From Microcaldota archaeon (lineage in GTDB: Archaea > Micrarchaeota > Micrarchaeia > Micrarchaeales > CABMGC01): a stretch of DNA of 61,465 nucleotides. The stretch covers positions 1-61,465 of the forward strand of contig JAGWGW010000005.1 of the NCBI GenBank assembly GCA_028867135.1, given 5' to 3'. The notes under the pieces were generated by a model. The model saw nothing but the letters and a program-made list of their open reading frames with translations, did no database searches and was not told where the DNA came from. Position numbers and translations under genes: made by a program. Within the stretch, counting starts at the first letter, position 1, and every line of letters starts with the position of its first letter. Below are positions 1 through 61,465 of the stretch, one piece after another.

Positions 1-891
1 AACCATGCGAACCAGTCCGCGTACGGCTACTACATCACCAACTCCAAGAACAACTACATACAGAACAATACGGCTTCTCTCAACGACAAGTACGACTTCT
101 ATTGCGGATCAAGCGACTCAGGGATAAACGACGAGAGCGGCGGGGTCAATACAGGGGAGACAAAGCAGGGCTGCAAATGGCTGGCTCTCCAGTCCTCCAC
201 AGGCATACAGCAGCAGTGCGAGGCCATATCGCTCCCGTCGCTTATAACGCTGACCAGGGACATGGTGTATCCTTTCGGCTCCACATGCTTCACAATCGCT
301 AACACGAAGAGCACCTCCGCGAACAACACCCTTATAGACTGCAACGGCCACACGGTCATCGCCACAGACGGCGGGACCTTCCTGTCGATAGCCAACTCGA
401 GCAGCATAACGCTCCAGAACTGCTACATAAAGAACTTCACGAATCCGGTGAAAGTGGCATCATCGTCATCATCAAGGATCCAGAACAACACGCTAAGCTC
501 CTCACAGACCGCCATATCAGCAAGCGGCTCCCAATCCCTGACAATCGCATGGAACAGGATATACAGATCGCTGGCGGGGATAGTTCTCTCAAACGACAAC
601 GGGGACAACGTGCAGAACAATACTATATCCGTATCGGGCACAGCGATAAACGCGACCAGGACAAAAGCCGTCTCTCTCTCCAACAACACCGCCAGCAAGG
701 ACTCCTACGGCCTGAGCATGTACAACTCCACAGGCACTCTCCTTCAGAAGAACACGCTGACTAATTCCAGCGGCTACGGGATCTCGTGCTACGGCCTGTC
801 AGCCAGTTCCAGCGGCGGCACGGACTATGGCCTCAACTCCTGCAAGGGCAACTTCCAGTGCAGCTGGATAACCTCTCCAAACTGCCACTGA
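1..891 (+). CDS. Parallel beta-helix repeat protein, 5' truncated by window
   Basis: The frame is open from base 1 without a start codon, so the gene begins before the window; 296 codons and a TGA stop are visible. The protein carries degenerate repeats of roughly 22-24 residues built around N-N-T-[IL] turns (for example NNTISVSGTAI, NNTLSSSQTAI, KNTLTNSSGYGI), the pattern of right-handed beta-helix (NosD/PbH1, pectate-lyase-like) proteins. It is rich in Asn, Ser and Thr with many N-x-S/T sites and has several Cys, which suits a secreted or surface location. The substrate cannot be told: no catalytic residues are recognisable, and the signal peptide, if any, is outside the window. An internal ATG at 262 is not a likely start because the repeats continue upstream of it. 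Confidence 0.8.
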   Translation, partial: NHANQSAYGYYITNSKNNYIQNNTASLNDKYDFYCGSSDSGINDESGGVNTGETKQGCKWLALQSSTGIQQQCEAISLPSLITLTRDMVYPFGSTCFTIANTKSTSANNTLIDCNGHTVIATDGGTFLSIANSSSITLQNCYIKNFTNPVKVASSSSSRIQNNTLSSSQTAISASGSQSLTIAWNRIYRSLAGIVLSNDNGDNVQNNTISVSGTAINATRTKAVSLSNNTASKDSYGLSMYNSTGTLLQKNTLTNSSGYGISCYGLSASSSGGTDYGLNSCKGNFQCSWITSPNCH

Positions 892-921
892 CCGCGAAGC
901 AACCCCCAGATTCAGGAACGA

Positions 922-929
922 TTATAAGC
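922..929 (+). promoter_or_regulatory. TATA box for the MIP18-family gene
   Basis: The A/T-rich box TTATAAGC is centred about 27 nt before ATG 952. This predicts a leaderless mRNA and favours ATG 952 over the in-frame TTG at 931, which would lie upstream of the predicted transcription start. Confidence 0.55.
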
Positions 930-951
930 TTTGAAAGGGAATAGCGATTAT

Positions 952-1257
952 ATGCACAAGATAACTGTGACAGAGGTAACCGAAGCGCTGAAGAAGTGCG
1001 TCGACCCGGAGATAGGCGTGAACATAGTCGACCTCGGCCTCCTCCATAACATAAGGATTGATGGTTCGAACAACATCTATGTCAGGCTTACGATGACGAG
1101 CCCGATGTGCCCTGTAACCAGCGTGATACTTGCTGACGTCCAGTTGAGGCTGGAGCACATCGCCGACGCTGGAAAGGTTGAGATAGATCTTGTCTGGGAG
1201 CCTGCGTGGACCCCTGAGATGATTAGCGAGGAAGCAAGGATGAACATGCAGGTCTAG
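952..1257 (+). CDS. MIP18/DUF59 family protein (SufT/PaaD-like)
   Basis: A 101-residue single-domain protein of the DUF59 (MIP18, FeS assembly P) family, seen in the typical opening EVTEALKKCVDPEIGVNIVDLGL and the TMTSPMCPVT segment with the conserved Cys. Family members help maturation of iron-sulfur proteins in SufT- or PaaD-like roles. The Cys in the MTSPMCP turn is the usual functional residue. The start is set at ATG 952 from the TATA spacing. The 3' end overlaps the convergent ndk stop by 4 bp. No suf genes are next to it, so the exact client is unknown. Confidence 0.85.
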   Translation: MHKITVTEVTEALKKCVDPEIGVNIVDLGLLHNIRIDGSNNIYVRLTMTSPMCPVTSVILADVQLRLEHIADAGKVEIDLVWEPAWTPEMISEEARMNMQV

Positions 1258-1817
1258 CCGTACATTGCCTCTTCGTCCGCCCTCTTGTAGTCATTGAGCT
1301 CCGAGTCGCTGAACCATATCTTAATCTCCTTCTCGGCTATCTCCTTGTTCTCGGATATGTGCAGTATGTTCCTGACAGGCCTCTTGCTCGCATCTGCAAG
1401 GTCGTAGCTGTCGGATGCGTACATGCCCCTTATGCTTGAAGGATCCGCCTTCCTTGGCTCAGTGCCTCCGCCTATCTTCCTTGCCACTTCAGATGCAGAG
1501 TTCCCCTCGAATACTATCGCAACTATCGGCCCCCTGGTTATCTCCTTCATGAGCAGCGACCTTATCCTCATGCCTATCTCGCGCTCGGTCTCGTCGACCT
1601 TCATGCCCTTCTCCACATACGACTGCTTGGCCTTCCTTCCGACGCTCAGCAGCCAGGTCTCGTCGTCTGCATAGTGCTTCTCCACCGTCTCCTTCTTCGG
1701 CTTGAGCATCTTTACTCCTATGACCTTGAGCCCAGCATCCTCGTATTTCGATATGACCTTGCCTATCAGCGCCCTTTCGACGCCGTCAGGCTTCACAAGT
1801 ATCAGCGTTCTTTCCAC
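1254..1817 (-). CDS. ndk: Nucleoside diphosphate kinase, long form
   Basis: Transfers the gamma-phosphate between nucleoside tri- and diphosphates through a phospho-histidine. The N-terminus TLILVKPDGVERALIG is the classic NDK strand-turn, and RNILHISE near residue 150 carries the catalytic His. At 187 residues it is longer than the usual 140-150; the extra residues lie in the middle (around HYADDETWLLSVGRKAKQSY), a form that I recall from other DPANN and CPR genomes. It is divergent from infB, and the shared upstream region 1818-1891 is A/T-rich. It overlaps the convergent DUF59 gene by 4 bp. Confidence 0.93.
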   Translation of the reverse strand: MERTLILVKPDGVERALIGKVISKYEDAGLKVIGVKMLKPKKETVEKHYADDETWLLSVGRKAKQSYVEKGMKVDETEREIGMRIRSLLMKEITRGPIVAIVFEGNSASEVARKIGGGTEPRKADPSSIRGMYASDSYDLADASKRPVRNILHISENKEIAEKEIKIWFSDSELNDYKRADEEAMYG

Positions 1818-1891
1818 ATTGCCACCATTTTTAAGCTTTATAAGTAATAGGATATTATCTTTAATTATCTTCTGCTTTGGGGTGCATTCTT

Positions 1892-3631
1892 ATGATAAGG
1901 CAGCCAATAATAACGGTAATGGGCCATGTAGACCATGGGAAAACGACACTGCTCGACCGCATTAGGAACACGACGATAGCTAACAGGGAAGCGGGCGGCA
2001 TCACCCAGCACATCGGCGCCAGCGAGGTGCCCATAGACGTCATAACCAAGATATGCGGGCCCCTTCTCAAGAGGCTTAACGTAGAGATAACGATCCCTGG
2101 GCTGCTTTTCATAGACACCCCTGGCCACGAGGTGTTCACGAACCTGAGGAAGAGGGGAGGAGCAGTATCAGACCTTGCAATACTCGTAGTCGACATAACA
2201 AAGGGCTTCGAGCCGCAGACCATCGAGGCCATAGAGATACTCAAGGAGTACAAGACTCCTTTCCTCGTTGCTGCGAACAAGGTCGACCTGATCACGGGCT
2301 GGAGGCAGCAGGACACGCAGCTTTTCCTCGAGTCCGTAGACAAGCAGCAGGAGTTCGTCAGGAACGAGCTCGAGAACAAGATATACGAGCTCATAGGGAG
2401 GCTCAGCGGGCTGGGATTCACAAGCGAAAGGGTCGACAGGGTCAAGGATTTCAGGAAGGAGATATCGATAATACCGTTGAGCGCCAAGACCGGCGAGGGG
2501 GTTGCGGAGCTACTGATGTATACGACAGGCCTTGCGCAGAGGTTCCTCGAGAAGAGGCTTGAGATAGACCCAAGCGAACCGGCAAGGGGCAGCATAATAG
2601 AGAAGAAGGAGGAGAAGGGGCTTGGCACCACGCTGGATGTAATACTGTACAACGGTACCCTGAGAACCAACGACACAGTTGCGTTTGCGACAGCCTCCGG
2701 AGTAAGCACTGCAAAGATACGCGCACTGCTCAAGCCGAGGCCGCTGCAGGAGCTCCGCGAGTCATCGGGCAAGTTCGTCTACATAGAGATGGCGAGCGCG
2801 GCAGCAGGCCTCAAGCTCAGCGGCAACGGCTTCGATGACGCGCTTCCAGGGTCGCTCATACTTTCAGTCAATTCAGCGGGATACGAGAAGGAGATAGCCA
2901 CCGAGATCAAGGAGGTGTTCAGCGTTGACAAGACGGGCCTCGTCCTCAAGACCGATACGATAGGCAGCCTCGAGGCGCTATCAAGGCTGCTTTCCAATGC
3001 AGGAATAAAGATAAGCAAGAAAGGGCTGGGAACAGTGAACAAGAGGGACGTCCTGGATGCATTTGCAATGCGTGCGATGGACCCTTACGGATCGGTCGTC
3101 CTCGCATTCAGCGTCGGAATTGAGGATGATGCAAGGCTCGAGAGCGAGGCCGCTGGCGTGAACATACTTAGCGGCAGCATAATCTACAAGGTTCTCGACG
3201 ATTACAAGGAGTGGGCTGAGAAGGAGAAGCAGAAGGACAAAGCCAGTCTGGAGAAGAGCCTGACGTTCCCCGGAGTGGTCAAGGTGCTGCCGAACTACTG
3301 CTTCAGGGTGTCGCACCCTGCTGTCTTCGGTGTCGGCGTCGAGGCTGGCAGGATAAAGCCCTCATATCTCCTCATGAAAAAGAACGGCGACAGGATCGGC
3401 AGAGTCAAGGAGATACAGGACAACGCACTGAAGCTTGAAGAGGCGAAGAAAGGAGCGAACGTCGCGATATCGATGGACGACATAACCTTCGGGAGGCAGG
3501 TGAAGGAGAACGATGTCCTTTACACATTCATAAGCGACGAGGACATACGAACACTCAGGTTCAAGTACGCGTACCTTCTCGACGACGAAGACATGGATAT
3601 ACTGAAAGCAATAGAAGCTATAAATAAATGA
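1892..3631 (+). CDS. infB: Translation initiation factor aIF5B (IF-2 family GTPase)
   Basis: GTPase that promotes ribosomal subunit joining and Met-tRNAi placement. G motifs are clear: GHVDHGKT (G1, residues 11-18), DTPGHE (G3), NKVD (G4) and SAKTGEG (G5), followed by the domain II barrel, domain III and the C-terminal barrel. With 579 residues it matches archaeal aIF5B, which lacks the long eukaryotic N-terminal arm. No intein interrupts the P-loop. I chose ATG 1892 with GGGGTG about 7 nt upstream; an in-frame TTG at 1877 would only add MGCIL. A TATA-like TTTATAAG at 1837-1844 would start mRNA near 1866. Confidence 0.96.
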   Translation: MIRQPIITVMGHVDHGKTTLLDRIRNTTIANREAGGITQHIGASEVPIDVITKICGPLLKRLNVEITIPGLLFIDTPGHEVFTNLRKRGGAVSDLAILVVDITKGFEPQTIEAIEILKEYKTPFLVAANKVDLITGWRQQDTQLFLESVDKQQEFVRNELENKIYELIGRLSGLGFTSERVDRVKDFRKEISIIPLSAKTGEGVAELLMYTTGLAQRFLEKRLEIDPSEPARGSIIEKKEEKGLGTTLDVILYNGTLRTNDTVAFATASGVSTAKIRALLKPRPLQELRESSGKFVYIEMASAAAGLKLSGNGFDDALPGSLILSVNSAGYEKEIATEIKEVFSVDKTGLVLKTDTIGSLEALSRLLSNAGIKISKKGLGTVNKRDVLDAFAMRAMDPYGSVVLAFSVGIEDDARLESEAAGVNILSGSIIYKVLDDYKEWAEKEKQKDKASLEKSLTFPGVVKVLPNYCFRVSHPAVFGVGVEAGRIKPSYLLMKKNGDRIGRVKEIQDNALKLEEAKKGANVAISMDDITFGRQVKENDVLYTFISDEDIRTLRFKYAYLLDDEDMDILKAIEAINK

Positions 3632-3658
3632 CCGACCATTGACCAATTGGCGACAAGG

Positions 3659-4336
3659 ATGGCTGAAGGATTCCTCGACATATACGGCGAGCCGATAAGA
3701 TACGAGTTCGTTGAGAAGCCATGCATCAGGAATTCTTACATAAGGTTCGTAGATGACAAGCTACTTGTCGTGAGCAGCTCGCAGAGAAGGATGAACGGCC
3801 TTGTCGAGAAGCACAAATCATGGATATTCAAGCACTACAAGCAGATAAAGTCTTCAATAAGAATGTACGACAGCAAGGCGGTAACTTATCTTGGGACAAA
3901 GTATCCTGTGGCGTTCAGGGAGTCGTCAAGGCCCAGGGTGGAATTAAACCCGGGCGTAATAATCGTGAATTCAAGAAAGTCCAGCGCAGATAGATATCTC
4001 AAGAATTGGATAAAGGCGCAAACCCTTTACCACACTGTAGCAATTGCAAACCAGAAAGCAGAACGGCTCGGTAAAGGCGTAAGGGAGATCAAGGCAAGAA
4101 GGCTGAGGAAATGGGGGATGTGCTCATCCAACAAGCGGATAACGTTCAACGCCTGCCTTTCGATGCTGCCTGAGAGCATCATCGATTACGTTGTATCGCA
4201 CGAGGTCTCCCACCTTGCCCATCTGAACCATTCCAAGGAATTCTGGGAGACTGTAGGCTCATTATGTCCCGACTACAGGCAGCTCAGGAAGGAGCTTGCA
4301 AAATACGACAACACGGAAAGGCAGGTGCTCTCCTAG
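3659..4336 (+). CDS. YgjP-type (DUF45) zinc metallopeptidase-like protein
   Basis: A 225-residue protein of the YgjP/DUF45 family. The zinc site is SHEVSHLAHLNHSKEFW, an HExxH helix with a downstream His and Glu as third-ligand candidates. The segment RLRKWGMCSSNKRITFN is the other conserved block of this family (R-x-x-x-W-G-S/C-C). The cellular substrate is unknown in most members. A TATA box (CTATAAATA, 3618-3626) lies over the infB stop, predicting mRNA near 3649, so ATG 3659 is preferred over TTG 3647. The stop overlaps convergent gatE by 4 bp. Confidence 0.88.
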   Translation: MAEGFLDIYGEPIRYEFVEKPCIRNSYIRFVDDKLLVVSSSQRRMNGLVEKHKSWIFKHYKQIKSSIRMYDSKAVTYLGTKYPVAFRESSRPRVELNPGVIIVNSRKSSADRYLKNWIKAQTLYHTVAIANQKAERLGKGVREIKARRLRKWGMCSSNKRITFNACLSMLPESIIDYVVSHEVSHLAHLNHSKEFWETVGSLCPDYRQLRKELAKYDNTERQVLS

Positions 4337-6189
4337 CCGATATACTCGCCTATCGCCCTGTTGAGCTCTTCACCATCGACCGCAAGCCTGTGCTCTGACA
4401 TTATCCTCCTCATTATCTCGCTCCTGTCCTTGATCCCAAGCTTCTTGACAAGGTCCCTTACTTTCGAATAGTCCATCCTCTCCAGCTTCTTGCTCGCTAT
4501 CAGCTTGTCAACCTGGCCCGCGTATTTCGGGACGGACTTGAGCAGCTCCTCGACGCCATTCTTGGTTATCCCCTTACTTGAATACTTCTCGAATATGTAG
4601 GCTATCACGTCATCATCTATGTCATCCACATCCACCCCGCTCCTCTTGAGCTCCTTGAACTTCTCAACCAGCACAGACGCAACGAACTGCGGGCTAAGCT
4701 CCCTGTGCGCATCGCATATCCTGTTGAAAAGCTGCAGCTCAGGGGACCACAGCATCTGATCGGATATCTGCTTGTTCTTTATCCGCGCTTCAAGCTCCTT
4801 TGTTATCCTGCCGATGTCGACCCTGCCCTTGTCAGCCTCGCTGCGCAGTGCCTTGTCAACGGCTATGGGCTTCGAATCGGTTTCCGGATACATCCTCGAG
4901 CCTCCAGGCAGCGGCCTCATGAACCTTGTAGTAGGATCCTTCGAATTCGCCGCCCTTGTCTCTGGCGGCACCCCATCCTTTGCCATCTCCGCCCTCTGCC
5001 TTGCGAAGAGCATTGCACGCTCGCAGACATCCCTCTTTGCGGCTATCATTATGAACGCATCATTCTCCTTGAGCCCCAGCTCCCTCGATACAGCCGATAT
5101 CTCCGAATCGTCAAACCCGTACCCGTCCAGCTTCTCATCGCTGTGGATTATCCCCCTGACCCCTGCCTTCTTCGCATAATCGCTTATCTCGCTGCCCAGC
5201 CTCCTGTTGGCGTCTATCTCGTATCCGAGCAATCCCTTGAAGTTTTTCAGCGCCATTCCTAGTACCACTCCTCCCGATTTTACAGCATCGCCAACTATCT
5301 TCGCCTTGCTGCCCTTGAACAGGTGAGTAAGCTCAACGGCATTCCCTGCGCTTGCCTTCCTTCCCCCAAGTTCCTTCTTTATCTCGAGCAGCTTAAGCTG
5401 CCTTCCAACCTCGTGCTCTATTACCTCGTCCATCATAGCCAGCTCCTGGAGCCCTTTTATCTCGACCCTCGAGCCTCCTGCTATGGATACGTTAACATCC
5501 TGCCTGATCGAGCCTATGCCCCTCTGCGCATGACCGGTAAGCCTGAGAAGCAGCCCTATCTTCATCGCGACCTCCTTCGCGTCCTGCGGACTCTCTATTA
5601 CAGGAGCAGTGTCTATCTCTATCAGCGGTATGCCCAGCCTGTCGACGTTGTACACCGCCACGTTGTCCTTAGCGTCCTCTATCCCGGAGGACTCCTCCTC
5701 AAGGAATATAGAGGATATGAGTATGCCCCTGCCATTGGCGTCCAGGTTCCCGTTGTAACCCACAATCATGCTCCTTTGGAAAGCGCTGGGATCGCTCCCG
5801 TCGACCACTTCCTTCCTCATCGGCTCTATCTCATCAGGAATCCTGCAGTCCATCGATGCCGCGACCCTTAGCGCAATGCCTATCGCTTCAGGATTCGCTT
5901 CGTGAGGCGGCTCCTCGTCTATATCCACAAGGCAGGTGCTCTCCCTGAATACGTTGTATACGAACGTGCGCTCCCTGCTGCTCTCGAAGCTCGTTGACCT
6001 ATCTACCATACCCAGCTCTCCCGCAACAGCCCTCTGGCTCCTCTCTATGCTGGTATACGGCATGTTGTCCGTGAGCTTCGCTGTGCACGAGCAGAAAAGC
6101 TTGTGCTCGGTGCTCAGCCTTTGGTGTATCTCCAGCCCGCACTTGAAGCCTATACTAGAATAATGCCCTTTTTCCTTCGTAAGAATCAC
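4333..6189 (-). CDS. gatE: Glu-tRNA(Gln) amidotransferase subunit E
   Basis: Archaeal-specific subunit that with GatD converts Glu-tRNA(Gln) to Gln-tRNA(Gln). The N-terminal cradle begins with GFKCGLEIHQRLSTEHKLFCSC, including the Cys pair, and the GatB/YqeY helical tail fills the last 150 residues (GITKNGVEELLKSVPKY). An AspRS-like insertion is present in the middle (ISAVSRELGLKENDAFIMIAA). At 618 residues it has normal length. Its ATG overlaps the gatD stop by 4 nt (ATGA), so the two are translationally coupled. Its presence implies that this organism makes Gln-tRNA by transamidation. Confidence 0.96.
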   Translation of the reverse strand: MILTKEKGHYSSIGFKCGLEIHQRLSTEHKLFCSCTAKLTDNMPYTSIERSQRAVAGELGMVDRSTSFESSRERTFVYNVFRESTCLVDIDEEPPHEANPEAIGIALRVAASMDCRIPDEIEPMRKEVVDGSDPSAFQRSMIVGYNGNLDANGRGILISSIFLEEESSGIEDAKDNVAVYNVDRLGIPLIEIDTAPVIESPQDAKEVAMKIGLLLRLTGHAQRGIGSIRQDVNVSIAGGSRVEIKGLQELAMMDEVIEHEVGRQLKLLEIKKELGGRKASAGNAVELTHLFKGSKAKIVGDAVKSGGVVLGMALKNFKGLLGYEIDANRRLGSEISDYAKKAGVRGIIHSDEKLDGYGFDDSEISAVSRELGLKENDAFIMIAAKRDVCERAMLFARQRAEMAKDGVPPETRAANSKDPTTRFMRPLPGGSRMYPETDSKPIAVDKALRSEADKGRVDIGRITKELEARIKNKQISDQMLWSPELQLFNRICDAHRELSPQFVASVLVEKFKELKRSGVDVDDIDDDVIAYIFEKYSSKGITKNGVEELLKSVPKYAGQVDKLIASKKLERMDYSKVRDLVKKLGIKDRSEIMRRIMSEHRLAVDGEELNRAIGEYIG

Positions 6190-7523
6190 TCGGTGAACCA
6201 GTCAGCGTCCCTTCTTGGGCTTATCTCGCCGGCGATGTCCTTGTTCAGCATCTCCGCAGCTTCTTTATTGCTGCGGTTTCCGAGCAGCCATCCCAGCTTC
6301 ACATACGCTACCTCGCTCAGCATGTCCTCGCAGAACACCGCCCCTGCACCTTTGAGCGTCCTCAAGTTCCTGTAGACGTTCTCGTTGACGCTGCCGTTGA
6401 TGCACTGCGAGGTTATCCCAACAACGATGTTTGAGTCAACAGCTTCCTTGATGCTGCCTATCCATGACATGTTCATGTTGCCGGTAGATGTGGGCACGTG
6501 ACCCAGTCCGGTGCCCTCTATTATGAGCCCCCTGTATCCCTTGTCCATGTAATAGCCCAATACGCCGGGATCGGAATTCGGATGCGTCTTGACTATCGCG
6601 ACCTTCTCCTCAAACTTCGTTTCTGCGCTGGCCTTCTTCTTGCTTTTTGCCTCGACATGCTTATAGCTGCCTATGTACCCTATGCTTCCAGCAGCATCTA
6701 CCCTGCATATCGGCAGGCTGTTGATGGGCTTGAACGCATCCCTTGCAGACGTGTGCATCTTCCTTGCCTTCGTCCCCCTTATGAAAATGTTTTCCTTGTC
6801 CGAGCTGCTGCTGTGCATGCATATGCCTACCTCCGCAACGTCGCTCTTCGTCGCCACCTGCGCAGAGCATATGAGGTTGAAGAACGCGTCGCTAGAGCCC
6901 CTGTCGCTGCTTCTCTGCGCTCCTGTAAGCACCACCGGCGCGTTGATATCCTTGAGCATGAAGCTCAGCGCTGCTGACGTGTAGTGCATGGTGTCGGTCC
7001 CATGCGTTATCACCACTCCCTTCGCCCCGCCATTCAGCGCCTTCGCGGTCTCCTCTGCTATCTTCGCCCATTCACTGTGCGTCATGTCCTCGCTCGCTAT
7101 GCTCATCAGCTCGCGTATGTCCACGCTAGCGATCTCCTCGAGCTCCGGCACCTCGTACAGCAGCTCCTCAGGCTTCGTGAGCATGTACACCCCTCCAGAG
7201 ACATAATCGACCTTGCTGCCTATGGTCCCTCCAGTGTATATCATCGAAAGCTTCGGAAGCCCCTTCACCTTCAGCGCCTCTTTTTTTGGGAATGAGAAAT
7301 GCTGCCCTCTTTCACCCATCTTCTTTATCGCAAATCCCTTTCCGTATCTTATGCCCATGTTGTATCCGTCCTTCCGTTTCACAACCACTATGCTGCTGTC
7401 GCCCACATCAGGCCTTGGCATCAGCACCCCCTCGATCGTCTCGCTGCCGAATGTCACGCTCACGTTGTCTCCAGCCTTTATTTTGTTGGCCGAAAGGAGC
7501 TTTTCTATCTCATCAGCATACAT
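6186..7523 (-). CDS. gatD: Glu-tRNA(Gln) amidotransferase subunit D
   Basis: Asparaginase-type subunit that releases ammonia from glutamine or asparagine for GatE. An N-terminal beta-barrel of about 85 residues (KAGDNVSVTFGSETIEGVL) precedes the L-asparaginase domain. Catalytic blocks are TGGTIGSK (97-104), containing the nucleophile Thr, and THGTDTMHYT (173-182) with the second Thr-Asp pair. Length 445 is typical. It heads the gatD-gatE operon. On the minus strand a TATA-like GTTTTAAGG lies about 25 nt before the ATG, consistent with a leaderless mRNA. Confidence 0.96.
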   Translation of the reverse strand: MYADEIEKLLSANKIKAGDNVSVTFGSETIEGVLMPRPDVGDSSIVVVKRKDGYNMGIRYGKGFAIKKMGERGQHFSFPKKEALKVKGLPKLSMIYTGGTIGSKVDYVSGGVYMLTKPEELLYEVPELEEIASVDIRELMSIASEDMTHSEWAKIAEETAKALNGGAKGVVITHGTDTMHYTSAALSFMLKDINAPVVLTGAQRSSDRGSSDAFFNLICSAQVATKSDVAEVGICMHSSSSDKENIFIRGTKARKMHTSARDAFKPINSLPICRVDAAGSIGYIGSYKHVEAKSKKKASAETKFEEKVAIVKTHPNSDPGVLGYYMDKGYRGLIIEGTGLGHVPTSTGNMNMSWIGSIKEAVDSNIVVGITSQCINGSVNENVYRNLRTLKGAGAVFCEDMLSEVAYVKLGWLLGNRSNKEAAEMLNKDIAGEISPRRDADWFTE

Positions 7524-7705
7524 AATTAAGGATAATGCACTCTACCCTTAAAACCCTTTCTTCGGCTAGTCCTCAAGAATAGCAGCAGGCAACAGCCCAG
7601 CGCGCCGATTTCAGGAATACCTAAAAATTATGATATCTTTAAAAAGCGGAAGAAAAGCCTTAAATACCAACCGAGCAATCTCTAAAACGGGCAACTTTTT
7701 ACCCA

Positions 7706-8614
7706 GTGAAAAACATGAACGTTAGGGAAACAAAAGCGATAAAGACGATAGAGGCAAAGGTCGATGCCCTAAAACCCGTGCTTAGGAATGATATCAATCA
7801 CGCTTTGATGTCGGTCAGGAGGGCCGCGGTGATAGGCGCTGCGTCTGCCATTGCTCTTACCAGTGCAAGCGCTCTGGCTGCGAATGCGAAGAACCCGCCC
7901 AAGAACGGTGGCCTTACAGGCACGACAACCTCGGCGCAGAGCAACGGCCTTGTGGGCACGTCAAACAATCCTCCTCATAAGTCTGCAACAGTGGATCCAA
8001 CGTACAGGAACCCTGCGAGAGGTGCAAACGGAAAGCTCAAGCTATCGGTATGGATAAAGGCCAAGACAGCAGACACGATAACATTCGATGCGAAGGCAAG
8101 CGTGCCCAAAGGCCTGTACTACCTGACTTTCGAAGGACATACGGTGCGAAGCGCAAGGATGCCTGTAGTAGTAAAGGCGGGCACCTCGCAGCTGAAGCAG
8201 CCTGAGAAACAGCCTGTCGCAGTCGTATACCTCAAGAGCGGAAAGTACGTCTCCGCTGCCTTCAAGGTCTCAGTGCAGCCTAGTGCAGTGGTGCTGACGG
8301 ACCCTACATATTCGAACCCTGCTGTTTCAACGGACGGCACGCTCTATGCATGGGAGGACGCGAAGACGCAGACTCCGAGCGGCACTGTTGTGAAGCTCAA
8401 CGCATCGACAACGCTGCCCCCTGGCGGAAACTACTCCATAACATATACGGTAAACGGCCAGAGCTCGACGATGCAGCAGGTGTACATGCCGCAGACCGTA
8501 ACATTCGCGAATCCGACCTCGTCTAGCCAGCTCGACAAGGTTGTCGTGACATATAACCAGACAAACGGCGCTCCTATATCCGTAACGCTGCAGGTGCTTG
8601 TGCCCCCGACATGA
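7706..8614 (+). CDS. Secreted or surface protein with two tandem beta-type repeats, function unknown
   Basis: Not recognised as a known family. A charged N-terminus of about 35 residues precedes a hydrophobic stretch (AAVIGAASAIALTSASALAA, about residues 33-52) ending in A-rich residues, like a signal peptide with a long n-region. After a G/N/P linker there are two related units beginning DPTYRNPARGANGKLKLSVW and DPTYSNPAVSTDGTLYAW, each about 100 residues and beta-strand-rich, Ig-like in feel. GTG 7706 and ATG 7715 are both possible starts; a TATA-like CCTTAAATACC is centred at about 7663. It sits alone between the gatDE promoter and the small zinc-finger gene. Confidence 0.7.
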   Translation: MKNMNVRETKAIKTIEAKVDALKPVLRNDINHALMSVRRAAVIGAASAIALTSASALAANAKNPPKNGGLTGTTTSAQSNGLVGTSNNPPHKSATVDPTYRNPARGANGKLKLSVWIKAKTADTITFDAKASVPKGLYYLTFEGHTVRSARMPVVVKAGTSQLKQPEKQPVAVVYLKSGKYVSAAFKVSVQPSAVVLTDPTYSNPAVSTDGTLYAWEDAKTQTPSGTVVKLNASTTLPPGGNYSITYTVNGQSSTMQQVYMPQTVTFANPTSSSQLDKVVVTYNQTNGAPISVTLQVLVPPT

Positions 8615-8787
8615 TAAGCACCAGCCAGGCGCGCATCGAGTGCAACGGAAAGCAGCCTCATCGGATAATCCTGCATGTTCAGCCGTCAGCCGGCATGCGC
8701 GCTGCGCCTAGTCGAAGTAAAAGAAGTCAGCGATATTTATAAAAATACCAACTCCGTAATGGTTTTGCTTAAATCCTTAGTGATTAC

Positions 8788-8982
8788 ATGATATGCGCCA
8801 GATGCAGCAGAGACATCTACAAGTTCTACACCTGCAACTACTGCAAGAGGAAGGTATGCAACGACTGCATAAAGAGCTCGAGGAGGATAAGCAGGGTGCA
8901 GAGGATATTCATCTGCAAGGACGACTGGAGCAAGATGGCGTCAAGGAAACTGTTCAAGAGGACGACCAAGGAAACCGTATAG
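8788..8982 (+). CDS. Small zinc-finger protein
   Basis: A 64-residue basic protein with three closely spaced Cys pairs: CARC near the start, CNYC and CNDC, plus a lone Cys in FICKDDW. The spacing fits one or two zinc knuckles or a treble-clef finger. The rest is Lys/Arg-rich (KSSRRISRVQR, SRKLFKRTTKE), which suggests nucleic-acid or ribosome binding, but this is inference. A TATA-like TTTATAAAAATA lies at 8736-8747, and GTGAT before the ATG may serve as a weak ribosome site. It is convergent with ileS, 6 bp apart. Confidence 0.75.
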   Translation: MICARCSRDIYKFYTCNYCKRKVCNDCIKSSRRISRVQRIFICKDDWSKMASRKLFKRTTKETV

Positions 8983-8988
8983 CCAAGG

Positions 8989-11900
8989 CTATACCTTCGC
9001 TATCGCTATCCTGATAATGTTTTCCTCTATCTCAAACTCCGTTGCCTTCATGCCCTCCTTTATTCCAGGGCTGACCTTCACCGCGTTCAGTTTCTTCCTT
9101 ACCTTTCCCTCATTCGACTTTAGCGCATTCGAGAGTTCGTCATGCGCCTCGTAGTAAAGCTCTATCCTGTCAGACTTCTTGAGCCCCATCCCCTTCCTTG
9201 CGATCTGCACCCTTCTCTCGAATTCCCTTACCAGGCCCTCGTTCTTCAGCTCCTCGCTTATCTTCTTGTCTGCGTATGCAATTCCATACTTGAACTGTAT
9301 CGCGTTTTCGCCCTGCAGCTGCTCCACAGCATCGAAATGGTCCTTGGTGACCTTGAAGGTTCCCCTGCCTGTATTCAGCTCGTAGCTGCCGCTCTTGCTT
9401 ATGCCGTCAAGCAGCTCCTTCGCGTTCGCATTCTTCAGCGCCTCCGCCACCGCCCCTGCGTTCTGCTTGAATTCTGGTCCTATCTTTGAGAACAGCGGTT
9501 TTATCTCGACGTGCGCCGCCGATGCCCTCTTCAGCTCCAGCTTCCTCACATTGGTATACTCCTCTATTATGTAGCTGAGCCTCTTCAGCGATTCGTGCAC
9601 CGAATCGTTGTTGACTTCCACTGTCGCTTTCTCGATCGGCCACCTAAGCCTGAGCGACATCTTCTCCCTGCTGTTGAGTATCGCAGTTATAGCCTCGAGC
9701 GCGACGTCAAAGGAGTTCTCTACTTCGTCGCTTATCTGCTTCTTGCTGCATTTCGGCCAGCTGTTGAAGAAGACGCTGCCATCCCCCTTCCCATATCTTT
9801 CGAGATATATCCTCTCTGACGAGAACGGCGTGAATATCGAGATTAGCACTAGCGTGTTGTAGAAAAGGTAGTTCACCATGTCCACTGTCTGCTTTGCCTT
9901 CTTTCTGCTGCCGTAGGATATCCTCTTCTTCGCTGACTTGAGGTAGAACCTGCTGAGGTCGCCGATTATGAAGCTCCTTATAGGATTGGCTGCCTTGTAT
10001 ATGTCGTAGTCGTCAAGGTGCGTTGTCATGTCGCGTATCAGCCTGTTCATCCTCGAGACTATCCATGCATCTTCTGGGTCCAGTTTCTCGAGCGCCCTCG
10101 GTTTCTTCACCCTCTTAGGAATGTAGCCTATAGAATCCGAATATTCCTGGAGCAGGTTCGAGATGTTGTACATGAGCCTCACGACCTTCTCGGCTTCGTT
10201 TATCCTCTCCTTGCTGAATAGGAGGTCGAGCTGCGGCGTGTGGGACGTGCACCAGAGCCTGAAGGCGTCGGCGCTGGTCGTCTTCAGCAGCTCGTCCAAA
10301 GGCACGTAGTTGCCCAGCTTCTTGTGGAGCTCCCTCCCGTCCTCCCCGAGCATCATGCCGTGGGTTACGACATTCCTGTAGGGCCTCTTGCCATACACAA
10401 TCACGCTTGTCTTTAGCTGGTAGGAGAACCAGGCGCGTATCTGCTCAACCGCCTCGAGTATGAAGTCCATCGGGAACAGCCTCTTGAATTCCTCGTCGTC
10501 CTTCAGGCTGGCCCTGAACGCCATGCTGGAGTCGAACCAGACGTCGAGCACGTCGCTTATCCTCTTCATCTCCTTCCCGCACCTGCCGCATTTCAGCATT
10601 ATCCTGTCGATGTAGGGCCTGTGAAGGTTCTCGAGCGCGTCGACAGCTCCACTGTCCGCAGCATGCTCCTTTAGCTCAGCCAGAGAGCCTATGACAAGCC
10701 GTTCGCCGCATTCGCATTCCCAGATGGGCATGGGAACCCCCCAGTACCTCTGCCTGGACACGGTCCAGTCAGGTGCGCTGAGCAGCAGGTCCTCCATCCA
10801 TTTCTGCGCTTCGGAGGGGTGCCACGATACCTTCCTGTTCTCGCTGACCAGCTTCTTCTTGACCTTCTGTATCCTTATCTTCCATTGCTCCGTGGCTATG
10901 AATATCAGCTTCGTATCGCACCTCCAGCAGTGCGGATAGCTGTGTCTTACGCTTCCATGATGTATCAACGAGCCGCTGCTCTTCAAGTCTTCAAGCACCC
11001 TCCTGTTCGCCTCTTCGGGGACCTCCAGGCCCGCATACGCGCCTGCGTCGCCCGTGTACTTTCCCGAGCCGTCAACGGGCGAGAATATCGGAAGGCCCAG
11101 CGCCTTTCCAAGGTCATAGTCGTCAAGGCCGTGGCCCGGCGCTATGTGCACGAGCCCGCTGCCCTCGTCTATCGAGACCATGTGCTCGGCAAAGACTATC
11201 CTGTGGTACTTCCTGAACCTCTTCTGCATCGGCACATGCTGCTCAAGCGGATTGATGTAATAAAGGCCCTCAAGCTTCTCGCCGCTGAACCCTTCCAGCA
11301 CCTCGGCGCTGCTGCCAAGCGCCTTCGAGACTACGTCCAGCCTGCTCTTAGCGACTATGAATATCTTGTCCTTGAACCTGGCCTTAACGTACTGCGCATT
11401 TGGATTCGCAGCCACAGATACGTTCGCAGGAAGCGTCCACGGCGTCGTCGTCCATATCAGCAGGTAGGTATTGTCGTCAATGCCTGCCATCGTCTCGGAT
11501 AGCTCCTTGTTGATCCTGAAAGCGACGAAGATCGATGGGTCGTCATCCTCTCGGTGCTCGACTTCCATGCTGCCCTGCGACAGGGCTGTCCCGCAGCTCT
11601 TGCAGTATGTGGTCGAGCTCAGGCTCTTGTAAAGCAGCTTCTTGCCGTATATGCTCTTCAGGAATCCCCACTCTATCTCCATGTACGGCTTCCTCGAAGG
11701 CACGTACGGGTTCGAGAAATCGAGCGAGATGCCGAACCTCTCGTAATCTGCGTTGAGTATGCCTATGTAAGATTCAACGTAATCGTTGCACGCCTTGACA
11801 AACCTCTCGACCCCTATCCTTGTCTCTATCTCCTTCTTGTTCGTCACCCCGAGCTGCGCCTCTGCCCTCTTCTCTATCGGCAGCCCGTGGACGTCGTAGC

Positions 11901-12135
11901 CTGCCCTGTCGTAAACGCTGTATCCCCTGAACCTTTTGTACCTCAGGAGCACGTCCTTCATGCTCTTGACCCACATCTGACCTGGATGCAGCGTTCCGCT
12001 TACGAAAGGAGGGCCGTCAAGGAAGTAGAAGGGCTTTCCGTTTCTGTTCCTCTCCCTTGTCCTTTCAAGTATCCTCTTGTCCTTCCAGTAGCTCAGCACG
12101 TATTCCTCGTTCTTCTGAAGGTCGAACATATACAT
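8989..12135 (-). CDS. ileS: Isoleucyl-tRNA synthetase
   Basis: Class I synthetase charging tRNA-Ile. The order is N-terminal Rossmann half, CP1 editing domain (TTPWTLPANVSVAANP), the SRQRYWGVPMPIW block, DVLDVWFDSS, and an anticodon-binding C-terminal half; a CxC...CxxC pair (CECGERL, CGRCGKEMK) may bind zinc. Length 1048 is normal. The two catalytic signatures are unusual: the HIGH position reads HPGQ (residues 50-53) and the KMSKS position reads ELHKKLGN (about residue 601). The remaining domains are well kept, so I regard it as functional. The next M is residue 3, so the exact start is uncertain by two residues. Confidence 0.95.
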   Translation of the reverse strand: MYMFDLQKNEEYVLSYWKDKRILERTRERNRNGKPFYFLDGPPFVSGTLHPGQMWVKSMKDVLLRYKRFRGYSVYDRAGYDVHGLPIEKRAEAQLGVTNKKEIETRIGVERFVKACNDYVESYIGILNADYERFGISLDFSNPYVPSRKPYMEIEWGFLKSIYGKKLLYKSLSSTTYCKSCGTALSQGSMEVEHREDDDPSIFVAFRINKELSETMAGIDDNTYLLIWTTTPWTLPANVSVAANPNAQYVKARFKDKIFIVAKSRLDVVSKALGSSAEVLEGFSGEKLEGLYYINPLEQHVPMQKRFRKYHRIVFAEHMVSIDEGSGLVHIAPGHGLDDYDLGKALGLPIFSPVDGSGKYTGDAGAYAGLEVPEEANRRVLEDLKSSGSLIHHGSVRHSYPHCWRCDTKLIFIATEQWKIRIQKVKKKLVSENRKVSWHPSEAQKWMEDLLLSAPDWTVSRQRYWGVPMPIWECECGERLVIGSLAELKEHAADSGAVDALENLHRPYIDRIMLKCGRCGKEMKRISDVLDVWFDSSMAFRASLKDDEEFKRLFPMDFILEAVEQIRAWFSYQLKTSVIVYGKRPYRNVVTHGMMLGEDGRELHKKLGNYVPLDELLKTTSADAFRLWCTSHTPQLDLLFSKERINEAEKVVRLMYNISNLLQEYSDSIGYIPKRVKKPRALEKLDPEDAWIVSRMNRLIRDMTTHLDDYDIYKAANPIRSFIIGDLSRFYLKSAKKRISYGSRKKAKQTVDMVNYLFYNTLVLISIFTPFSSERIYLERYGKGDGSVFFNSWPKCSKKQISDEVENSFDVALEAITAILNSREKMSLRLRWPIEKATVEVNNDSVHESLKRLSYIIEEYTNVRKLELKRASAAHVEIKPLFSKIGPEFKQNAGAVAEALKNANAKELLDGISKSGSYELNTGRGTFKVTKDHFDAVEQLQGENAIQFKYGIAYADKKISEELKNEGLVREFERRVQIARKGMGLKKSDRIELYYEAHDELSNALKSNEGKVRKKLNAVKVSPGIKEGMKATEFEIEENIIRIAIAKV

Positions 12136-12202
12136 ACCAGGAAGGCAAATTACTATCTTTGGACACTATTAAATGTTTTTTGTTCTATAAGTAAGTGGTT
12201 GG

Positions 12203-12832
12203 ATGAGAGCTGCTGACATAGCGACTGTCGTAAGGGTGATCCTAGCGGTGGTGATAGCGTACATGGTGCTGGCGAAGTTCAATGCGGTCGCAGTCGTCGC
12301 CCTGATAGCGATAGTGATATTCCTCGATGCGTTTGACGGCTTCCTTGCGATGTCTGAGGAGAGCAAGGGCAGGTTCAGCTTCTCCTCATACGCAAGGTCG
12401 ATGCTCGGGAATAAAAGGCTTGCAGCCGAGGCCCGAAGGATAAAGGAGAGGATATCGAGGACCGCGAAGCACGGCGCGAGGATGGACGTCGCCGGCGACC
12501 GCGCTGTCGAATACATCTTCTGGATAACGTTCACGTATCTCGCCCTTGTGCCGCTGCTAGTCGCTATGCTGGTTGTCATAAGGCACTCATTCGTCGACGC
12601 AGTCATGGGCTCTAAGGGCACGTCGTCGAGGATGAAGACCAGGTTCGCAAGGGCCGTCTACTCCTCCAACATAGGAAGAGGCGGCATAAACATCGTGAAG
12701 TTCCTTGCGTTCTCATACCTCTCCCTCGTCTACATCATAGGGTACCCCATCGTTATCGGATACATGCTGACAGCGCTTCTTGTCATCTACATAATGGCCA
12801 GGGGCGCGGCGGAGCTGTACGAGAGCATGTGA
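12203..12832 (+). CDS. CDP-alcohol phosphotransferase family membrane enzyme with split motif
   Basis: Integral membrane enzyme of the CDP-alcohol phosphatidyltransferase family, which joins a CDP-linked lipid or alcohol to a second alcohol in phospholipid synthesis. The first half of the signature is FLDAFDGFLA (two Asp and Gly) and the second half is HGARMDVAGD (Gly, then two Asp). In the usual motif 9 residues, starting with Arg, separate the Ala from the second Gly; here 41 do, and they form a basic, Arg/Lys-rich segment. About five hydrophobic segments are visible. It is followed after 4 nt by a GT2 gene, so the pair may act on a common lipid. The alcohol substrate cannot be assigned. 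Confidence 0.8.
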   Translation: MRAADIATVVRVILAVVIAYMVLAKFNAVAVVALIAIVIFLDAFDGFLAMSEESKGRFSFSSYARSMLGNKRLAAEARRIKERISRTAKHGARMDVAGDRAVEYIFWITFTYLALVPLLVAMLVVIRHSFVDAVMGSKGTSSRMKTRFARAVYSSNIGRGGINIVKFLAFSYLSLVYIIGYPIVIGYMLTALLVIYIMARGAAELYESM

Positions 12833-12836
12833 ATCG

Positions 12837-13544
12837 ATGAAGAGGGTAAGGATAAGCGTAATAATACCTGCCATAAACGAGCAGAAATACATAAGGCACA
12901 GCCTCGAGAACCTTGAGAGGCAGACGTTCAAGGACTTCGAGGTGATAGTCGTCGACGGCGGAAGCACCGACGGCACGCAGGCCATAGCCAGAAGGTATGC
13001 AAGGGTCATAGTCGAGAAAAAAAGGGGCATAAGCCTTGCCAGGAACATAGGAGCAAAGGCGGCGAACGGCGAGATACTGCTTTTCATGGATGCGGACACA
13101 AAACCGTCAAGGAAACTGCTGCAGACATACGACCGCGTATTCAGGGACAGGAGGGTCGTCGCCGCGACGGGCCCCATACTGCCTCTCGAAAAGACGAGCA
13201 GGCGCGTAGGCGCGGGGTACAGATTCGTCTCGATAGTCTTCGTCAAGGCGAGCATAAAGGCGGGCAGGCCCTCCATAGTGGGATCGAACTTCGCAGTGCG
13301 GAAATCGGCGTTCGACAGGGCGCACGGGTTTGACGAAAGGCTGATGACCTATGAGGACTGGGACCTCTCTACCAGGCTGAAGAGGCTTGGCAGGATAGCA
13401 TATTCAAACGACGCAGTCGTGCATACGAGCATAAGGAGGATAAACGCATGGGGGATATCCGGATACTTTGTCTACCATACGCTGAACATATTCAGGTACC
13501 ATCTCTTCAGGCGGCCGCAGACCGACTACAAGCAGATAAGATGA
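12837..13544 (+). CDS. Glycosyltransferase family 2
   Basis: A 235-residue GT-A fold enzyme. ISVIIPAINEQKYIRHSLENL and VIVVDGGSTDGT form the nucleotide-sugar site, FMDADTKPS is the metal-binding DxD, and MTYEDWDLSTRLKRLG carries the ED(x)D base region. No transmembrane span is obvious, apart from a weakly hydrophobic C-terminus. It starts 4 nt after the CDP-alcohol transferase stop, so the two are co-transcribed; a role in glycosylating a membrane lipid is an inference from this context. Confidence 0.9.
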   Translation: MKRVRISVIIPAINEQKYIRHSLENLERQTFKDFEVIVVDGGSTDGTQAIARRYARVIVEKKRGISLARNIGAKAANGEILLFMDADTKPSRKLLQTYDRVFRDRRVVAATGPILPLEKTSRRVGAGYRFVSIVFVKASIKAGRPSIVGSNFAVRKSAFDRAHGFDERLMTYEDWDLSTRLKRLGRIAYSNDAVVHTSIRRINAWGISGYFVYHTLNIFRYHLFRRPQTDYKQIR

Positions 13545-13566
13545 ATATCAGTCGCTTCGGCTGCGG

Positions 13567-14850
13567 TCATCTCCGCGGCCCGTTCGCCTTCCTTACCGCT
13601 GCATAGTAGGCTGTAATCGCCAGGATCAGTACTGCTGTTATCGCAAGGCTCAGCGCTGTCAGGAACCTCAGCGTGAAAAGAGTCGTCATCACTCCAAGCA
13701 GCGGCACAAGCATGAAGTACCTTGATTTGAAAAGCAGCTTCCCGGGCTTGCCCCTGTTGTCTATGTACAGCTTCAGGGCCGCGACATTTGCTATCGTGTA
13801 GGAGACCAGCGCTGTGGCGTTGCTCAGCGACACTATCTCCTTGAAGGATATCGCAAAGACCGCCACTGCCATGACGATGCACGAAAAGGCCAACGCTGTC
13901 GATGGGGCCCCGAACCTGTTGAGCCTTGACAAGCTTCCAGGAAGGTTCTTGTCCCTTGCCATCGCGAAGACGACCCTCGACAGCCCGAGGATCATAGAGA
14001 GGGCAACGTTGACAGTGGCAAGCAGCGCTCCAGCCGCAATCACGTAGCTGAAGTAGGGATTGTGAGTCGCGTAAGCGACAGCGGCCTCGAGCGGCGCCTT
14101 GGAATCAGCCACAGAGCCGTAGGGCACCATGCCTATGAACACGAGCATAACCAGCAGGTATATGACGCACGATATGACTATCGAATCGAGTATCGCCTTC
14201 GGTATCACCTCCCTGGCGTTCTTCACCTCTTCCCCAAGGTTCGTTATCCTGGCGAAACCCGTGTATGCGAAGAAGATGAATGCCGAGGCTACGAATATGC
14301 CGTTCAGGCCCTTCGGGTCGAATGGCACGTAGTTGGATGGCTTTATGAAGAAAAGGCCGACGACTATGAAGAATGCGAGGACAAGGATCTTGACCACGGT
14401 AAGGATGGCCGAAGCCCTCGCGGAGCTTTTCACCCCGAAATAGTTTATCGCGCCCAGGAACGCGATGAGCGCAACGGCAACTATGCCCGAGCCCGAATGC
14501 AGGTTGAAGATGCTGAGGAAGTAGCCGCCGAAGCTTATGGAAACTGCCGATGTCACTATGATGGCCCCTATTATGCTGAGGAACCCGGCTATGAAGCCGA
14601 TGTAGTTCCCGAGGATCTCGCGGGAATACTCGTACGTGCCCCCCTCCTCGGCATATACATGCGCCAATTCTGCGTAGCATATGCCTGTGAATACCGCTAT
14701 CGCAGCGCCTATCATTATCGATACTATGGCAGCCGGGCCTGCGGAACCTGCGGCTATGCCGCTGATGACGAATATGCCCGCCCCTATTATCGCCCCGATG
14801 TTGATCGCAAGCGCGTCAAGCAGGGTAAGCTCTCTCTTAAGCCTCTGCAT
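13567..14850 (-). CDS. APC-superfamily amino acid permease
   Basis: Membrane carrier with about 12 hydrophobic segments. The first helix LLDALAINIGAIIGAGIFVISG has the GAIIGAGIF unwound-helix signature of the APC superfamily, where the backbone binds the amino acid carboxylate. FAYTGFARITNLGEEVKNA in TM6 is the second conserved block. I chose ATG 14850 (MQRLKREL), a natural short cytoplasmic lead-in, over an in-frame upstream ATG at 14883 that adds a hydrophobic but unconserved stretch. It is convergent with the GT2 gene, 22 bp away. The transported amino acid is not predictable. Confidence 0.9.
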   Translation of the reverse strand: MQRLKRELTLLDALAINIGAIIGAGIFVISGIAAGSAGPAAIVSIMIGAAIAVFTGICYAELAHVYAEEGGTYEYSREILGNYIGFIAGFLSIIGAIIVTSAVSISFGGYFLSIFNLHSGSGIVAVALIAFLGAINYFGVKSSARASAILTVVKILVLAFFIVVGLFFIKPSNYVPFDPKGLNGIFVASAFIFFAYTGFARITNLGEEVKNAREVIPKAILDSIVISCVIYLLVMLVFIGMVPYGSVADSKAPLEAAVAYATHNPYFSYVIAAGALLATVNVALSMILGLSRVVFAMARDKNLPGSLSRLNRFGAPSTALAFSCIVMAVAVFAISFKEIVSLSNATALVSYTIANVAALKLYIDNRGKPGKLLFKSRYFMLVPLLGVMTTLFTLRFLTALSLAITAVLILAITAYYAAVRKANGPRR

Positions 14851-14987
14851 GGATCCCAATAGGCATATCTGAATTAAAACCAATATATGCGTTTATGCAG
14901 CGGCTGCCTGCTCATAGGTAAGTATAAAATACTTTTTATGCAATAGTTCTTGTAACAATCTATCGTGCTTATCATACAGGTTGAAAA

Positions 14988-15167
14988 ATGAAGTATACGA
15001 AATTCGAGAAGGCGACGATCATAGGCGCAAGGGCGCTGCAGCTTGCGTACGGCGCGCCTCCCCTCATAGAAGTCCCGAAGGAGATATACGACCCCCTAGA
15101 GCTCGCAGAGAAGGAGTTCGAGGAGGACGTCATACCGATAGCTGTCGTAAGGAACCAGAAGAAGTGA
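14988..15167 (+). CDS. rpoK: RNA polymerase subunit K (Rpb6/omega homologue)
   Basis: A 59-residue protein, shorter than many gene-finding cut-offs. KFEKATIIGARALQLAYGAP followed by DPLELAEKEFEEDVIPIAVVR is the core of archaeal RpoK (typically R-x-E-x-A-R-I-I-G-x-R-A-L-Q, D-P-x-x-I-A, I-P-I-x-V), which latches the two largest polymerase subunits. A longer overlapping frame starting at 14981 is out of frame with this and is only its shadow. The TATA-like element around 14922-14938 gives the promoter. It is followed after 14 nt by the geranylgeranyl reductase gene and is probably co-transcribed with it. Confidence 0.93.
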   Translation: MKYTKFEKATIIGARALQLAYGAPPLIEVPKEIYDPLELAEKEFEEDVIPIAVVRNQKK

Positions 15168-15181
15168 GAAGAAGTGATTAG

Positions 15182-16621
15182 ATGCAGGATTCTTATGATG
15201 TAGTCGTGGCAGGAGCAGGGCTTGCAGGATCCCTTGCCGCTGCCGGCGCAGCCAGGGGAGGCGCAAAGGTCGTCATGCTTGACAGGAACGACTATTCAAA
15301 GGTGGGTAAGAAGACGAACTGGGGCTGGGTCTGCGGAGACGCGGTCGCAAAGACGCATGTAGATTTCATAGCAAGCGAGATAGGACTCAAGCTCAACGAA
15401 CCGCATCTTGACCTGAAGGTGGACGGAGTCCTTGTCCTGAGCCCCGATCTGAGCAAGAAGTTCCAGTTCGAGGGCGAGGGATACAGCCTTGACAGGCCTA
15501 AGATAGCAAAGCTGCTAGTCGATTACGCTGTCAAGCAGGGAGCGGAGTACAGGCCCCACATAGAGGTGGAGGGACCGATGATAGAGAACAATACCGTCGT
15601 CGGCGTGTTCGGGAGGGACGAGAAGGGGGAGCAGTTCAAGATCAGGGCCAAGATAGTCATAGACGGATTGGGAGTGGCGAGCACCATAAGGAGAAAACTG
15701 CCCAAGAACGATTACATAGAGAACATGGTCAGCACGGACGACATAGAGTCAACGGGAAGATACATACTCAAGTTCAAGCCCGAAGGCGAGGACCTGAGAT
15801 ATTACGACCCTAAGAATGCGCTAATACATCTCAACCAGGTCCTCGCCCCGGGAGGATACGGCTGGGTGTTTCCGAAAACAGGCAACAGGGTAAACATAGG
15901 AGTGGGAGTAGAGAAGAAATCGATAGAGGTAAGGAACGCAAAGCTCAACAAGAAGGATACGCTGCATACGCTGATCGATGAATACGTAAAGTGGAACCCG
16001 ATGATGAAGGGCACGGAAATAGACGGCACCGACGAGAACGGAAAGGGATACTGGTCGGTTACGGTAAGAAGGCAGTTCGACAGCCTTGTATACCCCGGTT
16101 ACATGGGGGCGGGGGACAGCATGGCGATGCCCAATCCGATAAGCGCGGGAGGGATAGGGCCCGCGATGACGGCGGGAGTCATAGCGGGAAAGGTTGCTGC
16201 AGAGGCGATAAGCGCCAACGACACCAGCACAGGATTCCTGTGGAAGTACAACGTAAGGTTCAACGAGGTCTACGGGAGCAAGACGGCCGCGCTTGAGGCG
16301 TTCAGGATATACCTGCAGTCGCTCAACAACGACCTCATAAACTACAGCATGCACCACTTCCTTTCCGAGGAGGAGGCTGTCGCAATAAGCTACGGCAACG
16401 TTCCCGAAATCTCCCTCGCGTCGAAGTTCCAGAAGCTCCTCAGCGGCGTCGCCAACATCAACGCGTTCAAGAACCTGCTTTACACCAGGAGTAAGATGAT
16501 AAAGCTCAACGAGCTGTACACCAAATACCCAAGGACAGAGAAGGAATTCATGGCATGGAAGGGCGTCGTTAACGCCGAGCTCCGAGAAGTCAAGGAAAGG
16601 TTCCAGCCCAACCCCGTCTAA
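15182..16621 (+). CDS. Geranylgeranyl reductase family flavoprotein (archaeal lipid saturation)
   Basis: FAD-dependent reductase of the geranylgeranyl reductase family, which in archaea saturates the isoprenoid chains of (di)geranylgeranylglycerol phospholipids. The Rossmann motif DVVVAGAGLAGSLAAAGAA is at the N-terminus; GYGWVFPKTGNRVNIGVGV and GAGDSMAMPNPISAGGIGPA are the family blocks for the active site and second FAD contact. At 479 residues it is somewhat longer than the roughly 400-450 expected, with an extended C-terminal helical tail. ATG 15182 is 14 nt after the rpoK stop, preceded by purine-rich GAGAAGAAGTGA. Its stop overlaps convergent ridA by 4 bp. Confidence 0.92.
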   Translation: MQDSYDVVVAGAGLAGSLAAAGAARGGAKVVMLDRNDYSKVGKKTNWGWVCGDAVAKTHVDFIASEIGLKLNEPHLDLKVDGVLVLSPDLSKKFQFEGEGYSLDRPKIAKLLVDYAVKQGAEYRPHIEVEGPMIENNTVVGVFGRDEKGEQFKIRAKIVIDGLGVASTIRRKLPKNDYIENMVSTDDIESTGRYILKFKPEGEDLRYYDPKNALIHLNQVLAPGGYGWVFPKTGNRVNIGVGVEKKSIEVRNAKLNKKDTLHTLIDEYVKWNPMMKGTEIDGTDENGKGYWSVTVRRQFDSLVYPGYMGAGDSMAMPNPISAGGIGPAMTAGVIAGKVAAEAISANDTSTGFLWKYNVRFNEVYGSKTAALEAFRIYLQSLNNDLINYSMHHFLSEEEAVAISYGNVPEISLASKFQKLLSGVANINAFKNLLYTRSKMIKLNELYTKYPRTEKEFMAWKGVVNAELREVKERFQPNPV

Positions 16622-16986
16622 GCCTTGTGCTTAGCCGCGATCATGCTTATTTCAATCCTTGCTCCAGCAGGCAATTCCTTTACGCACACCATCTCCCTCG
16701 CGGGAAAAGGCTCGGAGAAGTAGTTGCGGTAAACATCATTCACCTTTTCATACAACGACATGTCGGTGACATAAATCGTCACCTTTACAACGTCGTTAAA
16801 GCCGAGCCTTGCGGCGTGGAGTATGCCTTTTGCGTTTTCCATCACCTGGTGCGTCTGCTGCTCTATCGTTCCCTCAAGCAGCTTGCCCTCCCTCATGTGG
16901 ATCTGCCCCGATACGAACAAGAAGTCCTTGCTCAATATTCCCTGGGACAGGGGAAACAGGGACCTGTCCCCTACTCTAGTCTTCAT
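16618..16986 (-). CDS. RidA family (YjgF/YER057c) deaminase-like protein
   Basis: A 122-residue trimeric RidA-family protein, expected to hydrolyse reactive enamine/imine intermediates to ketoacids. The C-terminal GARIEISMIAAK contains the conserved Arg (here in AGARIEI) that binds the substrate carboxylate; LFVSGQIHM and QTHQVMENAKGILHAARLGFNDVVKVTIYVTD are standard family blocks. It is convergent with the lipid reductase gene (4 bp overlap) and 41 bp from the start-side neighbour, the phosphoesterase stop at 17028. Confidence 0.9.
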   Translation of the reverse strand: MKTRVGDRSLFPLSQGILSKDFLFVSGQIHMREGKLLEGTIEQQTHQVMENAKGILHAARLGFNDVVKVTIYVTDMSLYEKVNDVYRNYFSEPFPAREMVCVKELPAGARIEISMIAAKHKA

Positions 16987-17027
16987 GGATGCACCATACA
17001 GTATCTGTCATATAAGTTTATTATTAG

Positions 17028-17732
17028 CTACAGCCTAAGCCCATCGAGGGTGCGGAGCTCGGCCTTCTCAGTTGTGAAAACCCCGTTCCTCAGCAACGGC
17101 ATGTGCATCCTCGATTCGCTGCTGAGCCCGCTTCCGGTTATCATGCTGTTGAATGCGGGCACGATTACGAGCCTGGCAGCCCTGTTGCATGCACCGTACA
17201 TCCTCCTCGCGTTTCTTCCCGTTCCTGCAACGAACCACACCTTCTCAAGCTCCCCGTTGACATATGCCGCCATGTGCCCGTGCCCCACTATGATGTATTT
17301 CTTCTGCATCGCGTCGTCCGAAGGCATGGAATTCCCGTGCATAAGCGCAGCGTCCTTTGCAAGTATCTCCCTCTCGATGCTTATGCCGAAGCCCAGCCTT
17401 GCCAGTATCCTGTCGAGATATGCGTCGTGGTTCCCCTTTGCTATCCTTATCCCCACGCCCCTCAATGCGTCGAAGAACTCCCTGAGCGCATTCTCCTCCT
17501 CCCTTGTGACATTCCCGATGCTCTCCTTGACGTCTCCCAGTATTATTATGTCCTTAGCGCCGCTCTTCTTGTATATGCCCAGCAGCTCATCGGCCATCTT
17601 CCTACTGGCTTTTGGGAAGTAGACGCCAGAGCCGCTGAACTTGAACTCCAGGCCTATGTGAAGGTCCGAAACCACAAGGCTCTTGCCCACAAGCAGCGCA
17701 GGCTTGCCTTTGATGAAAGAGATTTTTGCCAT
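17028..17732 (-). CDS. Calcineurin-like metallophosphoesterase (archaeal, COG1407-like)
   Basis: A 234-residue metal-dependent phosphoesterase. All family blocks are present in order: SDLHIG (D-x-H), LGDVK (GDxx), GNHD (the GNHD signature), MHGN and VGHGHM (GHxH). The length and overall form match the archaeal group predicted to act on phosphate esters or nucleic acids; the substrate is not known. It is divergent from the site-2 protease gene; the 58-nt gap contains back-to-back A/T-rich TATA-like elements (ATTTTTATA and CTTAATAA). Confidence 0.88.
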   Translation of the reverse strand: MAKISFIKGKPALLVGKSLVVSDLHIGLEFKFSGSGVYFPKASRKMADELLGIYKKSGAKDIIILGDVKESIGNVTREEENALREFFDALRGVGIRIAKGNHDAYLDRILARLGFGISIEREILAKDAALMHGNSMPSDDAMQKKYIIVGHGHMAAYVNGELEKVWFVAGTGRNARRMYGACNRAARLVIVPAFNSMITGSGLSSESRMHMPLLRNGVFTTEKAELRTLDGLRL

Positions 17733-17790
17733 AATAGAAGTATAAAAATAGCCTTAATAATCCCTTTTGAGAATAGTCTTCTAGGTTCCC

Positions 17791-18861
17791 ATGTCTGCAG
17801 GATCGTTCGCTATAGGAAGGATATTCGGCATACAGATAGAGCTCCACTGGACATTCATCCTTTTCCTGCTTCTGCCGCTCCTGCTGCAGGCATACGGCCT
17901 GTTCCTGATACTGCTGCTTCTTTTCATCTGCGTGCTGGTGCACGAGCTCACGCATTCGGTAACCGCCATAAAGAACGGCATAAGCGTAAGCAAGATAATA
18001 CTGCTGCCCATAGGCGGCGCATCGATAATAGACACTACAAAGATAATCAACCCGAAGGTCGAATTCAACATAGCTGTTGTCGGGCCCCTCATGAGCCTCT
18101 TCCTCGGCGGCATATTCGGCGTGCTTGTCGTCTTCATGCCCCCGGGCTTCCTGACGCAGGTCATACAGCAGCTTTTCGTGATAAACATGGCGCTGGGCGC
18201 GCTGAACCTCCTCCCGGCATTCCCCATGGATGGGGGCAGAGTGTTCAGGAGCTACCTGGAAAGGAAGCACAGCCTTTACGACGCCACCATGCTCGCGATC
18301 AGGGTGAGCAAGTACACTATGGCGCTGATAATAATAGGAACCCTGGTCTTCCTGTATACGGTAGGCATAGGGTATCCTTCGTACTACAAGGAGCTCGTAT
18401 TCTTCTGGAACCTGATAATAGTCTTCTTCCTGTACAGCGGCATGGAGGCCGAGCGCGAGAGCATGATAGTCAGGAAGAACACGGCCCACCTGTCACTGAA
18501 GGACGCCATGAGCAGGCATTTCGTCTACGTCAAGCCTGAGACCAGGGCCGAGAGGCTCTATCCGATAATAAGGAAGAGGAAGGAGTACACGATAATAACG
18601 AGGAAGGAGGGCGAATACGCTGTAGTGAATACTTCCGGATCCGGGAGCACTGTCGCGGACATGGCGATGGCCATCCCCAACATACAGATCAAGGCCAAGC
18701 TCATAGACGCGCTCTATTCCATGGAGAGCAGCGACATGAAGATAGCGGCTGTGGTAAGCGGCAGCAGGCTGATGGGAATAGTCACGATACAGCACATACA
18801 GGCGTTCATCTCGTTGCACATGATAAACAGGAATCCCGGCCATGTCGATTCAAAAAGCTGA
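17791..18861 (+). CDS. Site-2 protease (M50) with C-terminal CBS pair
   Basis: Intramembrane zinc metalloprotease. About six hydrophobic segments fill the first 210 residues; HELTH at 51-55 is the HExxH zinc helix and NLLPAFPMDGG supplies the N-P/x-DG third ligand. Residues about 230-345 form two CBS-like repeats (LSLKDAMSRHFVYVKPE... and ...SRLMGIVTIQHIQAF), an arrangement known for archaeal S2P-CBS proteins where nucleotide binding may control proteolysis. Substrates are unknown. It starts 58 nt from the divergent phosphoesterase and precedes smc by 51 nt. Confidence 0.93.
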   Translation: MSAGSFAIGRIFGIQIELHWTFILFLLLPLLLQAYGLFLILLLLFICVLVHELTHSVTAIKNGISVSKIILLPIGGASIIDTTKIINPKVEFNIAVVGPLMSLFLGGIFGVLVVFMPPGFLTQVIQQLFVINMALGALNLLPAFPMDGGRVFRSYLERKHSLYDATMLAIRVSKYTMALIIIGTLVFLYTVGIGYPSYYKELVFFWNLIIVFFLYSGMEAERESMIVRKNTAHLSLKDAMSRHFVYVKPETRAERLYPIIRKRKEYTIITRKEGEYAVVNTSGSGSTVADMAMAIPNIQIKAKLIDALYSMESSDMKIAAVVSGSRLMGIVTIQHIQAFISLHMINRNPGHVDSKS

Positions 18862-18912
18862 CAAAGCTTTTTATTCTTTAATAGTTCTAAAGCTTATGCG
18901 ACCGGTGCATAA

Positions 18913-21900
18913 ATGCTGTATCTTAAGTCACTGACCATCGATAGGTTCAAATCGTTCAACAGAGCAGAGCTGTCGTTCAGCAAGGGCTTCACGTGCATCG
19001 TGGGGCCCAACGGCTCAGGAAAGAGCGCGATACTCGATTCGCTGCTCCTGGGCCTGGGAGAGACGTCGCTGCAGAGGCTGAGGGTGAGCAGCCTCGAGGG
19101 CCTGATAACCAACAACCTCAAGAACAAGGGCAGCATGTCGAAGGCCCACATAAGGATGGAGTTCTCGGGGGACCAGGAGATAAGCGTATTGAGGATGATA
19201 AGGGCCGACGGCAAGTCGGCATACAAGGTCAACGGCAAGCACATGTCAAGGAGAGAGGTCATGGACATGCTCTCACGGTACGGCGTGAGAGCGGACGACA
19301 CAACAACCATAGCGCAGGGGGAGATAAACGACCTCATAGAGCTGAATCCCAAGGAAAGAAGGGAGCTCATAGACATAGCCGCTGGCATAAAGGAGTTCGA
19401 GGTCAAGAAGCAGGAGGCGTTGAGGGAGCTTGAGAAGGTCGACAACAAGATAAGCGAGTCCAACGTAGCGCTGAGCGAGCGGATGATAGTCCTGAGGGAG
19501 CTGGAGAAGGAAAAGGAGGCTGCAGAGGCATTCACAAAGCTGACCGCAAGGCTCAGGAGCGTAAAGTACACGATACTCATGAACAGGAAGGAGGAGCTTC
19601 AGCAGCTGTACGATTCATGCACCAAGGAGATGGCGCTCCTCGACTCGAAGGCAAGCGAGGCGGGCCGCAAGGCCGAAGAGCTTGCAAAAAGGATTGAGCA
19701 GTTCAGCAGCGAGCGCCAGCTTCTTACAAAGGAGCTGAACGAAAGCCAGAGCTCGATGAGCGAGATAGGGCAGAGGCTCGACATGCTCAACAAGGACTCC
19801 GCCAAGGCCGAGGCCGAGCTGGCAAGCGCAAGGAGCGCGCTGGCCGATAACGAGAAAGCCCTCGAAACGATCAAGAAGGAGGGCAAGGCCGCGTCAGAGA
19901 GGATGGCGGTGAACAAGTCGGCCCTCGGTTCATTGAAGGCTGAACTGTCGAAGGTAGAGAAGGAGATAGAGCTCATGGACATCGAGATGGAGAGCGGCGA
20001 GCTAGAGAAGAAGATGGAGAAGCTCAACGCTGCTGTAACCGAAACCGAGGCTAAGATGCTGGACTCGCAGTCGTACGTATCAAAGCTCCACGCAGACCTT
20101 TCATCGCTCGAGAAGCAGAAGAGCGAGCTCGAAGCAAGGCTCGCTGCCGCAAGGAAGCAGATCAAGGAGAACGAGGCGTCCGCCTCGGCTGCAAAGGGGA
20201 AGGCCGAGGATTCGAGGGGCAAGCAGGAGAGGTCGGAGAAGGAGGGCATCGACATCGAGAGGTCGATAATAGTGAACAACAGGGAGATGGAAACCATAGA
20301 CTCAAAGCACATAGAGCTCATAGCGCAGAGGGCTGCCGTGCAGTCAAGGGAGGGCAACATCTCAGCGAAGCTCTCCGAGCAGTTCTCGGAAAAGGACGGG
20401 TTCTACGGGAGGGCGTCGCAGCTGTGCAGCTACAAGGCAGAGCACGCGACAGCGGTGGAGACATGCGCCGGAAGCAGGCTGGAGTACTTTGTCGTCGATT
20501 CCATATCCACAGCCAATGCGATAATAACCCATCTGAAGAAGAACGGCTTAGGAAGAGCCACGTTCATACCGATAAAGGAGCTGAACGTGGAGAGGCAGCA
20601 GCGCGCCCTCGAGGGGCTGGAGCCTTTGCTTGGAGTCGTCAAATACGACCAGAGATTCTCAAGAGTGTTCGAGTACGTCTTCAGCAACACGTACATAATA
20701 GACAATATAGAGAACGCGAAGAAGTTCGGAATAGGCAAGCACAGGTACGTGACGCTTGAAGGCGAGCTGGTGGAGCAGTCTGGAACCGTATCTGGAGGCT
20801 CGCAGAAAAGGAGGGTGTCGCTCGCATCGATAGAGAACGGCATAAAGGCATATGAGGCTGATAAGGCAAGGCTGAGGGCCGAGAACGAATCCATGAACAA
20901 AAGGCTTTCTGAGAAGAGGAGGGAGCAGGCCGCGCTTGCGATGGACCGCAACACTGCAGAGAACGAGATCGCCTCGCTTGCAAAGGAACGCAAGGGCCTC
21001 GAGTCTGCCGAATCGGAGCTATCCAGCTTCATCGAAGATGTATCAAAGGCGATAGAGGGCACCAGGAAGGAGATGGAAGCGAAGGACAGGGAGAAGATGG
21101 AGCTTGCCGACACGCTTGCGAAATCCAGGGATGAACTCAGCGGGATGATAAGCAGGAGCATGAGCGCGGGCAAGAAGAGGAAGAAGGCCGGAAACGCGGA
21201 AGCCGAGAGATACGCGACGCTGAACAAGGCTGCAGACGAGATGAAGATAAAGGCTGCGCAGCTGGGCACCGAGAACAGCATGCTCGAGGACAGGGCCAAG
21301 GCGCTTGATGTCGAGTCCTCCTCAAAGACCGCGCTGGTCAAGCAGCTGAAGGAGCAGATCAAGGAGAACGAGATAAAGGCCGGAGTGCTTGCAAAGTCGA
21401 GGGCCGAGATAGAGAACAGGGTGAAGCACAGCAACACCGCGAGCAAGAAAGCATACGAGAGGCTCAGCGCTCTTGATTCGGAGAGCGGCAAGCTCGGCGC
21501 CGAGCTTGCGAGGCTGAACGCAGAGATAGACAACCTGAACAGGCAGCTTGGCGACGTCAGGCTCAAAAGGAGCGCCAGCGAAACCAGGCTCAATGACATC
21601 GCTGTGGAACTGCCTTCCTACGCAGGAACCATAGAGAGGATAAAGGGAAGCATCGACCAGATGCAGGCAGAGGAGGCCGTAGTAAGCGCGAAGCTGGGCG
21701 AGCTGGGCAACGTAAACCTCAAGGCGCCAGAAGCGTACGTAGAAAAGAGCAGGAATGTGGAGGAGGCGCAGGCCAAGGTCAACACCCTGCAGGTCGAGAA
21801 GCAGGCGGTGCTCCGCATGATGGAGGACATAGACTCTAAGAAGTTGCAGACGTTCATGCACACGCTCAACGAGGTCAACAGGAACTTCACGAAGCTGTAC

Positions 21901-22308
21901 AGCTACATCTTCCCCGAGACAGCGACGATAAAGCTGGACAACGAGCAGGATCCGCTGAACAGCGGGCTCGACATATCTCTCAAGAGCGGCAGCAAGGAGA
22001 GAAGGCTCGGCTCTCTTTCTGGTGGCGAGAGCTCCATAGTCTCGCTCGTGCTCATGTTCGCTATACACACCTCGAAGCCGTCCGCGCTCTACATCTTCGA
22101 CGAGATAGACTCGGCCCTCGACAAGGAGAACTCGAAGAAGCTCTCGCTGCTCATAAAGCAGATGTCGAAGGACGCTCAGTTCGTCGTTGTCAGCCATAAC
22201 GATTCATTGATAGTCAATGCCGATGCCGCGATAGGAGTCGTCAAGACCAACGGCATCTCGAGCGCTGTTGGCATAGACATCGCGTCCATATCCAGCAAGC
22301 AGAAATGA
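18913..22308 (+). CDS. smc: Chromosome segregation ATPase SMC
   Basis: Condensin-type ATPase that loops and compacts DNA. Head N-terminal half carries Walker A GPNGSGKS (31-38); long coiled coils run from about 160 to 480 and 650 to 1000; the hinge lies between (GRASQLCSYKAEHATAVE... through VSGGSQKRR). The C-terminal head has signature LSGGESS (about 1035) and Walker B IFDEIDSALDKEN. Length 1131 is slightly short for the family, consistent with modestly shorter coils. No scpA/scpB kleisin follows; the next gene is a signal peptidase. TATA-like CTTTAATAG near 18880 predicts an almost leaderless start at ATG 18913. Confidence 0.97.
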   Translation: MLYLKSLTIDRFKSFNRAELSFSKGFTCIVGPNGSGKSAILDSLLLGLGETSLQRLRVSSLEGLITNNLKNKGSMSKAHIRMEFSGDQEISVLRMIRADGKSAYKVNGKHMSRREVMDMLSRYGVRADDTTTIAQGEINDLIELNPKERRELIDIAAGIKEFEVKKQEALRELEKVDNKISESNVALSERMIVLRELEKEKEAAEAFTKLTARLRSVKYTILMNRKEELQQLYDSCTKEMALLDSKASEAGRKAEELAKRIEQFSSERQLLTKELNESQSSMSEIGQRLDMLNKDSAKAEAELASARSALADNEKALETIKKEGKAASERMAVNKSALGSLKAELSKVEKEIELMDIEMESGELEKKMEKLNAAVTETEAKMLDSQSYVSKLHADLSSLEKQKSELEARLAAARKQIKENEASASAAKGKAEDSRGKQERSEKEGIDIERSIIVNNREMETIDSKHIELIAQRAAVQSREGNISAKLSEQFSEKDGFYGRASQLCSYKAEHATAVETCAGSRLEYFVVDSISTANAIITHLKKNGLGRATFIPIKELNVERQQRALEGLEPLLGVVKYDQRFSRVFEYVFSNTYIIDNIENAKKFGIGKHRYVTLEGELVEQSGTVSGGSQKRRVSLASIENGIKAYEADKARLRAENESMNKRLSEKRREQAALAMDRNTAENEIASLAKERKGLESAESELSSFIEDVSKAIEGTRKEMEAKDREKMELADTLAKSRDELSGMISRSMSAGKKRKKAGNAEAERYATLNKAADEMKIKAAQLGTENSMLEDRAKALDVESSSKTALVKQLKEQIKENEIKAGVLAKSRAEIENRVKHSNTASKKAYERLSALDSESGKLGAELARLNAEIDNLNRQLGDVRLKRSASETRLNDIAVELPSYAGTIERIKGSIDQMQAEEAVVSAKLGELGNVNLKAPEAYVEKSRNVEEAQAKVNTLQVEKQAVLRMMEDIDSKKLQTFMHTLNEVNRNFTKLYSYIFPETATIKLDNEQDPLNSGLDISLKSGSKERRLGSLSGGESSIVSLVLMFAIHTSKPSALYIFDEIDSALDKENSKKLSLLIKQMSKDAQFVVVSHNDSLIVNADAAIGVVKTNGISSAVGIDIASISSKQK

Positions 22309-22315
22309 TGATTGC

Positions 22316-23329
22316 TTGGGAACAAAAACGGAAAAGAGAACAAAGAAGCAGCAAAGCATGTGGCCGCTCTATGTAATCCTTGCGATCCTGATAGCGGCAT
22401 ACGCACTGTACAACAACGTAATAATAGGCATCGCGGCCTTCCTGATGGTCATAGCGACTCTTGTCATGGAGTTCTCGGCAAGCGTCAGGCAGGAGGGCAC
22501 CAAGAAGTCGATAATAGACACCGTCCTTGCCATCGCTGCCGTCCTCGGCTTCTGGGTGGTGCTCATAATAGTCCTGCAGACGAGCTCCCCGATAAACGTC
22601 GTTGCGAGCTGCAGCATGCTCCCGTCGATGCACAGGGGCGACCTTGTCATACTCCATGGGATAGGCAGCATGACCAGGTTCCTCGACTCCAAAGGCATAC
22701 CGACCGTCAACGTCAGCGAATCCCAATTCAGCTCCATGAACTCGAGCATGAGCAATGAGTTCATAGCGTTCTTCGCGTACTCGCAATCAAACAGGTCCGA
22801 TGCCAGCCAGTACGTCAACAGCTCCTCGTCCGGCTACGGCATAGGGCTGTACAACACCCAGTGCCTCAGTGCAAACAGCTACCTCGGCAAGCCCAACGAC
22901 AATTACAGGTGCTATGTCCCAAGCCAGCAGGGCAATCTCGTCCAGTACAATTACACTGTAGGCAGGATCAGCATAGGAAAGCAGCTTGCCAACGTGATAG
23001 AGACGTCTGCGATAAGCATAAACGGAAGGCCGATAAGCCAGAGCTACAGCAACCCGATAATAGTGTACAGGACAACCGGCCACGACTCGTTCCAGGGTGA
23101 CATAATACACAGGACGTATGCGGCCATGAATGTCAACGGCTCCTACTACCTGCTAACCAAAGGCGACAACAACCCCGCCCTCGACATGCAGTTCGCTAAC
23201 TATCCGATAGCGCAGGGCGACGTCGTAGGCTATGTAATTGCGGACATTCCGTACCTGGGATACCTGAAGCTGATACTTAGCGGACAGCTCGGCGCGGTGC
23301 CGGGATGCGACCAGCAGATACTCAGGTAG
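22316..23329 (+). CDS. Signal peptidase I (S26B, Sec11-like)
   Basis: Membrane serine protease that removes signal peptides. Three hydrophobic segments occupy residues 15-85. Catalytic blocks of the archaeal/ER type follow: ASCSMLPSMHRGD with the nucleophile Ser, DIIHRTY with the His that replaces bacterial Lys, and LLTKGDNN with the Asp. A loop of about 120 residues between the Ser and His blocks is larger than usual. The chosen start is TTG 22316, 8 nt after the smc stop; ATG 22358 (MWPLYVIL) is an equally possible start right before TM1. It is probably co-transcribed with smc. Confidence 0.9.
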   Translation: MGTKTEKRTKKQQSMWPLYVILAILIAAYALYNNVIIGIAAFLMVIATLVMEFSASVRQEGTKKSIIDTVLAIAAVLGFWVVLIIVLQTSSPINVVASCSMLPSMHRGDLVILHGIGSMTRFLDSKGIPTVNVSESQFSSMNSSMSNEFIAFFAYSQSNRSDASQYVNSSSSGYGIGLYNTQCLSANSYLGKPNDNYRCYVPSQQGNLVQYNYTVGRISIGKQLANVIETSAISINGRPISQSYSNPIIVYRTTGHDSFQGDIIHRTYAAMNVNGSYYLLTKGDNNPALDMQFANYPIAQGDVVGYVIADIPYLGYLKLILSGQLGAVPGCDQQILR

Positions 23330-23355
23330 CCAAGGCGTCGCAGTCGTAGCCCCAT

Positions 23356-23369
23356 GATACCTTTAAAAG
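23356..23369 (+). promoter_or_regulatory. Promoter copy 1 of a duplicated promoter
   Basis: GATACCTTTAAAAG lies 50 nt before ATG 23406. The identical 14-mer occurs 52 nt before ATG 23958, the start of the paralogous second gene. TTTAAAAG is a good archaeal TATA box, so mRNA would start about 20 nt before the start codon. Confidence 0.6.
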
Positions 23370-23405
23370 CCTGAGCGCCCCATTTTTGTACGTGTATGTG
23401 GTCGA

Positions 23406-23789
23406 ATGGCTAAACAACAAACAAACTGGGCAGGCTTCGGCCTGAAGCTGTTGGGAACCTTGGCTTTCCTGTATCTCTTGTACACAACGTGGCATGCGTT
23501 GTTTGCAAGCAACTGGTGGGCAACGACAAACCCTTCTGTGGCTGAGGTCCTGCTGTCAGGACTTTGGGGTCTGGCGGGAGTGCTGTCTGTGTCGCTCTTG
23601 CTGATGACTCTGGCAAGCGCGAAGGCGCCAATGGGCAAGGAGATGGTGGACTGGGCAAGGAGGGGAGGCACAATCTCCGCATTCTGCCTGTTTGCCCTCG
23701 CTGCAGTAAGCCACAACTCCGGATGGGGTTGGGTGGCGTTGCTGGGCTATGTCCTGCTGCTGGTCGGCGCCGCGATGGACTCGATGTAA
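23406..23789 (+). CDS. Four-TM membrane protein, paralogue A
   Basis: A 127-residue protein with four hydrophobic segments (LKLLGTLAFLYLLYTTWHAL, VLLSGLWGLAGVLSVSLLLM, TISAFCLFALAAVSHNS, WVALLGYVLLLVGAAM). It does not match a family that I know. It is clearly related to the next gene: both begin MAK..., share FGLKL.G.L..LY.L...W.A, GL/GI.AVLSVS, and S.FALAAV..N.G.GW..LLG.VL. Gly/Ser/Ala-rich helices and a short N-terminus suggest a small oligomeric inner-membrane protein. It has its own promoter and a T-rich stop region. Confidence 0.8.
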   Translation: MAKQQTNWAGFGLKLLGTLAFLYLLYTTWHALFASNWWATTNPSVAEVLLSGLWGLAGVLSVSLLLMTLASAKAPMGKEMVDWARRGGTISAFCLFALAAVSHNSGWGWVALLGYVLLLVGAAMDSM

Positions 23790-23811
23790 GAAAACGCTAC
23801 AGAGCGAACCT

Positions 23812-23844
23812 TGATTTGTTTTTTCTTTTCCTTTCTTTTTCCAT
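23812..23844 (+). terminator. Poly-T type terminator after paralogue A
   Basis: A pyrimidine tract with runs of 5-7 T (TTTGTTTTTTCTTTTCC and on) begins about 23 nt after the stop codon, without a stem-loop. T-rich tracts of this sort end transcription in archaea. Confidence 0.5.
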
Positions 23845-23905
23845 CCCCATAGCATTGACGATGCGCCAGGACAGCCCTCTCCAATCCAGTCGTCGTAGTG
23901 TCCGT

Positions 23906-23919
23906 GATACCTTTAAAAG
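23906..23919 (+). promoter_or_regulatory. Promoter copy 2 of a duplicated promoter
   Basis: Same 14-mer GATACCTTTAAAAG as at 23356, preceded in both by GTCGTAG-like sequence and followed close to the gene by GTATGTGGTxxAATGGC. This shows that the promoter and leader were duplicated with the coding sequence. Confidence 0.6.
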
Positions 23920-23957
23920 AATATCCCCTGTATTCTTTATGAAAGGTATGTGGTGTA

Positions 23958-24302
23958 ATGGCAAAGGGAACAAACATGTCCGCGTTCGGACTGAAGCTCG
24001 TAGGTAGCTTGATATACCTATACGTGTTGTGGAGCCTCTGGAGCGCCTACTACGGAGCCCCAAGCGACTGGCAGGCAATACTGCTGGGAATAGGAGCGGT
24101 ACTCTCCGTATCGTTCTTCTTGGTGACCTTGGCAAGCCTCCAGATGAACAGCAAGGACATGGCCGGCTGGTCCATGAAGACCGAAGTCTACGGAGGAATA
24201 TCCCTGTTCGCATTGGCCGCTGTCGCTGGCAATGCGGGATTGGGATGGGCTGTCCTTCTAGGCTTTGTGCTCTCCAGCATCGGCTCGGGAATGGAGAAAT
24301 AA
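23958..24302 (+). CDS. Four-TM membrane protein, paralogue B
   Basis: A 114-residue membrane protein with four hydrophobic segments, paralogous to the gene 170 bp upstream. The N-terminus MAKGTNMSAFGLKLVGSLIYLYVLW aligns with paralogue A, as does the last helix GWAVLLGFVLSSIGSGM. The loop between TM1 and TM2 is shorter (YYGAPSDWQAI) and TM2-TM3 carries polar NSKDMAGWSMKTE. The function is unknown. It has its own promoter and a hairpin terminator, so each copy can be expressed on its own. Confidence 0.8.
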   Translation: MAKGTNMSAFGLKLVGSLIYLYVLWSLWSAYYGAPSDWQAILLGIGAVLSVSFFLVTLASLQMNSKDMAGWSMKTEVYGGISLFALAAVAGNAGLGWAVLLGFVLSSIGSGMEK

Positions 24303-24321
24303 AGAGGCATTGAGTTTTGTT

Positions 24322-24346
24322 GGAGGCCCTTCGCCTCCTCTTTTTT
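24322..24346 (+). terminator. Hairpin plus poly-T terminator
   Basis: GGAGGC (24322-24327) pairs with GCCTCC (24333-24338) across a CCTTC loop, followed directly by TCTTTTTT. The shape is like a bacterial intrinsic terminator. It also lies just past the convergent NikR-like stop, so it may serve both directions. Confidence 0.65.
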
Positions 24347-24347
24347 C

Positions 24348-24740
24348 TTATTTCCTCTCGCTTATTACGGAGCAGTTAACCGAATGCACGCACTTTGACC
24401 TTTTCAGCGCGTTGAACAGCTCCCGAGTCCTGTCTGCGCTCGTGTCAAGGTTGATAACATCTATGCCTGTGCCTGCATGGTGGTGGTGCATCTCGGTCTC
24501 CACGACATCCTTGAACCTGTGGAGTATGTCTGATACATGGTTCTTCTCAGCCTCCTTGTACGTGATCACGAAGACGCTCTCCACATCCCCTCTCAGCGCC
24601 TCTATACCCTCGTAATCCTTGACAAGGCTCTGCATTGCGCTCCTCAGCATCTTGGACCTGCTCTTGAAGCCCAGCCTCTTCTGCACCCCTTCCAGCTGCC
24701 TCAGCGCCTCCTTGTCTATCGAAATGCTCAATATCTCCAT
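24348..24740 (-). CDS. NikR-like metal-responsive RHH repressor
   Basis: A 130-residue two-domain regulator. Residues 1-45 are a ribbon-helix-helix DNA-binding domain (ILSISIDKEALRQLEGVQKRLGFKSRSKMLRSAM); the rest is an ACT-like metal-binding domain as in NikR. The metal region reads EMHHHHAGTGIDVINL: the His pair is present, but the Cys that completes the nickel site in E. coli NikR is missing at the expected place. This could mean another metal, such as zinc, manganese or cobalt. It is divergent from a ZIP metal transporter, the likely target. The shared A/T-rich spacer 24741-24869 includes palindromic TTAATATTAA (24783-24792). Confidence 0.85.
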   Translation of the reverse strand: MEILSISIDKEALRQLEGVQKRLGFKSRSKMLRSAMQSLVKDYEGIEALRGDVESVFVITYKEAEKNHVSDILHRFKDVVETEMHHHHAGTGIDVINLDTSADRTRELFNALKRSKCVHSVNCSVISERK

Positions 24741-24869
24741 GCTCCCACAATCAGTGATTAATAACTATTATGGGAATATTTATTAATATTAACTAACATA
24801 TAACCCATCAAGACACGTCGGTTCCTGCACAACCCGGACGGGCCTTCCGCAGCATTCCAAGCTGATCAG

Positions 24870-25595
24870 ATGAACCTGACCGTAATCTTCCTTGCCCTGA
24901 TGACGTTTTGCTCTACAGCAATAGGCGGCACCGTAGCCATAAGGCTCAGGAAGTATCTCCCGTACTTCTTCGCATTCGCGGCAGGCAGCCTTATCGCTGT
25001 GGCGTTCTTTGACATATTCCCTGAGGCCCTTGCCATAGCTGCGGATATAGGCATGCCGATAAGAAGCCTGATGATAGCCCTGGTCGCGTCGTATCTATTC
25101 TACAACTTCCTTGAGCGATTCTTCCTGATACACCACTACCATGCGGGCCAGAGCGACGAGAAGGGCCACGTAATGGGTCCGATAGGCGCAGGGAGCCTCG
25201 TGGTGCACAGCTTCCTCGACGGAGTGGCGATAGGGGTCGCCTACCAAGTAAACCCTGCCATAGGCATCATAGTAGCCCTCGCAGTCATCCTCCACGACTT
25301 CAATGACGGCATCAATACTGTTACAGTAATGTTCAGGAACAAGCACAACGTAAAGATGGCCGCGCTCTTTCTGTTCTTCGACGCCTTTGCGCCCATCCTG
25401 GGCGTCCTGTCCACCTACGCCATATTGATACCGGAATCGTACCTAGCAATCATACTTGCAATATTCACCGGCGAATTCATCTACCTTGGGGCGTCGAGCA
25501 TAATGAGGGAGACATTCCAGCACACGTGGTGGAAGATGATGCTGCCTACGACAGCCGCAGCGCTGCTTATATTCATGCTGACATCAATAATCTAG
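24870..25595 (+). CDS. ZIP family divalent metal transporter
   Basis: Membrane importer of zinc or related divalent metals, 241 residues and about eight helices. The helix 4 motif is VVHSFLDGVAIGVAY (HSxxDG) and the helix 5 motif is ILHDFNDGINT, corresponding to the HExxH-type binuclear metal site but with Asp-Asn-Asp in place of Glu. The loop between TM3 and TM4 has a His cluster (LIHHYHAGQ), typical of ZIP proteins. It is divergent from the NikR-like gene, which suggests metal-dependent control. Direction and metal cannot be read from sequence. Confidence 0.9.
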   Translation: MNLTVIFLALMTFCSTAIGGTVAIRLRKYLPYFFAFAAGSLIAVAFFDIFPEALAIAADIGMPIRSLMIALVASYLFYNFLERFFLIHHYHAGQSDEKGHVMGPIGAGSLVVHSFLDGVAIGVAYQVNPAIGIIVALAVILHDFNDGINTVTVMFRNKHNVKMAALFLFFDAFAPILGVLSTYAILIPESYLAIILAIFTGEFIYLGASSIMRETFQHTWWKMMLPTTAAALLIFMLTSII

Positions 25596-25632
25596 CGCAT
25601 GGAAGCGCCTATCGATCAAATGGGATATCAAC

Positions 25633-26673
25633 ATGAGAGAACTTGCCGACATAACCCCTGTAAAGTGGGACAACGGGAAAATAGCCTGGATAAACCAGAC
25701 CAGGCTACCGTGGGAGGAAGAATGGAAAGTGAGCGAATCTATCGAGGAGCTCGCGAGTGCGATAGAATCCCTGGAGATAAGGGGCGCCCCGGCCATAGGC
25801 GTGGCTGCAGCATACGGTATCGCGCTGTCCGCAGCAAACCAATCGGAAGCTGGCAGCATGAAGGACAATGTGCTTGCATGCTACGGACGATTGAGGAAAA
25901 CAAGGCCCACGGCCGTAAACCTTTTCTGGGCACTGGACAGGATGCTTTCGAAATTCAGGTCCCTTGAGGCTTCTGATGCTCCTGCTGTCGAAATAAGAGA
26001 GAAGCTGCTCAAGGAGGCCATGGCAATACACAGTGAGGACATAGGAGCCAACAAACAGATGGGAAGATACGGGAACGGGCTGATAAAGGACGGAGACACG
26101 ATACTCACCCACTGCAATGCCGGTGCCCTTGCTACAGGCGGATGGGGGACATCCTACGGCATTATACGCACCGCATGGCAGTCAGGAAAGGACATAAGGG
26201 TCATCGCAACGCACACCGCGCCGCTGTACCAGGGGGCCAGGCTGACGATGTGGGAGCTGAAGAGAGACGGCATCCCGGCAAAGCTCATCACGGACAACAT
26301 GGCGGCATATGCTATGAAGGACGAGAACGTCAGCATGGTATTGCTAGGCGCGGACAGGATCCTGCTGAACGGGACTGTTGCGAACAAGATAGGCACCTAC
26401 GGCCTTGCAATACTCGCAAAGCACCACAAGATACCCTTCTACGTTGCCGCTCCAACCTCAACAATAGACCCTAAAGGCAGGAAAATACCGATAGAGCAGA
26501 GAAAACCAGACGAGGTAAGGAACATACTGGGGAAACTGCAGATAACTGTAAGGGATGCCGATGTTCTCAATCCAGCCTTCGACATCACTCCGAGCAGGCT
26601 CGTAAGCGCGATAATAACTGAGAAGGGGATAGCGACAAAGCCGTACATGGAAAGCCTTGCAGCCATGAAATGA
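25633..26673 (+). CDS. MtnA / aIF2B-like sugar-phosphate isomerase
   Basis: Aldose-ketose isomerase of the aIF2B/MtnA family, 346 residues. Diagnostic blocks are SLEIRGAPAIGVAAAYG, RPTAVNLFWALDRM, HCNAGALATGGWGT with the catalytic Cys, LLGADRI with the catalytic Asp, and VANKIGTYGLAILAKHHKIPFYVAAP. This best fits S-methyl-5-thioribose-1-phosphate isomerase. One difference is the segment ATHTAPLYQGARLT, where MtnA proteins normally have D-E-T-R-P before Q-G-A-R. Archaeal relatives include ribose-1,5-bisphosphate isomerase, so the substrate is open. It follows the ZIP gene by 37 nt and may be co-transcribed. Confidence 0.88.
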   Translation: MRELADITPVKWDNGKIAWINQTRLPWEEEWKVSESIEELASAIESLEIRGAPAIGVAAAYGIALSAANQSEAGSMKDNVLACYGRLRKTRPTAVNLFWALDRMLSKFRSLEASDAPAVEIREKLLKEAMAIHSEDIGANKQMGRYGNGLIKDGDTILTHCNAGALATGGWGTSYGIIRTAWQSGKDIRVIATHTAPLYQGARLTMWELKRDGIPAKLITDNMAAYAMKDENVSMVLLGADRILLNGTVANKIGTYGLAILAKHHKIPFYVAAPTSTIDPKGRKIPIEQRKPDEVRNILGKLQITVRDADVLNPAFDITPSRLVSAIITEKGIATKPYMESLAAMK

Positions 26674-26679
26674 AAATGA

Positions 26680-26982
26680 TCAGATGTCTACGAATACCTC
26701 CTCTCCTTTAACATATATCCTGTATGTATTCACTCCGCTCGTTGACGGGCCCCTTGCAAGCCTGCCGCTCCTTATGTCAAACTGCGAACCGTGCCAAGGG
26801 CACTCGACGATATAGTTCTCAACGGCGCCCTCGTGCAGGGGTCCGTGCGCATGCGGGCACAGCTCGTCTATCGCGAACAGTTTGCCGCCGATCTTGAACA
26901 CCGCAATGGCCTTTCCGTCCACCGAAACCATCCTCCCTGCGCCTTCGCCGAAATCCGATACCTTTCCAACCATCTTCTCCAT
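26680..26982 (-). CDS. Rieske-type [2Fe-2S] ferredoxin
   Basis: A 100-residue soluble Rieske protein. The cluster ligands are CPHAHG (C-x-H) and CPWHG (C-x-x-H), separated by the family-typical 15-17 residues. Its small size, with no transmembrane anchor, resembles the ferredoxins of dioxygenases and nitrite-reductase small subunits. No partner oxygenase or reductase is nearby, so its electron acceptor is unknown. It is 15 nt downstream of the methyltransferase gene on the same strand and convergent with the MtnA-like gene. Confidence 0.92.
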   Translation of the reverse strand: MEKMVGKVSDFGEGAGRMVSVDGKAIAVFKIGGKLFAIDELCPHAHGPLHEGAVENYIVECPWHGSQFDIRSGRLARGPSTSGVNTYRIYVKGEEVFVDI

Positions 26983-26997
26983 TGCATCCCCAATTAT

Positions 26998-27309
26998 TCA
27001 TCGTAACCCGTCTATGTCAGCACCTTCCATCTTCAACAGCTCCATCTTCCTCCTTCTGCCTCCGTCACCAGAATAGTTTCCCAGTCCGTCGGACCTGACG
27101 ACCCTGTGGCACGGTATCGTTACCGGAAACGGATTGAGCCTCAGCGCCGTGCCTACGGCCCTGTACGCTCTTGGCCTTCCCACCATAGCTGCTATCTGCT
27201 TGTAGGTCCTTGTCTCTCCCTTCGGTATTTGCGTAGTGGCATCAAGCACCCTGATCTGGAATGCCGTAAGCCCATGCGCTTCCAATCCGCGCATAATCCT
27301 CTTGTCCAT
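26998..27309 (-). CDS. ogt: Methylated-DNA--cysteine S-methyltransferase, core domain only
   Basis: Suicide repair enzyme that removes O6-alkyl groups from guanine. The catalytic motif is IPCHRVVRSDG, with the acceptor Cys; RAYRAVGTALRLNPFPV is the DNA-binding helix with the Arg finger region. At 103 residues it holds only the C-terminal domain, as in short Ogt/ATL forms, but it keeps the active Cys (ATL proteins have Trp), so it should be active. GGTGGTG before the ATG is a fair ribosome site. It leads a two-gene unit with the Rieske gene. Confidence 0.92.
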   Translation of the reverse strand: MDKRIMRGLEAHGLTAFQIRVLDATTQIPKGETRTYKQIAAMVGRPRAYRAVGTALRLNPFPVTIPCHRVVRSDGLGNYSGDGGRRRKMELLKMEGADIDGLR

Positions 27310-27498
27310 AACACCACCGCAGATTACTGATTACGCACCAAAAACAAATAAAATATATGCGCACCAACCCTGCAATGGCGTATATGCCGCAACAAAGCAT
27401 GCCAAAAGCCCGTTTCCTGTTTCTCGTCGGAGCAGAAACCGAAGGAAAACAAATCTTCTTAAATATATCCCATAGGTTATATATACTGCCAATCCAAA

Positions 27499-29310
27499 AT
27501 GAAACGCAAAGAGGCCAGTCTTTCTTACAGCTTTTGGGCAGGAATCCTAGGGGAGAAGCTCTTAAAGCTAGCAAAACGTGGAGCCATGAGAGTGCACTAC
27601 AATATAACATTCTGGATAGCAGCAGCGGCCCTAATTCTTAATCTCGCCATCGCGACGCCGCCTCCATCAACAACGGTTGCTACGACAACCATTCCTCCAA
27701 CCACAACAGCGCCTACCACTTCATCAACAGTCAGCACAACCTCGACTACCATCTCAACTTCCATCTCTTCAACTACATCCACAACCCCGTCCACCTCGAC
27801 TTCTACAACCTCGACCACCATACCCACAACAACGATACCAACCACCACCTCTACCACCTCAACCACCACCTCAACCTCAACCACCGCACTCACAACGTCC
27901 ATCCAAACGACAACTTCTACAACATCCACCACCACTTCAACCACCATGCCGTCAACAACGTCACCTGTTACCACCTCAACCACCACCTTGGCATCTACCT
28001 CAACTTCAGCCTCGACATCAATCACAACCTCCACCACAACTTCGACTACTGCATCTTCAACGTCTGCCCCCTCCTCAACCTCTACAACCAATTCCACCTC
28101 ATCGTCAACGCTAAACACCACAACCACGGTTCCGACTGGCGGCGGGGCCGGAGGAGGCAGTGGCGGAGCAGTCCAAGGCAGCGGCGGAAGCAGCGTAGGG
28201 GGCGGCGGGGGCTTTAAGCCCACTGTCACTTCAACAAATAGCGGCGCATGCTATGAGATAACAAACTTCTCGCAGCTCAATTCCGAGACAATAACCCTTA
28301 AAGGGAGCTCGTTTAACATAGTGGAGAACTTCATCACGCCCACGACCGCAGGCATAAGCGTGAACGGCTACGCCTACACCCTGGCTCCGAACCAGCAGCA
28401 GAACATCGGTTCATCGACGAACGGAACCGTCAGCTTCACGGTGTCAATAAAGGATCTTTCATACATACCGATAGTGCAGACAATAACCGCAGATGTCTGC
28501 GCGGCGCAAACAGTCGGCACCAAAGCTGTCCAGGCAAGCACTGGCACGCCAAGCCTCTCAATAGGCAGCGGCACCATCACTGCCACAAGTTCCAACCCTA
28601 ATGATACGGTAGAACTGCTGGTCAACGGCACCATCGTTGCAACAGGCAGGGGCAACGCATCCATATCAGAGAATTCGCTGACATCAGGGCCCCACTCGCT
28701 GCAGGGCAGAGACGTAACCTCTGGCGAGACGACTCCAATACAGACCTATATTAAAAGCGGAACCTCTCCAACTCTTTCGTTCCCGGGAATGTGCAGCAAC
28801 TACACCTACGCATCCAACAAATCGTGCACGACCACTGTGCGCATATCCACATACAACAACCAGCTTACGGGAAGGCTGTACCTTAACGGCAACCTCCTAG
28901 GCACTACGACAAGCACCATGAGCGACACGCGGTCCAAGCCAGGTACGTATGCCTACGTATTCAATACCACTGGAAACGGCAACTACTCAAGCAACAGCAT
29001 CACGTACAGGTACACGATAAAGAATGGCACCCTCAGCCCTGCCTCGCCGGCGCTTCCGCTTCCTGTGATAATGGGCACCATAGGCGCCCTCCTCTCAGTG
29101 GTCGTGGGCGTTGTTTTCGCCTTCCTGCGAAGGAGGGAGGTTGCCGAGGAGCAGCTCTCCTCAGCATCGGAACCCACTGGACCATCAGAGCCACCGGGCG
29201 CTCCGGGATCAGCGGGACCTGCGGAGCCGTCAGCGCAACCGGAGCCACCTGGACCTTCCGTAGCTTCAGGGCCTGCAGAACCCCCTCAGGATTCCGCACA
29301 AGCGATGTAA
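27499..29310 (+). CDS. Mucin-like Thr/Ser-rich surface protein with C-terminal membrane anchor
   Basis: A 603-residue surface protein. A basic N-terminus and hydrophobic helix (ITFWIAAAALILNLAIA, about residues 36-52) give a signal peptide or anchor. Residues about 53-210 are nearly all Thr, Ser and Pro in TTST-type runs, probably a glycosylated stalk. A Gly-rich hinge (GGGAGGGSGGAVQGSGG) leads to a beta-rich region of about 300 residues with N-x-S/T sites. Near the C-terminus a helix (VIMGTIGALLSVVVGVVFAF) is followed by RRRE and a Pro/Glu-rich cytoplasmic tail. TATA-like TTCTTAAATATAT (27456-27468) fits the start at ATG 27499; ATG 27586 is an alternative. Confidence 0.8.
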   Translation: MKRKEASLSYSFWAGILGEKLLKLAKRGAMRVHYNITFWIAAAALILNLAIATPPPSTTVATTTIPPTTTAPTTSSTVSTTSTTISTSISSTTSTTPSTSTSTTSTTIPTTTIPTTTSTTSTTTSTSTTALTTSIQTTTSTTSTTTSTTMPSTTSPVTTSTTTLASTSTSASTSITTSTTTSTTASSTSAPSSTSTTNSTSSSTLNTTTTVPTGGGAGGGSGGAVQGSGGSSVGGGGGFKPTVTSTNSGACYEITNFSQLNSETITLKGSSFNIVENFITPTTAGISVNGYAYTLAPNQQQNIGSSTNGTVSFTVSIKDLSYIPIVQTITADVCAAQTVGTKAVQASTGTPSLSIGSGTITATSSNPNDTVELLVNGTIVATGRGNASISENSLTSGPHSLQGRDVTSGETTPIQTYIKSGTSPTLSFPGMCSNYTYASNKSCTTTVRISTYNNQLTGRLYLNGNLLGTTTSTMSDTRSKPGTYAYVFNTTGNGNYSSNSITYRYTIKNGTLSPASPALPLPVIMGTIGALLSVVVGVVFAFLRRREVAEEQLSSASEPTGPSEPPGAPGSAGPAEPSAQPEPPGPSVASGPAEPPQDSAQAM

Positions 29311-29374
29311 GCCTTTTCTAAAACCAAAGTTACACACCGCTGTTAATTAGGGCAGGGCGCACATCTTACTGGTA

Positions 29375-30187
29375 ATGGGCGATGCTGTGAAAGGCAGAAT
29401 GCTAAAGCTGGCCATCATGCTTGCTGTGATAGCATTGTCTATGTCTATCGTCCTGCTGCATAAGGGGAATTCAGGAAACCCAATGCCAAGCACCGTCACA
29501 ATAAACACAAACGCATCAACTTCTATGGAAGGCTTTGTCTCCTCAGTGCCTTCACGTGTGCGGCTGAGTTCCAACGATTTCAGGATGTTTCCCACGTGCT
29601 TCCCATCCGTCGCATCGCCTGTATATGCTAATGGCAGCTACCTGCTGCTGTATCCGGCCAGCATACCTGTATCTTCAGGGGACATGCTCTGCAGGTACAG
29701 CTTCATGGATGTCGACCAGAAATCCGCTCAGAAGCAGAAGGGATTCTCATTCACCGGCACCTTCGTGATCAACGGCTCGGCGCCTAACACGTTCGACGAG
29801 GAGGTTGTGACAGCTGTGGATGACAACGTGAACTGGACGGGCCAGGAATACGGGTTCAGGGCAAGCCTGTCAGACGGCATCGTATATGGATACGTGCAGG
29901 ACGGGACAAAACGCGCAGGCGAATGGACCTACTTCTATTCAGTGCCACTGTTCCACGATGACAACATGCCGCATAACTTCAGCGCCAATGTAATCACGCA
30001 GGTCAACAGCACCAATCTCTTCTACTTTTACGTTGACGGCAGGGTTGCCGGTGTGATAACCCACGATTCAAAAGCCAACTATTCGGACCAGTCGTACCAC
30101 ATGATAATCACCACGCACAGGTGGGATAACGGATGGAACAGCAGCGATTCTTCACTATATGTCCAGAATCTTACGGTGCTGAAGTAG
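29375..30187 (+). CDS. Secreted concanavalin-like domain protein, paralogue 1
   Basis: A 270-residue protein with an N-terminal hydrophobic segment (LAIMLAVIALSMSIVLL) and a beta-rich domain with many N-x-S/T sites. The C-terminal 150 residues match the minus-strand gene at 58917-59582: shared features are GQEYGFR/GQEFGIR, YGYVQDG/YGYIQDG, FYVDGR/FWVDGK and ITTHRWDNGW/MTTHRWGNGW. The fold is probably a jelly-roll (LamG or GH16-like) but no catalytic pair is recognisable. This copy is exported or membrane-tethered. It follows the mucin-like gene by 64 nt on the same strand. Confidence 0.75.
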   Translation: MGDAVKGRMLKLAIMLAVIALSMSIVLLHKGNSGNPMPSTVTINTNASTSMEGFVSSVPSRVRLSSNDFRMFPTCFPSVASPVYANGSYLLLYPASIPVSSGDMLCRYSFMDVDQKSAQKQKGFSFTGTFVINGSAPNTFDEEVVTAVDDNVNWTGQEYGFRASLSDGIVYGYVQDGTKRAGEWTYFYSVPLFHDDNMPHNFSANVITQVNSTNLFYFYVDGRVAGVITHDSKANYSDQSYHMIITTHRWDNGWNSSDSSLYVQNLTVLK

Positions 30188-30210
30188 AGGCAATGGCTGC
30201 AATCCTAGGA

Positions 30211-30552
30211 TTAGCGCAGCACCTTGTAGACGCTGCTGCCCTGCGGAACCTTGTGGTTCAGTTTTATGCCAACAGAGTCCCCCTCCATTGCCTCGTCCAC
30301 GCCGTTCCTGTTTATCTGCATGCTCGAGATCCTCTGCCTCACGGCCTCTTCATCAGTGCCTATCTCTATTATGTCTCCGACTTTGAGTCCCTGCGTCAAC
30401 TTGATGGCCGCAACGCCGATCCTGTCGAAGAATTCCTCTACAGTGCCGACAAGCACCCTTCCGCCCGGAGCCGCTGCAGCGCCGCCCCGGTCCTGTTTTG
30501 ACTCCCAATCATTAAGGAACTCGATGGTGTTGTCTATGTTGTCCATTGCCAT
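30211..30552 (-). CDS. EF-Tu domain 2-like beta-barrel protein
   Basis: A 113-residue protein whose last 80 residues (VGTVEEFFDRIGVAAIKLTQGLKVGDIIEIG... ISSMQINRNGVDEAMEGDSVGIKL) match the beta-barrel domain 2 of translation GTPases, with no GTPase domain. Stand-alone proteins like this are known in archaea as elongation-factor-like proteins of unknown role. The N-terminal 30 residues hold a Gly/Ala linker (GGAAAAPGG). On the minus strand a TATA box (GTTTATATAC, plus 30574-30583) is about 27 nt before ATG 30552, so the mRNA is probably leaderless. Confidence 0.85.
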   Translation of the reverse strand: MAMDNIDNTIEFLNDWESKQDRGGAAAAPGGRVLVGTVEEFFDRIGVAAIKLTQGLKVGDIIEIGTDEEAVRQRISSMQINRNGVDEAMEGDSVGIKLNHKVPQGSSVYKVLR

Positions 30553-30594
30553 GAATTATTGAGGGCGATAAAAGTATATAAACAAAGGTGCTGC

Positions 30595-31776
30595 TCAGAT
30601 CCTCCTTGACTCTATCAGCGAAGAAATCCCGTCCCTTTCAACTATCCTCCTAGCTTCATCAGCCGGGTTCTCCCTCCCTCTGAGCCTGTCGGAGAGCCTG
30701 TCGAGAAACGAGGGGTCCTCTCCTGAGAGCTCGAGCCCCTTCGCGCCTATCTCCAGAAGTTCGTGGACCTTCTGCGTTATCGGCTCGCCTCCTATCTTCG
30801 CATCGAAGCCGTTCGTTGCAGCGTCTATCCTGGCAATGCCAGCCGTCCCCATGCTCCTTTCAGCAACGTGGCTGTGCAGTCCGTCGAGGTTCGATGCCAG
30901 CCCGTACACTAGGGCAGTTGCCGATATCAGAGACTTCAACCCGGGCTGCTGGTCTATCGACCTTATCTCTATGGTCCTTGTGTCCGGCTTCAGCCTGGCC
31001 CCCCACCAGACGCAGCCGTACTGCGTGAAATCCATGTGACCGTTGCTGCTCGCATCGAATATCCTCTCGAATGAGCTCACAGTCCTGACGTAATCGCTCA
31101 TGTCCTTGAACCTCCTGAGAGGCATGCCTCTTCTTCCCCTGTCCTGCTCAAGCGAGACCACGCTGTCCCACAAGGGCTCCCTGTACGATGACATTCCAAC
31201 AGGCGCGCCGTTGACAACGCTCGAGTTGGCGAAGAGCGCAATCAGCTCCGGTGCAATGAGGTTGAAGGCGTTGACCGCCTTTACCGCGTCCTGCCTTGAT
31301 ACCTCTACATGGACCTGATGCGACGCTGTCATCTCTATGAGCAGAAGGTCCACGAGCGGCCTTTCAAGCACATTGTTCGTGCTGTACCTGTCGGCAAAGG
31401 CCTTGTACCTCTCCATGGGCATCAGCTGCTCCCAGCTGGGCATGCTCACCGGCTGCACGCCCAGTCCCAGAAGGAGCACGCCCTCCCTCCCTGCAATCTC
31501 GGTTATCGAATGCATAAGCCCGATCTGCTCCGACGCCTCCTTTACCGACCTTACGGGCTCGAAGGCCACCTCCCACGTCCCTGAGCCAACATCCGTGCTG
31601 AACTTGAAATGCTCGTTATGCCACACTGCCTTGCCTTCTGTGGGATTCATCCCGAGCTCCTCGCCTATCCTTCTTATCATGTATGCGCTCTCCGCAGCTG
31701 TGACAGCGGTTCCATCCCTCCTCTTGACGGCTATGAATTCCTCCTCGTTTCCTAGCCTTGCCTTCCTCTCAGGCAG
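30595..31776 (-). CDS. Glutamate-cysteine ligase family (GCS2) protein, non-standard start
   Basis: ATP-grasp-like carboxylate-amine ligase of the GCS2 family (gamma-glutamylcysteine synthetase type). Recognised blocks are GLGVQPVSMPSWEQLMPMERY, TASHQVHVEV, LIALFANSS and WWGARLKPDTRTIEIRSID. The first ATG is at 31680, but the frame continues upstream through LGNEEEFIAVKRRDG, which is the family's catalytic N-terminal strand (G-x-E-x-E-F). No ATG, GTG or TTG lies between this and an in-frame TGA at 31842-31840. I placed the start at CTG 31776 (codes LPERKARLGNEEEF). A sequence error or an ATT/ATA start are alternatives. The product could be another gamma-glutamyl amide. Confidence 0.75.
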   Translation of the reverse strand: MPERKARLGNEEEFIAVKRRDGTAVTAAESAYMIRRIGEELGMNPTEGKAVWHNEHFKFSTDVGSGTWEVAFEPVRSVKEASEQIGLMHSITEIAGREGVLLLGLGVQPVSMPSWEQLMPMERYKAFADRYSTNNVLERPLVDLLLIEMTASHQVHVEVSRQDAVKAVNAFNLIAPELIALFANSSVVNGAPVGMSSYREPLWDSVVSLEQDRGRRGMPLRRFKDMSDYVRTVSSFERIFDASSNGHMDFTQYGCVWWGARLKPDTRTIEIRSIDQQPGLKSLISATALVYGLASNLDGLHSHVAERSMGTAGIARIDAATNGFDAKIGGEPITQKVHELLEIGAKGLELSGEDPSFLDRLSDRLRGRENPADEARRIVERDGISSLIESRRI

Positions 31777-31842
31777 TGCTTTGGGGAATCTTTTTGCTAC
31801 TCTATGCTCTACGCCATTCGAAGCTATTGCATCACCAATTCA

Positions 31843-32051
31843 ACGGGACCGCGCCATGAAGGTTCCGCGAAGAAAAGACAATCAGGCAGCGAAGCTGTTC
31901 CAAAGCATCTGCGCCTGTCCGAGTCCTGCGCCGCGCATTGCAGCCGCAAAATGCATTTGGAATGGCATCACACTACCTATGACAACTATGGTGGATTCCA
32001 CCATATTTAAATCTTTTGAGGGGGTTCGTGTGCCATTGCACTGCAATCAAA
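31843..32051. other. Intergenic region between GCS2 gene and hypothetical gene
   Basis: No gene is visible. Two TATA-like elements on the plus strand, CATATTTAAATC (about 32001-32012) and GTTTTAAATAC (32053-32063, just beyond), precede the next gene. A short ATG frame on the minus strand (MARSR) runs into TGA immediately before the GCS2 frame. Confidence 0.4.
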
Positions 32052-32077
32052 TGTTTTAAATACGCCGCAGTCCATGA

Positions 32078-32515
32078 ATGGATTGGGCGATGTTGATGGC
32101 ATCCGTCAGTTTTGCGAAGGTTGAGCCTGCGGCTCGTGCAAGGGCGAGCGCCGCCGAGCATCCTATACTGTCTGAAATGCGCGGTTACCTAAGGGAATCG
32201 CAGAGGCTCCTGTCTGAGATGCAACGCTTCAGGAACGGCCTTGCAGAAGTGCACAGGCGAAATACGGTCAGCATGTATCCTGAAGAGTCAAGGCTCGGGG
32301 CTGAGTATCTTGACAGCACGCTAAGGGCAAACGGAAAGCACGGCAACGGCCACGAAGACGCGAGAAACGCCATACTCCACGCAGTGCAGAGGCTTGGCAG
32401 CAAGACAACAGAGGAGCATGTCGCCATGCTTGTGCACCACTACTACAACCCTGACGGGCACGTGACCGGCCAGCGTTCAGTCGAAGCCGCACTCGCGTCG
32501 ATACTGCGCGAATAG
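32078..32515 (+). CDS. Hypothetical helical protein
   Basis: A 145-residue soluble, mainly helical protein that I do not recognise. Its first half is Arg/Glu-rich and amphipathic (LSEMRGYLRESQRLLSEMQRFR); the second half has several His (HGNGHEDARNAILHAVQRL, HVAMLVHHYYNPDGHV). No membrane segment. ATGs at 32078, 32090 and 32096 are in frame; TATA-like GTTTTAAATAC centred near 32058 predicts mRNA near 32085, which would favour 32090 or 32096. It is convergent with the antiporter gene. Confidence 0.65.
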   Translation: MDWAMLMASVSFAKVEPAARARASAAEHPILSEMRGYLRESQRLLSEMQRFRNGLAEVHRRNTVSMYPEESRLGAEYLDSTLRANGKHGNGHEDARNAILHAVQRLGSKTTEEHVAMLVHHYYNPDGHVTGQRSVEAALASILRE

Positions 32516-32553
32516 CGACGATACTGCAGGGTTTCGACAAACATTGCCTTTAC

Positions 32554-33762
32554 CTATTCCTCATAATGGTCGTAGGCCCTTTTCAGCAGCGCGGGCGAGG
32601 CCATGGTCGTTATGATCAGCACCAGGAGAAGCACAGAGTATGTCGACGTCGATATGACCTGCGATGCGAGCGCTATTCCTATGACTATAAAGCCGACCTC
32701 GCCCCTGGATATCATCCCATAGCCGACCAGCATGCCCTTCTTCATGCTCTTCAGGAAGAACGATGCGGGGATCCCGCATCCGATGTACTTGGCCACTATC
32801 GCGACTATGATCAGCACCGGTATCAGCAGGCCGTTGGCTGCGCTTAGCTTTCCTAAGTCAAGGTACGTTCCTATGACGGCGAAGAAGAGGGGCCCGAAGA
32901 TGAGCCTCAGCTTGAGCACGAAGGACCTGATGAGCGCCTTGTACTTTGACTCTGATGCAGCCATGCCCGCTATGAAAGCCCCGATTATCGGGGACAGCCC
33001 CGCGAGCCCGATTACCGCGGAGAGCCCGAAGGTGATACCAGTCACGCCCGCCTCTACAGCCCCCTCAGAGTGCGACCTCGCCAGGATGTTCAATACCCTC
33101 GGGACAAGTATCACGGAGCCGATCAGCGCGATTATCCATACAGCAAAGGCCTTTATCGTTGTCAGCGCTATAGACCCGTAGGACGGCAGCGAGCTGCTCT
33201 GTATGACCGCTATGGCTACCGAGAGCACCACAAGCCCGAGTATGTCGTCTATTATGGCCGCGCTTATCATGATCTTCGCCTCCTCTGTCTTGTGCTTGTT
33301 GAGTTCCCTTAGCACAGCCACGGTAACCGCGATGCTCGTAGCCGTTAGCGTCGCACCCACTATGATGGCTGCGGTGTTGCCAAGGCCGAAGATTATCGAT
33401 GCATAGTAGCCCATGATGAACGGCACTACGACTCCAAAGGACGCTATGACGAACGCAGGCAGGCCTGCCCTGACCAGGTCCTTGAGCTTGAACTCAAGGC
33501 CGGCCGACAGCAATACTATTATTCCGCCTATCTGCGCAAAGGCAAGGAAGAGCGGATTGAGCTGTATCAGCGGATGCCCGAAGACCACGAGAAGGCCGCC
33601 AAGGGCGAAAGGCCCGAGGACTATGCCTGCGAGTATCTCCCCGACTACCTCTGGCATCCTGAGCCAGCGCATTCCCGCTGCGAACATCCTTGCAAGCAGC
33701 ACCAGCGCGCTTATGCCGACTACCGTACTCAACACGCTTATCTGCGTAGCATCAACAGCCAA
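32554..33762 (-). CDS. CPA2-family Na+(K+)/H+ antiporter
   Basis: Membrane antiporter of the CPA2 (KefB/NapA-like) family, 402 residues and about 12-13 hydrophobic segments. VVGEILAGIVLGPFALGG and AAIIDDILGLVVLSV are signature blocks; the Asp-Asp pair (DD in IIDDI) is the ion-binding site of electrogenic members. There is no C-terminal TrkA-N or TrkA-C domain, so it is the bare transport unit. It is divergent from the trehalose enzyme gene. A joint role in osmotic adaptation is an inference from position only. Confidence 0.92.
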   Translation of the reverse strand: MAVDATQISVLSTVVGISALVLLARMFAAGMRWLRMPEVVGEILAGIVLGPFALGGLLVVFGHPLIQLNPLFLAFAQIGGIIVLLSAGLEFKLKDLVRAGLPAFVIASFGVVVPFIMGYYASIIFGLGNTAAIIVGATLTATSIAVTVAVLRELNKHKTEEAKIMISAAIIDDILGLVVLSVAIAVIQSSSLPSYGSIALTTIKAFAVWIIALIGSVILVPRVLNILARSHSEGAVEAGVTGITFGLSAVIGLAGLSPIIGAFIAGMAASESKYKALIRSFVLKLRLIFGPLFFAVIGTYLDLGKLSAANGLLIPVLIIVAIVAKYIGCGIPASFFLKSMKKGMLVGYGMISRGEVGFIVIGIALASQVISTSTYSVLLLVLIITTMASPALLKRAYDHYEE

Positions 33763-33880
33763 AATCTCACCTGCAACTGCAACGTCGCCAATTAAATCTT
33801 ACAATTGCATGCTTTATTATTCCTATCGATAAGAACACCGGTCGGGATTTTGCCGTAATGCGCCTCAGGATTGGAAAAGA

Positions 33881-33888
33881 TTATTATA
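33881..33888 (+). promoter_or_regulatory. TATA box of the trehalose synthase/phosphatase gene
   Basis: TTATTATA is centred 27 nt before ATG 33912. This sets the start at MEMRNKGRLIIISNRLP and makes an earlier in-frame ATG (33858) unlikely, as that would lie upstream of the transcription start. Confidence 0.6.
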
Positions 33889-33911
33889 CAATTGCGTTAC
33901 CAGTATCATCA

Positions 33912-36134
33912 ATGGAGATGAGAAATAAGGGAAGGCTGATAATAATCTCTAACAGGCTGCCTCTTTCGATAAAGAAATCGGGGAAGGAATACACGATAGA
34001 GCAGAACGTAGGGGGCCTTGCAACAGGCCTGGGCTCGTTCTACAAGGACTACAACGCGCTCTGGATAGGCTGGGCCGACGTGCCCGCGCAGGACAGGGAG
34101 GGCGTAAGGAGAAAGATGGAGAGGGAGTTCAACTGCTACCCCATTTTCATATCCGAGAAACTGTCGGAGAGATACTACGAGGGCTTCGCGAACAAGACGC
34201 TTTGGCCCCTGTTCCACTCGCTGCACATGCACTCCTCCTATTCGTCGTCGTATTGGAAAGCCTATGAAAGGGTAAACAAGATATTCGCCCAGAGGGTGGC
34301 CGCGCTTGCGAAGCCCGATGACATCATATGGATCAACGACTATCACCACATGGTGCTTCCCAAGTACATCAAGCAGAAGCTGCCTGATGCAAGGATAGGA
34401 TTCTTCCTGCATACCCCGTTCCCCACATACGATCTCGTTACTATGCTGCCATGGTACAAGGAGCTTCTTGAGGCTTCGCTCTATTCCGACCTGATAGGAT
34501 TCCATACCTACGGCTACGCCTCAGCATTCCTCGAGAGCGTCAGGGTGCTGCTCGGCTACGACAACTACGCCGGCAGGATAATACTCAACGACAGGGTGAT
34601 AAAGGTCGGCGCCTTCCCGATGGGCATAGACTACAGGAAGTTCAGGAGCGCCTCAAACAAACCGAAAGTCAGGAGCGAGATAAGGAGGATAAGGAAATCA
34701 GTGGGGCCTAAGACGCTGATATTCTCGATATCAAGGCTGGACTATACAAAAGGCATACTGAGGCAGCTTAGCAGCTTCAAGAAGTTCCTGAGCGAAAATC
34801 CGCAGCTTAGGCATAAGGCGGTCTACGCGCTTACAGTTGTGCCTTCGCGCGAAAACCTGAAACTCTACAGGATGCTCAAGAGGTCCATCGACGAAATGGT
34901 CGGGAAAATAAACAGCAGGTACGGGGTGCGCGGCTGGATACCGATATGGTATACCTATGGAAAACTCAGCTTCAGCAGGCTCGTGGCGTTCTACAAGATC
35001 GCTGACATAATGCTTACGCTGCCGATCAAGGACGGCATGAACCTCGTTGCGAAGGAGTTCCTTGCGGTAAAGGGAGGGGGAAAGGGGCTTCTCATACTGA
35101 GCCAGACTGCAGGAGCGGCAAAGGAGCTGTTCGAGGCCGCTGTGGTGAACCCCAATGACGAGGACGAGGTGGTCAGAAGGATCAGGGAGTACATGACCAC
35201 AAAGGGAAAGGGCACGGCAATCGCAAACAAGAACATGATGCGCAAAATCGAGGAGCTAAGCATCAGGAGATGGGCCGAGAGGTTCATAGAGGACCTTGAA
35301 ACAAGCATAAGGCTGTCCAATGTCATGGCGCCCAGGGTGCTCGACAGCAGCTCCGAGGGAACAATGCTGTCAAAGTACAGGAACTCGAGGAAGAGGCTCT
35401 TCATCTTCGATTACGATGGCACGCTGATTCCGATACACAGGGATTATGCATACGCAAAAAGGAGCGCTCCAGTAATCGGCGCGCTGAAAAAGCTTGTCGG
35501 AGTCGATGGCAACAGCGTTTTCGTAGTGAGCGGCAGGAGCCGCAAATCGCTTGACAGGATATTCAAAGATGTCAACGTATCCCTTGTCGCAGAGCACGGG
35601 GCATGGTTCAAGCCCCACGATGCAACCGCATGGGAGAGCACTGTTCCGATAGATGACAAATGGAAGGCCGAGATAATGCCCATATTGAGGATATACGCGG
35701 AAAGGCTCAAGGGCTCGGCCATAGAGCAGAAGGACGTATCGCTGACGTGGCACTACAGGGCCGCGAAGAGCCCCAATGCATCCGATGTCGCCCTTGAGCT
35801 TGGCAATATACTCACGAACCTTACCGCAAATTCAAACCTGAAGGTCGTGTACGGTAAGAAAAGCATAGAGGTCATGAATACATATGTAAGCAAGGGCATG
35901 TCCTACCTGAAGCTGATGTCCAATACAAAACATGACTTCATACTCGCGATAGGCGACGACTCGTCGGACGAGAGCATCTTCGAGGTGCTTCCCAAGGGCT
36001 CGTTCTCAATAAAGGTAGGCATGTCCGTCAGCAACGCGAAATACAACCTCAAGTCGCAGAGGTATGTCGTCAGGCTCCTGCGAAAAATACTGAGTGAAAC
36101 AAAGCAACCAGGGGCTGAAGCTGACGCGGCATAA
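33912..36134 (+). CDS. Bifunctional trehalose-6-phosphate synthase/phosphatase
   Basis: A fusion of OtsA and OtsB. The GT20 synthase domain (about 1-465) makes trehalose 6-phosphate from a nucleotide-glucose and glucose 6-phosphate; blocks include SNRLPLS, GGLATGLGSF, WINDYHHMVLP, FFLHTPFP and SRLDYTKGI. The HAD phosphatase domain (about 495-740) begins FIFDYDGTLIPI with the nucleophile Asp and continues with VVSGRS and AIGDDSSDESIF. Both catalytic sets look intact, so one 740-residue polypeptide should carry out the whole path to trehalose, a compatible solute. The TATA spacing supports the leaderless start. Confidence 0.95.
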   Translation: MEMRNKGRLIIISNRLPLSIKKSGKEYTIEQNVGGLATGLGSFYKDYNALWIGWADVPAQDREGVRRKMEREFNCYPIFISEKLSERYYEGFANKTLWPLFHSLHMHSSYSSSYWKAYERVNKIFAQRVAALAKPDDIIWINDYHHMVLPKYIKQKLPDARIGFFLHTPFPTYDLVTMLPWYKELLEASLYSDLIGFHTYGYASAFLESVRVLLGYDNYAGRIILNDRVIKVGAFPMGIDYRKFRSASNKPKVRSEIRRIRKSVGPKTLIFSISRLDYTKGILRQLSSFKKFLSENPQLRHKAVYALTVVPSRENLKLYRMLKRSIDEMVGKINSRYGVRGWIPIWYTYGKLSFSRLVAFYKIADIMLTLPIKDGMNLVAKEFLAVKGGGKGLLILSQTAGAAKELFEAAVVNPNDEDEVVRRIREYMTTKGKGTAIANKNMMRKIEELSIRRWAERFIEDLETSIRLSNVMAPRVLDSSSEGTMLSKYRNSRKRLFIFDYDGTLIPIHRDYAYAKRSAPVIGALKKLVGVDGNSVFVVSGRSRKSLDRIFKDVNVSLVAEHGAWFKPHDATAWESTVPIDDKWKAEIMPILRIYAERLKGSAIEQKDVSLTWHYRAAKSPNASDVALELGNILTNLTANSNLKVVYGKKSIEVMNTYVSKGMSYLKLMSNTKHDFILAIGDDSSDESIFEVLPKGSFSIKVGMSVSNAKYNLKSQRYVVRLLRKILSETKQPGAEADAA

Positions 36135-36265
36135 GGCCAGCAAACTTGCCCTGCTTGTTCCCATCCTGTTGTTAGCGCTCAGCGCTCTGGAACGGCTCGC
36201 TATCATTTTGCGTATGTGCGCATTTCAATGCAGCCAAAACTGCAGCGGCGCAGCTGAGACATCAT

Positions 36266-37441
36266 ATGCTTTATATTCTTAAAGCTCAAACTACTTCTTC
36301 GATAAATAAAGCGATCTTCTTGCAATCAAACCTTCTCTGGCCCGTGAATGAAAGGTTCCCGCGATTCAGTGGCACTTCAGCCGTCGATGTCGGGGTGATA
36401 GGCGGCGGTATCGCCGGCATATCCGCAGCGTACCATTTGAAGAATGCAGGCTACAAGGTTGCGCTCTTGGAGAGGAACGAGGTGGGGAACGGCGCCACCG
36501 GAGCCAGCTCAGGCATTTTGTACTATGGCAGCGGCACAAACTTTATGCCTGCAATAAAACTGTTTGGAAAGGAGAAAGCCAGGTTCTTGTGGAAAGAGAC
36601 TGCCACGGTCATAGAAGAGACATCAAAGCTGATCAAGGAATACGGGATAGACTGCGGCTTTAGGAACTGCGGGGTAATTACCGCTGCCAAAACAGAGCAG
36701 GAGGCCAAGGAACTGGAGGCCGAGCAGGATGAACTCAAGGAGTGCGGAATAAGCGCAAAACTGCTCTCCACCGCACAGCTCAAAGAGATATTCCCAAAAA
36801 GGCCCTTTCTCGCAGGCCTCAAATTCGATGCCTGCGTACAGATACATCCTGCAAGGTTCGCCTCGGGGCTTGCCAAAGCTGCGGGAATAGATGTATACGA
36901 AAACTCAGAAGCCATCGAATGGGAAGAGTTGGATGACGGCGTAACGGTCAAGACAAAATACGGCATGCTAAAATGCTCAAAGCTAGTGATGGCAACAAAC
37001 ATCAAGCCGTTATTCGGCCTTGAAACAAATTTCTACAAAGAGTCGTCAGTCATAATCGCAAGCGGGAAAATGGAGACCGTAAAGGATGTCTGGCCGCAGG
37101 ACACGATAATACAAACCATGGAAGAAGATTACGACATGATATACACAGAAGATGGCAGGTGCATGCTGGAATTGTACAGGTTGAAAAACGTTGATCTGAA
37201 ATTAAATTACTACTACCCTGGCACGGGATTCAAGAAGGAAATGCAATGGGGCGGGGTCTGGTCAAAGACAAAAGACTGGCTCCCTATAGTTGGCAAGGTT
37301 AAGGACAACATACATGTCTCGATATGCATGGGCGACCAGGGCATAACGATGGGATTTCTATCGGGTAAAAATATGGTGGATTCTGTGAAGGGGGAAAGGA
37401 ACATGTTTCTGGATATGGCCTCTCCAGGCAGGTTCGCTTAA
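36266..37441 (+). CDS. FAD-dependent oxidoreductase (DAO / glycine oxidase family)
   Basis: A 391-residue D-amino-acid-oxidase-type flavoprotein. VDVGVIGGGIAGISAAYHLKNAG is the Rossmann FAD motif, ERNEVGNGATGASSG the family's second block, and the C-terminal WLPIVGKVKDN...CMGDQGITMGF the third. It probably oxidises a secondary or primary amine; the substrate is unknown. The ATG at 36266 overlaps its own TATA box (TTTATATT, 36270-36277), so translation more likely begins at TTG 36320 or GTG 36344. Base composition is more A/T-rich, with AAA and ATA codons, than the flanking trehalose and rfcL genes, a possible sign of transfer. Confidence 0.85.
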   Translation: MLYILKAQTTSSINKAIFLQSNLLWPVNERFPRFSGTSAVDVGVIGGGIAGISAAYHLKNAGYKVALLERNEVGNGATGASSGILYYGSGTNFMPAIKLFGKEKARFLWKETATVIEETSKLIKEYGIDCGFRNCGVITAAKTEQEAKELEAEQDELKECGISAKLLSTAQLKEIFPKRPFLAGLKFDACVQIHPARFASGLAKAAGIDVYENSEAIEWEELDDGVTVKTKYGMLKCSKLVMATNIKPLFGLETNFYKESSVIIASGKMETVKDVWPQDTIIQTMEEDYDMIYTEDGRCMLELYRLKNVDLKLNYYYPGTGFKKEMQWGGVWSKTKDWLPIVGKVKDNIHVSICMGDQGITMGFLSGKNMVDSVKGERNMFLDMASPGRFA

Positions 37442-37536
37442 AACCACTTTGCGCCCATGCTGGGATATGGAACTAAGAAAAACGGGACTTTTGCTGTGTT
37501 TTTATACCTTAGTAGACTAATTCTTATAGAGATGTA

Positions 37537-38937
37537 TTGAACCTTGGAAATATTATCACAGTGGCTGGTGTAGCTATAGTCCTCGTCATAGTGGTGGCTG
37601 GATTTTTCCTATTTATGTCCCCGTCTATGCGCCCAAAAGGAACTAGCACTACAATAAGCTACACCAAAAATCCCACAACTACATCTACCATAACCGCTTC
37701 AGGTAACACAACCACCATCGCACAGAACCATACAAATATCAATGGAAGCTATACAAACAGCAGCAGTGCCTCAAGCATCCAGAACATACCCGTGAATCTG
37801 CCCGCTTGCGGAACAAGCGATCCTCCCTTTTCTATATCGCCCATACAAGCGCAAAATATCACGTACATTGAGCCTTTGGGCCATGTGAATCCCTCTGGAG
37901 GAGGCCATGTATTTCCCATCAATCATGTGTATTTTTACTTGACCCTGTATTCAAATAGGACAGCCATTGTCACAACCCTGGTATCACCTGGCAACGTTAC
38001 CATATACAAAATAGAGAGCTTTACCTACTATTCTGGCTCAGATCACAAGACCCCCATCAGGAATGACTATACGCTGAGTTTTGCTCCATGCGGAAATGCG
38101 ACTGGCTTCTTCTACCACATCTCTTCCTTGTCAAACAAGTTTCTCAGCAATTTTACCCAGCCATTCGCATACTGCAACAATGTTACGACTGGAGCAGAAT
38201 ACTTCCAATCTTGCGGCAAATACGTCAATATCAAGGCAGGCGCGGGCGAGGTACTTGGCACTGTGGGTGGCCAACCCGGAGGATCCCAGGCGCTTGACTG
38301 GGTGATGGAGGATTTTAGGATAACGCCGTTGGATTATGCAAACGATTCAAGGTTCTCATCCAGCACAGGACAGGATTATTCGCGTTATATAGTATGCCCG
38401 CTGGATTACTTCTCCATGAGCGTGCACAACACATTATACGGGCTCCTAGGCGGATACCCTGTAAACGGTAATTTCACCGAGATAGTTAAACGCACGACAC
38501 CTCCGCTCTGCGGCACAACCGCACAGGATATTCCAGGCACGGTACAGGGCAACTGGTTTGCCGAAAATATTTCTTCTGAAACGTTCAACGAGGGTCCGAA
38601 CCTTGCACTGATACATGATGACATAAATACAAGCGTGGGGGTATTCTCCATTGGAACCTCCATGTCCGCCAGCGGCCTTCAGGCAGGCGCCTACTATTTC
38701 ACTCCGTCGAACTCCGGACCAGTAAACCGTGATTTCAGCAATGTGACTTCGGATGGGAAGGTGTACTGCTATCAGACCAAAGAAAAGATCTATTCAAATG
38801 GGGTTCTGCCACCTACCGAGACCATCATCCTACAGCTCACCACTCCATCCCGATTGAAGATTGAAAGGTTGAGCACTGATAATTGTGGCAGCGGCCCTTG
38901 GTCCTTTACCTCAAAACATACGGACTTCATAAGATAG
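37537..38937 (+). CDS. Secreted protein with M23-like (LytM-type) domain
   Basis: A 466-residue protein with an N-terminal membrane helix (VAGVAIVLVIVVAGFFLF) and a Thr/Ser/Asn-rich linker with many N-x-S/T sites. The core has GHVNPSGGGHVFPINHVYFYL, VVSPGN-like and DYTLSFAPCGN blocks and later GEVLGTVGG, an order that I associate with degenerate M23/LytM peptidase-like lipoproteins; the zinc ligands are not clearly complete. TTG 37537 is the start, with TTTATACC centred 30 nt upstream; ATG 37532 is out of frame and stops at once. It is A/T-rich like its upstream neighbour and ends just before tRNA-Glu. Confidence 0.7.
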   Translation: MNLGNIITVAGVAIVLVIVVAGFFLFMSPSMRPKGTSTTISYTKNPTTTSTITASGNTTTIAQNHTNINGSYTNSSSASSIQNIPVNLPACGTSDPPFSISPIQAQNITYIEPLGHVNPSGGGHVFPINHVYFYLTLYSNRTAIVTTLVSPGNVTIYKIESFTYYSGSDHKTPIRNDYTLSFAPCGNATGFFYHISSLSNKFLSNFTQPFAYCNNVTTGAEYFQSCGKYVNIKAGAGEVLGTVGGQPGGSQALDWVMEDFRITPLDYANDSRFSSSTGQDYSRYIVCPLDYFSMSVHNTLYGLLGGYPVNGNFTEIVKRTTPPLCGTTAQDIPGTVQGNWFAENISSETFNEGPNLALIHDDINTSVGVFSIGTSMSASGLQAGAYYFTPSNSGPVNRDFSNVTSDGKVYCYQTKEKIYSNGVLPPTETIILQLTTPSRLKIERLSTDNCGSGPWSFTSKHTDFIR

Positions 38938-38984
38938 CAATACGGATCCGTTTCTCTTAGTTATCTATATCCCTTTGCGCCCAT

Positions 38985-39058
38985 GCTCCAATCGGGATTT
39001 GAACCCGAGTTTCGGCCTTGAGAGGGCCGCATCCTTGACCGGACTAGATGATTGGAGC
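38985..39058 (-). tRNA. tRNA-Glu (CTC)
   Basis: On the minus strand the sequence folds into a complete cloverleaf of 74 nt: acceptor GCTCCAA/TTGGAGC, D arm with AGTCCGGTCA loop, anticodon stem CGGCC/GGCCG with loop CTCTCAA (anticodon CTC), and T arm TCGGG-TTCAAAT-CCCGA. CCA is not encoded and there is no intron. It lies in a 175-nt gap beside rfcL, with an A/T-rich promoter region (39059-39078) on its 5' side. Confidence 0.93.
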
Positions 39059-39082
39059 AAAATTATTATATGTTCAATACAA

Positions 39083-39093
39083 GTTATATAAAC
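39083..39093 (+). promoter_or_regulatory. TATA box of rfcL
   Basis: GTTATATAAAC is centred 25-27 nt before ATG 39113, predicting a leaderless mRNA. Confidence 0.6.
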
Positions 39094-39112
39094 GCTATTT
39101 ATTGATGGTTTT

Positions 39113-40342
39113 ATGCTTCTTTCCGAGAAATACGCGCCAACGTCCCTCAACGGCATCGTTGGGAACGACGAGGCAATCAAGAGGATTGTCTCGTTCGGAG
39201 CCGAGGCCCAGGCAGGCAAGATAGGCAATCCCATAATGATATACGGGAATCCGGGAATAGGCAAGACTGCAGCAGCCCATGCGCTCGCATACTCCAACGG
39301 CTTCGACCTAATAGAGCTCAGCGCAAGCGATTATAGGAGCTCAGAGATGCTGGAGAAGAAGCTGCTTCCGGCGAACAGCACGAGAAACCTCTTCAACAGG
39401 AAGATAATGATCCTCTTCGACGAGATCGACGAGATATCCGCCAAGTTCGACAAGGGAGTCGAACAGTCGCTGCTAAAGCTGATAAAGACGCGAAGGCACC
39501 CCGTGGTCCTGACAGCCAACGACTTCTGGAACAGGAACATACTCTTCCTGAGAAACGAGGTGGAGAAAGTCGAGTTCAAGAATCCAAGGAAGACCGATGT
39601 GGTCAAGCTGCTTGTCAACGTGCTTGAGAAGGAGGGCAAGAGCGTAGACCTCCTCATAGTCAACGAGATAGCCCAGAGAAGCAGCGGAGACATAAGGGGA
39701 GCCCTCAACGACCTAGAGTTCATGATGGACTCCCCAAAGGAGCTGATGGAATTCATGGGGGCAAGGGACAGGAAGGTCGAGGTCTTCAAGGTGCTCGACA
39801 AGATATTCTTCTCCAAAAGCTTTGATATAGCAAGAAACGCGATGTTCTCTAGCGATGTCGACCTCGGCACCATGATAAACTGGCTTGAGCAGAACATACC
39901 GGTCAGGTACATGTCGAAGAAGGGCAAGATAGACGCTTACGAGAACCTGGCAAGGGCATCGATGTTCAATGACAAGGCATCAAGGGTCAACTACTACGGC
40001 TACCTCAGGTATGCGAGCGTGATAATGTCAGCAGGAGTGGCCGTATCGAACGACGGTTCTGTCAGCATGCTGCGAAATTACACGTTCCCGTCGAACATCA
40101 AGTACATGAGCGTGAGCAAGGGCGACAGAAATGCGCTAAGCAAGATAGCCGCAAAGCTTTCTCCCATACTTCACACGAGCAAGAAAGGGATACTGAACAG
40201 TTACCTTCCAATGCTAAAAATAATGATAGACAAGGCAAAGACGGATTACGGCAAGGAGCGAGTCGACGAGTTCATGATGAGCAGCTTCAGGCTCGAGCCC
40301 GAGGAAGTAGACAAGATAAGCGAGTACTACCAGTTCAGATGA
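39113..40342 (+). CDS. rfcL: Replication factor C large subunit
   Basis: Clamp-loader AAA+ ATPase that opens PCNA for loading at primer ends. Walker A is GNPGIGKT (45-52), Walker B ILFDEIDE, sensor 1 LTANDFW and sensor 2 SGDIRGALNDLE; the N-terminal SEKYAPTSLNGIVGN is the RFC opening. At 409 residues it is shorter than many archaeal RfcL proteins (about 480) and lacks the long acidic or PIP-box tail; it ends EVDKISEYYQFR. No rfcS lies in this window. It overlaps convergent pheT by 8 bp. Confidence 0.94.
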   Translation: MLLSEKYAPTSLNGIVGNDEAIKRIVSFGAEAQAGKIGNPIMIYGNPGIGKTAAAHALAYSNGFDLIELSASDYRSSEMLEKKLLPANSTRNLFNRKIMILFDEIDEISAKFDKGVEQSLLKLIKTRRHPVVLTANDFWNRNILFLRNEVEKVEFKNPRKTDVVKLLVNVLEKEGKSVDLLIVNEIAQRSSGDIRGALNDLEFMMDSPKELMEFMGARDRKVEVFKVLDKIFFSKSFDIARNAMFSSDVDLGTMINWLEQNIPVRYMSKKGKIDAYENLARASMFNDKASRVNYYGYLRYASVIMSAGVAVSNDGSVSMLRNYTFPSNIKYMSVSKGDRNALSKIAAKLSPILHTSKKGILNSYLPMLKIMIDKAKTDYGKERVDEFMMSSFRLEPEEVDKISEYYQFR

Positions 40343-41975
40343 ATGGGAGTTCCATCTCGAACGCTACCGCGGGTTCCTCTATGTTGAAGTTGTACAGCGT
40401 CTCAGGATGAAGCTCGCCGAAGAAGCCCATCTCCTTTCCCGCTATGGTAATCTTCGCGCACCTTCCTTCTATGAAGCTGCTGTGTCTGTATTTGCTGAAC
40501 TTGACCCCGAGGCCCATTGCGTCGCTTATGCTTTGCACTATCGCTTTCATGTCGTTGAAGTTGGCCCTCGAATGCGACGATATCGCTGCGAGATGGTACC
40601 TTTCCAATGCCGACTCGGCCTTGACTGCGAATGCAAGGTCAAGCTCGAAGACATTGTGGGGCATCTTGTCGTGCTGCGACATCCCAAGGTTTTTCATGAG
40701 CCCTGGAAGGAGCCACGTCCTCATTATAGTTATGTTATCGCTCCTGGGGTTCTTCAGCCTTATGCAGTAGTCCGCGTCCCTCTCCGTGCGCATCCTTGAG
40801 AAGTTGGTGTCGTCGTTTGTAAGGTATGAATTGACCATCTCGTCGAAGCCAAGGCCGAGCATCAGCTCCGAGAAATGCTCCGACAGCCTCGACATGTTGT
40901 TAAGCTCTCCCTGCTGCGCTGAGCTGAGGCTTGTCGCTGGTATGTAATCATAGCCGTAGGCTATCGCAATGTCCTCTACCACATCCTGCTCGTCTATCAC
41001 GTCCATCCTGTACTCAGGCACCCCGAACCTGATCTTCTTGCCTACCAACGCGGCTTCATACCCCATCTTGTTGGCAAGCGATATGATGTTGTTGAACCCT
41101 ATCCTTACCCCTATCTCCTTCTCTGCCCTCGCCAGCTCTATCTCTATGAACCTTTTCTTGAGCCCTGGCTGCATGTAGCCCTTGCCCATCTGCCTGAGCA
41201 TCACCGGCCTGACATCTGCGCCGATGTCCATGAACGTTGCAGCGAACATGTCGGCGCACTTGTTGATAAGGTACTGCGACATTCCGGTTATATCTACAAG
41301 GATGTTCCTTGTCGAAGTTGTCACCCTTGTCCTTTCCGAGTTTATTATCGGGATGAGGCTAAGGATTCCGACGTCGTCCTTCAGCGCAGGATAGCCATTT
41401 TCGCCGCTCCTTATGGTGTATCCATACTCCCTGCCCTTCTGGTTTTTCTTGATTATCTCAGAGAACCTGCTTTCCTTCTTCTCATTTAGCGGCACAAACG
41501 ATTCATCTCCATAGGCGTTGTAGCTTACGCTTCCCTTCACCTTGTCAAGGTCGTGCATTCCCATCGCTATCTTCCTCCTTTTCCTTCCGTACCCTTCGCA
41601 GAACTTCTCCGAGAAGTTTATCAGGTTCGCAAGGCTGCTGTCATCGAGCTTGACGTTAAGCGCAACGAATGCAGATATGAACGGCCTTACCCTCCCCACC
41701 TCCTTCCCAATGCCTATCTCGAGATACGGTTTGCTTGCTGCCAACGAATAGGTGAGCTTCTTGCTCTTGTGCATGAAGTTCTTGAGGGCCCTGGCGAATC
41801 CTACGCAGTCGAGCAGGTCAGGCCTGTTGGGCGACGATTCAACAACAATCTCGTCCTTGCTGATGCTCTCGAGCGACATGCCCATCTTGCCGCACTGGTC
41901 CTCAAGCGTCTTGTCTGTGATCTTGAACTTCATCAGCCTGTCGAAATACCTCCTGTCGAACGTTGCGGTCGGCAT
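40335..41975 (-). CDS. pheT: Phenylalanyl-tRNA synthetase beta subunit
   Basis: The beta subunit of the (alpha-beta)2 enzyme, archaeal short type with 546 residues. N-terminal MPTATFDRRYFDRLMKFKITDKTL, the VESSPNRPDLLDCVGFARAL block (B1), FGVPEYRMDVIDEQDVVEDIAIAYGYD (B5) and the C-terminal FGELHP segment are typical. ATG 41975 shares its A with the TAA of pheS (TAATG), a coupled overlap, and begins the conserved sequence; an in-frame upstream ATG at 42164 lies inside pheS and adds 63 non-conserved polar residues, so I rejected it. Confidence 0.94.
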   Translation of the reverse strand: MPTATFDRRYFDRLMKFKITDKTLEDQCGKMGMSLESISKDEIVVESSPNRPDLLDCVGFARALKNFMHKSKKLTYSLAASKPYLEIGIGKEVGRVRPFISAFVALNVKLDDSSLANLINFSEKFCEGYGRKRRKIAMGMHDLDKVKGSVSYNAYGDESFVPLNEKKESRFSEIIKKNQKGREYGYTIRSGENGYPALKDDVGILSLIPIINSERTRVTTSTRNILVDITGMSQYLINKCADMFAATFMDIGADVRPVMLRQMGKGYMQPGLKKRFIEIELARAEKEIGVRIGFNNIISLANKMGYEAALVGKKIRFGVPEYRMDVIDEQDVVEDIAIAYGYDYIPATSLSSAQQGELNNMSRLSEHFSELMLGLGFDEMVNSYLTNDDTNFSRMRTERDADYCIRLKNPRSDNITIMRTWLLPGLMKNLGMSQHDKMPHNVFELDLAFAVKAESALERYHLAAISSHSRANFNDMKAIVQSISDAMGLGVKFSKYRHSSFIEGRCAKITIAGKEMGFFGELHPETLYNFNIEEPAVAFEMELPFI

Positions 41976-43465
41976 TACATCATCCTCCTCTTCCTGAGCC
42001 AGCCTATGCTGTTGCCGTATAATTCTGCAATGCTGCCTATGCTGCTGTCGCGCATCAGCATGAGCCTCTCCACTCCTGCGCCCCACGCAAGCACCTGTAT
42101 GCTCTTCTTCCTTATCCCCGTTATCTCGTTCCTTATGAGCCCTGCTCCTCCCATCTCCACCCATGAATTGGAAGCCTTGTGGTACGCAAGGTATTCAACT
42201 CCAGGCTCCACGAACGGGAAGTACGATGGCTTGAAGCGTATCTCGACTCCCAGCCTTTTGTATATCTTGGTAAGGGTATCGAAAAGGTGCGAAAGCGTAA
42301 GCTCCTTTCCTATTATTACGCCGTCCATCTGGTAGAAGTCAGCAAGGTGCTTGTAGTCAACGTTCTCGTTCCTGAAGGTCCTTCCTACCGAGAATAGCTT
42401 GACTGGCATATCGAACAGCTGCTCCTTCAGCAGCATCCTCTTTATCACGTTCCTGACATACCTCGCCGATACGCTGGTCATGTGCGTCCTAAGCACGGTC
42501 TGCCTTGCGGCATCGATGTCCCATTGCTCGTGCCAGCCCGCTTCGTGCGCACGCTTCATCGATCTGACGTATTCGGCATCGTCGAGTTTTAACGTCGAGG
42601 GATTGGATATGTAAAAGGTGTCCTGCGCGTCCCTTGCCGGATGGTCCTGCGGCATGAAAAGCGAGTCAAAGACCCAGAAAGCAGATTCCACAGCAGGCCC
42701 GTGTATCTCCTGGAAGCCCATCGAGAGGTATGCGTCCTTGATCTCTCCCACCAGCCTTCTCAAAGGGTGGCGCCTTGCAGCATTGGCGCTCTCAACGGCA
42801 ACATTGACATTGTACTGCTTGAACTCCTTGCCCGGCCACCGCCTTCCCATTATGATGCTCCTGTCAATAGCATCTATGAGGGAAGCTTCCTTGACCGAAG
42901 GCGCTGAAGCCAGGCCCTTCTTAGTTATCCTTATCCTTTCTATGCTCCTCCTGTTCTCAACAGTTATCAGTTTTCTGGACATTAGGTTCCTAAGCGCGTC
43001 AGCATGTTCCTTGTAAAGAGTTGCGTAACTATCCGGATTCCCAGCCAGCTTCCTGAGCAGCCCGCTCTCCTCGATGCCTTTGCCAAGGGCATTGATTCCG
43101 CTGGCTGTCAGGGAGAGCATTCCGTTCTTTATGTCCGCAAGCCCCTTTTTCTTCAGCCACTGTATCCCTATCTGCTCCTCCCCGGACTTCAGCGCGGAGA
43201 CCCTCACGGCCCCCTTTTCCAGCTTTTCCAGGAGCTTCTCCTCAGGAAGCCCTGATGTTGAATATGCCTTTCCCTCGTCCCCGATCTTTGCAGTTGCCTT
43301 CTCGCTGCTTTCAAGTTCTACGGAGCCATTCTGCTTAAGGTTCTCGAGCGCCCAGAGCAGCTCGCTCCTTCCCAGGCCTGTCTTCTCCATCAGCCCGTCG
43401 AACGACAGCTCTCCGCTCTGCTTCAGAGCCTTCAGGACAAGCGCTTCGTACTTGTGCAAATACAC
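41975..43465 (-). CDS. pheS: Phenylalanyl-tRNA synthetase alpha subunit
   Basis: Catalytic class II subunit, 496 residues. An N-terminal winged-helix region (about 1-190, with LVLKALKQSGELSFDGLMEKTGLG) precedes the catalytic core: motif 1 region GFQEIHGPAVESAFWVFDSLFMPQDHPAR, motif 2 KLFSVGRTFRNENVDYKH and motif 3 EVLAWGAGVERLML-type segment (QVLAWGAGVERL). GTG 43465 directly follows the stop of the upstream gene; AGGAGGT stands only 2-3 nt before it but 9 nt before TTG at codon 3, so the true start may be that TTG. It is coupled to pheT. Confidence 0.95.
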   Translation of the reverse strand: MYLHKYEALVLKALKQSGELSFDGLMEKTGLGRSELLWALENLKQNGSVELESSEKATAKIGDEGKAYSTSGLPEEKLLEKLEKGAVRVSALKSGEEQIGIQWLKKKGLADIKNGMLSLTASGINALGKGIEESGLLRKLAGNPDSYATLYKEHADALRNLMSRKLITVENRRSIERIRITKKGLASAPSVKEASLIDAIDRSIIMGRRWPGKEFKQYNVNVAVESANAARRHPLRRLVGEIKDAYLSMGFQEIHGPAVESAFWVFDSLFMPQDHPARDAQDTFYISNPSTLKLDDAEYVRSMKRAHEAGWHEQWDIDAARQTVLRTHMTSVSARYVRNVIKRMLLKEQLFDMPVKLFSVGRTFRNENVDYKHLADFYQMDGVIIGKELTLSHLFDTLTKIYKRLGVEIRFKPSYFPFVEPGVEYLAYHKASNSWVEMGGAGLIRNEITGIRKKSIQVLAWGAGVERLMLMRDSSIGSIAELYGNSIGWLRKRRMM

Positions 43466-44230
43466 CTACCTCCTAAGGTTGAAGTATGCGTACGCCGCAA
43501 TGGCCGCCACTAGCACGATCATCGCAAGATAGAGCATCCATGAATACGCATTGTAGATGTCGCTGAAGTATGAGACAACTTCGCTCTGCAGCGACTGCGT
43601 TACTATGTACGAGAACTGGAACTTCGACAGGGGCTCGCCGGCGTACCACGAGAATACCGTCGCGTTGCTGTAGTTTCCCACGTAATTGGACAGGGGATAG
43701 TCAGGAGCCGGGTATATGGACACGATCTCTGCGCTCTTCGGTATCACCATTATCAGCCTCGTGTTCGGATATAGCGCCTGCCCCCCGGCGGTGTGCTCGA
43801 AGTTGAAGAGATTGTCATTGAAAGTGTAATCGAACTTCCTCGGCGCTATGTTCCTTATCGTAGTGACGTTGTGCACGTCATAGCTGAAGGTGATGACAGC
43901 TGTGCCTCCTCCGCCCTGCCCGAGGATTATCGGACCGGGAAGCAGCGTGAACCTGCTTATGCTAGAGTTGGGCCCTATGATGTGCTCGGTGAGCAGCGTT
44001 GTTCCAAGGACCTTCTGCCAGTCGTTGAGCGTGAGGTTGAATGCCTGCCTGTCCTGCACGTACTGGCTTACCGACGTGTTGCTGACATACACTCCCAGCT
44101 TCTCGACAACGTGCGCGCTAGTGCTCGTGTTCAGGACAACCGTCGTGTTCAGATAGGTGACGTTGAAGGATGCATGGAGGTTGAGCAGCATCGCGCAGAG
44201 CGCGAGGATTGAGACGTATGCCAGCTTCAT
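43466..44230 (-). CDS. Exported membrane-anchored protein of unknown function
   Basis: A 254-residue protein with a signal peptide (LAYVSILALCAMLLNLHA) and a C-terminal helix (SWMLYLAMIVLVAAIAAYAYF) followed by NLRR. The outward domain is beta-rich with many N-x-S/T sites (NVTYLNTTVV, LYVSNTS-like). It resembles archaeal extracellular domains with the same topology but I cannot name a family. Its TAG abuts the pheS GTG, so it heads the pheS-pheT transcript, an unexpected partner for a synthetase. The promoter is likely in the A/T-rich gap 44231-44349 shared with rpl30. Confidence 0.7.
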   Translation of the reverse strand: MKLAYVSILALCAMLLNLHASFNVTYLNTTVVLNTSTSAHVVEKLGVYVSNTSVSQYVQDRQAFNLTLNDWQKVLGTTLLTEHIIGPNSSISRFTLLPGPIILGQGGGGTAVITFSYDVHNVTTIRNIAPRKFDYTFNDNLFNFEHTAGGQALYPNTRLIMVIPKSAEIVSIYPAPDYPLSNYVGNYSNATVFSWYAGEPLSKFQFSYIVTQSLQSEVVSYFSDIYNAYSWMLYLAMIVLVAAIAAYAYFNLRR

Positions 44231-44349
44231 ATCATGTACCTTTATAAATCAGCAATTAGAGAATAGAGTTAACATAATTTAAATGTTTCTGAACCAATAT
44301 ATTTGGTAAATCGTAGAGATTAGCATAAGCAAAAGAAAGGCTGTTTTTG

Positions 44350-44775
44350 ATGAAAACTTCTCTTGAGAACAAGGTTATAGCAGTCATACGCGTCAGAGGT
44401 ACCATGGGCGTCAGGCGCAGCATAAGCGAGACGATGTCCAGGCTCAACCTGAGAAGGGTCAACAACATGGTGGTCCTCTATGGCACAAAGTCCAACATAG
44501 GGATGATAATGAAGTGCAAGGACTTCGTGACGTTCGGGGAGATAAACCAGGAGACGCTCGGCAAGCTTTTGGAGAAGAAGGAGATAAAGCACAGCAAGGA
44601 GGACATAGAGGGCATATCGAGCGGAAAGAAGGCGCTCAGGGATCTGAAGGCGATGCCGATCAGGATGCACCCCCCGAGGCACGGGTATGAAGGCATAAAG
44701 GAGAGCTACACCTCCGGAGGTGCGCTGGGATACCGCGGGGAGAAGATCAACGACCTCATAAAGAGGATGGCGTAG
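44350..44775 (+). CDS. rpl30: Ribosomal protein uL30 (L30)
   Basis: Large-subunit protein, 141 residues, archaeal/eukaryotic L7e type. VIAVIRVRGTMGVRRSISETMSRLNLRRVNN is the family opening; GMIMKCKDFVTFGEINQETL and the Lys-rich middle follow, with HPPRHGYEGIKESYTSGGALGYRGEKIN near the end. The ATG at 44350 is preceded by an in-frame TTG one codon earlier. It is followed by rpl15 after 8 nt, the end of the usual spc-type ribosomal operon; the remaining operon genes are not here. Confidence 0.95.
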   Translation: MKTSLENKVIAVIRVRGTMGVRRSISETMSRLNLRRVNNMVVLYGTKSNIGMIMKCKDFVTFGEINQETLGKLLEKKEIKHSKEDIEGISSGKKALRDLKAMPIRMHPPRHGYEGIKESYTSGGALGYRGEKINDLIKRMA

Positions 44776-44783
44776 GCTGTTTT

Positions 44784-45182
44784 ATGGTACTAAGGACTAA
44801 GAAAAGGTCAAGGAAGTTCCTGGGAAGCAGGAGATGGGGCTGGGGCAACATCAAGAACAGGAGAGGATCCGGCAGCAGGGGAGGAGTGGGAAGGGGGAAC
44901 AGGAAAGGCATGTTCACGCACAGGGTCGTATACGACAAGGTCGCGGTAAGGGATCCCGGCTTCAACGCATGGAGGATATTCAACCTCAAGGAGGCGGACC
45001 TCGACACGATAGAGAGGAAGGCGGCCAACTCCAAGGAAGGAAAGCCCACTGTAGAGCTCAGGGGGTACAAGATACTCAGCAACGGCTCCATATCAAAAGC
45101 CATAATAGTAAAGGCTAGCTCCTTCTCGAAGAGGGCCCAGGAGAAGATAGCCAAGGCAGGCGGAGAAGCGATAAAGCTGTAG
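44784..45182 (+). CDS. rpl15: Ribosomal protein uL15 (L15)
   Basis: Large-subunit protein, 132 residues. RTKKRSRKFLGSRRWGWGNIKNRRGSGSRGG is the Gly/Arg-rich N-terminal tail that threads into 23S rRNA; VELRGYKILSNGSI and IVKASSFSKRAQEKIAKAGG form the globular part. It starts 8 nt after rpl30. In most archaea secY follows; here a GT4 glycosyltransferase begins 7 nt later, so the operon has been rearranged. Confidence 0.94.
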   Translation: MVLRTKKRSRKFLGSRRWGWGNIKNRRGSGSRGGVGRGNRKGMFTHRVVYDKVAVRDPGFNAWRIFNLKEADLDTIERKAANSKEGKPTVELRGYKILSNGSISKAIIVKASSFSKRAQEKIAKAGGEAIKL

Positions 45183-45189
45183 TGTATCA

Positions 45190-46365
45190 ATGGAAAGCAT
45201 GAACATCGCGTTCTTTACCGATTCGTATCTGCCAGCGATGGACGGGGTCGTAACCTCAACGCTCACCTTCAGGAAGGAACTTGAGAGAAGAGGGCACAAC
45301 GTCTACATATTCGCGAGCTCTGAGAGAAGGTCCAAGAAGAAATACAGGAACAAGAAGACATTCCTTTATTCAGGGATAGAATTCAGGCCCTATCCCCAGT
45401 ACAACGTCGCGCTCTTCCCATACAGCTCCATATTCAAGATGAAGGACCTTGACATAGACGTCATCCACGCGCAGACCCCCTTTGTCATGGGCTTCGCTGC
45501 GATGATGAACGCGAGGATGTTCAGATACCCCCTTGCAGGCTCCTTCCACACGCTTCTCAACAACAAGCAGATAGTGCAGCACTACTATCCCAAGAACAAG
45601 AACCTGACAAGGATAACAAAAGGAGCGCTGCTGTCATACCTCAAGTTCTTCTACAGGAGGTGCAATTCCGTGATAACGCCGACATCGACAATAGAGCGCA
45701 TGCTCAACGGATACGGGATAAAGAACACGACAGTGGTATCGAACGGCATAGACACGGAGATATTCAACCCAAGGGTGAGCGGCGACCGGGTAAGGAACGA
45801 ACTCAGGATACGCGACAGCGAGAAGATGTTGCTGTACATGGGAAGGCTGTCCAGGGAAAAGAGGGTGGAGGTCATGCTCAAGGCGGCCAAGGTGCTGATC
45901 GACAAGGGCGACAGCATAAGGTTCGTCATAGGCGGAACGGGCCCTGCGGAGCACTATTACAAGGATATGGCAAACAAGCTGGGCCTGGGCAAGCACGTGA
46001 AGTTCCTGGGGTTTGTAGACCAGAAGGAGCTGCCAAGCGTGTATGCCGCGTCCGATGCGCTCTGCATGCCCTCGACGTTCGAGACGCAGGGAATAGTCTG
46101 CCTCGAGGCCATGGCGATAGGGAAGCCTGTCATAGGGGCCGACTACATGGCGATGAGGGAGCTGATAAAGAACGGGAAGAACGGCGAAAAGTTCCGGCCC
46201 GGAGATTATACCCAATGTGCAAGGAAAATAGAAAAGGTTTTAAATAATACTAAATATTATAGGAACAGTACGATAGAATCTTCAAAGGAATTCTCCGCTG
46301 CAAAGGTTGCGGACAAGCTTATCGATGTTTATAATCTACTTTTGTCAGGGAAGGCGATTTACTGA
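45190..46365 (+). CDS. GT4-family glycosyltransferase
   Basis: A 391-residue GT-B fold enzyme like lipid glycosyltransferases (PimA or diacylglycerol glucosyltransferase type). MNIAFFTDSYLPAMDGVVTS is the N-terminal Gly-rich loop, VVSNGIDTEIFNP the interdomain hinge, and PSTFETQGIVCLEAMAIGKPV the E-x7-E motif that binds the nucleotide sugar. No membrane span is present; a basic segment (SSERRSKKKYRNKK) could bind anionic lipid heads. It is in one run with rpl15 (7-nt gap) and the two genes downstream. Confidence 0.9.
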   Translation: MESMNIAFFTDSYLPAMDGVVTSTLTFRKELERRGHNVYIFASSERRSKKKYRNKKTFLYSGIEFRPYPQYNVALFPYSSIFKMKDLDIDVIHAQTPFVMGFAAMMNARMFRYPLAGSFHTLLNNKQIVQHYYPKNKNLTRITKGALLSYLKFFYRRCNSVITPTSTIERMLNGYGIKNTTVVSNGIDTEIFNPRVSGDRVRNELRIRDSEKMLLYMGRLSREKRVEVMLKAAKVLIDKGDSIRFVIGGTGPAEHYYKDMANKLGLGKHVKFLGFVDQKELPSVYAASDALCMPSTFETQGIVCLEAMAIGKPVIGADYMAMRELIKNGKNGEKFRPGDYTQCARKIEKVLNNTKYYRNSTIESSKEFSAAKVADKLIDVYNLLLSGKAIY

Positions 46366-46379
46366 GCGAAACGGAAGGA

Positions 46380-47060
46380 ATGCAAAAAGCGGAAACTGAA
46401 AAAAGGCCAGCAGAGCCGAAGCTGCCTGCGGCCAAGGCAGCTCCGCGCGATGCGGCCAAGCCACAGGAGAGCCCCAAGACCGATGCGATATCGCAGGTCA
46501 ACGCGCAGATAGATGAAGAGAGGAAGAAGAGGGGGGAGATACTGGGCAACATAAGGCCTTCAAGGAACAAGCTCGCGTACAAGATAAACGAGAAGGCCGC
46601 GATATCCAGGCTCTCTGTTATAAGCAAGAAGAGCACCAAGGACATAGGATTCCTCAGGAGGAGGAAGGAGCAGATAGAATTCAGGATAGCGACAGAGGCC
46701 TTCACCCTTGATGCGGAGAAGGACCTAATAAGGAAAAAGGGCGAGATAGAGAAGGAACTGGAGGAGTCGATAAAGAGCTACAGGCTCAGGAGGAAGCTCG
46801 AGTTCATAGACAAGGACATAGAGGAGCTGACGAAGAGGATAGACGCTTATGAGCAGCAGCTCAAGGATTCGGAGAAAAGGCTAGACGTATACTACGACCA
46901 CCTGAGGAAGCTGCTCGGAGACAAAAGAAGGGAAAGGCAGAGGGGGGAGAGGCAGCAGCAGCCGAGGAAGGAGCAGAAGACTGTCGAGATAAGCCTTGCA
47001 GACATAGCGGTAATAAAGGACAAGAAGAATAACAAGGAGGACACCGAGATAGGAGATTGA
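46380..47060 (+). CDS. Coiled-coil protein, function unknown
   Basis: A 226-residue highly charged protein. A Pro/Ala-rich N-terminus of about 40 residues is followed by almost continuous coiled coil (KKRGEILGNIRPSRNKLAYKI, then Glu/Lys/Arg heptads to about 190) and a basic tail. The layout recalls archaeal COG1340-like coiled-coil proteins but it is shorter. ATG 46380 has GGAAGG too close to it; a CTG at 46362 overlapping the upstream TGA is an alternative. It lies one nt before the beta-CASP gene, so the two are probably expressed and perhaps act together. Confidence 0.7.
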   Translation: MQKAETEKRPAEPKLPAAKAAPRDAAKPQESPKTDAISQVNAQIDEERKKRGEILGNIRPSRNKLAYKINEKAAISRLSVISKKSTKDIGFLRRRKEQIEFRIATEAFTLDAEKDLIRKKGEIEKELEESIKSYRLRRKLEFIDKDIEELTKRIDAYEQQLKDSEKRLDVYYDHLRKLLGDKRRERQRGERQQQPRKEQKTVEISLADIAVIKDKKNNKEDTEIGD

Positions 47061-47061
47061 A

Positions 47062-48372
47062 GTGAAACTTACGTTTTACGGTGCAGCTGGGGAGGTCGGG
47101 AGAAGCTGCATAATGATAGAAAGCGACGATACCAGGATACTGCTCGATTCGGGCGTAAAGCTGGGCGAGCATGACGAGTATCCGCTGATAGACGACAAGG
47201 AGCTGCAGGGCATCGACGGCGTAATCCTCAGCCATGCGCACCTCGACCATTCAGGATACCTGCCTCACATATACTCCGCGGGGTACATGGGCCACGTGTA
47301 CGCCACCAAGCCGACCTTCGAGCTGTCGACAGTCCTAATCAGCGACTACATGAGGATATCCAATCCCAGCAACGTTACAAAGGACGGGCTGGCGAAGCTG
47401 CAGAGGCACTTCAAGCAGGTGGAGTACTACGAGGACTTCAAGATAAAGAACCTCAACATAAGGCTGATCCCGGCAGGACACATACTCGGAAGCGCGATGA
47501 TCGAGGTATGGGACAGCAGGAACAGGCTGCTGTACACTGGAGACGTCAACTTCAGGACAACAAAGCTGCTCGACGCTGCGCCGAGCGGCCACATAAAAGT
47601 GGATACACTGATCACAGAATCTACATACGCAGGCGACAAGGAGGAGTTCCAGTCCGAAAAGAAAATCCTCGACGACATGGTAAAGTCAATAAACGAGACG
47701 ATTACAAGAGGTGGCAAGACGGTTGTACCCAGCTTCGCGGTCGGCAGGGCGCAGGAGGTGCTGCTGATGCTCGACGACTATATGAAGTCAGGAAGGCTGC
47801 AGAAGGTCACGATATACATGGACGGCATGATAAACAAGGCCATGAGGATCCACAGGCACAACGTCGTCTTCTGCAGGGACGAATTGCAGAAACGCATACT
47901 GCTGAACGAGGACGACCCGTTCAAGTCGGTGAACTTCAAGGACGTCAGGACGAAGCAGGAGAGGTCAAGGATAATGTCGAGCGACGAGTCGAGCATAATA
48001 GTCACCACGAGCGGCATGCTGACCGGAGGCCCTATCCTCAGGTACCTTGAAAGGATGGCAGCCGACAGCAAGAACAGGATGGTGATGGTAGGCTACCAGG
48101 CGGAAGGAACAACCGGAAGGGCGATATTCGACGGCGCAAAGGAGATAATGATAAAGGACAAGAAGGTGCAGATACGCATGGACGTATCGATGTATCATCT
48201 CTCTGCCCATGCTGACAGGGTGCAGCTCATGCACTTCATCGGCTCCATGAAGGACCTCAAGAACATATTCATAGTGCACGGGGAGAAGGAGAAGGCCGCG
48301 CAGTTCCACGCTGCGCTGAAGGGCAAGTACAATGCGCATCTGCCCTCGCTGAAGGGCACGTACGAGATATAG
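47062..48372 (+). CDS. Beta-CASP metallo-beta-lactamase ribonuclease (aCPSF2/Ysh1-like)
   Basis: A zinc-dependent RNA nuclease of 436 residues. Metallo-beta-lactamase motif 2 is LSHAHLDHSGYLP, motif 3 PAGHILGSAMI, motif 4 YTGDVNF; the beta-CASP part has TLITESTYAG (motif A Asp/Glu), SFAVGRAQEVLLML, VTTSGMLTGGP and a closing SAHADRVQL and VHGEKEKA (motifs B and C). No KH domains are present, so it belongs to the shorter archaeal aCPSF2 group, implicated in RNA end processing. GTG 47062 is the start, 1 nt after the coiled-coil gene. Confidence 0.93.
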   Translation: MKLTFYGAAGEVGRSCIMIESDDTRILLDSGVKLGEHDEYPLIDDKELQGIDGVILSHAHLDHSGYLPHIYSAGYMGHVYATKPTFELSTVLISDYMRISNPSNVTKDGLAKLQRHFKQVEYYEDFKIKNLNIRLIPAGHILGSAMIEVWDSRNRLLYTGDVNFRTTKLLDAAPSGHIKVDTLITESTYAGDKEEFQSEKKILDDMVKSINETITRGGKTVVPSFAVGRAQEVLLMLDDYMKSGRLQKVTIYMDGMINKAMRIHRHNVVFCRDELQKRILLNEDDPFKSVNFKDVRTKQERSRIMSSDESSIIVTTSGMLTGGPILRYLERMAADSKNRMVMVGYQAEGTTGRAIFDGAKEIMIKDKKVQIRMDVSMYHLSAHADRVQLMHFIGSMKDLKNIFIVHGEKEKAAQFHAALKGKYNAHLPSLKGTYEI

Positions 48373-48681
48373 CTATCTCTCGACCACGAATTCCCGGTAA
48401 TCCTTGAGGCCCTTTGGGAATTCCCTGTCATGCTCCGTGTACCTTTCCACATGATGCACCGACGGCCCGTTTCCCATGCTCACGTTTATCTCCTTCTCGA
48501 ATCTTCCTATGCTCTCTTCGCTACCCTCGGCAAGGACGTGTACGCTCCCGTCCTCCATGTTCCTGACCATGCCCACGATCCCGTATTTCTGCGCGGCTCT
48601 TTTCACGTGGTGCCTGTAACCGACTCCCTGCACGAATCCGTGCACTATTAGGAATATTTTCATAAAATCACTCTGGGTCAT
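48373..48681 (-). CDS. acyP: Acylphosphatase
   Basis: Small enzyme hydrolysing carboxyl-phosphate bonds. FLIVHGFVQGVGYRHHVKRAA holds the phosphate cradle and the catalytic Arg (GVGYR); MVRNMEDGSVHVLAEG holds the catalytic Asn. Its ATG at 48681 overlaps the stop of the upstream gene (ATGA), which supports this start over M7 (48663), though the conserved domain begins at M7. It is convergent with the beta-CASP gene, with the stops adjacent. Confidence 0.93.
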   Translation of the reverse strand: MTQSDFMKIFLIVHGFVQGVGYRHHVKRAAQKYGIVGMVRNMEDGSVHVLAEGSEESIGRFEKEINVSMGNGPSVHHVERYTEHDREFPKGLKDYREFVVER

Positions 48682-49424
48682 AGGGACTTGTACTTTTTCA
48701 GCAAGAACGCGTTCTCGCTATCCGGTTTCATGCCTCTCAATATCCTATCCTTTATCTCCCTCCTGGCCATCGATTTCGAGCATATGAGTATGTAATTGCC
48801 GAAGAGTATGTGCCCTATCCTTGAGACCTTGAACAGCCTCGACAACCTGCGCATGTAGACATACATCCAGAAGTAGTCCATGGCGTAGTTTATGGCAAGT
48901 ATGCCATCCTTCTCCAGGGAATTGTAGGCCATGCCAATGAATTCATCCTGGAGGAAGTCCTCGGGAATATTCCCGTCTATGTAGGCATCAAGCATTATTA
49001 TGTCGTACTTGCCCCTGCGACTCTTGAGATGCGATATCCCATCCCCCACTAGCAGGTCGAAGTCCATACCATCCTTGGGCAAGAACTTCCTGCAGATCTC
49101 TATCATGTCCCTATTAGGTTCCACAACATCCATCGAGACCTTGCTCCCGTACACCCTCTTGAGATTGTAAGGTATCGTGCCTCCACCAAGCCCTATCACC
49201 AAAATCCTCGGCTTTTCGTAGAGCAGGGGCAGGGGCAGGAAGTAGTCATGATAAGAATGGGTATAAGGATGCTCGCTGTCTAGCATCGAATATACAATGC
49301 CGTTGTATTTCAGATAGGACATGCTGCCCTTCCTGGTTATCGTTATCGTGTATTCGTCCTTCCTCCTCCTGTATTCCTCCTTCTCGGGAACGAAAAGGCC
49401 CTGCCCGGAATCGAAGATGCCCAT
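48678..49424 (-). CDS. Spermidine synthase-like methyltransferase-fold protein
   Basis: A 248-residue protein with the polyamine aminopropyltransferase fold. ILVIGLGGGTIPYNLKRVY is the nucleotide-binding Gly loop, DVVEPNRDMIEICRKFL the acidic strand end, and MLDAYIDGNIPEDFL the usual D-A/S-x-x-P catalytic region, here DAYIDGNIP, lacking the standard polyamine-binding DSSDP. Real aminopropyltransferase activity is thus doubtful. I set the start at ATG 49424 because a minus-strand TATA (AAATATAATA, plus 49445-49454) is 26-27 nt upstream; an ATG at 49523 would run inside the neighbouring pilin-like gene. It is coupled to the acylphosphatase gene. Confidence 0.82.
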   Translation of the reverse strand: MGIFDSGQGLFVPEKEEYRRRKDEYTITITRKGSMSYLKYNGIVYSMLDSEHPYTHSYHDYFLPLPLLYEKPRILVIGLGGGTIPYNLKRVYGSKVSMDVVEPNRDMIEICRKFLPKDGMDFDLLVGDGISHLKSRRGKYDIIMLDAYIDGNIPEDFLQDEFIGMAYNSLEKDGILAINYAMDYFWMYVYMRRLSRLFKVSRIGHILFGNYILICSKSMARREIKDRILRGMKPDSENAFLLKKYKSL

Positions 49425-49444
49425 GATCTGAGATGCCTTTTCAG

Positions 49445-49454
49445 TATTATATTT
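49445..49454 (-). promoter_or_regulatory. TATA box of the spermidine-synthase-like gene
   Basis: AAATATAATA read on the minus strand is centred about 26 nt from ATG 49424. It shows a separate promoter between the pilin-like gene and this gene. Confidence 0.55.
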
Positions 49455-49477
49455 GTTATCAATCAGAGCGGAGAAAA

Positions 49478-50356
49478 TCAGCTGGTAGGCTGCGTGTATC
49501 CTGACTGCCAGTTCGCGTTCCAAACCATATTTGTGGCATTGCCCTGATTATTGTTTCCTGAATAGTCGTTCGCATTGCCGTTGAGTGGCCACCACGCGAC
49601 AAGATACTGCACAGCAATGGGCGCGCCCCCTATGCCTTCTTTGTAAATAGCCTTTATCGTTGTGTTATCAAGTGATGCATTGTATACCTGAATGTTTGCA
49701 ATATAACCTATAGCGTACTGGCCTTGCCCATTCATTATCTTGCCTACATCCGAAGGATCGGATCCTGGCAAGGCTGTATTAAGCGCAGATCCTAGGCTAT
49801 GTGTTTGCGTATTTCCATTTACATAAGCAGTGACAGTATTTCCTGTTGGGTTGTATGCAACGGCTACGAAATTCCAGGAGTTTAGGTTGAGACTCATGCC
49901 GGTGTCCCAGTCTGTTCCGTACACTTGGAAATAAAGACTACTACCCGCCGAGGTGATGAGCAATCCAACCATTTCCTGACTGGCATACGTGCCATAAGTG
50001 TAGAAAGCGCCGTTGTTCGCAGATTTTGGATAGACCCACATAGAAATGGATCTTTGATTGTTTCCCAAAGGCAACCCTACAGTCCCTGTCTTAATGTAGC
50101 TCGTGCCGCCGAACTGGCCTACGTACTTCGGAATAAGGTTATTGCATTGCCCAGCAAGGCTCGTCTGCGTGGCTGTTCTCACAACTTGGCATGAGCCTGG
50201 TGTTGCAGTTGGTTTCAGATTTCCCAGATTGAATATACCAATGGAATAAAGAGAAACCATCACAATCGCGATCGCGAGAATAGCCCATCCATAGGTCATC
50301 AGGTACTCCATCGCCGACTGCGACTTGATTCTTGCACCGAGCCCTTCCATGTCCAT
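49478..50356 (-). CDS. Type IV pilin-like protein with LamG (concanavalin) domain
   Basis: A 292-residue surface protein. The N-terminus RIKSQSAMEYLMTYGWAIL is a class III (type IV pilin-like) signal: basic residues, a cleavage zone before Q/S, Glu at +5, then a hydrophobic assembly helix. Residues about 70-290 form a LamG/jelly-roll domain (GNNQRSISMWVYPKSANNGAF, NSWNFVAVAYNPTGNTVTAYVNG, GYIANIQVYNASL, WWPLNGNANDYSG). Family members are probably displayed at the cell surface and may bind glycans. No prepilin peptidase or pilus ATPase is in this window. It is more A/T-rich than its neighbours and divergent from the MFS gene. Confidence 0.87.
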   Translation of the reverse strand: MDMEGLGARIKSQSAMEYLMTYGWAILAIAIVMVSLYSIGIFNLGNLKPTATPGSCQVVRTATQTSLAGQCNNLIPKYVGQFGGTSYIKTGTVGLPLGNNQRSISMWVYPKSANNGAFYTYGTYASQEMVGLLITSAGSSLYFQVYGTDWDTGMSLNLNSWNFVAVAYNPTGNTVTAYVNGNTQTHSLGSALNTALPGSDPSDVGKIMNGQGQYAIGYIANIQVYNASLDNTTIKAIYKEGIGGAPIAVQYLVAWWPLNGNANDYSGNNNQGNATNMVWNANWQSGYTQPTS

Positions 50357-50397
50357 GACATTTTTAATTGCTTTGTAATACTTTATAATGTGATATA

Positions 50398-51558
50398 TTG
50401 CCTCTAAACGGGAGAATCAACAAGGCAACGCTTGTAATAATCCTCATAGGCATGGTCAGCCTGTTTGCCGATTTCACCTACGAGGGATCAAGGAGCATAA
50501 TACCGCAGTTCTTCACCACCACTCTCGGAGGATCGGTCTTCCTGCTGGGGGTCGTGCTCGGCCTCGGGGAGTTCGTAGGCTACGTATTCAGGCTGGTCAG
50601 CGGCAAGCTTGCAGATGTCACGCACAGGTACTGGCAGATCACGTTCATAGGATACGCGATCAACCTCTTCGCAGTGCCGTTGCTTGCACTCTCGGGCAAT
50701 TTCATAATCGCAGCGTTCCTCATCTTCGCAGAACGGCTCGGCAAGGCGACCAGGGCCCCTTCAAAGGACTTCATAATATCCGCGGTCTCGGCACGCAAGA
50801 ATATGGGAAGATCGTTCGCGATAAACCAGGCTCTGGACCAAACAGGCGCAGTGGTAGGCCCGATCGCAATGTCGCTCATCATCCTTTATGGCGGAGGTTA
50901 CAGGGAGGGGTTTGCGTTCCTCGCAATACCTGCAGTTCTTGCGATGCTCTTCCTCGCGACTGCTTACATGCGACACAAGGACGTCGGCGCATTGAAGAAG
51001 AGGGAGCCCAAGAACGGGATGATGTCCTCAAGAAAATTCATGATATACTCGATAGCAGTTGCGGTGAGCGCCGCAGGGCTCTACCAGACCCCGTTCGTGC
51101 TCTACGGCGCGCAGGGCAGCATCAGCGCCTACCTCATCCCTATAATCTTCATGGTCGCGATGATTGGAGAGGGCTTGTTCGGCTTCCTCTTCGGCATGCT
51201 CTATGACAGGATAGGCAGGGTCCTGGTATACGCCGGACTTGCGTTCACCGGGATAATACCGTTCATACTTCTAAGCCACAGTCCGCTCTCATTCTATATC
51301 GCAGCATTGGTGATAGGGGCAGCGATAGGAGTGCAGGATACGGTCATGAGGGCCGTGGTTGGAACCATGATACCAAAGGAGAGAAGGGGCTTCTCCTACG
51401 GCATATTCAACAGCTTTTACGGCTTCGGCATAATGGCATCGAGCATAATCGTGGGATATCTCTACCATTCTCTCGGCATCATAATGTGGTACGCTGTAGC
51501 GGCGCAGATAATCGCCTTCGTACTGATGATGGTTTCTTTCAGGGAATCTCATCCTTAA
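50398..51558 (+). CDS. MFS transporter
   Basis: A 386-residue major facilitator with about 11-12 hydrophobic segments. GVVLGLGEFVGYVFRLVSGKLAD is the loop 2-3 signature region (G-x-x-x-D-R/K type, here SGKLAD), and the second half has LFGMLYDRIGRVLVYAG at the equivalent site. The opening DFTYEGSRSIIPQFF resembles a group of archaeal and bacterial MFS proteins of unknown substrate. TTG 50398 is the first start, with TATA-like elements at 50373-50389; ATG 50452 would cut into TM1, so TTG is preferred. Confidence 0.9.
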   Translation: MPLNGRINKATLVIILIGMVSLFADFTYEGSRSIIPQFFTTTLGGSVFLLGVVLGLGEFVGYVFRLVSGKLADVTHRYWQITFIGYAINLFAVPLLALSGNFIIAAFLIFAERLGKATRAPSKDFIISAVSARKNMGRSFAINQALDQTGAVVGPIAMSLIILYGGGYREGFAFLAIPAVLAMLFLATAYMRHKDVGALKKREPKNGMMSSRKFMIYSIAVAVSAAGLYQTPFVLYGAQGSISAYLIPIIFMVAMIGEGLFGFLFGMLYDRIGRVLVYAGLAFTGIIPFILLSHSPLSFYIAALVIGAAIGVQDTVMRAVVGTMIPKERRGFSYGIFNSFYGFGIMASSIIVGYLYHSLGIIMWYAVAAQIIAFVLMMVSFRESHP

Positions 51559-51572
51559 TTTAATATGAATAT

Positions 51573-51608
51573 TATACTATAGTATATGAACATATACTTT
51601 TATATAAG
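51573..51608 (+). promoter_or_regulatory. Promoter and palindromic operator candidate of the DUF4258-DUF2283 pair
   Basis: A perfect 14-bp palindrome TATACTATAGTATA (51573-51586) stands 12 nt before the TATA box TTTATATAAG (51599-51608), which is centred 26 nt before ATG 51629. The spacing puts the palindrome next to the TFB/TBP site, where a repressor could block transcription. Confidence 0.5.
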
Positions 51609-51628
51609 TCAATGTCTAAATCTACCAT

Positions 51629-51871
51629 ATGGACTTCCAATATGCCACGCATGCAGAGGAGAAAATATCAGAGAGGCATATTGATAGGCATCTAATAGAA
51701 GAAACTGTCTTAAGCCCGGATAAAATACTAACCTCATCATCCGGTAGGAAAATTGCCCAAAAGATTATAGCGCATAAGTTGCTCAGGGTTGTTTACGAAG
51801 AGAAAGAAGGAGTTTATATAGTCATAACGGCATATTATACTAAAACTGAAAGATATCGGCGATGGCAATGA
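51629..51871 (+). CDS. DUF4258-like protein (candidate toxin)
   Basis: An 80-residue basic protein resembling DUF4258: TPHAEEKISERHI-like opening (here YATHAEEKISERHID), then DKILTSSSGRKIAQKII and VVYEEKEGVYIVITAYYTKTERY, a short beta-strand arrangement like RelE/ParE-type toxins. It is directly coupled to a DUF2283 gene (ATGA overlap); these two families are often adjacent in archaea and bacteria and are suspected toxin-antitoxin pairs. Toxicity is inference only. The mRNA is probably leaderless. Confidence 0.75.
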   Translation: MDFQYATHAEEKISERHIDRHLIEETVLSPDKILTSSSGRKIAQKIIAHKLLRVVYEEKEGVYIVITAYYTKTERYRRWQ

Positions 51872-52077
51872 AGATTACTTACGATGAAAAGGCCGATGCG
51901 GCAAATATAGTATTTCAAAAGGGCAAATATCACATAAGCAAAGAAATAGGGGAAGGCGTAATTGTAGACTATACCAAGGACGGCAAAATAATAAGCATAG
52001 AGATTCTAAACGTATCAAAGAGAGTTCCCACAAAAAGCCTCAAACATATAACGAGCGTAAGTATAGCTTCAGCATAG
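51868..52077 (+). CDS. DUF2283 family protein (candidate antitoxin or partner)
   Basis: A 69-residue DUF2283 protein: MKITYDEKADAANIVFQKGKYHISKEI, VIVDYTKDGKIISIEILNVSKR. The domain is small, beta-rich and has no known catalytic site. ATG 51868 overlaps the upstream TGA as ATGA; ATG 51862 would give two more residues. It is the second gene of a two-gene unit with the DUF4258-like gene. Confidence 0.85.
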   Translation: MKITYDEKADAANIVFQKGKYHISKEIGEGVIVDYTKDGKIISIEILNVSKRVPTKSLKHITSVSIASA

Positions 52078-52135
52078 TTTATCTCTGGAAGTGGCCCATC
52101 CACAATACCGTTCTGTAAGCCAGCCAAATTCACAT

Positions 52136-52245
52136 GCGAACGCCGGGATTTGAACCCGGGTTTTTGGCTTGCTTCTTTTGATAAAACTTTTGTAAAAAGT
52201 TTCGGAATGGAAGGCCAGAGTCCTACCAGGCTAGACTACGTTCGC
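52136..52245 (-). tRNA. tRNA-Gly (TCC) with 38-nt intron
   Basis: Minus-strand cloverleaf: acceptor GCGAACG/CGTTCGC, D arm GTC-TAGCCTGGTAG-GAC, anticodon loop CTTCCA|A with anticodon TCC, T arm CCGGG-TTCAAAT-CCCGG. After removal of an intron at 52170-52207 the mature length is 72 nt, the same as tRNA-Gly(GCC) at 59686. The intron lies at the canonical 37/38 position. Its splice core is CTTC (32-35) paired with GAAG in the intron, flanked by 3-nt bulges CA^T and CA^A, a perfect 3-4-3 bulge-helix-bulge; an internal hairpin AAACTTT/AAAGTTT closes the intron. CCA is not encoded. Confidence 0.93.
52170..52207 (-). other. tRNA-Gly(TCC) archaeal intron (BHB type)
   Basis: A 38-nt intron with cleavage expected between the second and third nucleotides of each 3-nt bulge. 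It would be removed by the tRNA splicing endonuclease (EndA), which is not in this window. Confidence 0.85.
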
Positions 52246-52314
52246 ACGCATTTAGAATATGCACATCAATTTAATAAGCTTGTATTTGAATATCATTCGT
52301 AAATCGGTAAATAA

Positions 52315-53157
52315 ATGTCAGCACCGTATTTGATGCCCATCATAGCGCTCGGGATAGTGGCAGTCGTTGTAGTTGTAGGCATATTCGTAGCCGGCTCATC
52401 GAACAACGCCTCTTCAGCGGCTCTTCCTGCGATGCCAAAGACAGGCCAGCCTGTGCCCGAAAGCATGGCAGGCATCACATCAGGCACTCCGCAGCAGGCA
52501 TCCGCAACATTATCGCAGCTTGCTCAGGCAGGCGCAGCCAACTTCAGCCAGTTCAAGGCGAGCTACTCCGGCTCCATCAGCATAGTCCCGAGCGGCATAC
52601 TGGGCGCCATCGCATCTGTCAATTCGCCATTGTACCTTAACGAATACGGCACAGGAGCTTCGGAGCGCATGGACATCAATGCAAGCAGCATGCCCGTGGT
52701 GGGCAGGGCGTTGGTGACATATCTCAATACAACCCGCAACACCTATGTATGCGACAACCTTAACGCGAGCGCGATGTCCCAGGGCAAGGTCCTTGACATA
52801 CTTACCGGATCCCGCGAGCTTACATGCTCAAGCAACGACACGCTTCTCGCGCCGCGGCTGAGGGGGCTGTACAACCTCAACCTTTCAATGCTGTCCCAGT
52901 TCGGCATAGCTATAAGCTACGACCAGGTTTACCAGAGCGAATACAACGGGTCGCCATGCACGTATGTCCACGGCATGCTATCCGGCCTGAACGGAAGCGG
53001 AGAGCTCGGCATGTGCATCCTTGACAGCAACTACATCCCTGCAACTATAGCTGCCCGCTTCTCGAACAGCAATGCGCATCTCTTCCTTGTGCTCAACGAA
53101 ACATACATAGGAAACGGCACAGCGTTCCCGGGATCCCTTCCAGGCCCGTTGACCTAG
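52315..53157 (+). CDS. Membrane-anchored extracellular protein of unknown function
   Basis: A 280-residue protein with one N-terminal helix (LMPIIALGIVAVVVVVGIFVAG) and an external domain with four Cys (CDNLN, ELTCSS, SPCTYV, GMCILD) that could form two disulfides, plus N-x-S/T sites. I do not recognise the fold. The A/Q-rich stretch at about 55-80 looks like a linker. It starts 70 nt after tRNA-Gly and its stop overlaps the convergent CAP gene by 4 bp. Confidence 0.7.
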   Translation: MSAPYLMPIIALGIVAVVVVVGIFVAGSSNNASSAALPAMPKTGQPVPESMAGITSGTPQQASATLSQLAQAGAANFSQFKASYSGSISIVPSGILGAIASVNSPLYLNEYGTGASERMDINASSMPVVGRALVTYLNTTRNTYVCDNLNASAMSQGKVLDILTGSRELTCSSNDTLLAPRLRGLYNLNLSMLSQFGIAISYDQVYQSEYNGSPCTYVHGMLSGLNGSGELGMCILDSNYIPATIAARFSNSNAHLFLVLNETYIGNGTAFPGSLPGPLT

Positions 53158-54215
53158 ACGTTCGTGGGCTGATACTCGTTGCCACTGCTGTCTATAAAGA
53201 TGGTATAGGTCGAGCCTATGAAACCGCTTCCTGTGCTGGTATTGTTCAGCCATACCTCCACCGTGTACTCCCCTGCGCCGTACTGGCGCATGACATCGCC
53301 CATGTCAAACGATATCGAAAAGCCGTTGCCGTTGACCATGTAGCTGCCAGCCACGATGGTCTTTATGTTCTGGTAGTACTCGAGGCTGCTTCTCACAACC
53401 CCTGCAACAGTATTGCCATAGCTGTAGGACTTTGTGCTTGAGAGCTGGCCCACGGTCATGTTCGATGCGGGGGCGTCGTAGCCTATCTCCACTCCTGACA
53501 GCCTGTATCCGTTCTGCACGTTCCCCCTGAGGGAGACCTTGCCGCCTGCAGAGCTCGGGCTTCCGGAATCCCAGTTTATGTAGTTGTCTATGAAGTCCTC
53601 GGTAAAGTATATCGTAGACGAATTGTACGCTATGCCTATGGCAACCTGGTTATGGTTAGGGTCTAGGATATTGTTCCTGTGGCCGTTGTTGCAGCATGCT
53701 GAATCGTTGTACATCATGCTGTACTCCATGTCGTACAGCGCCTTGGTGTAGTTTATGCTGCCCTTAGTGTAGCACACAATTATGCACGCCCTGTAGGCCT
53801 GCTCCTCGTACGCGATGTTCTCGCTTACGGCTCCCCTGCCTCCAAGGAGCGTATACCTCATGTACGGCTTCATGCCATAGGTGTCCCAGTGGCTGAAATA
53901 GCCGTACCTGAGCATGCTGTCCGAATGCTGCTGGCCCGAGCTCTCGCTGGACAGCGTCACATTCTGCAGGCCGAACGAGTTCCTGTCCTTGTTTATCAAC
54001 GAGAGCGCATACGCGTATAGCTGGCCGTTGGGCGCGGTGCCGTTCGGCGAAATTGTGGAGACTGTCTGGTAGGTAGAATAGCTGTTGTTGCCCTGCTGGA
54101 GGCCGCTGAGGAATGGGAGCTGCACGTCCCATGCCCTCAGCATTATTATCACGGCAAACGCTATGAAGCAGAGCGCTATCAATGACAGCAGGCCCTGCAG
54201 CGAAGACGAAGCCAT
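53154..54215 (-). CDS. CAP (SCP/PR-1) domain membrane-anchored protein
   Basis: A 353-residue protein with an N-terminal helix (LLSLIALCFIAFAVIIML) and an external CAP domain of about 150 residues: LINKDRNSFGLQNVTLSSES, QQHSDSMLRYGYFSHWDTYG, SENIAY and GHRNNILDPNHNQVAIGIAY, with the His/Glu/His residues of the CAP cavity. The final 130 residues are a second beta-rich domain. Four Cys (CIIVC, SACC) suggest disulfides. I chose ATG 54215 because the helix follows at once and a minus-strand TATTTAGG-type box (around 54244-54253) fits; ATG 54269 lies upstream of that transcription start. Confidence 0.87.
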   Translation of the reverse strand: MASSSLQGLLSLIALCFIAFAVIIMLRAWDVQLPFLSGLQQGNNSYSTYQTVSTISPNGTAPNGQLYAYALSLINKDRNSFGLQNVTLSSESSGQQHSDSMLRYGYFSHWDTYGMKPYMRYTLLGGRGAVSENIAYEEQAYRACIIVCYTKGSINYTKALYDMEYSMMYNDSACCNNGHRNNILDPNHNQVAIGIAYNSSTIYFTEDFIDNYINWDSGSPSSAGGKVSLRGNVQNGYRLSGVEIGYDAPASNMTVGQLSSTKSYSYGNTVAGVVRSSLEYYQNIKTIVAGSYMVNGNGFSISFDMGDVMRQYGAGEYTVEVWLNNTSTGSGFIGSTYTIFIDSSGNEYQPTNV

Positions 54216-54334
54216 GGAAACACAATATGCATTTGATGCCCCTAAATAAAAGGATGACTGAAAAACCAAAATATATGAAACTCTTTATTAAAATTAAATC
54301 GTATTTAGGTTTGGAGAATCTTGAGGGTGGGCAA

Positions 54335-54463
54335 ATGGCCAAGAAACCTGAATCCGAGAAAGAGGAGGACTCTGCAGAAGAGGAGGAAGAGGAGGTCGAA
54401 GAGGAAACTGAGGAGGCCGATCAGGCCGAGAGCGACACGTGGTTCGGTGACCTGGCGTTCTAG
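54335..54463 (+). CDS. Small highly acidic protein
   Basis: A 42-residue protein: MAKKPESEKE, then a long Glu tract, ending in the aromatic patch DTWFGDLAF. It has its own signals: TATA-like CTTTATTA (54283-54290), a leader of about 20 nt and a good ribosome site GAGGGTGG 5 nt before ATG 54335. I rejected earlier in-frame ATGs (from 54182) because they lie before the promoter or inside the CAP gene. An acidic tail ending in a hydrophobic patch suggests a protein-binding tail or chaperone-like role, but this is open. It overlaps the convergent nucleotidyltransferase by 4 bp. Confidence 0.65.
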   Translation: MAKKPESEKEEDSAEEEEEEVEEETEEADQAESDTWFGDLAF

Positions 54464-55335
54464 GCAGTCCTCTGCCCCTGCGCCATCCCCTGCACCCTCT
54501 TCGCAACTGCCTCGAGCTCCCTTATGCTCCTGTTCCTATCCGTGATGTTGTCTATCGAGTACCACGGGCTTGAGAATACGTAGCCGTAGAGCCTGCCCTG
54601 GCTGACCAGCTTCGGGAAGAGGCTGTGTTCCAGCATCTGCCTTCCTTGACTCTGCCTTATGTAGTCGAATACAGAGGTTCCGAACACGTAAATGCCGGCG
54701 TTGACCAGGTGCGCCTCCCTATCGCTCTCCCCCTTTTCGATAAAGCTGGTTATCCTGTTGCCTTCGAGCCTCGTCACCCCGAAATGCGACTTTGCGCTCG
54801 CTGGGGTTATGGCAATTGTTGCAATGGCCTTCGTGCTGGTGTGCTGGTTGTACATCTCGTTCATGTCCATCCTGAATATATGGTCCCCGTTCAGGGCGAA
54901 GAATGGCGAGTTGCCCACAAAGCCCTTCACAAGCAGCAGCGCGCCCTCGGTTCCCTTCTGCGCATCCTCCATGATGTACCTTATCTTGACCCCGAATGCT
55001 CCGCCGTCGCCGAAATGCTCGACTATGCTGTTGCTCTCCCTGCCTATCGCGAGCAGTATCTCCGTTATCCTGTTCCTCTTAAGCTCGTTTATTATGTACC
55101 ACAGGATGGGCTTGCCGCTCACCATCACCATCGGCGAGACCACGGCCCTCCCGTTCAGGCTTATCGGGTTGCCTCCTGCGAATATCAGCACCTTCCTCGG
55201 CGCGTTGTAGCCCAGCGCAATGCCGAGGTAGCGCTCTATGGCGTGGCTCCTGTTCCTTATGTTGACCCCGTCCACGCCCTCGTCGATGAGCGAGAGCATG
55301 TTCTCGTCAAGCGTTATTGTAAGCCTCTCCTTCAC
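54460..55335 (-). CDS. Sugar nucleotidyltransferase fused to an N-terminal RHH DNA-binding domain
   Basis: A 291-residue fusion. Residues 1-43 (RLTITLDENMLSLIDEGVDG...RNRSHAIERYLG) are a ribbon-helix-helix DNA-binding motif. From about 48 on is a nucleotide-sugar pyrophosphorylase-like domain (KVLIFAGGNPISLNG, GKPILWYIINELKRNRITEILLAI, FFALNGDHIF as the D-x-D/H region, SFIEKGE, LVNAGIYVF). The usual opening loop G-G-x-G-T-R-L is replaced by AGGNPISLNGR, so catalysis may be altered. GTG 55335 is the start. It is divergent from a cupin gene across tandem repeats that could be its own operator. Confidence 0.85.
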   Translation of the reverse strand: MKERLTITLDENMLSLIDEGVDGVNIRNRSHAIERYLGIALGYNAPRKVLIFAGGNPISLNGRAVVSPMVMVSGKPILWYIINELKRNRITEILLAIGRESNSIVEHFGDGGAFGVKIRYIMEDAQKGTEGALLLVKGFVGNSPFFALNGDHIFRMDMNEMYNQHTSTKAIATIAITPASAKSHFGVTRLEGNRITSFIEKGESDREAHLVNAGIYVFGTSVFDYIRQSQGRQMLEHSLFPKLVSQGRLYGYVFSSPWYSIDNITDRNRSIRELEAVAKRVQGMAQGQRTA

Positions 55336-55364
55336 GCGCTCATCCTACTACCTAAATGAGCAGG

Positions 55365-55413
55365 AAGGTATATATAATATGATGAAATAATATAAGGTAT
55401 GATAAGGTATGAT
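55365..55413. repeat. Tandem AAGGTATGAT repeats in a divergent promoter
   Basis: Two exact contiguous copies of AAGGTATGAT (55394-55403 and 55404-55413) and a partial copy AAGGTATATA (55365-55374), all in one orientation. They interlock with the TATA elements of both divergent genes (ATATATAATAT for the minus gene, AATAATATAA for the plus gene). RHH proteins often bind short direct repeats, so this is a candidate operator. Confidence 0.55.
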
Positions 55414-55447
55414 GATAACAGGAGCTGAAAATTCGAGGGTGGGGAAG

Positions 55448-56305
55448 ATGATACCTGCGAAGAAGCTGATAGAGGATGGCAAGGAGCTGAAGGCGGTGCT
55501 GGCGCAGGCCAAAAGGCCGATAGCAGTCAGCCACGAAGAGATAGGCTCCGAAAGATGGACCTACAGGACGAGGATGCTCATGTTCTCCGTACACCGGATC
55601 GAGAACGGAACGCATTCGGGCGTGCAGGAGCACGACGGCCTGATGTTCGCGCTCTCGCATGAGAAGATGGACATATCTTACAGGAGCCGCAGGAAGGAAT
55701 CCAGGGTCGACAACGTCAGCGCAGTAGTGATTCCGAAGGGCGTGGAGTACGAGCTAAGCCACAAAGCGCCGCTTTATACTGCAAGGGTTAGCGCCAGGGG
55801 ATGGGATAGGGTGACAGAACCGGTTGGATACAGCCCTGCAAACATTGACAGGCACCTACAAAGCGGGAACGCCTACAAGTTTGTCGTGCCAAAGCACGTG
55901 AACGGCGAAGTGCTGGCAAAGGGTGGTGAATTCGTTGGGGAGCACCATGAGAAGCACATCGTGTTAGGGCCGTCCAACCAGGAATTCTCAGTAGGCAATT
56001 CCCTCTCCCCGCAGGACTTCCATGTCCACATGAAGACAACCGAGATCTTCGTAACGTTCAGCGGCATAGAGGTCTATTACTTCGCAAGAGGGGGGCTCGA
56101 AACTATGTACGTAGCAGCGGGCAGCGTGCTCATAGTACCAAAGGGAGTGCCGCACTTCACCGTCATGCGGAACGAGAAGCCGAGCTTCGTGGTAAAGGGC
56201 AGCGACGCCTCCATAATCGACGACAATTTCAGGCTGCCCGATGACGCTGTGGAAAGAACAGGCCTATCCCAAAGCGCGCTATCCTACCTTCTGAGGAACG
56301 AGTGA
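55448..56305 (+). CDS. Cupin-domain protein
   Basis: A 285-residue protein whose C-terminal half is a cupin barrel: QDFHVHMKTTEIFVTFSGIEVYYF, then GSVLIVPKGVPHFTV, with His-x-His-x(5)-Glu and a late His as metal ligands. The N-terminal half (EHDGLMFALSHEKMDISY... VVIPKGVEYEL) looks like a second, degenerate barrel, making this a bicupin. The role may be sugar-phosphate isomerisation or binding, given the divergent nucleotidyltransferase, but this is inference. I set the start at ATG 55448 with GAGGGTGGGG upstream; ATG 55409 sits before the predicted transcription start. Confidence 0.8.
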   Translation: MIPAKKLIEDGKELKAVLAQAKRPIAVSHEEIGSERWTYRTRMLMFSVHRIENGTHSGVQEHDGLMFALSHEKMDISYRSRRKESRVDNVSAVVIPKGVEYELSHKAPLYTARVSARGWDRVTEPVGYSPANIDRHLQSGNAYKFVVPKHVNGEVLAKGGEFVGEHHEKHIVLGPSNQEFSVGNSLSPQDFHVHMKTTEIFVTFSGIEVYYFARGGLETMYVAAGSVLIVPKGVPHFTVMRNEKPSFVVKGSDASIIDDNFRLPDDAVERTGLSQSALSYLLRNE

Positions 56306-56309
56306 ATAT

Positions 56310-56822
56310 ATGGCAAAGCCCGGCACGTATTCGATATGGATTGTCCCGGGCAAGGGGATGAAGGGCAGGCTCTACAGACGCATCAAGGAGCTGAGCGGCA
56401 TGCACAACGCCACTCCGTTCGAGCCGCACCTGACGCTCGTTAAAGACATCAAAATGGGCGAGAGTGAAGCGGTTGAGAGGACCAAGGGGCTCGCCGGGTC
56501 CCTGGGAAGCTTCGCTGTAAAGCTGGGCAGACCATCCTCTTCGCAGAGCTATTTCAAATCCGTATTCATAAAAGTCAGGAAGACTGGGGAGCTTTACCGT
56601 GCATACAGGCAGGCATCCGAGGCATTCGGCCTCAAGAGCAACATGTACAGGCCGCACATAAGCCTGATCTACGCAAGCCTGCCCGCCTCGAAAAGGAGGA
56701 GCATAGTGAAAGGGCTCAAGGCAAAAGAGCTGGGCGGCAGCTTCGTTGCTGACAACCTGCATCTCCATCGGACAGAGGGCGGGGTCGAGGGCTGGAGATG
56801 CGTCTTCAAGGCCCGCGTGTAG
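56310..56822 (+). CDS. 2H phosphoesterase superfamily protein
   Basis: A 170-residue protein with the two H-x-[TS] motifs of 2H phosphoesterases, PHLTLV and PHISLIY, about 95 residues apart, as in cyclic phosphodiesterase and RNA ligase-like 2',5' enzymes. The substrate may be a 2',3'-cyclic or ADP-ribose cyclic phosphate. It follows the cupin gene by 4 nt and is co-transcribed. A basic C-terminus is present. Confidence 0.88.
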   Translation: MAKPGTYSIWIVPGKGMKGRLYRRIKELSGMHNATPFEPHLTLVKDIKMGESEAVERTKGLAGSLGSFAVKLGRPSSSQSYFKSVFIKVRKTGELYRAYRQASEAFGLKSNMYRPHISLIYASLPASKRRSIVKGLKAKELGGSFVADNLHLHRTEGGVEGWRCVFKARV

Positions 56823-56931
56823 CGCAGCACGCAGCTGTCAATCCGCGCAGCTGTAGCGGCGCTGTCTTCTCATAATACCGAAAGAAATCAAATTCTTCTA
56901 ATAATTGGCATGTACTATTGCTTCTGATAGA

Positions 56932-57594
56932 ATGGCAACCACATGCCCGCAGTGCGGCGCGAAGAATAGCAACGCCGCAACGTCGTGCAGGATATGCGAC
57001 AGCAAACTCGACGGAGTTGTTGGCCGCAAGCCGACCCACTACAAGTCAGCCTTTGGCTTCGTGTTGCTAGTAGCGGCATTGGGGGTATTCGTGCTATGGT
57101 ATCCTACCGTGATCAAGGTCGGGATGATCCTCGCATCGAACGCGATACGCATAATGCAGAATCCGAACAGCTTCAGTCCGGCAAATACTCCGCAGCCAAA
57201 TGCTACCACAGCCCCCACAACAGCCGATTCGTCCACATCAAGCTCCACCATGAGCTCAACCTCGTCCACTGCGCCTTCGTCATCAACATCCAGCCTTGCG
57301 TCCTCGTCAACCTCGGTATATAGCTCATTGACATCGACCCGCAACACCTCCACAGTCACCTCCACGGTCACCTCGATCCCGACGTCGTCCACATCAGTGA
57401 CATCGACGATCTCCTCCACAACGTCATCGTCTACCTCCACATCCACTGCGCCGACGACGAGCACGATCTCCACCTCAACATCAACCAGTGCCTCCACATC
57501 AACGCCTACAAGCGCATCTACATCCGCATCCACTTCGCTGTCGAGCACGACCAGCACCACCTCAAGCACCTCAACAATAAGCACCACAGTGTAA
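56932..57594 (+). CDS. Zinc-ribbon membrane protein with Ser/Thr-rich tail
   Basis: A 220-residue protein. Residues 1-27 form a zinc ribbon (CPQCGAKN ... CRICDSKL, C-x2-C...C-x2-C), next comes a basic segment and one transmembrane helix (FGFVLLVAALGVFVLWY), and the last 130-150 residues are Ser/Thr-only low complexity (SSTMSSTSST type). The likely topology is ribbon inside, mucin-like tail outside. TATA-like TCTAATAAT (56897-56905) is 27-30 nt before ATG 56932; an earlier TTG at 56905 would overlap it. The role is unknown. Confidence 0.75.
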   Translation: MATTCPQCGAKNSNAATSCRICDSKLDGVVGRKPTHYKSAFGFVLLVAALGVFVLWYPTVIKVGMILASNAIRIMQNPNSFSPANTPQPNATTAPTTADSSTSSSTMSSTSSTAPSSSTSSLASSSTSVYSSLTSTRNTSTVTSTVTSIPTSSTSVTSTISSTTSSSTSTSTAPTTSTISTSTSTSASTSTPTSASTSASTSLSSTTSTTSSTSTISTTV

Positions 57595-57682
57595 CTGATT
57601 TATCCACGCTATGGCTTACGACGACAAACAATGAACCGAAATAAGTGAGAACCGTTTTTAAACTGAAATACATATCTCAATC

Positions 57683-57757
57683 ATGGCTCTGGGGAGAGCC
57701 TTGGAAGGGCAAATAGGGCGCGTCTGCCTGCAACGCGCAGGCATGCCTGCGCCATGA
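57683..57757 (+). CDS. Leaderless upstream ORF, candidate leader peptide
   Basis: ATG 57683 opens a 24-codon frame (MALGRALEGQIGRVCLQRAG...) ending TGA at 57755-57757, 3 nt before the GT2 start GTG 57761. A TATA box TTTTTAAAC (57655-57663) is centred about 25 nt before the ATG, so this frame would be read from a leaderless mRNA. Its 3' third overlaps the 18-bp palindrome. Whether it is translated is unproven. Confidence 0.4.
   Translation: MALGRALEGQIGRVCLQRAGMPAP
57725..57752 (+). promoter_or_regulatory. Perfect palindrome with alternative hairpins upstream of GT2 gene
   Basis: GCGCAGGCATGCCTGCGC (57735-57752) is a perfect 18-bp palindrome. TGCCTGC also occurs at 57725-57731, so GCAGGCA (57737-57743) can pair with either the upstream or the downstream TGCCTGC. 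The two hairpins exclude each other, a possible leader switch or protein-binding site. Confidence 0.5.
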
Positions 57758-57760
57758 AAC

Positions 57761-58933
57761 GTGAACAACATGAATTACGTAGAACTGATTACCGCATTGA
57801 CTGTGATCTCTACAGCCATGCTTACGCTGGAGGGCGCGTGGATACTCTATACAACGAGAGCCGACAAGAGGGCCAAGGAGATGCTTACGCAGCCTTCGTA
57901 TTCAAGCAAGAAGAAAAAGATATGCCTTCTCTTCCCCGCGTACAAGGACGTAATAAACCTTGACAAGTGGATAGAATGGGGAAAGGATGGAGACGTCACG
58001 TACGTGATCGCGGAGGACGTGACAAGGAAGAACGAGAAGTTCAAGGACAGGGCGATGTTCGTACATAGGGACAGCAGGGAAGGGTTCAAGGCCGGGGCCG
58101 TGAACAACTGCCTTGACATCCTGATGGAAAAGGGGATGAAGTTCGATTACGTGATAGTGATAGATGCTGACCATATACCATTCAACAATTCCGTGAAAGA
58201 CGTATACGGCTATCTCGAAGACGACCTGATACAGTTCTTCTGGTACGACGGCCTGCCGCTCAACACCGCGCTCACGTGGCTCACCTACTCGTCCAGATAC
58301 TACAGCAACTGGAACCTGTACAACAGGAAGTTTCCGAACCTGACAGGAAGCGGCGTCGCCATAAGCTACAAGCTGGTCAAGGCAGGCGTGAGGTTCCCCG
58401 ATTCCATAACTGAGGACTATGCGCTTACGCTCGATAGCGCGGACAGCAAGAGCATCAGGGTCACGGTAATACCTTACGTGCTTTGCATAGGCGCATCCCC
58501 GAAAAACCTCAAGGTGTACGTGAAGCAGCAGATACGATGGGCCGAAGGCACAATACGCGATGCGCGAAGGTATTTCCTGAAGACGATGTTCAACGATACC
58601 CTTACCGCATATGACAAGTGGGACTTCCTGATGCATGCCAACATGTACGTGCAGGGTCTCTATCTGCTGGTGAACGTCGGGGTCCTTCTGGCAGGATACG
58701 GCGTAGGCTCCTTCCTTGCACCGATAATCCTGTTCCAGGGCATCGCATACTTCAAGACTCTCGCCAAAACGCCCAAAAGATACTGGGCAACGTACTTCCT
58801 TCTGAACTACTTCATGGCGCTTGTCCAGGTGTACGCGTTCCTGAAGGCGATATTCATGAATACTGGGAGCTTCTACGCGACCGACAAATCGTCCAGCAAA
58901 TCGGTAGAGTACTCGTCTAATATTGCAAAGTGA
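57761..58933 (+). CDS. Membrane GT2 glycosyltransferase (cellulose-synthase-like)
   Basis: A 390-residue processive-type GT2. An N-terminal helix (LITALTVISTAMLTLEGAWIL) is followed by the catalytic domain: VIVIDADHIP (D-x-D-H), GSGVAISYKLV, ITEDYALTLD (E-D-Y base region) and QQIRWAEGTIRDAR, the Q-x-x-R-W motif of cellulose and hyaluronan synthases. Two or three C-terminal helices (LYLLVNVGVLLAGYG, ATYFLLNYFMALVQVYAFL) complete the channel-like part. It may build or export a surface polysaccharide. GTG 57761 or ATG 57770 starts it. Its end overlaps the convergent gene by 17 bp. Confidence 0.9.
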   Translation: MNNMNYVELITALTVISTAMLTLEGAWILYTTRADKRAKEMLTQPSYSSKKKKICLLFPAYKDVINLDKWIEWGKDGDVTYVIAEDVTRKNEKFKDRAMFVHRDSREGFKAGAVNNCLDILMEKGMKFDYVIVIDADHIPFNNSVKDVYGYLEDDLIQFFWYDGLPLNTALTWLTYSSRYYSNWNLYNRKFPNLTGSGVAISYKLVKAGVRFPDSITEDYALTLDSADSKSIRVTVIPYVLCIGASPKNLKVYVKQQIRWAEGTIRDARRYFLKTMFNDTLTAYDKWDFLMHANMYVQGLYLLVNVGVLLAGYGVGSFLAPIILFQGIAYFKTLAKTPKRYWATYFLLNYFMALVQVYAFLKAIFMNTGSFYATDKSSSKSVEYSSNIAK

Positions 58934-59582
58934 GGTAATTTCTGAGGTAGCTCTCGTAGGCTGCCATATCGTTTACCTCCATCTTCGAGCCTCCGCTGTC
59001 CCATCCGTTCCCCCACCTGTGCGTTGTCATGACAACGTAATACCTCTGCTTTGTGAACTCCTGCCTTGGAGCGAACACTATGCGGTTCCTGGGCTTTCCG
59101 TCGACCCAGAAGCCTATGGCATCCCTCTTGCCTTCCCTATCCACCCTTATCCGGTACCTGTGCGCCTTCCCGTCGTTGCGGATCAGCTCCGCGTCGACGA
59201 AATGGTTGTTGGGGTTGCCGGACATGATGTGCCTTCCATCCTGTATGTACCCGTAGATCATGCCGTTGTCCATCCTGAGCCTGATCCCGAATTCCTGCCC
59301 GTCCCACGTGCTTATGTCATTCGCAGCCAGCACCACCATCTCGTCGAACATATAGCCAGAACCGCACTTTGCCGTGAATGTCGCGTTGAACTCCAGCGAA
59401 CTGATCCTGATGGGCTTGATGCCTATCACGTCAACAAAGCTGTGTCTCCTGCCCTCTGCGATTCTCTCAGGATAAGGCAGCGTGAATTTCCTCGACCTGC
59501 ATATGCCCCTCAGGCGCGTTCCCAACGACCTGAGCCTGAAATTAACGGCCATCAAGGCACGCCTTTTTGCAAAGACCTGCAT
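58917..59582 (-). CDS. Concanavalin-like domain protein, paralogue 2 (no signal peptide)
   Basis: A 221-residue protein whose C-terminal 150 residues match the secreted protein at 29375-30187: GQEFGIRLRMDNGMIYGYIQDG, FWVDGKPRN, MTTHRWGNGWDSGG. Unlike that one it has no hydrophobic N-terminus; the first 45 residues are Arg-rich (RLRSLGTRLRGICRSRKF), so it may stay in the cell. A minus-strand TATA (AGATATAATG, plus 59606-59615) is about 28 nt before ATG 59582. It overlaps the GT2 3' end by 17 bp. The function is unknown; a glycan-binding role next to a polysaccharide synthase would make sense. Confidence 0.75.
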   Translation of the reverse strand: MQVFAKRRALMAVNFRLRSLGTRLRGICRSRKFTLPYPERIAEGRRHSFVDVIGIKPIRISSLEFNATFTAKCGSGYMFDEMVVLAANDISTWDGQEFGIRLRMDNGMIYGYIQDGRHIMSGNPNNHFVDAELIRNDGKAHRYRIRVDREGKRDAIGFWVDGKPRNRIVFAPRQEFTKQRYYVVMTTHRWGNGWDSGGSKMEVNDMAAYESYLRNYLTLQY

Positions 59583-59685
59583 TCGAACCTACAATATACG
59601 GAATTCATTATATCTATTAATAACGGAAAATTTCGGTTTGCGTTTTCTATGCGCATGACTTTAGGAAAAGAGCCCTCGCAGGATT

Positions 59686-59757
59686 GCGAACGCCGGGATT
59701 TGAACCCGGGCTCTTGACTTGGCAAGCCAAAGTCCTACCAGGCTAGACTACGTTCGC
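59686..59757 (-). tRNA. tRNA-Gly (GCC)
   Basis: Intronless 72-nt cloverleaf on the minus strand: acceptor GCGAACG/CGTTCGC, D arm identical to tRNA-Gly(TCC), anticodon stem TTGGC/GTCAA with loop TTGCCAA (anticodon GCC), variable GAGC, T arm CCGGG-TTCAAAT-CCCGG. CCA is not encoded. Base composition drops sharply on its 5' side (toward 60100 and beyond). Confidence 0.94.
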
Positions 59758-59807
59758 AACAATAAGGAAGAATAGCAGACCAAGCAATATAAACTGTTTG
59801 GCAGCTG

Positions 59808-60074
59808 CTATTCCTCGTAGTTATCGCAGAGCATCTCAAGCATTTCCACTGCCGAGATCCTCTCAACGGTCTTCATCGCCTCTTCTGCGCAGGTGTCAGT
59901 TACGTTCCCGGACCTTGCAAAGCCCTCGAGAAAATCCCGTATCTCCCGCCTCGACTCCTTGCACCCGTACGCATACTCCTCAAGGTCCCTGATCGCCCTG
60001 ACAGCCTCGTCGTTACTAGAGCCAGCTAGCTCTAGTGTTTGGTATGCCCCAACACCCATTCCATTCCCCAGCAT
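59808..60074 (-). CDS. Small acidic helical protein, hypothetical
   Basis: An 88-residue protein with Glu/Asp-rich helices (NDEAVRAIRDLEEYAYGCKESRREIRDFLEGF, EEAMKTVERISAVEMLEML) and two Cys. Unrecognised. A minus-strand TATA-like CATATATATA (plus 60092-60101) lies about 23-27 nt before ATG 60074. It is next to tRNA-Gly(GCC) at the edge of the A/T-rich tail. Confidence 0.55.
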   Translation of the reverse strand: MLGNGMGVGAYQTLELAGSSNDEAVRAIRDLEEYAYGCKESRREIRDFLEGFARSGNVTDTCAEEAMKTVERISAVEMLEMLCDNYEE

Positions 60075-60117
60075 AGCATATAACTTTCCTCCTATATATA
60101 TGTTTCTAGGACGGGTA

Positions 60118-60163
60118 TTGTCGCATAATCGGTTGTTTATAAATGTTGTCGCATTCGGTTGTT
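60118..60163. repeat. Imperfect direct repeat at the start of the A/T-rich tail
   Basis: TTGTCGCATAATCGGTTGTT (60118-60137) recurs as TTGTCGCATTCGGTTGTT (60146-60163), with TTATAAATG between. It lies between the small acidic gene's promoter and the membrane protein stop, so it may mark an element end or a control site. Confidence 0.45.
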
Positions 60164-60197
60164 CACTTTTGTATTTTCTTCTTCTGAACTTGCTTTT

Positions 60198-60479
60198 CTA
60201 ATGTTTTACTCCTTCCCTTTTAAGATATTCTTCATACTCCTTTTCGTTCTTTTTCTGTAGTTTTTTAACAGGGATTTTTTTCTTTCCTATAGACTCTTCG
60301 TATGTTTTAAAGTTTCCTCTGAATTTTTTCTTTAGATGAATACTATAGAACGCTCCGAACACAAATACCCCGAAAGATAAAATCCCAAGAAAAACAAACA
60401 GAAGAATAAATATCATGATAAGCATAGGATAGTAATAACCTGAATCTAAAACAAATGTTTCCCATCCTGTTTTTTCCAT
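60198..60479 (-). CDS. Small membrane protein, hypothetical
   Basis: A 93-residue protein with two close hydrophobic stretches (YYPMLIMIFILLFVFLGIL, FGVFVFGAFYSI) and a long, Lys/Glu-rich cytoplasmic tail. It is A/T-rich, unlike most of the window. It starts 1 nt after the stop of the small RHH gene, so it belongs to the same transcript. It resembles accessory membrane proteins of archaeal plasmids or viruses only in size and layout. Confidence 0.6.
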   Translation of the reverse strand: MEKTGWETFVLDSGYYYPMLIMIFILLFVFLGILSFGVFVFGAFYSIHLKKKFRGNFKTYEESIGKKKIPVKKLQKKNEKEYEEYLKREGVKH

Positions 60480-60480
60480 A

Positions 60481-60642
60481 TTATCCTTCTTTCCAACCTT
60501 GTGCTTCCATCTCTGCGTCTAATGCCTTTTGCACAAAACGAGATAGGTTTATGCTCTTTGCTTCGATAAACCGCTGATGCTTGGGCATAAGGGTTATCGT
60601 CTTTGGTATTGCAGTTTCTATCGGTTTCTTTGCCTTTCCCAT
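60481..60642 (-). CDS. Small RHH (CopG-like) DNA-binding protein
   Basis: A 53-residue protein, too short for many gene finders. KTITLMPKHQRFIEAKSINLSRFVQKALDAEM fits the ribbon-helix-helix pattern (strand, helix, turn, then N-L-S-x-F-V helix) of small archaeal plasmid and virus regulators. The basic N-terminus MGKAKKPIET precedes the strand. It is the first gene of a two-gene unit with the membrane protein and is divergent from the transposase gene. Confidence 0.7.
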   Translation of the reverse strand: MGKAKKPIETAIPKTITLMPKHQRFIEAKSINLSRFVQKALDAEMEAQGWKEG

Positions 60643-60697
60643 AATATACGTATTATACCTATACCTTTATATACCTGTTCATTCATAATACGTATTG
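60643..60697. promoter_or_regulatory. Inverted ATAATACGTAT sites between RHH and transposase genes
   Basis: ATAATACGTAT occurs on the plus strand at 60687-60697 and on the minus strand within 60646-60656, facing each other across the TATA-rich centre (ACCTTTATATACC). Such a pair is a plausible operator for the RHH protein, controlling its own unit and the transposase gene. Confidence 0.5.
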
Positions 60698-60719
60698 TAA
60701 GTATTGTGAGTATGATATT

Positions 60720-61370
60720 ATGGCTGAACAAACCGACCTTGAAGGTCAATCAAAAGCAAGGAAGGACAGGGCTGTCGAAGTCCTGAATAGCAGAGTGCCG
60801 CAGGTAGTCAATGCGACTACCTATCTTATCCCATCCACAGATGGCACTACCCAATACAAGGTAAGGCACGTAGATGCCTATTCTTGCACATGCCCTGACT
60901 TTACGAATAGGTGCAAAGAGAAGGGACTTTACTGCAAACATATCCATGCCATCATCCTCTTTAACAAGCTAAAGAACAAGGTAGAGCTTGACGACTTTGA
61001 CGTTGATAGCATAACAGAGGAAAAGACCTGTCCTGAATGCAAGAGCGACAAACTGCAAAAATATGGAATGAGAAGGAACAAATCTGGTTCTAAGCAAAGG
61101 CACATGTGCCTGAATTGTGGTGCTACTTTTGTCCTTGACCCTGCAAAAGGGATTAAAGGTAATGCACGTATCCTATGCCTTGCTCTTGATATGTATTACA
61201 AAGGCAATTCTCTAAGAGATATACAGAATACACTTTGGCAGAGCTTTGGCTTGAAGCTACACCACGAAACGATAAGACGCTGGAATAATAGGTTCATGGG
61301 TAAGATAAATGATTATACCGCTACCTTGAAGCCACGAATAACCTTATCCCTCTCCCTGAATGTGCCATGA
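60720..61370 (+). pseudogene. Transposase N-terminal part (SWIM plus InsA-like zinc ribbon plus HTH), catalytic part missing
   Basis: A 216-residue frame. Residues about 50-85 form a SWIM zinc finger (CTCPDFTNRCKEKGLYCKHIH), residues 102-140 an InsA-like zinc ribbon (CPECKSDKLQKYG...CLNCGATF), and residues 150-195 a helix-turn-helix (NSLRDIQNTLWQSFGLKLHHETIRRW), the layout of IS6-like archaeal transposases. It breaks after DYTATLKP, just where the DDE catalytic core should begin; the last 11 residues are unrelated. The catalytic Asp residues are absent, so this copy cannot be active by itself. Confidence 0.8.
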
Positions 61371-61465
61371 TACCTCTCTATTATCTGGTTGTCCATCTTT
61401 GACGTTGCATGATTTACGCCCATCCTGTTATTGAAAACAAATTTATGTGCAAAGGTAATGTATTC
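61313..61465 (-). pseudogene. Transposase C-terminal DDE fragment, inverted, runs off window
   Basis: On the minus strand the frame from the window edge reads NRMGVNHATSKMDNQIIERY then HGTFRERDKVIRGFK and stops after VAV. NxxIERYHGTFRER is the catalytic-Glu region of IS6/IS240-type DDE transposases. It faces the N-terminal part at 60720 tail to tail and overlaps it in 61313-61370. The domain is cut at GFK, missing the last roughly 40 residues; its 5' part lies beyond the window. Confidence 0.75.

Follow-up and report, generated by a model that had tools for sequence, protein, structure and literature searches.

A ribbon-helix-helix protein fused to a probable pseudo-nucleotidyltransferase in Micrarchaeota and its predicted phased operator

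INTRODUCTION

PutA carries a ribbon-helix-helix (RHH) domain N terminal to an active proline-catabolic enzyme, works through a redox switch, and regulates a divergent promoter. In the ROK repressors (sugar kinase fold) and in NadR (nucleotidyltransferase fold), an enzyme fold joined to a DNA-binding domain serves as a metabolite sensor. In the RHH protein NikR, the residues of an R-x-T-x-T strand are, we take it, those that touch DNA. The operator of Escherichia coli NikR is GTATGA-N16-TCATAC (PMC7055735), and the enterobacterial NikR consensus is GTATGAT-N13/14-ATCATAC (PMC545781). A dead enzyme fold that serves as a product sensor is found in GMPPA, an inactive paralogue of GDP-mannose pyrophosphorylase (PMC11228364).

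We analyzed a window of 61,465 nucleotides from a Microcaldota archaeon (contig JAGWGW010000005.1), which contains a gene joining an RHH domain to a nucleotidyltransferase (NTase) fold. To our knowledge, almost nothing is known of gene regulation in DPANN archaea. The fused protein resembles NikR in its RHH head, its R-x-T-x-T strand, and the half-site GTATGA/TCATAC, but it has an NTP_transferase fold where NikR has a nickel-binding C-terminal domain, its predicted sites repeat directly every 10 bp and not as an inverted pair about 16 bp apart, and its candidate targets in relatives are sugar related. It shares with PutA an RHH domain at the N terminus of a metabolic enzyme fold and a divergent promoter, whereas PutA is an active enzyme with a redox switch and the catalytic loop of the fused protein is gone. 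The joining of an enzyme fold to a DNA-binding domain recalls the ROK repressors and NadR, although both of these are helix-turn-helix proteins and the NadR enzyme is unrelated to sugar pyrophosphorylases. As with GMPPA, a catalytically dead pyrophosphorylase fold would be the sensor, but GMPPA lacks a DNA-binding domain and exerts its effect on an enzyme partner. A literature search, in which coverage of subscription papers was mostly lacking, found no description of an RHH-NTase fusion, and the protein looks like a kind of sugar-metabolism regulator that has not been described before.

RESULTS AND DISCUSSION

The features of the locus are listed in Table 1. We consider the start of the fusion gene to be called correctly because orthologues have a methionine at the same residue. 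Full-length relatives with 30 to 80% identity occur across Micrarchaeota.

Table 1. Coordinates of the fusion gene, its domains, the divergent promoter region, and the neighboring genes
Feature	Position	Strand	Remarks
RHH-probable pseudo-nucleotidyltransferase fusion gene	54460..55335	-	291 aa, GTG start
RHH domain, codons 1-45	55201..55335	-	NikR profile match and AlphaFold secondary structure
NTP_transferase, sugar-nucleotide pyrophosphorylase fold, codons 47-266	54538..55197	-	Pfam, AlphaFold model, Foldseek
Degenerate catalytic glycine loop AGGNPISLNGRAVVSP, codons 53-68	55132..55179	-	GxGTR lost
Putative operator, tandem AAGGTATGAT copies	55394-55403 and 55404-55413	.	Half-sites GTATGA at 55397-55402 and 55407-55412
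Third in-phase half-site TATGA	55378..55382	.	Read from sequence; 20 bp from first copy
TATATATAATA, likely TATA element common to the divergent promoter	55369..55379	.	Inspection only
Divergent bicupin gene	55409 (or 55448)..56305	+	Family c1; H..H retained in second cupin
CPDase-like 2H phosphoesterase	56310..56822	+	Pfam CPDase 2e-13; both H-x-S/T motifs conserved

The N terminus had been read as an RHH domain in an earlier note made from the DNA letters, and this reading was borne out and had even been understated. Searched as a single sequence, the protein matched Pfam RHH_1 at residues 4 to 37 with 17.1 bits (E = 0.0055), which is below the cutoff. A profile of 38 orthologous N termini, searched against the PDB, matched E. 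coli NikR (1q5v) at positions 2 to 46 with an E value of 1.2e-9, and the doubt raised by the subthreshold match is therefore gone. After E. coli NikR, the same profile matched another NikR, an antitoxin, and CopG (0.014 for CopG). RHH_1 was matched singly in 35 of 42 fused members at a lenient threshold (E ≤ 1), the best at 9.7e-7. The AlphaFold model, built on 42 aligned homologues (pLDDT, 88.7), has helices at residues 11 to 20 and 29 to 40, as in RHH proteins, and an extended stretch ahead of them; the strand of the domain is R4-x-T6-x-T8. The RHH turn (N/R-R-S-x-A-I) is kept, with R29 and S30 invariant among fused proteins. The sequence profile thus recovers the strand-helix-helix with its conserved turn that marks the RHH (MetJ/Arc/CopG/NikR) factors, and the N termini of homologues are RHH by this profile, with AlphaFold helices that fit. 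A Foldseek search with the isolated 50-aa RHH monomer gave no useful match, as would be expected if the domain is stable only as a dimer, and we relied on the sequence profile in its place.

The full-length fusion was found in many lineages when 301 Micrarchaeota genomes were searched. The RHH profile matched 52 of 296 Micrarchaeota genomes, and the matches always head a frame of 246 to 417 aa, save for a few weak matches to probable NikR-type proteins and frames that were broken or at contig edges. By our own count from these matches, the fusion is present in about 48 of the 296 genomes, and an AU test of a single origin gave a P value of 0.41; the homologues are from metagenome-assembled genomes, and the counts and P values here and below ignore shared descent. 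A contig scan for the fusion returned two matches, both from Micrarchaeota.

The remainder of the protein, previously described as an NTase with an altered glycine loop, matched NTP_transferase (PF00483) with a Pfam E value of 2.6e-33 over residues 47 to 266, approximately. Foldseek matched the model to 3hl3 at an E value of 2e-20 and also to GDP-mannose pyrophosphorylases. AGGNPISLNGRAVVSP stands where the glycine loop GGxGTRL..P(K)P is expected, and the GxG(T/K)R phosphate loop was present in none of 42 fused proteins versus all of 33 unfused paralogues (P = 5e-22). The source genome also encodes another NTase (G000:C4:6969-7646). Pocket residues were tentatively matched to contacts with the base, the metal, the sugar, and the phosphate on what we take to be general for RmlA-type enzymes. 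At these positions, G128 and D151 are invariant among fused proteins, and G214 (95%), K201 (90%), and E200 (79%) are largely kept; D151, present throughout, corresponds to the first metal-binding Asp of pyrophosphorylases. In the region of the second metal-binding Asp, W258 is conserved and D262 is present in about 43% of members; at residue 67, the lysine of the PKP motif, this protein has Ser, and just 62% of members have Lys. With this variation, the domain may bind a ligand less well or differently. Since GxGTR is gone in all fused proteins while most ligand-binding positions persist, the NTase domain is probably a pseudo-enzyme.

We think it probable, on the evidence of sequence comparison, that the protein is a one-component transcription factor that regulates its own gene and uses its dead NTase domain to sense a sugar nucleotide or a sugar phosphate. 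The C-terminal domain would descend from an NDP-sugar pyrophosphorylase that lost its phosphate-binding loop and kept most of its pocket. We infer a ligand and an allosteric link to the head: the domain, which would no longer turn over its ligand, would register how much of a sugar nucleotide or a sugar phosphate is present and alter affinity for DNA, and sugar-phosphate and sugar-nucleotide metabolism would thereby be adjusted to supply. The term sugar-nucleotide-sensing would here draw on the retained pocket residues and on the genes that carry the site in other genomes. The combination put forward in the earlier note, in which the altered NTase is the sensor for an RHH head and the repeats serve self-regulation, is supported at the level of sequence.

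A DNA-binding autoregulator could also use its NTase domain as a mere scaffold for dimerization or protein interaction, for example by contacting an active NTase paralogue, and sense nothing. Active paralogues do adjoin the fused gene or share its cluster in five loci (L034, L036, L041, L049, and L098), and the catalytically dead GMPPA partners GMPPB (PMC11228364). However, GMPPA itself binds GDP-mannose, so the scaffold and sensor roles are not exclusive, and key pocket positions of the fused proteins are conserved at 70 to 100%; we consider a pure scaffold unlikely. A bifunctional enzyme-repressor of the PutA or NadR kind, which still makes NDP-sugar while also regulating transcription, would account for the intact overall fold and for D151, G128, and K201. 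Its probability is low, given a loop that all unfused paralogues have and all fused proteins lack, and given the Ser at residue 67.

The dead-sensor reading also makes a prediction for the head, which would dimerize and read GTATGA/TCATAC half-sites repeated every 10 bp, one dimer per half-site, with adjacent dimers stacked at one helix turn on the same face of the DNA. The exact tandem copies that had been noticed between the fusion and bicupin genes were confirmed. AAGGTATGAT occurs exactly twice, in tandem, where 0.08 copies are expected, and none of 100 shuffles had two; the 961-kb genome has the exact pair TCATACNNNNTCATAC at a single place, the fusion-gene promoter. By itself the repeat would be a small curiosity, and what lifts it far above chance is its in-register conservation upstream of orthologues. 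TCATAC-N4-TCATAC, with at most one mismatch and within 200 bp, lies upstream of 24 of 44 fused genes (0.04 expected from dinucleotide shuffles). Upstream of the same 44 genes, the spacing of TCATA was 10 bp 27 times, 20 bp 13 times, and 30 bp 8 times, with hardly any other spacing and with controls of at most 0.15; the motif was counted in the very upstream regions that had first suggested it, and the controls were shuffles and nonfusion genomes. A reversed-pattern control was set aside as not independent, CATACT being part of the true consensus TCATACT as well; its place was taken by dinucleotide shuffles and by genomes in which no fusion was detected.

When sites overlapping the start codon are counted in, 25 of 42 aligned fused loci have a site. 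The other 17, including operon-internal copies (L080 to L084) and clades with Ser at strand position 6, have no clear site. The site was present in 25 of 36 loci with Thr or Ala at strand residue 6 versus none of 6 with Ser (P = 0.002, with rows related by descent). Its place and orientation vary among loci, from overlap with the start codon to −149. Orthologues thus keep the repeats at exact 10-bp phasing and with the half-site of NikR, and short repeated half-sites in the factor's own promoter are what is expected of an RHH factor. The repeats are very probably the operator of the fused protein, and the comparisons strongly support recognition of DNA by it; we infer that it actually binds there. 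Repression is the likelier mode of control because the position of the operators relative to the start codon and the TATA element varies, as it does for repressor sites. That the TCATAC repeats are instead operators of another factor or a promoter element, with the fused protein binding elsewhere or being no regulator, is very improbable: several relatives do encode another RHH protein (133 to 159 aa, possibly NikR) that could read the same half-site, but the source genome has no RHH_1 match besides the fused protein, the sites change with strand residue 6, and their variable place and orientation are unlike those of a core promoter element.

In the source genome, the fused protein as an autoregulator would bind its own divergent promoter and so control itself and a bicupin-phosphoesterase operon. 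The autoregulatory placement is supported by the position of the repeats. For the bicupin gene, a start at 55448 is more likely than one at 55409 on the basis of the ribosome-binding site, and the phosphoesterase apparently shares its operon. The fused gene has a linked relative of the bicupin in 11 loci, one of the phosphoesterase in 8, and a ROK-family sugar kinase nearby in four; the bicupin is a probable coregulated target. Profile searches of the cupin against the PDB gave only weak matches, such as a cupin-type phosphoglucose isomerase at an E value of 0.016, and we therefore claim no function for the bicupin. A wider regulon was sought in the source genome and not found, the two sites with one mismatch both being inside open reading frames (ORFs).

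Further exact sites in other genomes were inside ORFs in 5 of 18 cases where the fusion is present, the remaining 13 being intergenic, versus 21 of 27 where no fusion was detected (P = 0.002). Eight of nine promoter-like extra sites in the other fusion genomes precede sugar or central carbon genes. In two genomes such a site precedes a bifunctional phosphoglucose/phosphomannose isomerase (PGI/PMI), and in two it lies between a phosphomannomutase/phosphoglucomutase (PMM/PGM) and an opposed sugar nucleotidyltransferase. Others precede the FBPase gene glpX with an aldolase-like gene, GAPDH with PGK, a dihydrolipoyl dehydrogenase gene, and glycosyltransferases; we named PGK and the remaining pyruvate dehydrogenase subunits by eye, and the gene calls of neighbors are mechanical. 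In one genome that is 62% complete and in which the fusion was not detected (G140), a site lies between a cupin-phosphoesterase pair and an NTase-isomerase operon. With sites before gluconeogenic and sugar-activation genes, which the sequences support as targets in relatives, the protein may be a wider sugar regulator there.

We see an even balance for and against the broadest form of this proposal, a phylum-wide new family of archaeal regulators that uses a dead pyrophosphorylase as an RHH ligand sensor, recognizes the half-site of NikR in a new arrangement of phased direct repeats, and in ultrasmall archaea acts as master regulator of the metabolism of sugar phosphates and sugar nucleotides. 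For a DPANN archaeon, a protein, a predicted operator, a strand residue predicted to set specificity, and candidate target genes are all in hand. The protein would be a further case of an enzyme fold turned metabolite sensor, parallel to the ROK repressors and GMPPA, and one half-site would be common to two very different RHH proteins.

Several other features were seen in passing. A TCATAC pair precedes a gene resembling that for the RuBisCO large chain (L143, on G099:C73), in a genome whose fused gene has no upstream site. In the window, a very acidic 42-aa ORF at 54336-54463 (MAKKPESEKEEDSAEEEEEE...WFGDLAF) lies on the strand opposite the fused gene and ends where the 3′ end of that gene is reached. 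A CAP/SCP-domain protein with an N-terminal membrane segment is encoded at 53154-54269 (Pfam CAP, 1.8e-7), and a relative of it also comes after the fused gene in another genome (G119). Two small adjacent ORFs of 80 and 71 aa at 51629-52077 resemble a DUF4258/DUF2283 pair, which we take to be of the toxin-antitoxin type. At 56934-57594, a zinc ribbon and a membrane segment are followed by a long Ser/Thr-rich stretch, and near the end of the window, at 60720-61370, a SWIM-like zinc finger is joined to a transposase-like zinc-ribbon region.
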